Assembly (NCBI GenBank): GCA_028275505.1
Contig: JAPWUP010000015.1
Location: 1-40,989, forward strand
Direction: 5' to 3'
Source of the DNA: Bryobacteraceae bacterium
GTDB taxonomy: Bacteria; Acidobacteriota; Terriglobia; Bryobacterales; Bryobacteraceae
DNA: 40,989 bases
A program made the position numbers and the translations under genes. The notes below the pieces were generated by a model that was not told the DNA's origin, searched no databases, and saw only the letters and a program-made list of their open reading frames with translations. Below are positions 1 to 40,989 of this stretch, in pieces. Numbering within the stretch: position 1 is the first letter of the stretch; the number at the start of each line of letters is the position of its first letter.

Positions 1-16
1 CTTCGCTGCCGCTATC

Positions 17-1390
17 ATGTTAGCCATGCGCGGCCAGAGTCGAAGGGAGTTCCTGGGTAGCGTGACGGCCTTGACCGGCCTCAGGGCAGAATCTGCAACC
101 GCGAGCCTGCCGCCGAACTTCATCATCCTGTTCGCCGACGACTTGGGCTACGGCGACCTCGGCTGCTATGGCAGCCCCATGATCCGCACCCCGAACCTGG
201 ATCGCATGGCTGAAGAGGGCATGCGGTTCACTTCCTTCTATGCTGCCGCCTCGGTATGCACGCCCTCTCGCGTGGGACTCCTCACCGGGCGGTACGCCGT
301 TCGCGCCGGGCTGCCCAACAACACGGGACCGGACACCGTAGGTGGCTTACCGCTCAGCGAAATTTTGTTACCTCAGGTGCTCAAGTCGCGCGGCTATCGC
401 AGCATGATCGTTGGCAAGTGGCACCTGGGATTCCAGCCAAAGGAATACCTGCCCACGAGCCGCGGTTTCGACGCCTGGTTCGGCCTGCCCTATAGCAACG
501 ACATGCTCCCGCCGTGGGTCAAGACCAGGCGCCCGCTCCACCTCTATCGCGACGCCGAGCCGATCGAAGAGCTGACCGATCAGTCCCAATTGACGCCGCG
601 CTACACCGAGGAGGCCCTGCGCTTCATTCGCTCTTCGAGGGATCGGCCTTTCTTCCTGTACCTGGCCTATTCCATGCCGCATCTGCCGCTGAGCGCGCCG
701 GCGCAGTGGCTCGGGCGCTCGCGCGGCGGACTCTATGGGGACGTGATCGAGTTATTGGATTGGTCGGTGGGCCAGATCCTGCGCACTCTGAAAGAGGAAG
801 GACTCGATGCCCGCACCATGGTTCTCTTCACCAGCGACAACGGACCGTGGCACAACCTGCCTGCCCGCATGCTGGCCAAGGGCGTCGAGCCCTGGCATAC
901 CGGGTCCAAAGGCCCGTTGCGCGGCGCCAAAGGCACCACTTACGAGGGCGGCTTCCGCGTCCCGTGCATCGTGCGCTGGCCAGAGGTGGTGAAACCGCGT
1001 CAGGTCTGTTTCGAGATGGCCTCTGCGCTCGACTTGTTCCCGACCCTGGTCCGCGCGGCAGGAGCGACCATGCCCCACGATCGCGTCTACGATGGCGTGG
1101 ATCTGATGCCGCTGCTTCGGGACGGCAAGCCCTCTCCCCGGACGCGATTCTACTACTTCCTGGGCAAGACGCTGGAAGCGGTGCGCGAAGGTCCGTGGAA
1201 GTATCGCTTTGCCCGGAACAGCACCGAAAGCGGAGCCTCGCCGGAGCCGCCCGTGCCGGAACTCTTCCACCTGGAATGGGACCCGTGCGAGCTGTACAAC
1301 CTGTATGACCGACGCCGCGAACAGGCGGAGCGCCTGGCAGCTCTGATGAAGCAATTCGCGCAGGAAGTCGGCGCGGAACTCGCCGCCTGA
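17..1390 (+). CDS. Sulfatase (formylglycine-dependent, Cys type), probably Tat-exported
   Basis: This 457-residue protein is a sulfatase of the alkaline-phosphatase superfamily, which hydrolyses sulfate esters. The N-terminus reads SRREFLG, a twin-arginine motif, followed by a short, rather weak hydrophobic stretch, so export to the periplasm by Tat is likely. The mature protein starts with NFIILFADDLGYGDLG, whose Asp pair binds the catalytic calcium. CTPSR at about residue 80 is the C-x-P-x-R signature whose Cys becomes formylglycine. Further active-site elements are GKWHLG and the DNGPW metal ligand. A second ATG at 26 is an equally possible start. The substrate cannot be read from sequence. 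No maturase gene (anaerobic sulfatase-maturating enzyme or FGE) lies next to it, and the following genes are unrelated housekeeping genes. Confidence 0.9.
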   Translation: MLAMRGQSRREFLGSVTALTGLRAESATASLPPNFIILFADDLGYGDLGCYGSPMIRTPNLDRMAEEGMRFTSFYAAASVCTPSRVGLLTGRYAVRAGLPNNTGPDTVGGLPLSEILLPQVLKSRGYRSMIVGKWHLGFQPKEYLPTSRGFDAWFGLPYSNDMLPPWVKTRRPLHLYRDAEPIEELTDQSQLTPRYTEEALRFIRSSRDRPFFLYLAYSMPHLPLSAPAQWLGRSRGGLYGDVIELLDWSVGQILRTLKEEGLDARTMVLFTSDNGPWHNLPARMLAKGVEPWHTGSKGPLRGAKGTTYEGGFRVPCIVRWPEVVKPRQVCFEMASALDLFPTLVRAAGATMPHDRVYDGVDLMPLLRDGKPSPRTRFYYFLGKTLEAVREGPWKYRFARNSTESGASPEPPVPELFHLEWDPCELYNLYDRRREQAERLAALMKQFAQEVGAELAA

Positions 1391-1502
1391 GCGAACCCGC
1401 GAAGGATCCCGGCCGCAGCGGGCCGCCCCGAATCCCTCGCCCGGCCTGACCCCGCGTGGCTTCAACGGCGATGGTGCAGGAAGGCGCTCACTGAGGACGC
1501 CA

Positions 1503-1531
1503 TTGCCTGCCCGGCCTGATCGGGCGATAAT
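1503..1531 (+). promoter_or_regulatory. Candidate sigma-70 promoter for clpX
   Basis: TTGCCT at 1503-1508 and GATAAT at 1526-1531 are separated by 17 bp, which matches a housekeeping promoter (4 of 6 and 5 of 6 consensus bases). Transcription would start near 1538, leaving a leader of about 50 nt before the GTG start of clpX. The rest of the 200-base gap between the sulfatase gene and clpX shows nothing else recognisable. Confidence 0.45.
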
Positions 1532-1590
1532 AGAAGCAGGTCGGCGACCATGAGGCGGCCCGCCCAAAACCACGGCCGGGGAGCACAAAA

Positions 1591-2850
1591 GTGAGGCGTT
1601 CGGGTCCGGATGAGCCGCTGCGCTGTTCTTTCTGCCACAAAAGCCAGGACGTCGTCGGCAAGCTGATCTCCTCGCCTGGCGATTACCCGCGCGTCTACAT
1701 CTGCGACGAGTGCGTGGCGGTGTGCAACTCGATTCTCGAGGAAGACCGCCACGAAACGGCTTTCTCGGCGCCCCACAAGCTGCCCAAGCCGCAGGAGCTG
1801 AAAGAATACCTGGATCAGTACGTCATCGGGCAGGAGGAAGTCAAGAAAAAGCTGGCGGTGGCTGTTTACAACCACTACAAGCGCATTCACATGAGCCGCC
1901 AGCGCAGCTCGGATGTCGAGCTGTCCAAGTCGAACATCCTTCTGATCGGCCCGACCGGGTCGGGCAAAACCTTGCTGGCGCAGACGCTGGCGCGGATCCT
2001 GGACGTGCCTTTCGCCATCGCCGACGCCACCTCGCTGACGGAAGCCGGCTACGTAGGCGAGGACGTGGAAAACATCATCCTGCGGCTGTTGCAGAACGCG
2101 GACTGGGACGTGCAACGTTGCCAGCAAGGCATCATCTACATTGACGAGATTGACAAGATCAGCCGCAAGGACGAGAATCCTTCGATCACGCGCGACGTTT
2201 CCGGGGAGGGCGTTCAACAGGCCCTGCTGAAGATTCTCGAGGGCACCATCGCCAACGTGCCGCCGCAGGGCGGGCGCAAGCATCCGCACCAGGAATTCAC
2301 GCCCGTGGACACCACCAACATCCTGTTCATCTGCGGCGGCGCCTTCGTGGGGCTGGAGAAGATCATCGCGCGGCGGATCGGCAAGAAGACCATCGGCTTC
2401 CTGGAGCCCGAACAGCGCGACGGGGCGCCGGCAGGTCGCCGCGATACGGATCTGCTGGCCCAAGTGCAGCCGGAGGATCTGATCAAGTTTGGATTCATTC
2501 CCGAATTCGTGGGCCGGCTGCCGGTGGTCGCGGTACTGGAAGAGCTGGACAAGAACGCCCTCATCGAGATCCTGACCAAGCCCAAGAACGCCATCATCCG
2601 GCAGTATCAGAAACTGTTCGAGTTCGAAAATGTTAAACTGAGATTTAGCGAGGATGCGCTCGAGGCCATTGCCACCCAGGCCTTGGAACGCAAGGTGGGT
2701 GCGCGAGGCCTGCGCATGATCCTGGAAGAGCTCATGCTCGACCTCATGTACTATCTCCCCTCGTACCGGAAGGTGCGCGAGTTCGTGGTCACCAAGGAGA
2801 TGGTCATGTCCAGGAAGATCAACCTCGCTTTGCTGGAGAAGGCGGGCTGA
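1591..2850 (+). CDS. clpX: ATP-dependent protease ATP-binding subunit ClpX
   Basis: This 419-residue protein is the AAA+ unfoldase that feeds substrates to the ClpP peptidase in the cytoplasm. The N-terminal zinc-binding domain has CSFC and CDEC pairs (about residues 11-40). It is followed by Walker A GPTGSGKT, the pore loop GYVGED, Walker B IIYIDEID and the IGF tripeptide (KTIGFLEP) that docks to ClpP, so it should be a true ClpP partner. The start is GTG, chosen because translation begins directly before the zinc domain. No clpP is present in the window; the usual tig-clpP-clpX order is not seen and the neighbour upstream is a sulfatase gene. The lon gene follows after 133 bp, so a protein-quality-control transcript clpX-lon is plausible. 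Confidence 0.97.
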
Positions 2851-2939
2851 GCGCTCGCTTGCCGCGAGTCCGCCTGAGGGGCCGCGGCGCAGCCCGGCGG
2901 ATCCGAATCTGGGGGGCGCGAGAAGCCATTACCGGGGCA

Positions 2940-2970
2940 GGCAGTCAGCAACCCCGGGAATCGGACTGCC
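2940..2970. promoter_or_regulatory. Inverted repeat just upstream of lon
   Basis: GGCAGTC (2940-2946) and GACTGCC (2964-2970) are perfect 7-bp arms around a 17-base centre, and the right arm ends 13 bases before the lon start. It could be an operator or an mRNA leader hairpin that affects lon initiation. No regulator can be named from the sequence. Confidence 0.3.
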
Positions 2971-2983
2971 GGGACGACAGTAA

Positions 2984-5410
<2,427 letters not shown>

Positions 5411-5465
5411 GAATTGTCGAATCGCCGTTTCCGATCCCTCGGGAGCGGCGGGAGGAGTAACTGCC

Positions 5466-7031
5466 TTGCCCAACCAGATGGAAGACCGCGAGAATAAAGC
5501 CAATCCGACCACCGTTCAGGAAGCCAATCCACCGGTCCTCACCGCGCAGGAGGACAAACCTGCCCCTGCGGCCGAGACCAAGCCGGTCGCAGGCGAGACC
5601 AAGGCGCCCTCCGCGCCCGTCGCCGAGTCCAAGGCCGCGGAAGCCAGGCCTGCCGAGGCTACGGCGGCGCCGCCCAAGCGCAAGCAGGGCGAAAAGCAGG
5701 CCGAGAAGTCCGGCAACAAGGAAGCCGCAAACAAGGAAGCGGCAAACAAGGAAGCCGGCAATACCACTACGACCGCGCCCTCGCTCGACCTCAAGGTCCT
5801 CAAGGAGATGAGCATCCAGCAGCTCAATCAGATCGCCAAGGATCTGGGGATCAGCGGCGCTGCGGGCATGCGCAAGCAGGATCTGATCTTCAAGATCCTG
5901 CAGGCGCAGGCCGAAAAAGCGGGCCTGATTTTCTCCGAGGGCGTCCTGGAGTGCCTGCCGGACGGCTTTGGCTTCCTGCGCGCTCCCGAGTACAACTACC
6001 TGCCCGGGCCGGACGACGTCTATGTGTCTCCCTCCCAGATCCGGCGCTTCGATCTGCGGACGGGCGACACCATCTCGGGCCAGATCCGGCCGCCCAAAGA
6101 GGGCGAGCGCTACTTCGCCCTGATCAAGGTAGACGCCATCAACTTTGAGCCGCCCGAAGAAGCGCGCACCCGAATCTTCTTCGACAACCTGACCCCGCTT
6201 TACCCCAACCAGCGCATTCGCCTGGAAACCACGCGGGACAATTACTCCGGGCGCATCATGGATCTGCTTACCCCGATCGGCAAGGGCCAGCGTGGCCTGA
6301 TCGTGGCGCCACCGCGCACGGGCAAGACGATGCTCTTGCAGTCCATCGCCAACTCGATCACCACCAATCACCCGGAGATCATCCTGATCGTGCTGCTGAT
6401 TGACGAGCGCCCCGAGGAAGTGACCGACATGCAGCGCTCGGTCAAGGGAGAGGTCATTTACTCGACCTTTGACGAACCCGCCTCCCGGCACGTGCAGGTG
6501 GCCGAGATGGTGATCGAGAAGGCCAAGCGCCTGGTGGAGCACAAGCGCGACGTCGTCATCCTGCTGGATTCGATCACGCGCCTGGCGCGCGCCTACAACA
6601 CGATCGTGCCGCCTTCGGGCAAGGTCCTCTCGGGCGGCGTGGACGCCAACGCCTTGCAGCGTCCCAAGCGTTTCTTCGGCGCGGCCCGCAATATCGAGGA
6701 GGGCGGTTCGCTCACCATCATCGCCACTGCCCTGATTGACACCGGCAGCCGCATGGACGACGTGATTTTCGAAGAGTTCAAAGGCACCGGCAACATGGAG
6801 ATCCACCTGGACCGGCGCCTCGTGGACAAGCGCATCTTCCCGGCCATTGACATCCACAAGAGCGGCACGCGCAAGGAAGAGCTGCTGCAACCCAAGGAGG
6901 AGCTCCAGCGGGTGTGGGTGCTGCGCAAGGTCCTGGCGCCGCTTTCGCCCGTGGAAGCGATGGAACTGCTGCTGGAAAAGCTCTCCAAGACGCGCAACAA
7001 CGCCGAGTTCCTGGCTTCGATGAGCAGCTAG
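5466..7031 (+). CDS. rho: Transcription termination factor Rho with long N-terminal extension
   Basis: Rho is the hexameric RNA helicase that ends transcription. From the TTG at 5466 it is 521 residues. TTG is chosen because GGAGGAG at 5451-5457 is 8 nt upstream; the next in-frame start, ATG at 5478, is too far from it. The first 105 or so residues are a low-complexity Ala/Glu/Lys/Pro region with a tandem NKEAA-type repeat, ahead of the Rho N domain ([20 protein letters not shown]) and the cold-shock RNA-binding domain with GFGFLR. The ATPase has Walker A APPRTGKT and Walker [10 protein letters not shown]. Charged N-terminal insertions in Rho are known in other high-GC bacteria and add RNA contacts. 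The open frame runs back into lon (to 5379), but that part looks non-coding. Confidence 0.96.
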
Positions 7032-7070
7032 GCGGCGGGAGCGCGCTGGCGCGGACGGGGCGGCGCCGTC

Positions 7071-7292
7071 ATGTCCGGCAAGCACAGCGTCTGGGCGTTG
7101 GTGGGCCGCTACAGCGGCCTGGCCTTCTTGCTGCCCGCCAGCACGTTCGCCGGCTACGCGCTGGGATGGGCGCTGGACCATCTGTTTCAAACAAATTTCC
7201 TCTATCTTGTTTTCCTTTTGTTCGGCATCGCAGGCGGCTTTCTCGAGCTGGTCCGCACCCTGCGCAGGGATCTAGAAGATGAGCGACGTTGA
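7071..7292 (+). CDS. AtpZ/AtpI-family small membrane protein of the ATP synthase operon
   Basis: This 73-residue protein has two predicted membrane helices (roughly residues 10-33 and 41-62) joined by a short loop with GWALDHLFQT, the pattern of the AtpZ family found in front of ATP synthase genes. Members are thought to help c-ring assembly or to move Mg2+ or Ca2+ during assembly. It follows rho by 39 bp and overlaps the next gene by 14 bp, so it heads the ATP synthase cluster. Confidence 0.7.
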   Translation: MSGKHSVWALVGRYSGLAFLLPASTFAGYALGWALDHLFQTNFLYLVFLLFGIAGGFLELVRTLRRDLEDERR

Positions 7293-7665
7293 AGCGATCC
7301 GCGTGGAGCGCGCGCTGACCCGGATCCGTCGGTGGATGGCGGTGCTGGCGGTAGCGGGCACGGGGGCGGCGCTGTGGGTCGAGGGTCCAGCCTGGGGCGC
7401 CGGGTTTCTTGCCGGAGCTCTGGGCGCGATGGCCAACTTCCGCTGGCTGGAGCAACTGGCTGCGGGGCTGGATCCGCGGCGCGCCGCGCGCCGCCTGCGT
7501 TGGGCGGTGCTGTTCGGATTGCGCTACGTACTCCTGGGCGCGGCCGCCTATGTTATAGTGAAACTGTTTGGTTTCAGCGGCCTGGCGATCCTCGCCGGCC
7601 TGCTGGTCGCCGCCGCGGCCGTGCTGGCGGAACTGGTTTACGAGCTCTTCCATGCAGGAACATGA
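7279..7665 (+). CDS. ATP synthase subunit I-like membrane protein
   Basis: This 128-residue protein has about four hydrophobic segments (near residues 18-36, 37-55, 72-92 and 95-118) and sits directly before subunit a, where AtpI is usually found. The sequence itself is weakly conserved, so the call rests on size, topology and place. Its start overlaps the end of the preceding gene by 14 bp and its end overlaps the start of atpB by 14 bp, which indicates translational coupling along the operon. The probable role is c-ring assembly. Confidence 0.65.
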   Translation: MSDVEAIRVERALTRIRRWMAVLAVAGTGAALWVEGPAWGAGFLAGALGAMANFRWLEQLAAGLDPRRAARRLRWAVLFGLRYVLLGAAAYVIVKLFGFSGLAILAGLLVAAAAVLAELVYELFHAGT

Positions 7666-8392
7666 ACTCTGGCTGACCCGCCTTTTCAATGATCACCTGG
7701 CCGGCGCGGCCAACGCCATCCTGGGCTGGTTCGGCCTCCAGGCGGAAAATCCGGCGCGGCCGTGGTCGAACTTCATCGTCATGCAGATCCTGGTGGCGGC
7801 GATCATCATGGTCGTGTTCGCCGTTCTGCGGGGCCGCCTCTCGATGGACCGCCCCGGCAAGCTCCAGCACTGCTTCGAAATCATCTACACGTTCTTGCGC
7901 GACCAGGCCGATGAAGTGGTGGGCCACGGCGGCCGCGCCTATCTTCCCTTCTTCGGCACGATTTTCATTTTCATCCTGTTTTCCAACCTGCTGGGGATCA
8001 TCCCGGGCTTTGAGTCGCCCACGATGTTCCCCTACGTGCCGGCAGGATGCGCGGTAGCGGCGTTTCTGTTTTATCACTGGGCCGGCATCCGGGCGCAGGG
8101 GCTGGGCCGGTACCTGGCGCACTTCGCGGGACCCATCCCCGCGATGGCGCCCATCATGGTGCCGATCGAGCTGGTGAGCCACCTGGGCCGCCCGCTGTCG
8201 CTCACCGTGCGACTGTTCGCCAACATGTACGCCGGTGAGCAGATCACCCTGGTCTTTATCAGCCTGTCCTATCTGGTGGTTCCGGCTGTCTTCATGGGCC
8301 TGCATGTCTTCGTGGCTTTCTTGCAGGCTTACGTGTTCGCCCTGCTGACCATGGTTTACGTGGCGGGGGCGATCGCGCACGAGGAGCATTGA
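7652..8392 (+). CDS. atpB: F-type ATP synthase subunit a
   Basis: This 246-residue integral membrane protein forms the ion half-channels of Fo and, with the c ring, turns ion flow into rotation. The start at 7652 is chosen because MQEHELWLTRLFNDH begins like other a subunits; the open frame extends further upstream only inside the previous gene. The essential arginine lies in LTVRLFANMYAGE, and upstream VPIELVSHLGRPLS is the standard helix preceding it. The gene is separated from atpE by 99 bp. Subunits b and delta and all of F1 are absent here, so the synthase genes are split over at least two loci in this genome. Confidence 0.95.
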   Translation: MQEHELWLTRLFNDHLAGAANAILGWFGLQAENPARPWSNFIVMQILVAAIIMVVFAVLRGRLSMDRPGKLQHCFEIIYTFLRDQADEVVGHGGRAYLPFFGTIFIFILFSNLLGIIPGFESPTMFPYVPAGCAVAAFLFYHWAGIRAQGLGRYLAHFAGPIPAMAPIMVPIELVSHLGRPLSLTVRLFANMYAGEQITLVFISLSYLVVPAVFMGLHVFVAFLQAYVFALLTMVYVAGAIAHEEH

Positions 8393-8424
8393 TCCGGGAT
8401 TGATCGCTCTCCAGTGTGAGCCCG

Positions 8425-8450
8425 TCCCGCCGAAGCCTGCGAGGGCGGGA
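8425..8450 (+). promoter_or_regulatory. Stem-loop in the atpB-atpE spacer
   Basis: TCCCGCC (8425-8431) pairs with GGCGGGA (8444-8450) around a 12-base loop. It sits between atpB and a strong Shine-Dalgarno (AAGGAGAG) in front of atpE. A processing or stabilising hairpin that raises atpE expression relative to atpB would fit the high c-subunit stoichiometry; this role is inferred. Confidence 0.35.
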
Positions 8451-8491
8451 ACCACCTCCTGGGAGCAATTTCATAGCAAGGAGAGAGTCGC

Positions 8492-8800
8492 ATGACGGCA
8501 AAGAGAATCCTGCTGTTGCTGGCGCTGCTCGTTCTGGCGGCGCCGATGTTCGCCCAGGCGCCGGGCGCCGGGCAACCCGACACGAAATGGATCTGGATCA
8601 CCTCCGGGTTTTCCATGGCGATCGCCTCGGCCGGCTGCGGCATCGCGCAGGCCAAGGCGGTGGCCGCGTCCGCCGAGGCCATGGGTCGCAATCCGGGGGC
8701 GGCGGCAGCCATCCGCTTCGCGCTGGTGCTCGGCCTGGTGCTGATCGAGTCCCTGGCCTTGTACACCCTGGTGATCATCTTCGCCAAGGTCACTGCCTGA
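8492..8800 (+). CDS. atpE: F-type ATP synthase subunit c with N-terminal signal-like extension
   Basis: This 102-residue proteolipid forms the rotor ring. It is longer than the usual 70-90 residues because it begins with a signal-peptide-like stretch (RILLLLALLVLAAPMFAQA) before the two ring helices. The polar loop is GRNPGA. The ion-binding carboxylate is the Glu in GLVLIESLALY, followed by Ser at +1 and Tyr at +5. A Gln in GIAQAKA of helix 1 stands 13 residues before the loop Arg, and the Glu 20 residues after it. These are the positions of the Gln, Glu, Ser and Tyr ligands in Na+-dependent c subunits. Helix 1 lacks the usual Pro four residues before the Gln (Cys here). AAGGAGAG lies 8 nt upstream of the ATG. 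Confidence 0.93.
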   Translation: MTAKRILLLLALLVLAAPMFAQAPGAGQPDTKWIWITSGFSMAIASAGCGIAQAKAVAASAEAMGRNPGAAAAIRFALVLGLVLIESLALYTLVIIFAKVTA

Positions 8801-8806
8801 GACGCG

Positions 8807-8832
8807 GCGGGGAGCCTGGCGAGGCTCCCCGC
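8807..8832 (+). terminator. Strong stem-loop after atpE
   Basis: GCGGGGAGCC (8807-8816) and GGCTCCCCGC (8823-8832) form a perfect 10-bp stem with a 6-base loop right after the atpE stop. The following bases (tacccttgcctt) are only moderately T-rich, so it is an imperfect intrinsic terminator. It probably ends or attenuates the ATP synthase transcript and protects its 3' end. Confidence 0.55.
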
Positions 8833-8848
8833 TACCCTTGCCTTGCCC

Positions 8849-9736
8849 ATGCTCAAACTGCAAGGGATCTTCCCGCCCATCACTACGCCATTCGACGCAA
8901 ACGGCGAACTGTACCGCGCCAAGCTGAAGCACAACATCGAACGCTGGAACCAGACGGGGCTGGCCGGCTATGTGGTCTGCGGCTCTACCGGTGAAAGCGT
9001 CATGCTCACCGCCGAGGAGAAGGTTCGGCTGTGGGAGTGGGCGGCGGAGTTCGCAGCCCCGGACAAGATCCTCATTGCAGGCACGGGCATGGAAAGCGTG
9101 CGCGAGACCGTGGAGCTGACGAACCGGGCAGCGTCGCTGGGCTACCGCGCTGCGATGGTGCGCACGCCTCACTACTACAAGAACCTTCTTTGCAATCCCG
9201 AAGCGCAGGCGCTCTATTTCCGGGCCGTGGCTGACCAGTCGCGCATCCCCATCATGATTTACAACTGGCCCCAGGCGACCGGCCTCGACATTCCCGCGGA
9301 AACCGTGGCGCTGCTCTCCGAGCATCCCAACATCATCGCCATCAAGGAAAGCTCGGGGAACCTGGAAAAGGTCATGCGCATGGTCCGCGAGGTACGACCA
9401 GGCTTCCAGGTGCTGGTGGGTTCGGCGCCGACTCTGTACCCTTCGCTGATGATAGGCGCCGTCGGCGCCGTGCTGGCCTTCGCCAACGCCGCTCCGCTGG
9501 CGACGCTCGCCATCTGGGAGGCGGTGCGCACCCGCGAATACGAGGCAGCTCTGGACTGGCAAAATCGCATTGCGCATGCCGCTAGCTTGGTGACCACGGT
9601 TTATGGCGTTCCGGGCCTGAAGTACGCCATGGATCTCAAGGGTTACTACGGAGGGCCGCCCCGCCTGCCCCTGACGCCACCCTCCCCCGAAGCCAGGCGC
9701 CGAATCGAGGAAGCCTTCCGGGATCTGAAGGGTTAG
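8849..9736 (+). CDS. Dihydrodipicolinate synthase/N-acetylneuraminate lyase family aldolase
   Basis: This class I Schiff-base aldolase of about 295 residues joins or splits pyruvate with an aldehyde. CGSTGES is the pyruvate carboxylate-binding loop, the tyrosine of IYNWP is the proton relay and the lysine of IAIKESSG forms the Schiff base. The family includes DapA (lysine pathway), 4-hydroxy-2-oxoglutarate aldolase and several sugar-acid aldolases. The sequence has none of the neighbours needed to choose between them (no dapB, dapL or sugar-acid genes), so dapA is not assigned. The ATG at 8849 is preferred over the TTG at 8843. The gene follows the atpE stem-loop and probably has its own promoter. 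Confidence 0.85.
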   Translation: MLKLQGIFPPITTPFDANGELYRAKLKHNIERWNQTGLAGYVVCGSTGESVMLTAEEKVRLWEWAAEFAAPDKILIAGTGMESVRETVELTNRAASLGYRAAMVRTPHYYKNLLCNPEAQALYFRAVADQSRIPIMIYNWPQATGLDIPAETVALLSEHPNIIAIKESSGNLEKVMRMVREVRPGFQVLVGSAPTLYPSLMIGAVGAVLAFANAAPLATLAIWEAVRTREYEAALDWQNRIAHAASLVTTVYGVPGLKYAMDLKGYYGGPPRLPLTPPSPEARRRIEEAFRDLKG

Positions 9737-9784
9737 AACCGCGCGGCCGGCGTCCGCCCGGCCACGTCCGCATCTAATCAGGGT

Positions 9785-10375
9785 ATGAGAGGGCTCAGCA
9801 AGGGACTGGCTTTGCTCATTGTCGCCGGGGCGCTGCCGGCGCAGGAGTGGCAGATTGACAGCGCGCATTCCTCCGTGCAATTCGCGGTGCGCCACATGAT
9901 GGTGGCCACCGTGCGCGGATCGTTCGGCAAGATCAACGGCAAGGTTCGCTGGGATCCCGCGAATCCTGCTGCCGCGAGCGTTGAGGCCCAGGTGGAGGTG
10001 GCAAGCATTGATACACGCGAGCCCAAGCGGGATGCCCACCTGCGCAGTCCGGATTTCTTCGACGCCGAGAAGTTCCCGGTCATGACCTTCCGATCCACGT
10101 CCATCACCCCGGCGGGTCCGGGCCGGTACAAGATGGCCGGCGAGTTGACCATCCGGGGCGTGACGCGGCCTGTGGTGTTCGATGTGGAGGGACCCGCTCA
10201 GCCCGTTCGCGGCATGGGTGGAGAACTCCGAACCGGCGCCACAGCCACCGCGAGGATTAACCGTAAGGATTTTGGGATGACCTGGAACCGAGTCTTGGAC
10301 ACCGGCGGCGTCGCCGTGGGCGAGGAAGTAACGATCACGGTAGACGTCGCCTTGGTGCAAAGGCCTTCCAAGTAA
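9785..10375 (+). CDS. YceI family periplasmic lipid-binding protein
   Basis: This 196-residue protein begins with a signal peptide (LSKGLALLIVAGALPAQ) and continues with the typical YceI start WQIDSAHSSVQFAVRHMMVATVRGSF (quoted in part: WQIDSAHSSVQF, VRHMMVATV). FKAT-like elements follow (FPVMTFRSTSI, GELTIRGVTRPV), as does NRKDFGMTWN near the end. YceI proteins are lipocalin-like barrels that bind polyisoprenoids or other amphiphiles in the periplasm. It stands alone; the ECF sigma gene begins 122 bp further on behind its own promoter. A TAAT-containing stretch lies just before the ATG, but no clear ribosome site is seen. Confidence 0.9.
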   Translation: MRGLSKGLALLIVAGALPAQEWQIDSAHSSVQFAVRHMMVATVRGSFGKINGKVRWDPANPAAASVEAQVEVASIDTREPKRDAHLRSPDFFDAEKFPVMTFRSTSITPAGPGRYKMAGELTIRGVTRPVVFDVEGPAQPVRGMGGELRTGATATARINRKDFGMTWNRVLDTGGVAVGEEVTITVDVALVQRPSK

Positions 10376-10405
10376 TGTCGCTCGCGGGCGCCGGCCTCGC
10401 CGGGG

Positions 10406-10434
10406 GGAACTAACGAGGAGCCTCCGGTGTCCAA
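10406..10434 (+). promoter_or_regulatory. Candidate ECF-type (SigE-like) promoter before the sigma gene
   Basis: GGAACTA at 10406-10412 and TCCAA at 10430-10434 are spaced by 17 bp, which closely matches the GGAACTT-N16/17-TCNAA pattern recognised by RpoE-type ECF factors. It lies about 65 bases before the GTG of the sigma gene, so autoregulation is likely. The match is by eye only. Confidence 0.4.
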
Positions 10435-10497
10435 TCAGTTGCACGAGGAGGCGTTTCCTGCTACTTTGTAGGTGGGTTCGCCCAGCGAGGCGTCACC

Positions 10498-11175
10498 GTG
10501 AGAAGCAGGATTTTGGACGTGGATGGACCCGAGGGGGTCCCGTTGCCGCCCGAGGAGGAAGGCGGCGAGTGGGATGAAGCCAGGCTGCTGGAAGGCCTGC
10601 GTAGCGGCTCCGAGCAAGCCTACGAGACGCTCATCCGCCTGTTCCAGCAGCCCGTTTACAGTCTCGTGTACCGCCTCCTCGACGATCCCTCGGAAGCTTG
10701 CGATGTGGTTCAGGATGTTTTCCTGAAGATTTTCCGCAAGGTGGGATCGTTCCGGGGCGACAGCAGCTTGAAGACTTGGGTCTACCGCATCGCGGTCAAC
10801 GAGGCCCTGAACCACCAGCGCTGGTTCAACCGGCACCGGCGGCAAGAGGTCGACTTGGAAGGGAACGAGGAGGTTCCCGGCTACGGGAACAAGATTCCCG
10901 ACCGGCGACCCAGCCCCTATGATTACGTGGTCGAGATCGAGCAGCACGCCATGATCGAGGCGGCGCTGGCCCGCTTGAACCCCAGCTTTCGGGCCGCTGT
11001 GGTCTTGCGGGATATCGAGGAACTGAGCTACGAGGAGATCGCAGAGATTCTCCAAGTAGCTCTGGGTACGGTGAAATCCCGGATCCAGCGCGGCCGCGAG
11101 GCGCTGCGCCGGGATCTGGCAGAACGGCTGGAGCCCGAGCCGAGCTTGAGCTGGACACCGGAGCCAGCACAGTGA
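10498..11175 (+). CDS. RNA polymerase sigma factor, ECF/RpoE type
   Basis: This 225-residue sigma-70 family factor of the extracytoplasmic-function class directs RNA polymerase to stress promoters. Region 2 runs from YETLIRLFQQPVYSLVYRLL (about residue 40) through DVVQDVFLKIFRKV and the promoter-melting part TWVYRIAVNEALNH. Region 4 is LSYEEIAEILQVALGTVKSR, a helix-turn-helix. There is a short N-terminal acidic lead (about 25 residues) and an acidic linker. The start is GTG. The stop is followed after 4 bases by a zinc-finger anti-sigma gene, the classical paired arrangement, and a GGAAC-type promoter lies upstream. Confidence 0.93.
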   Translation: MRSRILDVDGPEGVPLPPEEEGGEWDEARLLEGLRSGSEQAYETLIRLFQQPVYSLVYRLLDDPSEACDVVQDVFLKIFRKVGSFRGDSSLKTWVYRIAVNEALNHQRWFNRHRRQEVDLEGNEEVPGYGNKIPDRRPSPYDYVVEIEQHAMIEAALARLNPSFRAAVVLRDIEELSYEEIAEILQVALGTVKSRIQRGREALRRDLAERLEPEPSLSWTPEPAQ

Positions 11176-11179
11176 CGCC

Positions 11180-11872
11180 ATGAATTGCCAGCAAGTGCGA
11201 CGTTCGCTCTCCGAGCACCTGGATGGTCGGCTTTCCGAGGCCGAACACAGTCAGGTCGTGTCGCATCTGGAACAGTGCCCGCAGTGCGGGGAGCTGCTGG
11301 AGCAAATGGCTCGCGTGCGTGCGGCTTTGCAGAAACTGCCTTCGCTCACGCCGCCGCCCGAGCTGACGAGCGCCTTGCTTCTGCTGGCCTCCCGCGAGCG
11401 GGTGCGCAGGCTCGCTTACGGTAGCGCCAAAGCCCTGGCGGCGCACTTGGTGGACCGGGCCAGGCTGTGGGCAGAAAATATCATGCGTCCGGTGGCCTTG
11501 CCCGCCGCTGGGGGGCTGCTTTCTGCTCTCATCCTTTTCGCCATGCTGGTGCCCAGCGTGCTCTTCCTGCACTCGCCCGGCAAGGATGTCCCGTTGGTAG
11601 GCTTGGTCCAGGAAGCGACTGTGGCCACACCCGCCCCGTTCGGCATTGAGGCCGGCGGCTTCATTCTGGAAGTGACCGTGGACCGCCGTGGACGAATGGT
11701 GGACTATACGATCGCGGAGGGAGACCCGGTGATCCACAACCCCCGTCTGCGACGCTCGATCGAAAACTACGTCCTGTTTACCGGTTTCCGTCCCGCGACC
11801 GCGTTCGGCCAGCCGGTCTACGGCAAAGTGACCGTGTCTTTCAGCCGGTATCGCTTCGACGTGGGGAGCTGA
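11180..11872 (+). CDS. Zinc-finger anti-sigma factor with C-terminal TonB-like domain
   Basis: This 230-residue single-pass membrane protein should hold the adjacent ECF sigma factor inactive. The N-terminal anti-sigma domain has the zinc motif H-x3-C-x2-C (SHLEQCPQC, residues 28-36). One membrane helix follows at about residues 110-130. Unusually, the outer part (residues 155-230) reads like a TonB/TolA C-terminal domain: GGFILEVTVDRRGRMVDYTI, an arginine-rich helix, then TGFRPATAFGQPVYGKVTVSF. Such a domain in the periplasm could sense or touch outer-membrane proteins. The fold assignment of the C-terminus is inferred from the pattern of an initial strand, helix and final amphipathic strand. 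The gene is cotranscribed with the sigma gene. Confidence 0.8.
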   Translation: MNCQQVRRSLSEHLDGRLSEAEHSQVVSHLEQCPQCGELLEQMARVRAALQKLPSLTPPPELTSALLLLASRERVRRLAYGSAKALAAHLVDRARLWAENIMRPVALPAAGGLLSALILFAMLVPSVLFLHSPGKDVPLVGLVQEATVATPAPFGIEAGGFILEVTVDRRGRMVDYTIAEGDPVIHNPRLRRSIENYVLFTGFRPATAFGQPVYGKVTVSFSRYRFDVGS

Positions 11873-11887
11873 GAGAAACGTCGGCTC

Positions 11888-12646
11888 GTGCCGCGCAAGC
11901 TGGGCCAGCACTTCCTCCATCGCCGGGATGTGCTGGAAAAAATCGCGCGGGCGGCCTGCCCGGAACGCGAACCTCTGGTCATCGAAATCGGCGCCGGCAA
12001 AGGGGCTCTCACCGAGCGCCTCGTGGGCCGCGCCGACCGCGTAATCGCCATCGAGCTGGATCCCGCCCTGGCGGATTTCCTGCGCCGGCGCTTTCAGGAT
12101 AGCGGCGCCGTCGAGGTGGTTCAGGCCGATGTCCTCGGTCTCGATCTCGGTCAGTGGGGACCGGCAGTCATCGCCGGGAACATCCCTTACTACATCACCT
12201 CAAAAATTCTGGAACGCGTTCTGGCCGTGCTGCCGCCAGTCAAGCGCGCCGTCCTACTGGTGCAGCGCGAAGTGGCGGAACGGATCGCTTCCCCTGCCGG
12301 CCGCCGTGACTACGGACTGCTCAGCGTCCACGTGCAGGCGGTGGCGGATCCCGAAATTCTGTTCCGCGTGCCGCCCTCCGCATTCACTCCCCCGCCCGAA
12401 GTGAGCTCGGCTCTGGTTCGTCTGACGCCCCGGGCGACGCCACTGCTCGATCGCGAGCGCCTGCCGGCCTTCCTGGAATTCGCCGCGCGCTGCTTCCGTT
12501 ACAAGCGGCGCACGCTGCGCAACAATCTGGCGGCCTGGTATCCCCCATCGCTCCTCGACTCGCTGCCGGAAGCCGCACTCCGCGCCGAGCAGTTGTCTCC
12601 CCACGAGCTGCTGAAGCTTTACGAGAAGCTGAACTCGCCGGCCTGA
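11888..12646 (+). CDS. rsmA: 16S rRNA (adenine1518-N6/adenine1519-N6)-dimethyltransferase
   Basis: RsmA (KsgA) dimethylates two adjacent adenines near the 3' end of 16S rRNA during late small-subunit assembly. The 252-residue protein begins KLGQHFLHRRDVLEKI, the family signature, followed by the SAM-binding IEIGAGKGALTERL, the acidic IAIELD, QADVLGLD and the catalytic NIPYYITSKIL. The C-terminal rRNA-binding part contains FRYKRRTLRNNL. The start is GTG at 11888, which gives the expected N-terminus. It lies 15 bp after the anti-sigma gene and 27 bp before gltX. Confidence 0.96.
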   Translation: MPRKLGQHFLHRRDVLEKIARAACPEREPLVIEIGAGKGALTERLVGRADRVIAIELDPALADFLRRRFQDSGAVEVVQADVLGLDLGQWGPAVIAGNIPYYITSKILERVLAVLPPVKRAVLLVQREVAERIASPAGRRDYGLLSVHVQAVADPEILFRVPPSAFTPPPEVSSALVRLTPRATPLLDRERLPAFLEFAARCFRYKRRTLRNNLAAWYPPSLLDSLPEAALRAEQLSPHELLKLYEKLNSPA

Positions 12647-12658
12647 AAAGGCGCTGGT

Positions 12659-12664
12659 TATACT
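12659..12664 (+). promoter_or_regulatory. -10-like hexamer 9 nt before gltX
   Basis: TATACT ends 9 bases before the gltX ATG and no Shine-Dalgarno sequence lies between them. If used as a -10 box, transcription would start 2-4 nt before the start codon, giving a leaderless mRNA. No good -35 box is visible. Confidence 0.35.
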
Positions 12665-12673
12665 GGAATTTTC

Positions 12674-14095
12674 ATGCCCCGATTGCGTTTTGCTCCTTCG
12701 CCTACCGGCTTTCTCCATATCGGCAGCGCGCGGACGTACGTCTTCAACTGGCTTTACGCGCGGCGCCACCGTGGCGCCATGATTCTCCGTATTGACGACA
12801 CGGACGTGGACCGCAACACGCAGGCCTCGCTGGAATCCATTTTCGAGGGCCTGCGCTGGCTGGAGCTGGAATGGGACGAGTTGTATCACCAGTCCCAGCG
12901 CCTGCACCTGCACCGGCAACTGGCCCAGGCCCTGCTGGAGCGCGGCGTGGCCTACCGCGATTTCACTCCTCCTTCCGCCCAGCCGGAGGAAAAGGCGCAC
13001 GGGGCCGGCCCCTGGCTGTTCAATCCGGGTATGCGGGAGCTTTCCCGTGAGGAAAGCGATCGGCGTGCGGCCGCCGGCGAGCCGTTCGTGCTGCGTTTCC
13101 GGGTGCCCCGCGATCCGCCCAGGATCCTGCGCTTCCGCGATTTGGTCTACGGCGAGCAGGAAAAATCCACCGCCGACATCGAGGACTTTGCCCTGCTGCG
13201 CAGCGACGGCACCCCGACCTATCACCTGGCCTCCTGCACCGACGACATTGACATGAAGATCACCCACATCGTGCGCGGCCAGGACCACCTCACCAACACG
13301 TTCAAGCACATTCTGATCTTCGAGGCGGCCGGGGCGCCCCTGCCCGAGTTCGCGCATCTGCCGCTTCTGGTGGCGCCGGACGGATCGAAACTTTCCAAAC
13401 GCCGCCACGGCGCCGTGGTGAGCGTCACCACCTATCGCGACGCCGGATTCCTGCCCCACGCTTTCGTCAACTTTCTCTGCCTGCTGGGCTGGTCGCCCAA
13501 GGACAACCGCGAGGTGATGACGCGGCAGGAACTCATCGAGGCTTTCTCGTTCGAGGGGATCAACCGGTCCAACGCCGTGGTGAACTTCCGCGAGGACGAC
13601 CCCTTCGATCCCAAGGCGGTCTGGCTCAACGCCCAGCACCTGCGCACGATGCCGGTGCGCGAGCTGGCGCCTTACGTGCGGCGGACGCTGGAGCAGGCGG
13701 GCGTCCCCATCCCTTATGACGAGGAGCGGTTCCTGACCGTCATTGACGTGATCCGCACGCGCTATTCCATGCTGACGGACTTCGTCACCCGCGGACGCGC
13801 TTACTTCAGCGAGGACTACCCGATCACGCCTGAGGCGCAGCAAAAGCTGGACGAACCCGGCGCGCGGCAGCTTCTCCACGAGCTGGCTGACCGCCTGGAG
13901 GCATCCCCGGAATTCACCGAAGCCAGCGTCGAGCGCGACCTCCGGCAGTTGGCCGCCGAGCGCGGCGTCAAGGCAGGCCTGATCATCAACGCCGCCCGCG
14001 CCATCCTTACCGGACAGACCGTTGGCCCTAGCGCGTTCACGGTGTTCGTGACGCTCGGCCGCGAGCGCGTGCTCGAACGCCTGCGGCGGGCCTGA
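12674..14095 (+). CDS. gltX: Glutamyl-tRNA synthetase
   Basis: This 473-residue class I aminoacyl-tRNA synthetase charges tRNA with glutamate. [20 protein letters not shown] carries the HIGH-type motif (HIGS) and SKLSKRRHG is the KMSKS-type motif (KLSKR). The catalytic domain continues with RIDDTDVDR, and the C-terminal half is the all-helical anticodon-binding region. The length is typical. No amidotransferase genes lie nearby, so whether it is discriminating or makes Glu-tRNA(Gln) cannot be told. The gene begins 27 bp after rsmA. Confidence 0.96.
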
Positions 14096-14141
14096 GAGAT
14101 CCGGCCCGGCGAGCCGTTCTGATGCTGTGGGAGATTCTGAC

Positions 14142-15401
14142 ATGAGCCGACTGGTTCCTCCACACGGAAGTCCGACCCTCAAGCCGCTGCTCCTCGATGA
14201 AGCGGCCCGACGGGAAGAGTTGCGGCGGGCCGAGAGCTTGAAGAAAGTGCCCATGACGAGTCGCGAGACCAGCGACCTCATCATGATGGGCATCGGCGCC
14301 TTCACGCCGCTCGAGGGCTTCATGGGCTACGACGACTGGAAAGGCTGCTGCCAGAACTACAGCCTGCCCGGCTACGGCGGCTTGTTCTGGCCCATCCCGA
14401 TCACGCTGTCGGCCGACGAAGAACTGGCGGGCTCGATCGCTCCGGGCGAGGAAGTGGCCCTTTGGGATCTTGAGACAGGGGCCATCATGGGCACGATGCG
14501 CGTGACCGAAAAATACCGGATTGACAAGGAGTACGAGTGCCGCGAGATCTTCCGCACCACGGATCCTGCGCATCCCGGAGTGCAGAAAGTGCTCCAGCAA
14601 GGCGCCGTCAATCTGGCCGGCCCAGTTCGGGTTCTCTCCGAGTCCTACTACCCGGAAATGTTCGCGGGCATCTACCAGCGACCGGCCGAGGCACGCCGCA
14701 TTTTCGAGGAGCGCGGCTGGACGACTGTTGCGGCGCTGCAACTCCGCAATCCCATGCACAATTCGCACGCCTACCTGGCGTGGATCGCGATCGAGGTCTG
14801 CGACGGCGTCTACATTCACCAGTTGATCGGCAAGCTCAAACCCGGCGACATACCGGCGGAAGTAAGGGTGCGGGCCGTGGACGCGCTGGTGAACAAGTAC
14901 TTCCGCAAGGACCGCGTCGTGCAGGGCGGCTACCCCATGGAAATGCGTTACGCCGGACCGCGCGAGGCCCTGCTCCACGCCGTCTTCCGACAGAATTACG
15001 GCTGCTCGCACCTGATCGTAGGGCGCGACCACGCCGGCGTGGGCAATTACTACGGTCCCTACGACGCGCAGAAAATCTTCCGGGAAATCCCGCCCGGGGC
15101 GCTGCGCATCCAGCCGCTGTGTCTGGACTGGACGTTCTACTGTTACGAGTGCCGTTCGATGGCCTCCATGAAAACCTGCCCGCACGAAACCACGGCGGTG
15201 ATTGACGAAAACGGTCAATACCGCGGCGGGGCGCGCCTCATGCTTTCGGGGACGCTGTTGCGCAAGCTGATGAGCGAAGGCAAGCCGGTGCCGCCGGAGT
15301 TTTCCAAACCCGAAGTGATCGCGATCCTCAAGGAATATTACGATTCGCTGGCGAAATCCTCCGCGGCGGATCGGGCCTCGGAGCCGCCGCGCCCGGCCTG
15401 A
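14142..15401 (+). CDS. sat: Sulfate adenylyltransferase (ATP sulfurylase, homo-oligomeric Sat type)
   Basis: This enzyme of about 419 residues converts ATP and sulfate to APS and pyrophosphate, or works in reverse. [13 protein letters not shown] is the nucleotide-binding QxRNPxHxxH motif and GRDHAGVG is the second signature. A CYEC pair followed eight residues later by CPH is the probable zinc site seen in many Sat proteins. The ATG at 14142 is preferred to the GTG at 14127 because GGGAGA lies about 8 nt upstream. No APS kinase domain is fused, and no aprAB, dsr or cysH genes lie nearby, so it cannot be tied to dissimilatory metabolism; an assimilatory role is the simpler reading. Confidence 0.94.
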
Positions 15402-15419
15402 CGCTAAGATGGATCACGC

Positions 15420-16562
15420 ATGCGCGAGGATCTCGGGCGGCTTGACATCGCGGAATTGAACCGGCGCGCCCAGCAGTTTGAACGCACGTTGGATGCCGCG
15501 CGCCGCCGCATCGAAAGCCGCGGCCGGAAAATCGCCTGGTACCCCTACCGTTCTCTGAGCGGCCTGGCCTTGCTGGAAAAGTTGCTCCACGGGGAAAACC
15601 GCCGCCTGCTGGCGCTGGCCGGCGAAGCGCCGGTGCTGGACCTGGGTTGCGCGGACGGCGAGCTGGCCTTCTTTTTGGAGTCCCTTGGGTTGCAGGTCCA
15701 CGCGGTGGATTACCCGGAAACCAACTGCAACGGGATGGAAGGCGTCCGAGCGCTCAAGGAAGAATTGCGATCGTCCGTCGAGATTGTGGGCGTGGATCTG
15801 GATTCGCAGTTCACCTTGCCGGGGCATCGTTACGGCCTCGCTTTTTTTCTGGGCACGCTCTATCACTTGAAGAACCCCTATTACGCGATGGAGGCGCTGG
15901 CTGCGCGCGCCCGCTACTGCGTGCTGAGCACGCGGATCGCAGCGTTCGCCGCGGACCGCAAAACCCAAATTCGCCATCTGCCCGTCGCCTATCTGTTGCG
16001 CGAGGGCGAGGCCAACCAGGACTGGACCAATTACTGGGTCTTTTCGGAAACGGGCCTGCGATTGCTGCTCGAGCGGACCGGCTGGCAGATCCTGGAATTC
16101 GCCACTTTCGGCAGCGAGCATTCCGACCCGGTCAGCGCGGAGGGCGACCAGCGCGCGTTCTGTCTGTTGAAGAGCCTGCCCTTGGAAAGGGAGGGTGAAA
16201 TCGAGCTGCTGCACGGCTGGCATCAGCTCGAGTACGGTTCCTGGCGGTGGACCCAGCGCGTTTTCGCGGCCACCTTGCCCGTGCCCGCGCGCATGCGGCC
16301 CAGGCTCGTGCTGCGTTTTTTCCTGCCCGAGCTGATCATACAGAAGCTCGGACCAGTCACCCTTTCGGCCAGCGTGGACGGGCGGGCGCTCACAACCGAA
16401 CGCTACGAGCAGCCCGGCGAATACGCTTACGCGCGTGGCCTGGCCGAGGTGACGCCCGGGCGTCGCGTACTCATCGAGTTCCAGCTGGACCGCGCCTTAC
16501 CGCCCGATGACGACGACCCGCGCGAGCGCGGCATCATCGTCTCATCGCTGACCATCGAGTGA
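15420..16562 (+). CDS. Class I SAM-dependent methyltransferase of unknown substrate
   Basis: This protein of 380 residues has a central Rossmann methyltransferase domain: VLDLGCADGELAFFLESLG is motif I (about residues 72-90), HAVDYPETNCNG motif II, and FFLGTLYHLKNPYYAMEAL motif IV. The GxLYHLxxP element resembles that of CmoB and DUF1698-type enzymes. The last 120 residues (from about 260) form a separate, probably beta-rich domain (LVLRFFLPELI, VTLSASVDGRAL) with no family that I recognise. It follows sat by 18 bp and likely shares its transcript, but nothing links the two functionally. The 300 bp after it hold only a pseudogene relic. Confidence 0.75.
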   Translation: MREDLGRLDIAELNRRAQQFERTLDAARRRIESRGRKIAWYPYRSLSGLALLEKLLHGENRRLLALAGEAPVLDLGCADGELAFFLESLGLQVHAVDYPETNCNGMEGVRALKEELRSSVEIVGVDLDSQFTLPGHRYGLAFFLGTLYHLKNPYYAMEALAARARYCVLSTRIAAFAADRKTQIRHLPVAYLLREGEANQDWTNYWVFSETGLRLLLERTGWQILEFATFGSEHSDPVSAEGDQRAFCLLKSLPLEREGEIELLHGWHQLEYGSWRWTQRVFAATLPVPARMRPRLVLRFFLPELIIQKLGPVTLSASVDGRALTTERYEQPGEYAYARGLAEVTPGRRVLIEFQLDRALPPDDDDPRERGIIVSSLTIE

Positions 16563-16639
16563 GCCGCCGCGCGCTCTCTCCGTCTCGCGGAAACGAAGCG
16601 GCAGGATCTTCGCTCCGGACGCCTCCGGGGCCCCGCGGA

Positions 16640-16785
16640 CGATTCCGCCACGGCGGCAGCCAGCACCCACAGGAAGCGGTAGCCATGGGTGGCGCCCGCA
16701 ACGGCGTTGGAGACGAAGTCGCCGGGACCGAGGACGGCGAGGGCAAAAACAATTCCAGGCCCGAATGTCCTCAGCGCGGACGCTC
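16640..16785 (-). pseudogene. Relic of an Nramp-family metal-ion transporter (N-terminal fragment)
   Basis: Read on the minus strand from 16783, the frame gives LRTFGPGIVFALAVLGPGDF, then VSNAVAGATHGYRFLWVL, which is the first transmembrane helix pattern of Nramp (Mn2+/Fe2+) transporters: GPG near the start, the [DG]PG[DN]F motif and the AGAxxGYxxLW motif. A TGA stop stands just before it (16784-16786), no start codon or ribosome site is present, and after about 45 residues the frame runs antisense into the end of the methyltransferase gene without further Nramp similarity. It is therefore a truncated remnant. The remaining bases between 16563 and 16862 show nothing else. Confidence 0.55.
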
Positions 16786-16862
16786 AGGAGGCCCCAACCT
16801 TCGCGACCGCTCGCTCAGCAGCCTCTACTCCCAACAGGGCAGTGTAGTACCCGCCCGCAGGC

Positions 16863-19211
16863 TCAGCGGTCCAGGCCGATGCGGCAGAGATGTTCCTGAT
16901 AGACGCGCCGCTCCTGCTCCACGTAGGCGCGGTTGCGGCGAGCCAGCTCGTCGAAGTCCACCAGGTGGGCGTCGAACTCAGGACCGTCCACGCAGGCGAA
17001 CTTGACCTTGTCGCCGACCGTGACGCGGCAGCCGCCGCACATGCCGGTGCCGTCCAGCATGATGGGATTGAGGCTGGCGTACGTGCGCACGCCCCACTGG
17101 CGCGTCAGCTCTGCGGCAGCGCGCATCATAGGGATGGGGCCGATGACGTGGACCGCAGCCGGCGGGTCCGCACGCAGGCTCCGCCAGTGCCGCATGAGAT
17201 CCACCACGGTGCCGTGGAAGCCATAGGAGCCGTCGTCGGTGGCCCAAAGCATTTCATCCGAGGCTCCGCGCAGCTCGTCCTCCAGGATGATCAGGTCGCG
17301 CGAACGGGCGCCGCAAAGCACGGTCACGAAGTTGCCCGCTTCGCGAAACGCCCGCGCCACCGGCAGCACTTCGGCAACGCCGACCCCGCCGGCCACGCAC
17401 AGCACGTGGCCCAAGCGCTCGATCGTGGCGGGCGAACCCAAGGGTCCGAGCACATCGGCAAGCTGCTGGCCCGGTTCCAGATCCGCTGTCAATCGCGAGG
17501 TCTTGCCCACCGCCTGAACCACCAGTACGATGGTCCCGCGTTGGGCGTCGCCCTCGACCAGCGTCAGCGGGATGCGCTCGCTGGCGGGCGTGGGACGAAC
17601 GATGACGAACTGACCCGGCTTCCAGTGAGCAGCAATGGCCGGGGCATGAATTTCCAGCCAGGAGATATCGGGCGTGAGGCGCCGTTTGTTGAGAACGCGG
17701 AACTCCGGCGGCGCCAGGATCGCCGGAACGCCATCTCGCCTGGGCCGTGTGGCGGCGGCGCGTTCTTCCCGCAGCAGGCGATCGATCGCTTCGGCCGCAG
17801 CGCGCCCGTCGCGCATGGCCAGGATGACAGTGGACCCTCCGCGCACCACATCGCCGCCCGCAAAGACGCGCGGCAGACTGGTGCGACCGGATTCGTCCAC
17901 CACAATCTTGCCCCGTTTGGTGATGAGCTCGGGCGTGGTCCGCTGGACCGTGGGGTTGGGGCTCTGGCCGATCGCCATCACGATGGTGTCTACGGGCATG
18001 CGGAACTCCGAGCCCGGGATGGGAATGGGCGCGGGGCGGCCAGTTTCGTCGGGCTCGCCCAGCCGCATCCGGATGCATTCGACCTCACGGACGAAACCCT
18101 GCTCGTCGCCCAGAATCCGGACGGGCACCGCGAGGAATTCGAACTTCACGCCTTCCTCTTCGGCGTGCTCGATTTCTTCGGCGCGGGCGCGCAGCTCGGC
18201 CCGGCCCCGCCGGAACATGATGATAGACTCGCTGCCCAGGCGGAGTGCCCACCGGGCCGCATCCATGGCCGAGTTGCCGCCACCTACCACGATGGTGCGG
18301 GCGCCCACACGCACGGGCGTGTCGCTGGCGGGGAACTCATAAGCTTTCATGAGATTGATTCGGGTCAGGAACTCGTTCGCCGTGTACACGCCAATGAGGT
18401 TCTCGCCCGGAATCCCCATCAGGTGGGGCAGGCCTGCGCCGGTACCCAGAAAGACCGCGTCGAACCCCGCATCGAACAGTTCCTGGAGCGTACAGGTTTT
18501 GCCCACGATGAAATCGGTGCGGAATTCGACGCCCATGGCGCGCAGGTGGTCCAGTTCCTGGCGAATAATTTCCCGTGGCAGACGGAAAGGCGGGATGCCG
18601 TAAATCAGCACGCCGCCCAGCTCGTGCAGGGCCTCGAGAATCGTAACCTTGTAGCCCTTGCGCACCAGGTCAAACGCGGTGATCAGGGAGGCTGGACCGC
18701 TGCCCACCAGGGCCACACGCATTCCGTTCCAAGGCGGCACGGGAGGAAGGCGGGATTCGCCTGCCTGCTGGTAGTAGTCGGCTGCGAAGCGTTCGAGCGC
18801 ACCAATGGCCACCGGCTCGAGCTTGGTCTTCGGGTTGCCGAGCAGGCACTCTTTCTCACAAAAGAGCTCTTTCTGGCAAACGCGCCCGCAGATGCCCGGG
18901 AACGGGCTTTGCTCGAAGATCTTTGCCGCGGCCCCCAGATAATCGCCTTCGACGATACGGGCAATGAAGCCCTTGATGTCAATATGGAGCGGGCAGGCAG
19001 CCACGCATTTGGGCTCGCGGCAATCCAGGCAGCGCAGCGCCTCCGCTCTGGCCTGCTCGAGCGTGAAGCCGAGGGCGACCTCGCGCGCGGTGGTCACCCG
19101 CAGGTGATGGTCGAGGAGCGGCATGCGCTGCCGGGGCGCCTTGGGAGTGCGCTTGATCCGAGCCTGGGCGGGCGGAGCGACGGAGACCTGTGGGTTTTCT
19201 GGGTTACTCAT
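16863..19211 (-). CDS. Fused NfnB-NfnA-type NADH-dependent ferredoxin:NADP+ oxidoreductase
   Basis: This 782-residue protein joins two subunits that are normally separate. Residues 1-485 are GltD/NfnB-like: [4Fe-4S] ligands C61, C64, C69, C73 and C108, C112, C118, C122, an FAD site VALVGSGPAS and an NADPH site VVGGGNSAMDAA. Residues 500-782 are NfnA/PyrK-like: a flavodoxin-reductase fold with KPGQFVIVRP, the nucleotide site CVAGGVGVAEVLPV, and a [2Fe-2S] site D720, C725, C728, C740. That one-Asp, three-Cys spacing is the hallmark of NfnA. Nfn complexes couple NADH and reduced ferredoxin oxidation to NADP+ reduction by electron bifurcation; related Sud proteins reduce sulfur. It follows ric by 64 bp. 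GltD alone is excluded by the second half. Confidence 0.88.
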   Translation of the reverse strand: MSNPENPQVSVAPPAQARIKRTPKAPRQRMPLLDHHLRVTTAREVALGFTLEQARAEALRCLDCREPKCVAACPLHIDIKGFIARIVEGDYLGAAAKIFEQSPFPGICGRVCQKELFCEKECLLGNPKTKLEPVAIGALERFAADYYQQAGESRLPPVPPWNGMRVALVGSGPASLITAFDLVRKGYKVTILEALHELGGVLIYGIPPFRLPREIIRQELDHLRAMGVEFRTDFIVGKTCTLQELFDAGFDAVFLGTGAGLPHLMGIPGENLIGVYTANEFLTRINLMKAYEFPASDTPVRVGARTIVVGGGNSAMDAARWALRLGSESIIMFRRGRAELRARAEEIEHAEEEGVKFEFLAVPVRILGDEQGFVREVECIRMRLGEPDETGRPAPIPIPGSEFRMPVDTIVMAIGQSPNPTVQRTTPELITKRGKIVVDESGRTSLPRVFAGGDVVRGGSTVILAMRDGRAAAEAIDRLLREERAAATRPRRDGVPAILAPPEFRVLNKRRLTPDISWLEIHAPAIAAHWKPGQFVIVRPTPASERIPLTLVEGDAQRGTIVLVVQAVGKTSRLTADLEPGQQLADVLGPLGSPATIERLGHVLCVAGGVGVAEVLPVARAFREAGNFVTVLCGARSRDLIILEDELRGASDEMLWATDDGSYGFHGTVVDLMRHWRSLRADPPAAVHVIGPIPMMRAAAELTRQWGVRTYASLNPIMLDGTGMCGGCRVTVGDKVKFACVDGPEFDAHLVDFDELARRNRAYVEQERRVYQEHLCRIGLDR

Positions 19212-19223
19212 GTCCGAAACTAC

Positions 19224-19252
19224 ATTCTACGCGCACGCCGGGCCATCGGAAA
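19224..19252 (-). promoter_or_regulatory. Candidate promoter of the nfn fusion gene
   Basis: On the minus strand TTTCCG (19252-19247) and TAGAAT (19229-19224) are 17 bp apart. The -10 box ends 12 bases before the ATG at 19211, so a transcript from here would have a leader of only about 6 nt. The gene could therefore be expressed apart from ric. Confidence 0.35.
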
Positions 19253-19275
19253 ACCATCCCTGCAGCCGGCCCGGT

Positions 19276-20001
19276 TCAGCCAAGACCGGCTTTGGCTTCC
19301 AGCTCGACCGCACGCGGAAACAGAATGTTGTTCTCCAAGTGAATGTGGATGTGCAAGTCCGCTTCCAATTCCTGGAGTCCGCGGTATAGCGCCTCCCATG
19401 TGGCGCAGGCATCCGCCGGCAGCGTATAGTTCCCCGTGATGCTTCGCATCTTCGCCAGGGCCACGGCGGCATTGTCGTGCTCCATCCGCATCACGCGGAT
19501 CGGATTGTTGACCGTGCCAAAGGGTGGCGGCGGCACGCGCCGCTGCTGGTTCACCGCTTCCTCCAGGCCCCGAAGGGTGGGGAACAGGATCATCTCTTCC
19601 TTGTGCAGGTGGCCGTAAAGCTCTTCTTGTAAGGCAAAATAAGTCCGTTCCAATTCCTCGAGCAGGGCGGCATGAGAGGGGTGCGCCTCGCGTGTCCGTT
19701 TCAGCCGGTGCTCCAGTGCGGGAAGCTCCGCCCGCAGGTATTCGTGGTGCTTTTCGAGGATGTGGTCTATCAGCTCGGAGACCGTGGCCCGCGTCCAATC
19801 ACGGGCTGGCTCCGGGGCCTGCGAAACAGCAGCCTCGATCTCGGCCACGATGGCGTCCGGGGAGAGTCCGCGACTCAGGCAGGCCTGCTCCAGGGACTGG
19901 TCGCCGTGACAGCAGTAGTCCAAGCCGAACTTCTCCAATACGGGGATGCTGCCGGGCAGCTCGGCGGCAATCTGCCCGATGGCTTTCGTCGGATGGATCA
20001 T
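19276..20001 (-). CDS. ric: Iron-sulfur cluster repair di-iron protein (Ric/ScdA/YtfE family)
   Basis: This 241-residue cytoplasmic protein repairs iron-sulfur clusters damaged by nitric oxide or oxidants. The N-terminal ScdA-type domain has the double-cysteine motif DYCCHG near residue 28. The rest is a hemerythrin-like four-helix bundle whose di-iron ligands are the histidines and glutamates in LEKHHEYLRAELP, LYGHLHKEEMILFP, MRMEHDNA and HIHIHLENNILFP. The start at 20001 is chosen because CGGAGG lies 6 nt upstream and the sequence begins like known members (MIHPTKAIGQIA); the frame is open further upstream without similarity. A CRP-like box lies 73-88 bp upstream. The nfn fusion gene, itself rich in iron-sulfur clusters, follows. 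Confidence 0.93.
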   Translation of the reverse strand: MIHPTKAIGQIAAELPGSIPVLEKFGLDYCCHGDQSLEQACLSRGLSPDAIVAEIEAAVSQAPEPARDWTRATVSELIDHILEKHHEYLRAELPALEHRLKRTREAHPSHAALLEELERTYFALQEELYGHLHKEEMILFPTLRGLEEAVNQQRRVPPPPFGTVNNPIRVMRMEHDNAAVALAKMRSITGNYTLPADACATWEALYRGLQELEADLHIHIHLENNILFPRAVELEAKAGLG

Positions 20002-20073
20002 GAACGCCTCCGGAAGTGGGATTTGGGAGTTGGACTCCGAAATTGAGGGTACCTGGCAGGCGCAGTAGGAGTC

Positions 20074-20089
20074 GGTGACCTCGGTCACA
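20074..20089. promoter_or_regulatory. CRP/FNR-family operator candidate in the ric-cytochrome spacer
   Basis: GGTGA-N6-TCACA matches the CRP consensus TGTGA-N6-TCACA at 9 of 10 positions and contains the perfect palindrome GTGACC-TC-GGTCAC (20075-20088). On the minus strand a -10-like TACCCT at 20051-20046 would place the ric start site about 42 bases from the centre of the box, the classical class II activation distance. Which CRP/FNR-type regulator binds is unknown. Confidence 0.45.
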
Positions 20090-20223
20090 GGTGTTGAGAT
20101 TTGCCATGGCGAACTTTGACGCACCCCACGGAATTTCACCCACCTCCCAAGCCCCACTCTCGGATCCGGATGCCCTGTTTTCCGCTCTCCACAAGCCAAA
20201 AACTTGAGTCCATGTTTGGCCCC

Positions 20224-20286
20224 TTGACTGCATTAGTGCTAATCCGGGTTATACTCTCAGTTATACTCTCAAGAGGATTTGGAGGG
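20224..20286 (+). promoter_or_regulatory. Promoter region of the decaheme cytochrome operon
   Basis: TTGACT (20224-20229) is followed by the palindrome ATTAG-TG-CTAAT (20232-20243) and by two tandem 12-base copies of TTATACTCTCA (20249-20260 and 20261-20272), each containing a TATACT -10-like hexamer. The first TATACT is 20 bp from TTGACT, longer than ideal. GGAGGG (20281-20286) is the ribosome site, 5 nt before the ATG at 20292. The palindrome between the promoter boxes is a likely repressor site. Confidence 0.4.
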
Positions 20287-20291
20287 CGCCG

Positions 20292-22343
20292 ATGATGCAT
20301 TTGCCAGTCTCGGCGGCCAGCAAACTGCGTCTGGCCAGCGCATTGATTGCGGTCATTGGGGCGGCAGTCGTTTTGAGTAGCTCCGATACTCCGGTGTTTA
20401 CCGAGAGGGACAAGGCCTACTACGCCGATCCCAATCTCGTCAACTTCGTGCGTCCTGGATTGGTGTTGAAGATCCTTTCGGCTTCCATCGAGGACGACGG
20501 CACCATCAAAGCCCGGTTCAAGATCACCGATCCCCGGGGCTTGCCCTTGGACCGAGAGGGCATAACCACGCCCGGTCCGGTATCGGTGCGCCTCGTGGCG
20601 GCCTATATTCCCAAGGGACAAACGCAGTACGTGGCTTACACGACCCGCGTCCAGACCAGCCCCATCACGCGGGTGAGCGCTACTCAGGCCAACTACGACG
20701 TGGGCGGGACCTTCACCAAGGTCGGCGACGGCGAATATGTCTATACCTTCGCCACCAAAGCGCCTCGCGATTTCGATCGCACGGCTACGCACGCCATCGG
20801 CGCCTGGGCGGCCCGGGACCTGAGCGAGTTCGACCTCCAATCCATCAACAACTACGACGACGACGTTTACACCTGGGTGCCCGACGGCTCCAAGGTCACG
20901 GTGGTGCGGGACGTCATCAAGACGCAAACCTGCAACAAGTGCCACGACCCGCTCTCGGCGCATGACAATCGCCGCAGTATGGAGCTGTGCGTGCTGTGCC
21001 ATACCCCGCAGACCGTGGATCCCGATACCGGTAACAGCATGGACATGCCGGTGCTGATCCACAAGATCCATATGGGCAGCCAGTTGCCCAGCGTGCGGGC
21101 GGGCAAGCCTTACCGGGTCATTGGGTACCAGCAAAGCGTCCATGATTACTCGAGCGTGGTCTTCCCCGCGGATGCTCGCAACTGCACCTTCTGCCACGAG
21201 CAGAACACCGGCGCGGCCCAAGCGAGCGCCTTCCTCAAACCCAACCGGACGGCTTGCGGAGCTTGCCACGATAACGTGAACTTCGAGACGGGCGAGAATC
21301 ACGCCAACCTGCCGCAACTCAGCGACAAGATGTGCAGCACCTGCCACATCCCGCAAGGTGAGCTTGAATTCGACCTCTCGATTTTGGGGGCCCACACGAT
21401 TCCGCGCTTCTCGCGCGATCTGCCGGGCGTGGTCTTCGAGATCCTGCGTGTGACGGACGGCTCGGCCGGCAAGCGGCCCACCGTCACGTTCTCGGTCAAG
21501 GAACGCAGCGGCAAGCCGATTCCGCTTTCGGAGATGACGCGGCTGGCTCTGGTGCTGGCGGGTCCCACCAGCGATTACGCAACGTATGTAAGTGAGGATG
21601 CCCTGCGCTCCACTTGCGGCGCGGACGGTACGTGCACCTACACGTTCAACGCTGCGATCCCGGCCGACGCCAAGGGCACCTGGGCTGTAGGAATCGAAGG
21701 ATACCGGACCCTCTACCTGCTCGCGGGTACGCGGCGCGAGCGCAGCGTCCGCGACCCCGGTGCGAACAAGGTCGCTTACTTCTCGGTGGACGGCTCGCCG
21801 GTGGAGCCGCGCCGGCAGGTGGTAAGTCTGGCCAAGTGCAATAACTGCCACTTCAGTCTCAGCCTGCACGGCGACAATCGCAATCAGATCGAACAGTGCG
21901 TGCTTTGCCACAACCCGACCATGACCGATCGCGCGGTGCGTCCGGCGGCGCAGATGCCCGCGCAGACTATAGATCTGCGGCACATGGTCCACCGGATCCA
22001 TCTGGGCGAAGAGAACGAGTACGAGTACACCGTATACGGCAGGGGTTCGGTGGCATACGACTTCACGGAAGTCCGCTATCCGGGCGATCTGCGCAGTTGC
22101 GATCGCTGCCATGTGAACAACTCGGAGCGACTGCCGCTGCGACCCAACCTCCTGCCCGTGACGAGCCCGCGCACCCTGCTTAATCCGATGGGGCCGGCGA
22201 CGGCGGCTTGCCTTGGTTGCCACACCAGCGTAGCGGCCGCAGCGCATGCCCTCACCAACACCTCGGACAAACTCGGTGAAGCCTGCGCCGCCTGCCACGG
22301 CAGCAATAGCGAGTTTTCCGTCCAGCGGGTGCACGCCCGCTAG
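20292..22343 (+). CDS. OmcA/MtrC family decaheme c-type cytochrome
   Basis: This 683-residue cytochrome carries exactly ten CxxCH heme sites in two groups of five: residues 214, 233, 298, 322 and 348, then 516, 536, 603, 640 and 665. The groups are preceded and separated by cysteine-poor, beta-rich domains (about 45-210 and 355-510), the four-domain plan of Shewanella MtrC and OmcA, which pass electrons to minerals or other acceptors at the cell surface. A second cysteine pair without heme, C442 and C448, lies in domain III, where MtrC has a redox-active disulfide. A signal-like helix spans about residues 10-30, but there is no lipobox cysteine, unlike MtrC. It is the first gene of a three-gene porin-cytochrome operon. 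Confidence 0.93.
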   Translation: MMHLPVSAASKLRLASALIAVIGAAVVLSSSDTPVFTERDKAYYADPNLVNFVRPGLVLKILSASIEDDGTIKARFKITDPRGLPLDREGITTPGPVSVRLVAAYIPKGQTQYVAYTTRVQTSPITRVSATQANYDVGGTFTKVGDGEYVYTFATKAPRDFDRTATHAIGAWAARDLSEFDLQSINNYDDDVYTWVPDGSKVTVVRDVIKTQTCNKCHDPLSAHDNRRSMELCVLCHTPQTVDPDTGNSMDMPVLIHKIHMGSQLPSVRAGKPYRVIGYQQSVHDYSSVVFPADARNCTFCHEQNTGAAQASAFLKPNRTACGACHDNVNFETGENHANLPQLSDKMCSTCHIPQGELEFDLSILGAHTIPRFSRDLPGVVFEILRVTDGSAGKRPTVTFSVKERSGKPIPLSEMTRLALVLAGPTSDYATYVSEDALRSTCGADGTCTYTFNAAIPADAKGTWAVGIEGYRTLYLLAGTRRERSVRDPGANKVAYFSVDGSPVEPRRQVVSLAKCNNCHFSLSLHGDNRNQIEQCVLCHNPTMTDRAVRPAAQMPAQTIDLRHMVHRIHLGEENEYEYTVYGRGSVAYDFTEVRYPGDLRSCDRCHVNNSERLPLRPNLLPVTSPRTLLNPMGPATAACLGCHTSVAAAAHALTNTSDKLGEACAACHGSNSEFSVQRVHAR

Positions 22344-22375
22344 CGAAGGCGCTCCTGCACCCGGGAGACGGAAGC

Positions 22376-23353
22376 ATGTTTCGGTCGCTGCGGACGGCCA
22401 ACAAGGCCCACACAACCCACACTCCTCCTCCGCAAACTCGGGGGCTCTTCCCCCGCGGCCCCCGACCCGTCCTTGCGTCCGCAGCGGCCGTTTTTTTGTT
22501 TGCCTGGACAGGGCCTTCAGGGGCACAGAAGCCCGCGCAGCCCGGTTACGCCGGCTCCGAGATCTGTGCTGCCTGCCACGAGGATCTCGTCAAGGCCTTC
22601 CGCAAGAACCCTCACCAGCAGGCGGAAGCGCACGGCGCCTGGCAGGGCAAGGCGTGCGAGGCCTGCCACGGGCCGGGCGCGAAGCACGCTGAATCGGGCG
22701 CGGCGACCGACATCCAGAATCCTGCGAAGCTGGCCGCGGCGCGATCCGAGAAAATTTGCCTGGAATGTCACGGGAGCCAGCCCGCGTTACGTGCCCGCGC
22801 GCACGGGGCTCACAGCCGCAGCCAGGTGAGCTGCGTTGCCTGCCATCGGATCCACGGCGCTGTGGCGGAATTGACGCTCAAGGCGCCGGGCGTGGTCAAC
22901 CGGCAATGCTCGAGCTGCCATCAGGCCGAGTGGGCTGACTTCCTGCGCCCACACACGCACCGGTTGCGCGAAGGCGCCATGAGCTGCACGGACTGCCACG
23001 ACCCGCACGGCAGCTCGCGCCCCCGTTCCATGCAGATCGTCTCGGCCAACGAACCGGGATGCTTCCGCTGCCATGCCGACAAGCGCGGGCCGTTCCCGTT
23101 CGAACATCCCCCGGTGCGGCTCGAAGGTTGCCAGGCCTGCCACGAGCCGCACGGCTCGCGAAATCCGCGCATGCTCGTGCGGGCCGAAGTCCGCTTCCTG
23201 TGTCTGGAGTGCCATTCCAATATCGGTTCGAAGCCCGCGCTCGGCGGCATCCCTCCGGCGCTGCATGACTTGCAAAGCCCGCGGTACCGCAACTGCACCA
23301 TCTGCCACAGCAAGATTCACGGTTCGTTCGTGAGCCGGGGGTTGACACGATGA
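22376..23353 (+). CDS. DmsE/MtrA family decaheme c-type cytochrome
   Basis: This 325-residue periplasmic cytochrome has ten CxxCH sites, at residues 64, 94, 128, 153, 178, 204, 229, 252, 276 and 307, evenly spaced at about 25 residues, as in MtrA and DmsE. These proteins insert as a heme wire into the MtrB barrel and connect periplasmic donors with the outer-surface cytochrome. The signal peptide has an unusually long polar lead (about 30 residues) before the hydrophobic core PVLASAAAVFLFAW and a cleavage site near PSGA. GGGAGA lies 7 nt before the ATG. The gene starts 32 bp after the first cytochrome gene, and its TGA overlaps the ATG of the barrel gene (ATGA). Confidence 0.93.
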   Translation: MFRSLRTANKAHTTHTPPPQTRGLFPRGPRPVLASAAAVFLFAWTGPSGAQKPAQPGYAGSEICAACHEDLVKAFRKNPHQQAEAHGAWQGKACEACHGPGAKHAESGAATDIQNPAKLAAARSEKICLECHGSQPALRARAHGAHSRSQVSCVACHRIHGAVAELTLKAPGVVNRQCSSCHQAEWADFLRPHTHRLREGAMSCTDCHDPHGSSRPRSMQIVSANEPGCFRCHADKRGPFPFEHPPVRLEGCQACHEPHGSRNPRMLVRAEVRFLCLECHSNIGSKPALGGIPPALHDLQSPRYRNCTICHSKIHGSFVSRGLTR

Positions 23354-25302
23354 GACGTCTGCTGCTGCCCATCGCCGCCTTTGCCGTGCTGGCCCAGCAG
23401 CCAGCCGAGGAGAGCAAACCTGCGCCGGCCGCTGAACAGCGCCTCAGTGGAACGGTGGAGTTCGGCTACCGCGTGCTAAGCGGCGTGGGAGGCGACTTTC
23501 AGACCTACCGGAGCGTGGTGAACCTCGGCGAAGGTCCCAAGCTCTTCTCTTTGGATGCGAGCTGGGATGATCCCAAGGGCCGGCTGTTCGACAAGCTCGA
23601 TTTGCGCATGAATTCTTGGGGCGGCGATCCGTACAACACGGCCCGCTTCGAGGCCGGTCGTGCACGCGCCTGGCGGTTCACAGCAGATTACCGTAACATC
23701 CAGTACTTCAATTTCCTGCCCTCGTTCGCCGATCCCACGATCGAACGGGGTGTTTTGCTGAACCAGCGCGCGCTGGATTCCTACCGGCGCGCCACGGACC
23801 TGGAGCTGGTGGCACTGCCTGGTCGCCGGATCACGCCGTACGCCGCCTACAGCCGCAACTCCTCGCGCGGTCACGGGATCACGACCTTCGTTCTGGACGC
23901 CAACGAATTCCCCGTACCGCACATGTTGCGCGACCACAGCGACAACGTTCGCGGCGGCGTCCGGCTGGAGTGGCCGCGCTGGCAGCTTCACCTGGAAGGC
24001 GGCGGCATCACCTGGCACATTGACCAGCAGGTTTACACCTTCGCCGAGCGCAACTTTGGCAACGTGCTTCAGCCCGTGCTGGGGCAGACGCTGTTCCTGG
24101 ATCGCGGGAACCAGTCGCTCGACGTGCGCGGATCGAGCCGCTTTGCGCGGGGATCTTTCCGCCTGCACCCGGCGGACTGGGCTGAGCTGGCCGGGCAGTT
24201 CCAGTTCAGCCAGCCGGACAGCAAGACGCGGTACGCCCAGAACAATTCCGGCAATTTTGTCAATTTCACGCTGTTGCGTTTCTACAGCGCGGAGCTGGTC
24301 TCGGCGGAAGCCAGGGCGCGACAGCCCCATACGTCGGCCAGCTTCGCCGCGGAGCTGCGCCCGCTTCAGCGCGTACGCATCGTGGAGAGCTGGATGACGG
24401 ACCGGCTCCACGACGCGGGCGCCGCCCTGTTGACGGATCGCCTCCTGGCCGGCGAGCAACTGCTGGATGCGCGGACGGCAAGCGCCGCCGAGAGGCTGGT
24501 CCTGAACTACAACCAGCAGGAAATCTCGCTCATGGTGGACGTGGCTCGCGGCTTTACGCTCCGCGGCGGCCACCGCTATGTTTGGGGCGACGCCGAGACG
24601 CCTGCGCCCCTGATTCTGCTGCCGGGCGCGCAACCGAAACCCGAGCTGCGGCGTCACGTCGCTCTTGCCGGCGGCAGTCTGGTGGCGGGGCGCCGGTTGC
24701 GCGTGACCGCCGATCTGGAAGCTTCGCCCGGCGATCGCTCCTACTTCCGTACGAGCCTGCATCGCTATCAGCGGGGCAAAGTCAGAGCGCGCTACCAGAT
24801 CCTGCCTTCGCTGCTCGTCTCGGCCAACTTCCACGTGCTGAACAACCAGAATCCCACGGCGGGCATCGGCTACGACTTCCTCAGCCGGCAGAACTCGCTG
24901 GGGCTGCAATGGACGCCGGGCGGCGGCAAGTGGATCAGCCTGCTCGGCGAGTACACGCGCTACACCCTGCGTTCGGATCTGACGTGGCGCGATCCGGCCA
25001 CCTTGCGCAGCGAGCTATCGAAGTACCGCGACAACGGGCACGCTGGCACGGGATGGCTCGAGGTCGGCTTGCCGGGACGGGGCAGCGTGCAGCCGCGGAT
25101 CCACCTGGGCGGCTCGCTGGTGGCAGCCTCGGGGACGCGGCCGGCACGTTTCTATCAGCCGTTCGGGCGTCTGGCTGTCCCCTTCGGTCGGCGCGGCCAG
25201 TGGTACGGAGAGTGGCGCTGGCACGCGCTGACGCAGCCGTTCTACCTCTACGAGGGATTCCGCAACCACCAGTTCGTCACGGGCCTGCGTCTGACGATGT
25301 GA
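23350..25302 (+). CDS. MtrB/PioB family outer-membrane beta-barrel of the porin-cytochrome conduit
   Basis: This 650-residue protein has a signal peptide (MRRLLLPIAAFAVLAQQ) and then long runs of alternating polar and aromatic residues typical of large outer-membrane barrels, for example RAWRFTADYRNIQYFNFLPS, a motif common in MtrB/PioB proteins. The C-terminal strand ends FVTGLRLTM. The barrel insulates the MtrA-type cytochrome through the outer membrane and presents it to the MtrC-type cytochrome. No N-terminal CxxC as in Shewanella MtrB is present. The call rests on barrel character plus direct translational coupling (4-base overlap) with the decaheme gene. Its 3' end overlaps the convergent UvrC-like gene by 26 bp. 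Confidence 0.85.
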   Translation: MRRLLLPIAAFAVLAQQPAEESKPAPAAEQRLSGTVEFGYRVLSGVGGDFQTYRSVVNLGEGPKLFSLDASWDDPKGRLFDKLDLRMNSWGGDPYNTARFEAGRARAWRFTADYRNIQYFNFLPSFADPTIERGVLLNQRALDSYRRATDLELVALPGRRITPYAAYSRNSSRGHGITTFVLDANEFPVPHMLRDHSDNVRGGVRLEWPRWQLHLEGGGITWHIDQQVYTFAERNFGNVLQPVLGQTLFLDRGNQSLDVRGSSRFARGSFRLHPADWAELAGQFQFSQPDSKTRYAQNNSGNFVNFTLLRFYSAELVSAEARARQPHTSASFAAELRPLQRVRIVESWMTDRLHDAGAALLTDRLLAGEQLLDARTASAAERLVLNYNQQEISLMVDVARGFTLRGGHRYVWGDAETPAPLILLPGAQPKPELRRHVALAGGSLVAGRRLRVTADLEASPGDRSYFRTSLHRYQRGKVRARYQILPSLLVSANFHVLNNQNPTAGIGYDFLSRQNSLGLQWTPGGGKWISLLGEYTRYTLRSDLTWRDPATLRSELSKYRDNGHAGTGWLEVGLPGRGSVQPRIHLGGSLVAASGTRPARFYQPFGRLAVPFGRRGQWYGEWRWHALTQPFYLYEGFRNHQFVTGLRLTM

Positions 25303-26428
25303 CGGCGGTGAGATCGCGGTGCGCCGCCACGCGTGAAATCGCCCTGACCAACCGCCGGTAAGGTACAGCGTCCAGGGACTCGAACGGCAGCCACTCCCCC
25401 TCGCGTGCGCTCGAATAGAACCACCGCGCCAGCAGCGCCAAATGCTCCTCGCGGCGCTTGAGGGCGGGCCGTTCGGGGCTTAGCGTCGTCACCAGCTCGC
25501 GCAGCCTTCTGTCCATGGATTGACCTGCTGCTTCGGGACGGCAATCGAGCCGATGCGGCGGCTGCCAACACCCCGCAACGACGAACCACAGCAGAACAAG
25601 GCCCGGTTCCGCGGCAGGGGTCACGGCCACCCCACACAATCGCTCGATGTCGGCGGCCAGCTCGCCGCGCGACTTGAGGGCTTCCTCGATCTTCTGGATC
25701 CGGCGGTGCACCCGTGCAGCCTCCTCGAAATTGCACTCCTGACTGAGCCGTTCGCGCGCGGCCACGAGCACGTCCAGCAGAGACCGTCCCTGCGTGCGGA
25801 GGAACTCCAGGATCCGCTCGATCTCGGCGCGGTATTCCTCGCGGCTGACGGCCTGCTGGCAGGGCCTCAGACACAGGTTCATTTCGCCGTAAATGCAGCC
25901 GGGATGGGAAGGGGAGGGATCGAGGTCTTCCTCGCAGCGCCGCATCTGGAACAGGTCCAGAAAACGGTTGCGGAAATTCTCGGCCGCGGCGCGCGTCGGA
26001 AACGGGCCGTAGTAAAGGGCAGGAGCCGCGCTCAGTCGCGTCGTGATCTGGCTGCGCGGAAACGGGTTGGTCAAGACGATCTTGAGCAGCGGCGGCGGTC
26101 GCAGCTTGATGCGGACGCGGTAATCCTCCGGGAAGTGCTCCATCGCCAGCTCGTAAAGTATGAGGCTGGCCTCCAGATTGGATCCCACGAGCCAGTAATG
26201 GATGCGCTGGGCGATGCCGCGCAAGTTGAGCCAGCGTCCGCCTGCGCTTTCCGGGCGCAGCAGCCGGCGCAGCCTTCGGCGGAGCAACAGCGTCCGACCC
26301 AAGTAAGGCGATCCGCCACGCGTTTCGATTAGGAAGACGGCAGGCCGGTCGGGCGCCTGTTGGAGGATCTGGGCGAGCACGTCGTCCCCGCCAGTCAGCT
26401 CCAGCGATTCTGGGGGGCCTGCGAACAT
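25277..26428 (-). CDS. UvrC-like protein lacking the C-terminal nuclease half
   Basis: This 383-residue protein resembles the N-terminal part of the nucleotide-excision nuclease UvrC. Residues 28-130 form a degenerate GIY-YIG domain (AVFLIETRG for GVY, SPYLGR for YVGK). A cysteine segment HPGCIYGEMNLCLRPC matches the UvrC iron-sulfur region, and LSQECNFEEAARVHRRI is the UvrB-binding UVR helix. It has no RNase H-like endonuclease or helix-hairpin-helix domains, as in E. coli Cho. At the place of the catalytic glutamate the sequence reads LILYELAME, where an ungapped alignment puts Tyr. It may be a Cho-like incision enzyme or an inactive UvrB-binding protein. GGAG precedes the ATG, and the amidase gene ends 17 bp upstream. 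Confidence 0.75.
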   Translation of the reverse strand: MFAGPPESLELTGGDDVLAQILQQAPDRPAVFLIETRGGSPYLGRTLLLRRRLRRLLRPESAGGRWLNLRGIAQRIHYWLVGSNLEASLILYELAMEHFPEDYRVRIKLRPPPLLKIVLTNPFPRSQITTRLSAAPALYYGPFPTRAAAENFRNRFLDLFQMRRCEEDLDPSPSHPGCIYGEMNLCLRPCQQAVSREEYRAEIERILEFLRTQGRSLLDVLVAARERLSQECNFEEAARVHRRIQKIEEALKSRGELAADIERLCGVAVTPAAEPGLVLLWFVVAGCWQPPHRLDCRPEAAGQSMDRRLRELVTTLSPERPALKRREEHLALLARWFYSSAREGEWLPFESLDAVPYRRLVRAISRVAAHRDLTAVTSSDAGP

Positions 26429-26445
26429 GCGGCTCCGCGAAAGAC

Positions 26446-27885
26446 CTAGGCGGCAGGGGGCGCGGGAGGCCTGCGCCGGTGCCAGTCCGTAACGCGCTGG
26501 AACTCGCGGCCAACCGCGAGCAGGGTGTTCTCCGAGAAAGGACGGCCCACGAGCTGGATCGCAATGGGCAGCGAATCGGCAAAACCGCAGGGCAAAACGA
26601 GCGCCGGCAGTCCAGCCAGATTGCCGGCGGCCCCGAGATCGGCAAGCCCCCGGTCCTTGGGCCGGGGCGCAGAGGCACGCGAACGATCGAGCGGCTCGGA
26701 AATTTTCGATGCACGGCCAAAACGGGCAGGCGACACCAGTATGTCCACGTCAGCCAGCAGCTTCCGCAGCTCTTGCTGGATCATGCGGCGGATACGCATT
26801 GCCCGCAGGTAATCTCTGGCGCTGACCTCCAGGCCCGCTTTGAGACCTGCGATCTGCCTGGCGTCGGCGAGTTGCTCGACCTTGCCGCTGGTGATCAGTT
26901 CTTCGAAAGCGGCTGCGCCCTCCGTGTCTATGATGAGACCGGCGACAGCGGAGTAAGGAAAATCGGGAAGCCTGACCTCCCGGAATCTCAGGCCGAGGCT
27001 GCGCAGTACATCGAGGGCCTTGTGGAAATCGGGTCGCGCTGCCGGTTCGGCCCATTCGTCGAAGTCCACCGGGGCAAAGCCGACGCGCAGTTCCTTGAGC
27101 GGACGGGCGAACTGCGGAGCGTAATAGAAGCTCTTGCCGGCCGAGCTGGGATCCATGGAGTCGCCCCCGGAAATCACTTGCAGGATCAGCCCGCAGTCCT
27201 CGGCCGAACGCGCCAGCGGCCCGATTTTGTCCATCGTCCAGGAGAGAGCCATGGCGCCGTAGCGGCTCACCAGCCCGTAGGTGGGCCGCAGGCCTGTCAC
27301 GCCGCAATACGCAGCGGGAGTCGTGATGGATCCCCAAGTCTCCGAACCGAGAGCGAAGCAGACCAACCCGGCGGCCACGGCGGCGCCCGAACCGCTGGAG
27401 GAACCGCCCGCCCAGCGGGACGTGTCCCACGGATTCAAGCACGGCCCTTGCAAGGAGGCGGAAGCCCAGCGATAACCGCCTCCACCAGCCAGCTCGATCA
27501 TGGCGAGCTTGCCGATCAGCACCGCGCCCACGCGTTCGAGCTTGCGCAGCACCGTCGCCGTGTAATCGAGCACCTGGTTGGCGTAAGGCCGCGCGCCCCA
27601 CGTGGTCGGCGTACCCGCTACGCTCAGCAGATCTTTGGCGCCGAAAGGAATGCCCTGAAGCGGCCCGCGCAAGCGCCGTCGCTGGATTTCGTCGTCGGCG
27701 CGGCGCGCTTGGCGCAGGGCAAGATCGCGCAAAGACAGGGCCAGAGCATTGTAGCGCGGCCCCAGCTTCTCCAGGCGGTCCAGGAAAGCCCGCGTCAGCT
27801 CGACCGCAGAGAATTCGCGCTTGACCAGACGTGAATTCAGCTCCCTGATTCCGGCGAAGAAGATGTCTTCAGGCAAGGCCGCCAT
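26446..27885 (-). CDS. Amidase signature family enzyme
   Basis: This 479-residue amidase has the Ser-Ser-Lys triad of the family: lysine in PFGAKDLLSVAGTPTT, the serine-glycine stretch AGGSSSGSGAAVAAG and the nucleophilic serine in ETWGSITTPAAYCG. It hydrolyses an amide of unknown nature. GatA is less likely because gatB and gatC are absent and the C-terminal part differs. The start at 27885 is chosen because MAALPEDIFFAGIRELN begins the conserved fold and the ATG overlaps the stop of the preceding small gene (TGATG); the frame upstream is non-coding. Translation is therefore coupled to the small twin-arginine protein. Confidence 0.88.
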   Translation of the reverse strand: MAALPEDIFFAGIRELNSRLVKREFSAVELTRAFLDRLEKLGPRYNALALSLRDLALRQARRADDEIQRRRLRGPLQGIPFGAKDLLSVAGTPTTWGARPYANQVLDYTATVLRKLERVGAVLIGKLAMIELAGGGGYRWASASLQGPCLNPWDTSRWAGGSSSGSGAAVAAGLVCFALGSETWGSITTPAAYCGVTGLRPTYGLVSRYGAMALSWTMDKIGPLARSAEDCGLILQVISGGDSMDPSSAGKSFYYAPQFARPLKELRVGFAPVDFDEWAEPAARPDFHKALDVLRSLGLRFREVRLPDFPYSAVAGLIIDTEGAAAFEELITSGKVEQLADARQIAGLKAGLEVSARDYLRAMRIRRMIQQELRKLLADVDILVSPARFGRASKISEPLDRSRASAPRPKDRGLADLGAAGNLAGLPALVLPCGFADSLPIAIQLVGRPFSENTLLAVGREFQRVTDWHRRRPPAPPAA

Positions 27886-28082
27886 CAGGATGCCCGGAAC
27901 TGGAAGGCCGGCTCGGTTTCCACCGGAATGCGCACCTTGGCGAGCGCTTCCGCGTTGCGGCGGATACGCTCCCGGGCGGCAGCGATCAATTCCTCCGCCG
28001 ACTCCCGCTGGGTTTCGGGTTGGGGACGCGCGGACAGCGGTCCCGCAAGCAACCATGCCAACTGCCTGCGAGTGAGCTGCAT
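27885..28082 (-). CDS. Small twin-arginine-leader protein coupled to the amidase
   Basis: This 65-residue protein of unknown family begins MQLTRRQLAWLLAGPLSARP, which has the look of a short Tat signal (TRRQLAW followed by a hydrophobic stretch). The mature part is a charged helix (ESAEELIAAARERIRRNAEALAKV) ending in IPVETEPAFQFRAS. Its stop overlaps the amidase start by one base (TGATG), which supports it being real. A perfect TATAAT at 28102-28097 lies 14 nt before its ATG and no ribosome site is present. Because it overlaps the end of aroD-aroE by position, the promoter sits inside the last codons of that gene. Confidence 0.6.
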   Translation of the reverse strand: MQLTRRQLAWLLAGPLSARPQPETQRESAEELIAAARERIRRNAEALAKVRIPVETEPAFQFRAS

Positions 28083-28086
28083 AGGA

Positions 28087-29610
28087 TTACTTCGTCATTA
28101 TAGGCGGATCCCCTGCGCCGAGGGCTTCCCGCGCGGCTCGTTCCATGGCGGCGCGCGGCGCCGGCTCGCCCGTCCATATCTCGAACTGGCGGGCAGCCTG
28201 CTCGTTGAACATCTCCAGGCCGGAGATCACCTCTTTGCCCTGCTCGCGAGCCCGTCGCAACAGCACGGTGTCCACCGGATTGTAGACCATGTCGAAGACG
28301 ATGTCGGCAGGAATGCGATCAGGGAAGAAGCAGTCGTTGACATTGGGATACATCCCGAGCGGAGTGGCGTGGACGAGGATGTCGAAGTGACGATCGCCCA
28401 GTTGCTCGCGCAACACGGGCTCCGCGCCGCAAAGCCGCGCCAGGGCGCGCACGCGGTCCGGGCTGCGCCCCACGATGGAAAGCCTGGCGCCCGCATCCAC
28501 CAGGGTGAAGGCAGCCGCGCGGGCAGCGCCTCCATTGCCGACCAGCAGCACCGAGGCTCCGGCGAGGCGCGTCCGCCGTTCCAGCGGGACACGAACGCCC
28601 TCCACGTCGGTGTTGGCGCCCCGCCACCTTGCGGCCCTGCGCCACACCGTGTTCACCGCGCCGATCCTCCTGGCGAGCGGGTCCACCCAGTCCAGATACC
28701 GCAAGATTTTCTGCTTGTGCGGGATCGTTACGCTGAAGCCCGCCACAGGCAAGTCCGTGGCGAGCGTCATGAAGTCCCGGAGCTGTCCTGTAGGAACCTG
28801 AAATGGAAGGTAGACGGCGTCGAGGCGGCGCGTCTGGAAAGCGCGATTGTGGACCACCGGCGAGATGGAGTGACTCACCGGGTCCGCGATCACACCGTAA
28901 ATCTTCGTGCGGCGCGAGAGCTTCTCGATGCGATACAGGGATCGAAGCTGCCGGCCGCAAACCTGGCCTGGCGCCGTACCCTCCGCGCCCAGAGGCGCTG
29001 CGTAGGTATACCGGGCCCCAAAGGCGGGCCCGAGAACGCGCGAGGGCAGTCCGATCTGTCCCATCGCGAGAACGACGAGGGGCGTGCGCGAGTTTTCCCG
29101 GATCAGGGCCAGAACGCGGTAGTTATCGGAGGGCTTGCGCGCGGTGGTCGCGATCTTGTACAGATCGGCGGGAATGCGCATGAGCCGGCGCAGGATCGGC
29201 TCCAGCGCGGGCGTGCACTCGTAGTTGTGGTAGGAGAGGACCAGCTCCGCCTTGCCCCGAAAAGCAGCCAGCGCGTCCGGGCAAGCCTCGGCCGACTCGA
29301 TCTCGATGTCCACGGCGCGAGCACCGACCTCAACGGCGGCCATCAGCAGGCGCATTTGTTCTTCGAGGCTTCCGTTGAAGTACCCGCGATTCTGACGCCG
29401 CCGACACGTGGCGAGGATGAGGCAATCCGGATAATCACCCCGCAAACGCCGGATCACGGCAAGTCCCTGAGCGGGATCGGCCAGATAATCCAGCCGCAGT
29501 TCGAGGAAGCTCTCGCCGTGCTCGACTTCACGCCGCGCGTGTTCGAGCAATTTCTCGGGATCGCTGAAGCCCAAGGCAACGGCCACGCGCGGCAAGGACC
29601 GGGAAGGCAT
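28087..29610 (-). CDS. Bifunctional 3-dehydroquinate dehydratase/shikimate dehydrogenase
   Basis: This 507-residue fusion carries out two consecutive shikimate-pathway steps. Residues 1-230 are type I dehydroquinase: ELRLDYL, the active-site histidine in LSYHNYE and the Schiff-base lysine in LYKIATTARKPSDN. The rest is shikimate dehydrogenase: GVIADPVSHSISPVVHN for substrate, the catalytic lysine in SVTIPHK, GAVNTV, NTDVEG and the NADP loop GNGGAARA. The same AroD-AroE order occurs in plants and in some bacteria such as planctomycetes. The ATG at 29610 starts at PSRSLPRVAVALG and avoids overlap with cpoB; no clear ribosome site precedes it. It lies downstream of the tol-pal genes in one leftward run. 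Confidence 0.93.
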   Translation of the reverse strand: MPSRSLPRVAVALGFSDPEKLLEHARREVEHGESFLELRLDYLADPAQGLAVIRRLRGDYPDCLILATCRRRQNRGYFNGSLEEQMRLLMAAVEVGARAVDIEIESAEACPDALAAFRGKAELVLSYHNYECTPALEPILRRLMRIPADLYKIATTARKPSDNYRVLALIRENSRTPLVVLAMGQIGLPSRVLGPAFGARYTYAAPLGAEGTAPGQVCGRQLRSLYRIEKLSRRTKIYGVIADPVSHSISPVVHNRAFQTRRLDAVYLPFQVPTGQLRDFMTLATDLPVAGFSVTIPHKQKILRYLDWVDPLARRIGAVNTVWRRAARWRGANTDVEGVRVPLERRTRLAGASVLLVGNGGAARAAAFTLVDAGARLSIVGRSPDRVRALARLCGAEPVLREQLGDRHFDILVHATPLGMYPNVNDCFFPDRIPADIVFDMVYNPVDTVLLRRAREQGKEVISGLEMFNEQAARQFEIWTGEPAPRAAMERAAREALGAGDPPIMTK

Positions 29611-29678
29611 GGGAGAAACGAGTTTTACGATAGCACGAGCGGATGCGGACGGGGAAGCGCTGCCCGCCGGGAGCGCTG

Positions 29679-30551
29679 CTACTTCTTCTTGCGGGGTGCG
29701 GTAACCGGTAGCCCCAGCTCCTTGAGGCGAGACCTGGCTTTGGCTGCCGTTTCCGAAGTAGGCCACCGCGCGATGATGGCGCGGAATTCCTCAGCCGCCT
29801 TGGTGCGCTCACCCATTTTCAGCAGCGTCTGACCCTTCATGTACATGGCGTCGCGCGTCTTGACGTTTTCCGGGTATTTCTCCAACACCAGGTCGAAGGC
29901 GCGCAGCGCCGAGTCCAGCTCGCCGCGGTTGTAATAGATCTCGCCGATGTAATACTGCGCGTGGGGAGCGGTTTCCGTCTGGCCGAAGTATTTGAGATAG
30001 TCCGTGAACTCCTGCAAGGCGAGGTCGTAATTGCCCGCATTCATATCCCGCAGGGCGCTGGCGTAAAGCGATTCGGCGCTGACGCCCGGAGGCGGCCCCG
30101 CGGTTGCCCCCAGCGATGGAGGAGCGGGCGGCGCCTGCAACACTTTGATCGTATTGCCGAGATCCACGATGCGTTGCTCGAGCTTGCCCATGCGGGCGCT
30201 GAGTTCCGCCATCGTTTCACGCAGCGCCTGGAACTCGGTGGCCATCTGATCCACCTTGCTGGAAGCGGTGGCAATGGGCTGGACGAGGCTCTTTTCCTGC
30301 TCGCGCATGCGCTCGCGCACATTGTTGTCGAGCACGGCGACCGTGGTGTTCATTTTGTTGACGCTGTCCAGAGCCTGCTGGACCAGGACGCGAAGCGCGG
30401 CCAGATTCTCGTCCAGCGAGCGCTGCATCTGGCGGACCTGATCGCCGAGCAGCGCCACGTCGCGTTGCAGCTCACGGATCTCACGGCTCTGACACCAGCC
30501 AAGGGCCGGCGTCAGCAGGATCAGGCCAGACAACACCCACCTGCCGTTCAT
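29679..30551 (-). CDS. cpoB: Cell division coordinator CpoB (YbgF), Tol-Pal associated
   Basis: This 290-residue periplasmic protein has a signal peptide (LSGLILLTPALGWCQ), a long coiled coil from about residue 22 to 135 (LQRDVALLGDQVRQMQ and on), a proline-rich hinge and three TPR repeats at the C-terminus, for example YNRGELDSALRAFDLVLEKY and MGERTKAAEEFRAIIARWP. This is the domain order of CpoB, which links peptidoglycan synthesis with Tol-Pal driven outer-membrane constriction. It lies 106 bp after pal, the usual place. The spacer contains the short palindrome AGCCGCA-T-TGCGGCT at 30622-30636 and an AAGGGAG ribosome site. Confidence 0.88.
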   Translation of the reverse strand: MNGRWVLSGLILLTPALGWCQSREIRELQRDVALLGDQVRQMQRSLDENLAALRVLVQQALDSVNKMNTTVAVLDNNVRERMREQEKSLVQPIATASSKVDQMATEFQALRETMAELSARMGKLEQRIVDLGNTIKVLQAPPAPPSLGATAGPPPGVSAESLYASALRDMNAGNYDLALQEFTDYLKYFGQTETAPHAQYYIGEIYYNRGELDSALRAFDLVLEKYPENVKTRDAMYMKGQTLLKMGERTKAAEEFRAIIARWPTSETAAKARSRLKELGLPVTAPRKKK

Positions 30552-30657
30552 CGTCGTTCACGCTCCCTTGCGGCCGCGGGCGATGAGCCCGCTGCACTGC
30601 CTGTACAAAGCTCGGGGCGGGAGCCGCATTGCGGCTGCGGCCCCCGCCGTCAATTGG

Positions 30658-31434
30658 TCAGCTACCCGGTACGAAGTGCACGCGCCGATTCTTCTGCCAG
30701 CACTCCTCGTTGGATTCGGTGCACTGCGGGCGCTCTTTGCCGTAGCTGATCGTCTTGAGCTTGTCCGCAGGCACGCCCAACTGCACGAGGAACTCCTTGG
30801 CCGCGGTGGCGCGACGATCGCCCAGGCCCATGTTGTACTCCGCCGACCCGCGCTCATCGCAATGGCCTTCGATGACCACGGTGGCGTCGGGGAACTCCTG
30901 GAAGATCCGCTTCAACGCGTCGGCATTCCTCGTGAGCGTTGCGCGCGCGTCCTCGCGAATGTCGCTCTTGTCGAAGTCAAAGTAGGCATCCTGCACTTCG
31001 CTGGCCAGCACCTCCCCGAGCGACTTCTTGGGAGGCGGCGGTGGCGGCGGCGGTGGCGGCGGCACGGTCACCGTAACCGTAGCGCTCGAGGTCGCTGTGC
31101 CGCCCGGCCCCTTCGCGGTCAGCGTATAAGTGGTGGTGTTGCTGGGGAACACCTGGCGCGTGCCGGACGTGCCCACGGGGCCGATTCCCGGCTCGATGGA
31201 GACATCGGTGGCGTCGCTGACCATCCACCGCAGCGTGGAAGACTGGCCACGCTGGATCGTGCTGGGTTCAGCCACGAACTGCTGGATCGTCGGCGCCTTC
31301 GGCGGCGGCGGCGCCGGCTGCTCAGGCGGCGGTGGCGGAGGAGGTGGTGGTGGCGGCGCCTTCTTCTTGCAGCCGGCCACGAACAACACCAACGACAGAC
31401 TCAGCAAAGCGGTGGTAATACTTCGGGTATTCAT
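30658..31434 (-). CDS. pal: Peptidoglycan-associated lipoprotein Pal with polyproline tracts and an inserted Ig-like domain
   Basis: This 258-residue outer-membrane lipoprotein has a lipobox (LFVAGC, Cys22) and a C-terminal OmpA-like domain that binds peptidoglycan: YFDFDKSDIRED, VVIEGHCDERGSAEYNMGLGDRRA (quoted in part) and the final NRRVHF. It is longer than the usual 150-190 residues. Between lipobox and OmpA domain lie a run of 11 prolines, a beta-rich Ig-like module of about 80 residues (IQQFVAEPSTIQRGQSSTLR to ATVTVTV) and a second run of 11 prolines. The tracts would stall ribosomes without EF-P and should act as stiff spacers. It sits between tolB and cpoB. Confidence 0.93.
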   Translation of the reverse strand: MNTRSITTALLSLSLVLFVAGCKKKAPPPPPPPPPPPEQPAPPPPKAPTIQQFVAEPSTIQRGQSSTLRWMVSDATDVSIEPGIGPVGTSGTRQVFPSNTTTYTLTAKGPGGTATSSATVTVTVPPPPPPPPPPPKKSLGEVLASEVQDAYFDFDKSDIREDARATLTRNADALKRIFQEFPDATVVIEGHCDERGSAEYNMGLGDRRATAAKEFLVQLGVPADKLKTISYGKERPQCTESNEECWQKNRRVHFVPGS

Positions 31435-31477
31435 CCTGAACTTCGCCTCCCTTGCGCAAGAGTTGGCACTTCCCTAA

Positions 31478-32839
31478 TCAGTTTACTCCCTTGGCCCACA
31501 CCGGCATGGTATTGCGGCCTTGGGTTGTGAGTTGACGAACCTGGGTCCCGTCGGCCAGCATGGTGTAAATTTGCGGCGAGCCGCTGCGCGTCGAAGCGAA
31601 CGCGATATGCCGGCCGTCGGGGGCCCAACTAGGATTCTCGTTCCGTCCGGCGCCGTGGGTCAACTGATCGAAGCGGCCTGTGGCCACATCCATGATGAAG
31701 ATGTTGAAATTGCCGGGCGCATAGCCACGTGTCCAGGCGAAGGCGATGTGCTGGCCGTCGGGGTGCCAGCTCGGGTTCGACGCGTAACCTTCGCCATCGG
31801 TCAACCGGCGCACGTCGCCTCCCTCTAGATTCATGCGGTAGATCTGCTGAGGACCGCCACGCCCGGAAACGAAAACGATCTCCGCCCCGGTTTTAGGATT
31901 GACTTTCGGTTCCACCTCGATGGCGCGCACATAGGAGAGGCGCCGCAGTCCGCTGCCATCCAGATTCGCGATGTGGATTTGCGGCCAGCCATCCACCGAG
32001 GCGGAAAACACAATGCGCTGGCCGTCCGGCGTGAACGAAGGCGTACCCACCATGGACGAGACCGGGTTGTAAAAGGGTAACTGCCGCCCGGTTTCCAGCG
32101 AGTGCAGAAGGATGCGCGGATTGCCTTTGGCGTAAGTGGTGAAAGCCAGGATTCTGCCATCGGGGGAAACCGCAGGCATGGTGGAAACGGAATTGTAGTG
32201 GGTAATCTGCTTCTGGTTGGAACCGTCCGGGTCCATCACCCAGATTTCCTTCACGCCCGGTTTGCGCTCGGAAACGAAGTAGATCTTGGTTCCCGCCAGA
32301 CTCACGCCGCCGAACTGCCGGAGTATGTCGGCTGCGAATTCATGGGCGACCTGGCGGGCTCCCTGTTCGTCCAGGGAACCCAGGTAGGTCTTGCCGAACA
32401 CCTGGGCAGACGCCGGCTCGGGCTGGGAGGTATTGTAGAGCCAGCCGAAAAATACAAAGCGGTCCGCCTGGACGCCGGCGTAGCCGAACGCCAGGTAGTT
32501 CGCGTTGACAGGGGGATCGGCCCAGTCGCGCAGCCAAAGGCCGCGCGAAGCCGGATCCGGCTTGCCAGGAACGGGTCGGCGCAAGTCTTCGGGCCTTTGC
32601 GGGAACAGGAGCGGATAGAGACTCTTGGGCGCCATGTCGAACAGGCCCGAGCTCTCCAGATCCGCCCACAGGGTGCGGTTGAACACGTCCATCAGGCCTT
32701 GCGCCTCGCCTGAGCCGCGCAGTTCGGGCACAGCGATCCGCGTACGGTCCCCTTTGGTGATCTTGATGATCACATCCTGAGCGCTGGCCAGCCACCAGAC
32801 GGCCAGGCATGCGGACAAAACCAGCAGCGTTTTCTTCAT
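31478..32839 (-). CDS. tolB: Tol-Pal system protein TolB
   Basis: This 453-residue periplasmic protein has a signal peptide ending LASAQ, an N-terminal domain (residues 20-190, with DLESSGLFDMAPK) and a six-bladed beta propeller with repeated WD40-like PD40 motifs such as PAVSPDGRILAFTT, PSFTPDGQRIVFSA, PSWHPDGQHIAFAW and PSWAPDGRHIAFAS. TolB hands over between Pal and TolA during energised outer-membrane constriction. Spacing is 13 bp to the TolA-like gene before it and 43 bp to pal after it. Confidence 0.95.
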   Translation of the reverse strand: MKKTLLVLSACLAVWWLASAQDVIIKITKGDRTRIAVPELRGSGEAQGLMDVFNRTLWADLESSGLFDMAPKSLYPLLFPQRPEDLRRPVPGKPDPASRGLWLRDWADPPVNANYLAFGYAGVQADRFVFFGWLYNTSQPEPASAQVFGKTYLGSLDEQGARQVAHEFAADILRQFGGVSLAGTKIYFVSERKPGVKEIWVMDPDGSNQKQITHYNSVSTMPAVSPDGRILAFTTYAKGNPRILLHSLETGRQLPFYNPVSSMVGTPSFTPDGQRIVFSASVDGWPQIHIANLDGSGLRRLSYVRAIEVEPKVNPKTGAEIVFVSGRGGPQQIYRMNLEGGDVRRLTDGEGYASNPSWHPDGQHIAFAWTRGYAPGNFNIFIMDVATGRFDQLTHGAGRNENPSWAPDGRHIAFASTRSGSPQIYTMLADGTQVRQLTTQGRNTMPVWAKGVN

Positions 32840-32852
32840 CGCCGAATGCTAA

Positions 32853-33641
32853 TCATCGCTTGAGCTGGAACCAAATTTCGACGCGGGCCTCGTCTCGCTC
32901 ATAACCCGCAGGCAGCGGGGGGAAGGGACTGGCCAGATAAATGGCGCGCTGCGCCGAATAATCCAGCGCGCGGATGCCGCTGCTTTGCACGATCGTAACG
33001 TTGCGCACCTGCCCGTTACGCAGAATATCAAAAGTGATGATGACGGGGGGAGCGGTTGTGATCCGCGGATCCACCTCGGAAGTATCCCACTTCTGCGCCA
33101 CGCGGGTCTCGATCAAATCTCGATACCAGCCGTAGCGCTGCCCGAATGCGCTGCCGGGTCCCATCCCCACGCCCCCGGCCCCGCTCTGGGCCCCGAACAA
33201 GGGAGAACTCAGGGCCTGGCCGGACTGGCTGTAAAGTTGGTGCGGCCGATCCTCGACCCAGGGACGCTCGATAGGCCGCCGCCGGGCTACCTCTGGCCGG
33301 GACTTCTCGGTCTTGCGAGCGGGGATTTCAATCGCGTCCTTGGGAGGCGCCTTCGCTTTCTGCGGCAGAGGCTTGGGCGGGGCCGGCACGCGCGACTGGG
33401 TATCCTCCGCGACAGGATTCACGCGTCCGGAGCGCGCGGGCAACGGGATCTGGCGGACCGGTGTCACCGCCACGGATCCGCCCCCCAGCGCGTGCGGCGT
33501 ACCCCATAATACGCGTCCACGCTCGCCCAGCGTCTGGGAGACGAACAAGGTGGCGAACACGGCCGCATGCGCAGCCAGTGACACCATCAGCCATCCACGC
33601 AGCGGCTCGCGCTGTTCGAACCAGTCTGTGCGTGGGCTCAT
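32853..33641 (-). CDS. TolA/TonB-type energy-transducing protein of the tol operon
   Basis: This 262-residue protein has a single N-terminal membrane helix (GWLMVSLAAHAAVFATLFVS, residues 16-35, with the histidine common in TonB anchors). It continues with a proline- and lysine-rich periplasmic stalk (about 75-130), a glycine-rich segment and a TonB-type C-terminal domain ending SPFPPLPAGYERDEARVEIWF. By position between tolR and tolB it does the job of TolA, carrying force from TolQ-TolR to TolB and Pal. The C-terminal domain looks more like TonB than like E. coli TolA, so no gene symbol is given. Confidence 0.85.
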   Translation of the reverse strand: MSPRTDWFEQREPLRGWLMVSLAAHAAVFATLFVSQTLGERGRVLWGTPHALGGGSVAVTPVRQIPLPARSGRVNPVAEDTQSRVPAPPKPLPQKAKAPPKDAIEIPARKTEKSRPEVARRRPIERPWVEDRPHQLYSQSGQALSSPLFGAQSGAGGVGMGPGSAFGQRYGWYRDLIETRVAQKWDTSEVDPRITTAPPVIITFDILRNGQVRNVTIVQSSGIRALDYSAQRAIYLASPFPPLPAGYERDEARVEIWFQLKR

Positions 33642-33669
33642 CGGGACGACGTTACTACCCCCGCGGATC

Positions 33670-34119
33670 TCACCGTGATCTTGGACGCTCCGCTTCGTCC
33701 ACCGGTTGCGTGACCATGTTCACGGCCAGTTTGGCCTCGCCCAGTTCACTTACTACCTGGGCGATCACGTCCCAGATCGTGTCTTTGTCGGCGCGCACGT
33801 AAACCTCCTGCGCGCCCGGAAAGCGCTTGCGGATTTCCTGAGGCAGCAGGTTGATGTTGATGGGTTGCTCGTTCAGGTATAGCTCGCCGTTTTTGGTGAT
33901 GGTGACCACCGGAAGTTCCTTGGCGCTGTCCTTGGTTTGGCGCACGCGGGGCACATCCACTTCCAGCCCGAATTCCATCACATGGGCGGTGATCATGAAG
34001 ATGACCAGCAGCACCAGCATGATGTCCACCAGCGGGACCACGTTGATGTCGGACATGCTAGAAAGCCGGCGCACGCGCGAGCGCGAACCCCACGAGCCGC
34101 CGTTGGTCGAGAAGGCCAT
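33670..34119 (-). CDS. tolR: TolR/ExbD family proton-channel component
   Basis: This 149-residue inner-membrane protein has one membrane helix preceded by DINVVPLVDIMLVLLVIFMI, where the aspartate in LVDIMLVLL is the proton-carrying residue of the family. The periplasmic domain ends in the usual VYVRADKDTIWDVIAQVV segment. With TolQ it forms the proton-driven motor. It starts 3 bp after the tolQ stop. Confidence 0.92.
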   Translation of the reverse strand: MAFSTNGGSWGSRSRVRRLSSMSDINVVPLVDIMLVLLVIFMITAHVMEFGLEVDVPRVRQTKDSAKELPVVTITKNGELYLNEQPININLLPQEIRKRFPGAQEVYVRADKDTIWDVIAQVVSELGEAKLAVNMVTQPVDEAERPRSR

Positions 34120-34122
34120 GGC

Positions 34123-34809
34123 TCAGCCCTCGAAAGTGCGATCGGCTACGTTCATGAACTCGAGCGCAAAGTCTTCCATGCGGGCGCCCAGCTCGCGAAT
34201 GACGTGGCCGAAGTAGTTGTAAAAAATGGCGGCAGGAATGGCGGCGGCGAGCCCCATGGCGGTGGTGACGAGCGCTTCGGCAATACCCGGCGCAACCGCG
34301 CGCAGACTGGCGCTGCCCGCCATGGCCAGACCCTGAAAGGCGTCAATGATACCCCACACCGTGCCGAACAAGCCGATGAAGGGAGTCACCGAAGCGGTGG
34401 TCGCCAGCCAGTTCATGCTGCGTTCCAGCCGCGTCAGTTCTTCGGAAATGCCCAACTGCAAGGCGCGCTCCAGCGCCTCTTTGTTGATGAGGGCGCCTCG
34501 TGCCTTCACCTGGCGCGCAAGCTCTTCGTAGCCGAACTCGAAGACCGCGGCCAGCGGGCAGGGCCGGAACTGTTCCGTGGCCAGCGCTACCTGTTCGAGG
34601 CCGTTGGCCTTGCGAAAAGCGCGCAGGAACCGCTGGTTGGACAGGCGCACGCGACGGAATTGGGACCACTTCTGAAAGATGATGGCCCAACTGAAAACCG
34701 AAAACAGCAGCAGAATGACGAGAACCGCCAGCGGTAGCGGCTGCGCGCGACGGATCAACGTCCAGATATTCACCTGGAGCCAGAAAGCGAGTGCGGCCGG
34801 CGGATTCAA
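34123..34809 (-). CDS. tolQ: TolQ/ExbB/MotA family proton-channel component
   Basis: This 228-residue inner-membrane protein has three helices: residues 20-40 (PLPLAVLVILLLFSVFSWAI) and two in the conserved C-terminal part (ATTASVTPFIGLFGTVWGII; APGIAEALVTTAMGLAAAIP). The start is the TTG at 34809 because AAAGGAG lies 5 nt upstream; the frame stays open to 34983 without family similarity and would run into recN. It is the first gene of the leftward tol-pal run. A -10-like TATCAT at 34840-34835 (minus strand) could serve as promoter. Confidence 0.92.
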   Translation of the reverse strand: MNPPAALAFWLQVNIWTLIRRAQPLPLAVLVILLLFSVFSWAIIFQKWSQFRRVRLSNQRFLRAFRKANGLEQVALATEQFRPCPLAAVFEFGYEELARQVKARGALINKEALERALQLGISEELTRLERSMNWLATTASVTPFIGLFGTVWGIIDAFQGLAMAGSASLRAVAPGIAEALVTTAMGLAAAIPAAIFYNYFGHVIRELGARMEDFALEFMNVADRTFEG

Positions 34810-34904
34810 CTCATCTCCTTTCTTTCCAACTTGTATGATAGCTGAGCGGCGCAGGATAGAACGGAGCGAATGATCCCGACCGCAACCGGGCGCCTGCGCT
34901 CTCG

Positions 34905-34910
34905 TATAAT
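34905..34910 (+). promoter_or_regulatory. Consensus -10 box 10 nt before recN
   Basis: A perfect TATAAT ends 10 bases before the recN ATG at 34921, with no ribosome-binding site between. If it is the -10 element, the recN mRNA would be leaderless or nearly so. No convincing -35 element or SOS-type operator was seen in the 110-bp spacer between tolQ and recN. Confidence 0.4.
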
Positions 34911-34920
34911 CTCCCTTCGG

Positions 34921-36603
34921 ATGCTGGTCGAGCTCGTGGTGGAGAATTACGCCGTCATCGAGCGGGCACGCGTTCGCTTTCACCCGGGCCTGAACCTGCT
35001 CACCGGCGAAACCGGCAGCGGCAAGTCGCTGGTGGTGGATGCTCTTGCCCTGCTGCTCGGTGCTCGCGCTTCACCGGACATGATCCGCACGGGCGCTCCG
35101 CGGGCGCGGGTCGCCGGGATCTTCGAATTGCCCGCCGATCCTGAGCTGGAGAGGATCCTCCGCGAGGCCGGCATCGAAGCCGAAGACGGCGAGTTGTTGC
35201 TCGAGCGCGAGATTCTGCCCGAAGGCAAATCCCGCGCCTTCGCGGCCAGCCGCCCGGTGACGGCCGCTTTGCTCCGTCAACTGGCCCCCTTCCTCGCCGA
35301 CATTCACGGCCAGCACGAGCAGCAGCGTCTTTTCCAACCCGAAGCGCAGCTCGAGCTGCTCGACGCCTTCGCCGGCTTGGGTGACGCCGTCAAGCGTCTG
35401 GGCGAACTTTACCGGCGCTGGCGCAGCGCCGTCGCCGAACTCGAGCAGTGGGAGAAATCGGAGCAGGAACGACTCCGGATGGCGGACCTGTGGTCCTTCC
35501 AATTGCGCGAAATCGAGGCAGCGGCGCCCAAACCCGGCGAGGACGAAACGCTCGAACAGGAGCGACGCGTGTTGCAGAACGTGGCCCGGCTTCAGGAGAA
35601 CGCGGGCGCTGCGTTCGAAGCTTTGTACGAAGCCCCGGAGTCGGCGCTGGCGCGCACCCGTCAGGCGCTGCGAAGGCTGGAAGAACTCGCGCGCATTGAT
35701 CGCTCGCTGGAGGCGGCGCGGGACGAGCTACGCCAGGCCGAAATCGCCATCGAAGAAGCGGCTTACGCGCTGCGTGATTATCTGTCCCGCCTGGAGGCCA
35801 ATCCCGCACGACTGGAAGAAGTCGAAGCCCGGCTGGCAGTGCTCGACCGGCTCAAGCGAAAGTACGGCAGCACGATCGAAGAGGTGCTGACCTACCGCGA
35901 TCAGCTCCGGCGGCAACTGGAGACGCTGGAAAACGCCGGCGAGCGCAAGGCCGCCCTGTTGCGCGAACGCGATCAGCTCGGCGCAGCATGCGAGTCCCTG
36001 GCGGGCGAGATCAGCGCGCAGCGCCAGGTCGCGGCACGCAAGCTGGCCCGCCGCGTGGAAAGCGAACTCTCTTCGCTGGCCATGCCCGGCGCAATTTTCC
36101 GGATTCAGATCCGCACCGGAGGCTGGACAGAGCGGGGCAAGGACATCGTGGAGTTCCTGGTCTCGGCCAATCCCGGCGAAGAACCGCGCCCGCTGGACAA
36201 AGTGGCCTCCGGCGGCGAGCTCTCCCGCATTGCACTCGCCTTGCGCACCGCGATGGGCAAGCCTGCAAGCGCGGGTAGCGCCGGACCTGCGCGGACTCTG
36301 GTCTTCGATGAAGTGGATGCGGGGATTGGCGGACGGGTCGCCGAAACCGTGGGCAGGCGCCTGAAACAGATCGCCACCCAGTACCAGGTGCTTTGCGTGA
36401 CGCACTTGCCGCAAATCGCGAGCTTTGCCGACCATCACTTCTTCGTCGAGAAGAAGGAGTCGGGCGGACGCGTGACTGCCTCCGTGCGGGAACTCGACCC
36501 GAGCGAACGAACCCGCGAAATCGGTCGGATGCTCAGCGGCGAGAAAGTGACGCCCGAGGCCCTGCGTCACGCCGAGCAAATGCTGAAACTGGCCCGAGGC
36601 TGA
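34921..36603 (+). CDS. recN: DNA repair protein RecN
   Basis: RecN is an SMC-like ATPase that gathers DNA at double-strand breaks. The 560-residue protein has Walker A LLTGETGSGKSLVVDAL, a central coiled coil (about residues 150-370, rich in Glu, Arg and Leu), the ABC signature VASGGELSRIALAL, Walker B TLVFDEVDAGIGG and the switch histidine in CVTHLPQIA. The ATG at 34921 is preferred because LVELVVENYAVIERA is the standard start; the frame is open for 17 more codons upstream. It is divergent from tolQ, and its stop is only 6 bp from the convergent anti-sigma gene. Confidence 0.96.
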   Translation: MLVELVVENYAVIERARVRFHPGLNLLTGETGSGKSLVVDALALLLGARASPDMIRTGAPRARVAGIFELPADPELERILREAGIEAEDGELLLEREILPEGKSRAFAASRPVTAALLRQLAPFLADIHGQHEQQRLFQPEAQLELLDAFAGLGDAVKRLGELYRRWRSAVAELEQWEKSEQERLRMADLWSFQLREIEAAAPKPGEDETLEQERRVLQNVARLQENAGAAFEALYEAPESALARTRQALRRLEELARIDRSLEAARDELRQAEIAIEEAAYALRDYLSRLEANPARLEEVEARLAVLDRLKRKYGSTIEEVLTYRDQLRRQLETLENAGERKAALLRERDQLGAACESLAGEISAQRQVAARKLARRVESELSSLAMPGAIFRIQIRTGGWTERGKDIVEFLVSANPGEEPRPLDKVASGGELSRIALALRTAMGKPASAGSAGPARTLVFDEVDAGIGGRVAETVGRRLKQIATQYQVLCVTHLPQIASFADHHFFVEKKESGGRVTASVRELDPSERTREIGRMLSGEKVTPEALRHAEQMLKLARG

Positions 36604-36609
36604 GCGGGT

Positions 36610-37248
36610 TCAGCGTACTTCCAGACCAAACTCGCGGATGAGATCTCTCCCCGGTCCCAGGGAGTAAAGCCGAACCCAATAAGTGCCGCGGCGCAGCGAA
36701 CGCAGTCGCAACTCGGCCTCGCGGGGGTGTTCTACCCGGGCTTGGGCGATCACGCGCCCACCAGCGTCCACGACCTCCACCTGACAGCAGGATTCCGAGG
36801 GCAGCCCGGTCGGATCCCAAGTCAATCGCAAGTCGCGCCCGGTCGGGGCTTGGGCGAACAACTCGCCACCCGCGCTACGGGTAGCCTGGAGCATCACTGT
36901 CACGGGTAGTGCGCCGGCGCTGCGGGGCGCCATTACGATCCGTGGGACCAGCAAGAAGAGGACGACGACAGCGGCTGCGGCGAGGCCCCAGGATACGGCC
37001 GGCATTGGCCGCCAGGCCTCCAGCCGCGCCCAGGCCAGACGCCACCACGGGGGAGGTGCCTCACTCAGCTTCCGGGCAGCCTCCCTCATGACGTGAATGT
37101 ACTCATCCACCTGGCTCAGCCGGTCCTGACACTCAGGACAAACTAGCAGGTGCTCCTCCATCCCCGCGATCTGCTCCTCGGAGAGCAATCCCAAGGCGTA
37201 TTCTTCCCACTGTTCCTCGGTAGGGTGCTTGTCGAAATGGCAGGCCAT
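36610..37248 (-). CDS. Zinc-finger anti-sigma factor of the CHAT operon
   Basis: This 212-residue membrane protein has an N-terminal anti-sigma zinc domain with EEHLLVCPEC (H-x3-C-x2-C, around residues 31-39). One membrane helix follows at about residues 85-105 (WGLAAAAVVVLFLLVPRIVM), then an outer beta-rich domain ending RGTYWVRLYSLGPGRDLI, which looks like a small carbohydrate-binding or Ig-like fold. The ATG at 37248 is chosen; the open frame upstream is not conserved in style. It lies 60 bp after the sigma gene and should be its inhibitor. Confidence 0.82.
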   Translation of the reverse strand: MACHFDKHPTEEQWEEYALGLLSEEQIAGMEEHLLVCPECQDRLSQVDEYIHVMREAARKLSEAPPPWWRLAWARLEAWRPMPAVSWGLAAAAVVVLFLLVPRIVMAPRSAGALPVTVMLQATRSAGGELFAQAPTGRDLRLTWDPTGLPSESCCQVEVVDAGGRVIAQARVEHPREAELRLRSLRRGTYWVRLYSLGPGRDLIREFGLEVR

Positions 37249-37308
37249 GTCTTTCCATCCCGGCGTTCCACAACGGGCAACTGGCCGGACGATGCCTCCT
37301 GTCAAACT

Positions 37309-38004
37309 CTAGTGGGCGGAACCGGAGGAATTTCTCAGTCCGGGAAGGCGCAATTTTCGCTGTAACTTGCGCTTGCCCAATTCCCCGAACCGAGCCTTGG
37401 CCCGGGACTTCAGCAGGCGGAACTGGGTCTCGGTGAGCTTCATTTCGCGGCAAATTTGTTGCTGCGTCTGGCCGAGCAGGTAAAAGCGGGTCAGGATTTC
37501 GCGGTCGCGCCGCGAGACGCTCTCCAAGACCTTTTGCATGATCTCGACCTTCTGACGGGCAAAAACCTGCTGCTCGGGATTGGCTCGCGTATCCGAGATG
37601 GGCAGACTAGGATGCAATTCGGTCTGGCCCCTGCGGACTTGCACGGCCCGTTCGATGTAGGCGGCGACCTGGCGCCGGACCACCGTGCGCACGAACCCCA
37701 TCAGACGTTCCGGATCGCGCAATTCGCCGCGCTGAATGGCCTGGACCACGATGAGGAAGGTGTCATGAACGCGGTCGTCGAGCTCATCCGGACCCACCTG
37801 GCGGCACAAGTAAAAACGAATCCCTCGCGAAAAGATCCCGTAGAGCTGCTCCATGCCTGCCGGATCGCCGCAGCGGATCTTCTCCACGAGCTCCGTCCAT
37901 TTCGGCTGAGCGGGGACACTCGTCTCGCCGCCCGCGGGCGTTAGCTGGGCGTCCGGCGATCCCGTCGGCTGCCCTTTGTCGTCGTGATCCAGCGTGCCGC
38001 TCAT
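37309..38004 (-). CDS. Sigma-70 family RNA polymerase sigma factor of the CHAT operon
   Basis: This 231-residue factor has an N-terminal lead of about 35 residues, region 2 (MEQLYGIFSRGIRFYLCRQV, then VHDTFLIVVQAIQRG and FVRTVVRRQVAAYI) and region 4 (SRRDREILTRFYLLGQTQQQ followed by a helix-turn-helix LTETQFRLLKSRAKARF). It belongs to the ECF-like group but diverges in region 2 (HDTF for the usual QDVF). It follows the CHAT gene by 19 bp and precedes the anti-sigma gene, so the three are probably one transcript. Confidence 0.85.
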   Translation of the reverse strand: MSGTLDHDDKGQPTGSPDAQLTPAGGETSVPAQPKWTELVEKIRCGDPAGMEQLYGIFSRGIRFYLCRQVGPDELDDRVHDTFLIVVQAIQRGELRDPERLMGFVRTVVRRQVAAYIERAVQVRRGQTELHPSLPISDTRANPEQQVFARQKVEIMQKVLESVSRRDREILTRFYLLGQTQQQICREMKLTETQFRLLKSRAKARFGELGKRKLQRKLRLPGLRNSSGSAH

Positions 38005-38023
38005 GGGCCGCGCTTAAGAAATC

Positions 38024-40477
38024 CTACAAAACGCCGATCACCACGTACGCGGCCCAGTATTCAGGCCGCGCCCTCCAGTCGCCGCACGCCAGCATGTCGA
38101 GCTGGGCTTGCCGCAAAGCAAGAGCTGGCGCCCTGGCGCCCTCGTGCCGCATGCGCTGCAAGTGACTATAGAATCGCACGAAGAGCTGACCACTGTCGTC
38201 CGGGGTCGCCCAAAGGCTCGCTACCACGGCGCGGGCGCCCGCCGCCAGCCACGCCCGGCTCAGGCCCAGCAAACCAGCGCCGGGCAAGGCGGGGCCTCGC
38301 CCGGACTGGCATCCGCTTAGCACCACGAGCGCCGGTGCGGGACCCAATCCTCGGATCGCAGCCGGAAGCAGGCCCTCAGAACGACCATCCGGACCCAGGC
38401 TCAGCATGATGGATGCCTGCGCCGGCTCGCCATCCGGCGCGAGGACGTGCGTGGCCAGGTGGAGCACGTCGGGCTTTTCGCGCATAGCGGTCGACAGATT
38501 GGCGGGCGTCGCTTCCAGACCCTCGAGCACGCGCGCCGAACTCCCCTCCCAGATAGCGGCGCACGAACGCACCTCCTTGCTGCTGCCGGGCAGGCGGGGA
38601 AGCTCGAACCGTACGGGAGCAGCCCGGAGGCGCGGTAGCCACGGCCAGCCCGTTCCCCCCTCCCTGCCCTGGAAGCGAGCGACCCAGCGCGGGTCAGCCT
38701 GGTTGTAGACAGGATCCGCGACGCCCAGGAATCCGCCGCGCCAGTTCAGGGTCTCCGGCCGGGTGAGCACTCTCGCGCCCGGAACGACTTGAATGGCGTG
38801 GCGCTCGATGAGATAAACGGGTCGCGCCCCATCCGAAGCCAGCGGCAGGGCCGCCAGAGGCAGCGTGAACAGTTGAGTGTCGAGAGCCAGAAACCATTTC
38901 CGTTTGCCGGCCGCGGCCTCCAGTCCGCCGAACAGGAGGCCAGAGACGCGCAGGCCGGCGGCCAACATGCCTGACGACCCGTTGCGGGCCGCCGCCAGAA
39001 ATGAATCCAGCTCGCGCGCGATGCGGGATCGCGGCGGCAGCCGGTCCATCCGGAAGCGGTCCCGCGTGACGAGCCAGCGGTAACTGGCGGCATCCCCCAG
39101 ATAAAAGGCCAGGTAAACCTCATCGGGCGCAAGGGCCTGCTGGAGACGTCTGAGCAGCCCGCTTGCAGGCTCCCAGCGGAAACTGCCAGCAATCGTTTGT
39201 TGCAAGCCGGCCTTGATCTCCCAATCCAGAATCTGCCTGCGAACCGTTTCCAGGCGAGCGCTTACAGCAGGTCCCGGATTCCGCTGGTGGGCGAGTTGCA
39301 AGGCGTGCAGCTCCCGAAGGAGGTCGCCGTACTCGGGCGGAAGCGAGGGCGCCCGGGTCACGCCCCGTTCGAGTTGCGTCTGGAGACTGGCGGCACGGTT
39401 TTCCTCGGCCGCCTCGAAAGCTTCCCGGGCGAGCGCGTCGCTGCGTTTCGAACGGGCCAGTTCCGCGGCCGTCTCCGCCAGTGCCCCGTAAAGCTGCTGC
39501 AGTCCCGCATCCACGCTGATCCCGAAAGCCTCAGCGGGCACCACTTCAACGCGCCAGGCACGCGCGGAATCCACCGCGCTGCGGAAGTCGGCCAGGGCCT
39601 CGGCGAGCCGGCCACGTTGACGGCGCAAGCAGCCGCGATCATAGTACAAAGACCACAGCGGAAGTCCCACGGCGCTGACGCGCGCCAGTTCCAGCGCGCT
39701 GCCCAGCAGCCGTTCGGCAGTGACCAAATCACCCTGGGCCGCCCGCAGCAAAGCGAGATTACGGTAGCTGAAGAACAGCTCCGGCCAGCCGAAAAGACGG
39801 TCGAGACGAAAGGCCTCGAGCAAGAAGGCCTCGGCAGCATGCAGCTCCCCCAGGCGCAGGTATTCGTAGCCGAGGGTCCGCCAAGCCTGAGCCAGCGTGC
39901 GCGTATCGCCTTCGAGGTCCGCCATGCGAGCCGCCTCCAGGAACATAGGCACGGCAGCTTCGAATTCGCCCTGGCGCGCCCGCAAGGTGGCGACACGCAG
40001 CAACAACCGGGACTGGAGCGCGGATCTCTGTCGCGCCAGCGCGAGTGCCTCTTCCGCCGTAGCCCGGGCGGTGGCCAGCTCACCCATGAGGCTATAGGCG
40101 GTGGCAAGGTTGGACGAAATCGTGGCGACTGTTGCCCACTCGCGCTCGCGGGTAGCCAGGTCGCGTGCTTCCAGCAGGGCCCGGACGGCGTCACGGTACT
40201 GAAAACCAGCCATGCGGGCACTGGCCAGATTGTTGAGGAACTGAGCCCGGATGTGCGGATGGCGCCGAGCGGGAAGCTCCCGGAGGCCCTGCTCGAAAAC
40301 CGTGGCGGCCTCGTGATAACGACCGCTCGCGAACAGACGCGTGCCTCGATCCCACAACCGCCGCAGATCACGCGGTACCTCGATTTTGGCATCCGAAGCG
40401 CGGCGCGCAGAGTGGCCCGCGCCTGCCAGCAGGCCGCACAGGGAGGAAACTAACACCGCCGCAGCGGTTGATCGCAT
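38024..40477 (-). CDS. Exported CHAT-domain (caspase-like) protein with TPR repeats
   Basis: This 817-residue protein has a signal peptide (about residues 1-23), at least six TPR-like repeats between residues 45 and 360 (for example FASGRYHEAATVFEQGLREL), a linker, and a C-terminal CHAT protease domain from about 520. The catalytic pair is visible: His677 in LHLATH and Cys723 in LSGCQSG, followed by ASLWATPDDSG and a final EYWAAYVVIGV, all typical of active CHAT domains. CHAT proteins are caspase/separase relatives that cut proteins, often upon a sensed signal. Export, and the sigma/anti-sigma genes that follow it within 19 bp, suggest an envelope-signalling role. The substrate is unknown. 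Confidence 0.88.
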   Translation of the reverse strand: MRSTAAAVLVSSLCGLLAGAGHSARRASDAKIEVPRDLRRLWDRGTRLFASGRYHEAATVFEQGLRELPARRHPHIRAQFLNNLASARMAGFQYRDAVRALLEARDLATREREWATVATISSNLATAYSLMGELATARATAEEALALARQRSALQSRLLLRVATLRARQGEFEAAVPMFLEAARMADLEGDTRTLAQAWRTLGYEYLRLGELHAAEAFLLEAFRLDRLFGWPELFFSYRNLALLRAAQGDLVTAERLLGSALELARVSAVGLPLWSLYYDRGCLRRQRGRLAEALADFRSAVDSARAWRVEVVPAEAFGISVDAGLQQLYGALAETAAELARSKRSDALAREAFEAAEENRAASLQTQLERGVTRAPSLPPEYGDLLRELHALQLAHQRNPGPAVSARLETVRRQILDWEIKAGLQQTIAGSFRWEPASGLLRRLQQALAPDEVYLAFYLGDAASYRWLVTRDRFRMDRLPPRSRIARELDSFLAAARNGSSGMLAAGLRVSGLLFGGLEAAAGKRKWFLALDTQLFTLPLAALPLASDGARPVYLIERHAIQVVPGARVLTRPETLNWRGGFLGVADPVYNQADPRWVARFQGREGGTGWPWLPRLRAAPVRFELPRLPGSSKEVRSCAAIWEGSSARVLEGLEATPANLSTAMREKPDVLHLATHVLAPDGEPAQASIMLSLGPDGRSEGLLPAAIRGLGPAPALVVLSGCQSGRGPALPGAGLLGLSRAWLAAGARAVVASLWATPDDSGQLFVRFYSHLQRMRHEGARAPALALRQAQLDMLACGDWRARPEYWAAYVVIGVL

Positions 40478-40513
40478 GGCCCTCGGGGGAGACTTTGAAC
40501 GCGCAGGCGGGCG

Positions 40514-40561
40514 TTCCTTGGGAGTACACCTGGCGGTCCTACTCCCTGTACTCCCAAGGAA
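40514..40561 (-). promoter_or_regulatory. Perfect 15-bp inverted repeat in the CHAT operon leader
   Basis: TTCCTTGGGAGTACA (40514-40528) and TGTACTCCCAAGGAA (40547-40561) are exact inverse complements around an 18-base loop, 37-84 bases before the CHAT start. The loop contains a further TACTCCC (40540-40546), so GGGAGTA (40520-40526) can pair with either of two copies, giving two exclusive hairpins. There is no U-run after it, so it is not a plain terminator. It could be an operator or an RNA switch. Confidence 0.55.
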
Positions 40562-40930
40562 TCATACCAGAATCAGCCGTGTCGCTGGCAACCTCGCAGC
40601 GAGGTTAAATTAGCTTCAGACGTGCGGCCCGTTACGCACGAACCTTTCTCATGGAAAGGGTTTAATATTCGGGCGGAGGCGGGATGATGATGATGATGGG
40701 CTCGGGATCCATCCTGCACCTCGGCGCCACAGTGCCGCGGTCCGCCCGAGAGGCCAGCGGACTGGCATTTGCGCTGGAATCCGAAGCCCGCTCGTTCGCT
40801 CGCAGCCCGTGGCATTCCGGCCTGAGCTTAGTGGCAGGGTGGGCAGGATGGGGTGGGGAGCACGCCGTAGGCGATTGAAAAGTCAGAAATTAATAACTCC
40901 GCACTCCTGTCAACGCCGGCGCGCGCCTCC
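40562..40930. other. Region without a confident gene upstream of the CHAT operon
   Basis: Several short open frames cross this stretch on both strands, but none has recognisable protein character. It holds a five-fold trinucleotide repeat (GAT on the plus strand, near 40684-40698), a possible 16-residue peptide gene on the minus strand and a minus-strand TTGACA (40913-40908). TTGACA is followed after 15 bp by TAATTT, a weak promoter candidate for leftward transcription toward the CHAT operon. Confidence 0.5.
40662..40712 (-). CDS. Possible 16-residue peptide MDPEPIIIIIPPPPEY
   Basis: On the minus strand an ATG at 40712 opens MDPEPIIIIIPPPPEY, ending at TAA (40662-40664). GAGG lies 6 nt before the ATG. 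The five ATC codons coincide with the trinucleotide repeat. The striking Ile5-Pro4 composition and the ribosome site are the only support; the frame is open further upstream without a good start. It could be a real leader peptide of the CHAT operon or a chance product of the repeat. Confidence 0.25.
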   Translation of the reverse strand: MDPEPIIIIIPPPPEY

Positions 40931-40971
40931 AAAAAGAAAAAGGCCCGCGCCCTGAAGCCAGGCCGCGGGCC
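40931..40971 (-). terminator. Rho-independent terminator of a minus-strand gene beyond the right edge
   Basis: On the minus strand GGCCCGCG (40971-40964) pairs with CGCGGGCC (40949-40942), with further CC-GG pairing inside, and is followed directly by TTTTTCTTTTT (40941-40931). This is a textbook intrinsic terminator for transcription entering from the right. It insulates the CHAT operon from the upstream neighbour. Confidence 0.8.
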
Positions 40972-40989
40972 CGCCTTCTAACTCGTGAT

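Follow-up and report, generated by a model that had tools for sequence, protein, structure and literature searches.

A predicted MtrCAB-type porin–cytochrome conduit in a Bryobacteraceae acidobacterium and its likely inner-membrane partner elsewhere in the genome

Three adjacent genes of a Bryobacteraceae bacterium, located in a 40,989-nucleotide stretch of its DNA (the window), encode an MtrCAB-type porin–cytochrome conduit. The conduit probably receives electrons from menaquinol by way of ImcH/CbcL-like cytochromes and periplasmic carriers, and would pass them through MtrA, seated in an outer-membrane barrel, to MtrC and on to metal oxides or humics. Conduits of this kind are already known for Bryobacterales; what is added here is the likely inner-membrane partner, which is encoded elsewhere in the genome. 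A preliminary description of the window had proposed a complete MtrCAB-type conduit in an acidobacterium, and the family models and predicted folds agree with this. Family membership of the cytochromes and the predicted folds are plain; the joining of the three proteins into one complex is presumed by analogy with the solved Shewanella complex. We infer the function and direction of the conduit, namely that it would serve metal or humic respiration; electron uptake through it is less likely.

The three genes lie at 20292–22343, 22376–23353, and 23350–25302, all on the plus strand, and encode proteins of 683, 325, and 650 amino acids. They are adjacent and co-oriented, with a gap of 32 bp between mtrC and mtrA and an ATGA overlap between mtrA and mtrB. 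The coordinates, heme counts, and operon layout given in the preliminary description are correct to the base. In a motif scan, no frame of the window other than mtrC and mtrA contained more than one CX2CH. A syntenic cluster is present in a sister species (genome G002), against which dN/dS is 0.09 for mtrC, 0.17 for mtrA, and 0.11 for mtrB; these are rough values, as dS is about 1.2. Purifying selection thus acts on each of the three genes. Upstream, at 20200–20291 on the plus strand, the blocks CCCTTGACTGCA and GGTTATACT are conserved in the sister species (window aligned with locus L031) and may form the operon promoter; a sigma-70 consensus promoter scan found nothing. Downstream of mtrB, the neighboring gene (25277–26428) is on the opposite strand and encodes a UvrC-like protein, and a divergent gene for a RIC-type di-iron repair protein lies next to mtrC.

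The placement of the surface cytochrome first had been taken as a hint of a different wiring to the quinone pool. The order is not a different one: C-A-B is the usual order, gives mtrCAB its name, and is found at 59 of the 80 best-matching named loci for the barrel, with mtrC duplicated (CCAB) at a further three. The acidobacterial origin is confirmed as well: nearly all of these 80 loci are labeled as Acidobacteria(ota), Terriglobia, or Bryobacterales; a single Nevskia label is one that we take to be a mislabel.

The first gene (20292–22343, plus strand) encodes an OmcA/MtrC-family decaheme surface cytochrome with a four-domain architecture. Its protein matches TIGR03507 over nearly the full length with 530.6 bits (cut-off 209.3; 6e-159), and its likeness to the OmcA/MtrC family thus extends beyond heme count. 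The 10 CX2CH motifs fall into two groups of five at residues 214–348 and 516–665, whereas residue-shuffled sequences contain a mean of 0.02. The first pentaheme domain (20931–21347, plus strand) has its motifs at residues 214, 233, 298, 322, and 348, and the second (21837–22298, plus strand) at residues 516, 536, 603, 640, and 665. The MtrC/MtrF II–IV domain model PF22113 matches the protein twice, once over residues 508–681, at the second pentaheme domain. In the predicted model, each pentaheme domain is preceded by a beta domain (residues 58–195 and 380–498), and the best structural matches are OmcA (Z 20.3), MtrF (18.6), and MtrC (18.5), whereas other folds reach at most 8.6. The hydropathy peak at residues 12–30 (20325–20381, plus strand) marks a Sec-type signal segment that has no lipobox cysteine; an LXXC lipobox is absent from the protein, whose first cysteine is that of the heme motif at residue 214. 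A lipobox-like motif occurs in the stretch searched of at most nine of 72 distinct MtrC homologues, and in about five of these it falls within a credible signal. The CX8C disulfide that characterizes domain III of Shewanella-type MtrC (PMC9973256) is likewise absent; C442 and C448 form a CX5C motif instead, which is kept only in some relatives.

The second gene (22376–23353, plus strand) encodes a DmsE/MtrA-family decaheme predicted to sit inside the barrel. Its start codon is uncertain, as a long N-terminal region precedes the signal. The protein has 10 evenly spaced CX2CH motifs, compared with an average of 0.08 in shuffled sequences, and resembles MtrA in more than heme number: it matches TIGR03508 with 248.6 bits (cut-off 192.2; 7e-74) and, by phmmer, chain A of the Mtr complex 6r2q at 1.2e-39. 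Because this model is named for the DmsE family, the conduit could be read as feeding an extracellular or surface enzyme, as the decaheme and barrel of the DMSO reductase system DmsEFAB supply a reductase. This is highly improbable, since the model name spans MtrA and DmsE alike, the partner at the surface belongs to the MtrC family of cytochromes and is not a reductase, and no molybdopterin-enzyme gene was recognized among the neighboring open reading frames scanned.

The third gene (23350–25302, plus strand) encodes the MtrB-like outer-membrane barrel, which has no heme motif and no cysteine at all. Searched directly against solved structures, its sequence gave chance matches only, and no Pfam or NCBIfam model, MtrB/PioB included, matched the window protein. 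Its identity as MtrB-like was settled by structure prediction. The AlphaFold2 model (pLDDT 86.6) is a 26-strand barrel whose first four strands are short. Foldseek ranks MtrB (6r2q_B) first, with an E value of 5e-13 and a TM score of 0.66, and VIA aligns the two over 551 residues with a Z score of 25.6 and an rmsd of 3.6, far ahead of the next match (Z 16.4). The proposal that the third protein is a large barrel therefore holds. The fold agrees with the expected placement in the MtrB/PioB family; at the level of sequence, TIGR03509 and Pfam MtrB_PioB leave the window barrel unmatched, while TIGR03509 matches four of 22 barrel orthologues (best 3.2e-5).

The conduit had also been described as having no CymA-type donor nearby. 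This is correct for the window but does not extend to the genome, in which the proposed search for NapC/CymA-like or CbcL-like donors was productive. The notion of a missing donor was rejected when PF03264 and homologue searches located an ImcH-like and a CbcL-like gene together on another contig (C216) of the same metagenome-assembled genome. ImcH is characterized by three N-terminal helices, the last of them followed by a CX3CH motif, at least five CX2CH motifs, and similarity to NapC/NirT, and CbcL by nine CX2CH motifs and a six-helix HydC/FdnI-like b-type domain (PMC6295460). The ImcH-like protein (484 amino acids) has three N-terminal hydrophobic helices followed by CGKTCH (CX3CH), five CX2CH motifs, and a match to PF03264 (NapC/NirT). 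The CbcL-like protein (557 amino acids) has nine CX2CH motifs and then a b-type membrane domain that matches formate dehydrogenase gamma at 4.5e-12 and in which simple hydropathy reveals four clear C-terminal helices rather than six. The pair shows the architecture published for ImcH and, helix number aside, for CbcL, and both are putative assignments made by architecture.

In this genome, the inner-membrane module is unlinked to the conduit. In the sister species, the two are on one contig, about 64 kb apart, and their pairing is therefore not a binning artifact. Furthermore, ImcH/CbcL-like homologues lie near the conduit at 23 of those 80 named loci, and their arrangement varies. By raw counts, which include shared ancestry, an ImcH-like gene is present in 29 of 32 genomes with a conduit barrel versus five of 29 without; the CbcL-like gene follows the conduit less closely (in 22 of the 32).

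These components suggest the following path. Electrons would start in the menaquinol pool, which would be oxidized by the ImcH-like cytochrome, the CbcL-like nonaheme/b-type cytochrome, or both. The periplasm would be crossed via c-type carriers, possibly including a four-heme cytochrome encoded on contig C31, relatives of which adjoin mtrB. The ten hemes of MtrA, threading the 26-strand barrel, would then hand electrons to the ten hemes of surface MtrC, from which they may pass, under oxygen shortage, to minerals of Fe(III) or Mn(IV) or to humic substances. Two COX1-family genes in the genome suggest a facultative aerobe.

The same oxidases could instead take electrons that run inward, in the manner of MtoAB/PioAB, with Fe(II), a cathode, or another cell as the source and the quinone pool as the recipient. 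Other bacteria use comparable decaheme–porin pairs to oxidize Fe(II), and homologues of CbcL/MtoC are known from oxidizers and reducers alike (PMC6295460). However, Fe(III) reducers were the only organisms in which ImcH homologues had been found (PMC6295460), the conduit includes a full surface cytochrome of the MtrC type, and no RuBisCO large subunit, the sole carbon-fixation marker looked for, was found in the 98.9% complete genome. Inward flow is accordingly unlikely. Somewhat more plausible, though still the lesser prospect, is an electron outlet rather than a main respiration, by which a mainly aerobic heterotroph would dispose of surplus reductant or reduce dissolved shuttles, flavins, or humics whenever oxygen is briefly absent. 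Bryobacterales are mostly heterotrophs, oxidase genes are present, and the RIC-type repair protein would fit redox stress; the wide conservation of the conduit and its associated quinol-oxidase module nevertheless suggest a chain tied to energy conservation, as in the preferred reading of outward respiration.

A more tentative extension, which we consider possible but doubtful, is that Bryobacterales feed a Shewanella-type wire from a quinol oxidase of the Geobacter type (ImcH, in many cases accompanied by a CbcL-like protein), and that in at least one relative (genome G044) a covalent heme chain would link the quinone pool with the outer membrane. In that genome, a single open frame combines an ImcH-like part, four c7 triheme modules, and an MtrA-like part, with 28 heme motifs in one predicted polypeptide. 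A relict of a signal-like segment is present at the junction and a usual start codon is missing close by, so the fused frame may be a sequencing or assembly error, and no second copy was found in 18 genomes of the same family.

Soils and peat commonly harbor Bryobacterales, and to our knowledge the respiration of solid acceptors has been demonstrated for few acidobacteria. Most of the genera sampled in the family have the conserved conduit together with a conserved and partly linked quinol-oxidase module, so that extracellular respiration becomes a trait of the group that can be tested. A further suggestion is that a chain can combine outer-membrane parts of the kind known in Shewanella with inner-membrane parts of the Geobacter kind, which bears on how such chains are assembled in evolution.

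The Shewanella MtrCAB complex (6r2q; PMC7198977) shares with the window two decahemes, a 26-strand barrel with short first four strands, C-A-B order, and the protein folds. Hemes C5 and A10 of the solved complex are 8 Å apart (PMC7198977). However, the barrels are only about 11% identical in structural alignment, that of the window being free of cysteine; its MtrC lacks the lipid anchor and has CX5C in place of CX8C; and the proposed donor differs from CymA. Compared with Geobacter, the ImcH/CbcL-like pair is similar in architecture, with three helices and CX3CH and CX2CH motifs in the one and nine CX2CH motifs ahead of a b-type membrane domain in the other (PMC6295460). Models for GSU2203/GSU2204 (NF041028, NF041027) match the MtrA-like protein and some orthologous barrels, the decaheme scoring 199.7, far below the cut-off of 325, and the barrels weakly (best 2e-4). 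Whereas a 2018 survey found no mtrAB/mtoAB adjacent to imcH (PMC6295460), in Bryobacterales they are often neighbors. A 2026 study of metagenome-assembled genomes reports ImcH- or NapC/NirT-like genes with porin–cytochrome clusters (PMC13264449); a literature search for an earlier ImcH–MtrCAB link in Acidobacteria, by those terms, gave a review only.

The closest system is the "Group 5" conduit of Acidobacteriia/Bryobacterales described by Baker et al. 2022 (PMC8805035). All its members are reported to have a four-heme cytochrome gene directly downstream of mtrB, whereas the window and the sister species lack one there, the relative in the window's genome being that on contig C31. Two features unreported for Group 5 in that study are more than one mtrC near the conduit (loci L122, L127, and L135) and, in other members, ImcH/CbcL-like genes near it. 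Shared with Group 5 are the order Bryobacterales, the arrangement mtrC-mtrA-mtrB, the lack of an adjacent inner-membrane quinone oxidoreductase, and the four-heme family in the genome. All three window proteins resemble Bryobacterales homologues family-wide, and the conduit is best explained as a probable member of this Bryobacterales branch.

The mtrC-like (20292-22343, + strand), mtrA-like (22376-23353, + strand) and mtrB-like barrel (23350-25302, + strand) genes of the window form a tight operon, with a gap of 32 bp between the first two and an ATGA overlap between the second and third. The window corresponds to contig C347 in a 4.66-Mb genome of 392 contigs, 98.9% complete. By motif scan, the MtrC-like protein carries ten CX2CH motifs arranged 5 + 5 and the MtrA-like protein ten that are evenly spaced, counts far above chance in sequence shuffling, while a scan of the barrel protein found neither CX2CH nor cysteine. 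In the sister species G002, the entire conduit neighbourhood is syntenic with the window; identities to its proteins are 85% (MtrC-like), 73% (MtrA-like) and 82% (barrel), and dN/dS is low for all three. Divergent from mtrC is a gene for a RIC/YtfE-type di-iron repair protein (19276-20199, - strand), beside a 782-aa fusion of GltA/NfnB-like and SudB/NfnA-like parts (16863-19211, - strand). At loci L031 and L032, the repair gene likewise adjoins mtrC and the fusion adjoins mtrCAB; at L039 the counterpart of the fusion, as two genes, also adjoins mtrCAB.

Both cytochromes belong to recognized families. In profile searches, the MtrC-like protein matches TIGR03507 (6.1e-159) and, at two places, PF22113; the top solved matches of its AlphaFold2 model (pLDDT 77) are OmcA, MtrF, MtrC and UndA (Z 18-20), with all other folds at Z ≤8.6. 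The MtrA-like protein exceeds the cut-off of TIGR03508 (6.6e-74), and its nearest solved chain is 6r2q chain A of the Mtr complex, an entry whose own chain label is odd. Unlike Shewanella MtrC, the MtrC-like protein of the window has no lipobox, a feature present in few of 72 distinct MtrC homologues. Its domain III bears CX5C rather than the CX8C redox switch of Shewanella MtrC; this motif (C442/C448, window 21615-21635) is retained in some relatives only.

The barrel matched nothing in Pfam, NCBIfam or the sequences of solved structures. A model built from a 33-sequence alignment (pLDDT 86.6) nevertheless bears out the preliminary description of the third gene as encoding an MtrB/PioB-type barrel. 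Among its structural matches, MtrB of the Mtr complex ranks first at Z 25.6 (551 residues aligned, 3.6 A), against Z 16.4 for the next fold, and 26 strands were counted from its listed elements, strands 1-4 being short, as in solved MtrB (PMC7198977). Moreover, 4 of 22 barrel orthologues weakly match TIGR03509. The predicted structure and these matches thus indicate that the barrel is MtrB by fold, too divergent for direct detection by family models.

Of the 61 genomes sampled, 32, mostly from the window's own family, have barrel orthologues (~33-82% identity), and other classes of the phylum have full-length barrels at 29-32% identity. Labels on the best 80 named loci include Bryobacterales, Bryobacteraceae, Solibacteraceae, Terriglobia and Acidobacteria. 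Over the readable part of these loci, the order is CAB in 59, CCAB in three and ABC in one, the remainder being cut or without a recognized mtrC. L129 is labelled Nevskia soli, a gammaproteobacterium, and looks like a mislabelled acidobacterial contig. L122, L127 and L135 have more than one mtrC near the conduit, a feature not reported for the genomes of Group 5, the Bryobacterales MtrCAB branch in Baker et al. 2022. MtrA-barrel pairs that lack MtrC form a second, more distant class that is widespread in the order and was not found in the window's own genome; L051-L063 pair an MtrA-like decaheme with a distant barrel (~20-30% identical), mostly without ImcH- or CbcL-like genes.

A four-heme cytochrome directly downstream of mtrB is described as a Group 5 trait (PMC8805035), and its gene accompanies the barrel in 52 of the best 80 named loci. 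The window and G002 differ from Group 5 in that neither has this gene beside the barrel. Since the genome's four-heme relative, on contig C31 among unrelated genes, is conserved within the genus, the gene looks relocated.

The preliminary description noted no CymA-type donor nearby. This holds for the window, as for Group 5 clusters, near which no inner-membrane quinone oxidoreductase was found (PMC8805035); genome-wide, however, contig C216 carries an ImcH-like/CbcL-like pair, the proposed quinol-oxidase donors. The ImcH-like protein (484 aa) has three hydrophobic helices near its N terminus, the third followed by CGKTCH, as well as five CX2CH and a PF03264 match, and its CX3CH is kept in 31/31 examined homologues. 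Directly before it, the CbcL-like gene encodes a 557-aa protein in which nine CX2CH are combined with a b-type membrane domain. The first architecture is that published for ImcH, and the second resembles that published for CbcL (PMC6295460). In G002, conduit and pair share one contig, ~64 kb apart. Homologues of one or both genes lie near the conduit in 23 of the best 80 named loci (fetched stretch, ≤8 kb per side), located before mtrC, after mtrB or on the opposite strand. Furthermore, across the 61 genomes, ImcH-like genes occur in 29/32 with the conduit barrel versus 5/29 without (Fisher 4e-9, ancestry uncorrected), and within the family in 27/30 versus 1/7 (p 2e-4, likewise uncorrected). 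The association of CbcL-like genes is looser (22/32 versus 5/29).

In the relative G044, a single 1164-aa frame between mtrC and mtrB (L045, G044:C12, 11811-15305, - strand) joins an ImcH-like part (44% identical), four c7 triheme domains and an MtrA-like decaheme (47% identical), with 27 CX2CH and one CX3CH, 28 heme motifs in all. Third-position G+C is high throughout; at the junction a signal-like hydrophobic segment persists, with none of the usual start codons a short way upstream. If real, the fusion would be strong evidence that ImcH-like and MtrA-like parts cooperate. It is a lone unverified case, found once in the 18 genomes of that family, and its weight is limited accordingly.

The conduit proteins would assemble into a complex passing electrons through the outer membrane conduit, probably outward, with metal oxides or humics as possible acceptors. 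The genome has two COX1-family genes, and no RuBisCO large subunit was found in it; both points are consistent with a facultatively aerobic heterotroph and make outward respiration likelier than autotrophic electron uptake. The operon's type is already known: MtrA and MtrC homologues were noted in acidobacteria including Solibacter in 2013 (PMC3669403), the full MtrCAB cluster was described in Bryobacterales in 2022 (PMC8805035), and MAGs with ImcH- or NapC/NirT-like genes alongside porin-cytochrome clusters followed in 2026 (PMC13264449). New here are the likely donors of the window conduit within its own genome, the linkage and co-occurrence of donor genes with the conduit in Bryobacterales, the apparent relocation of the four-heme gene and the one fused frame in G044.
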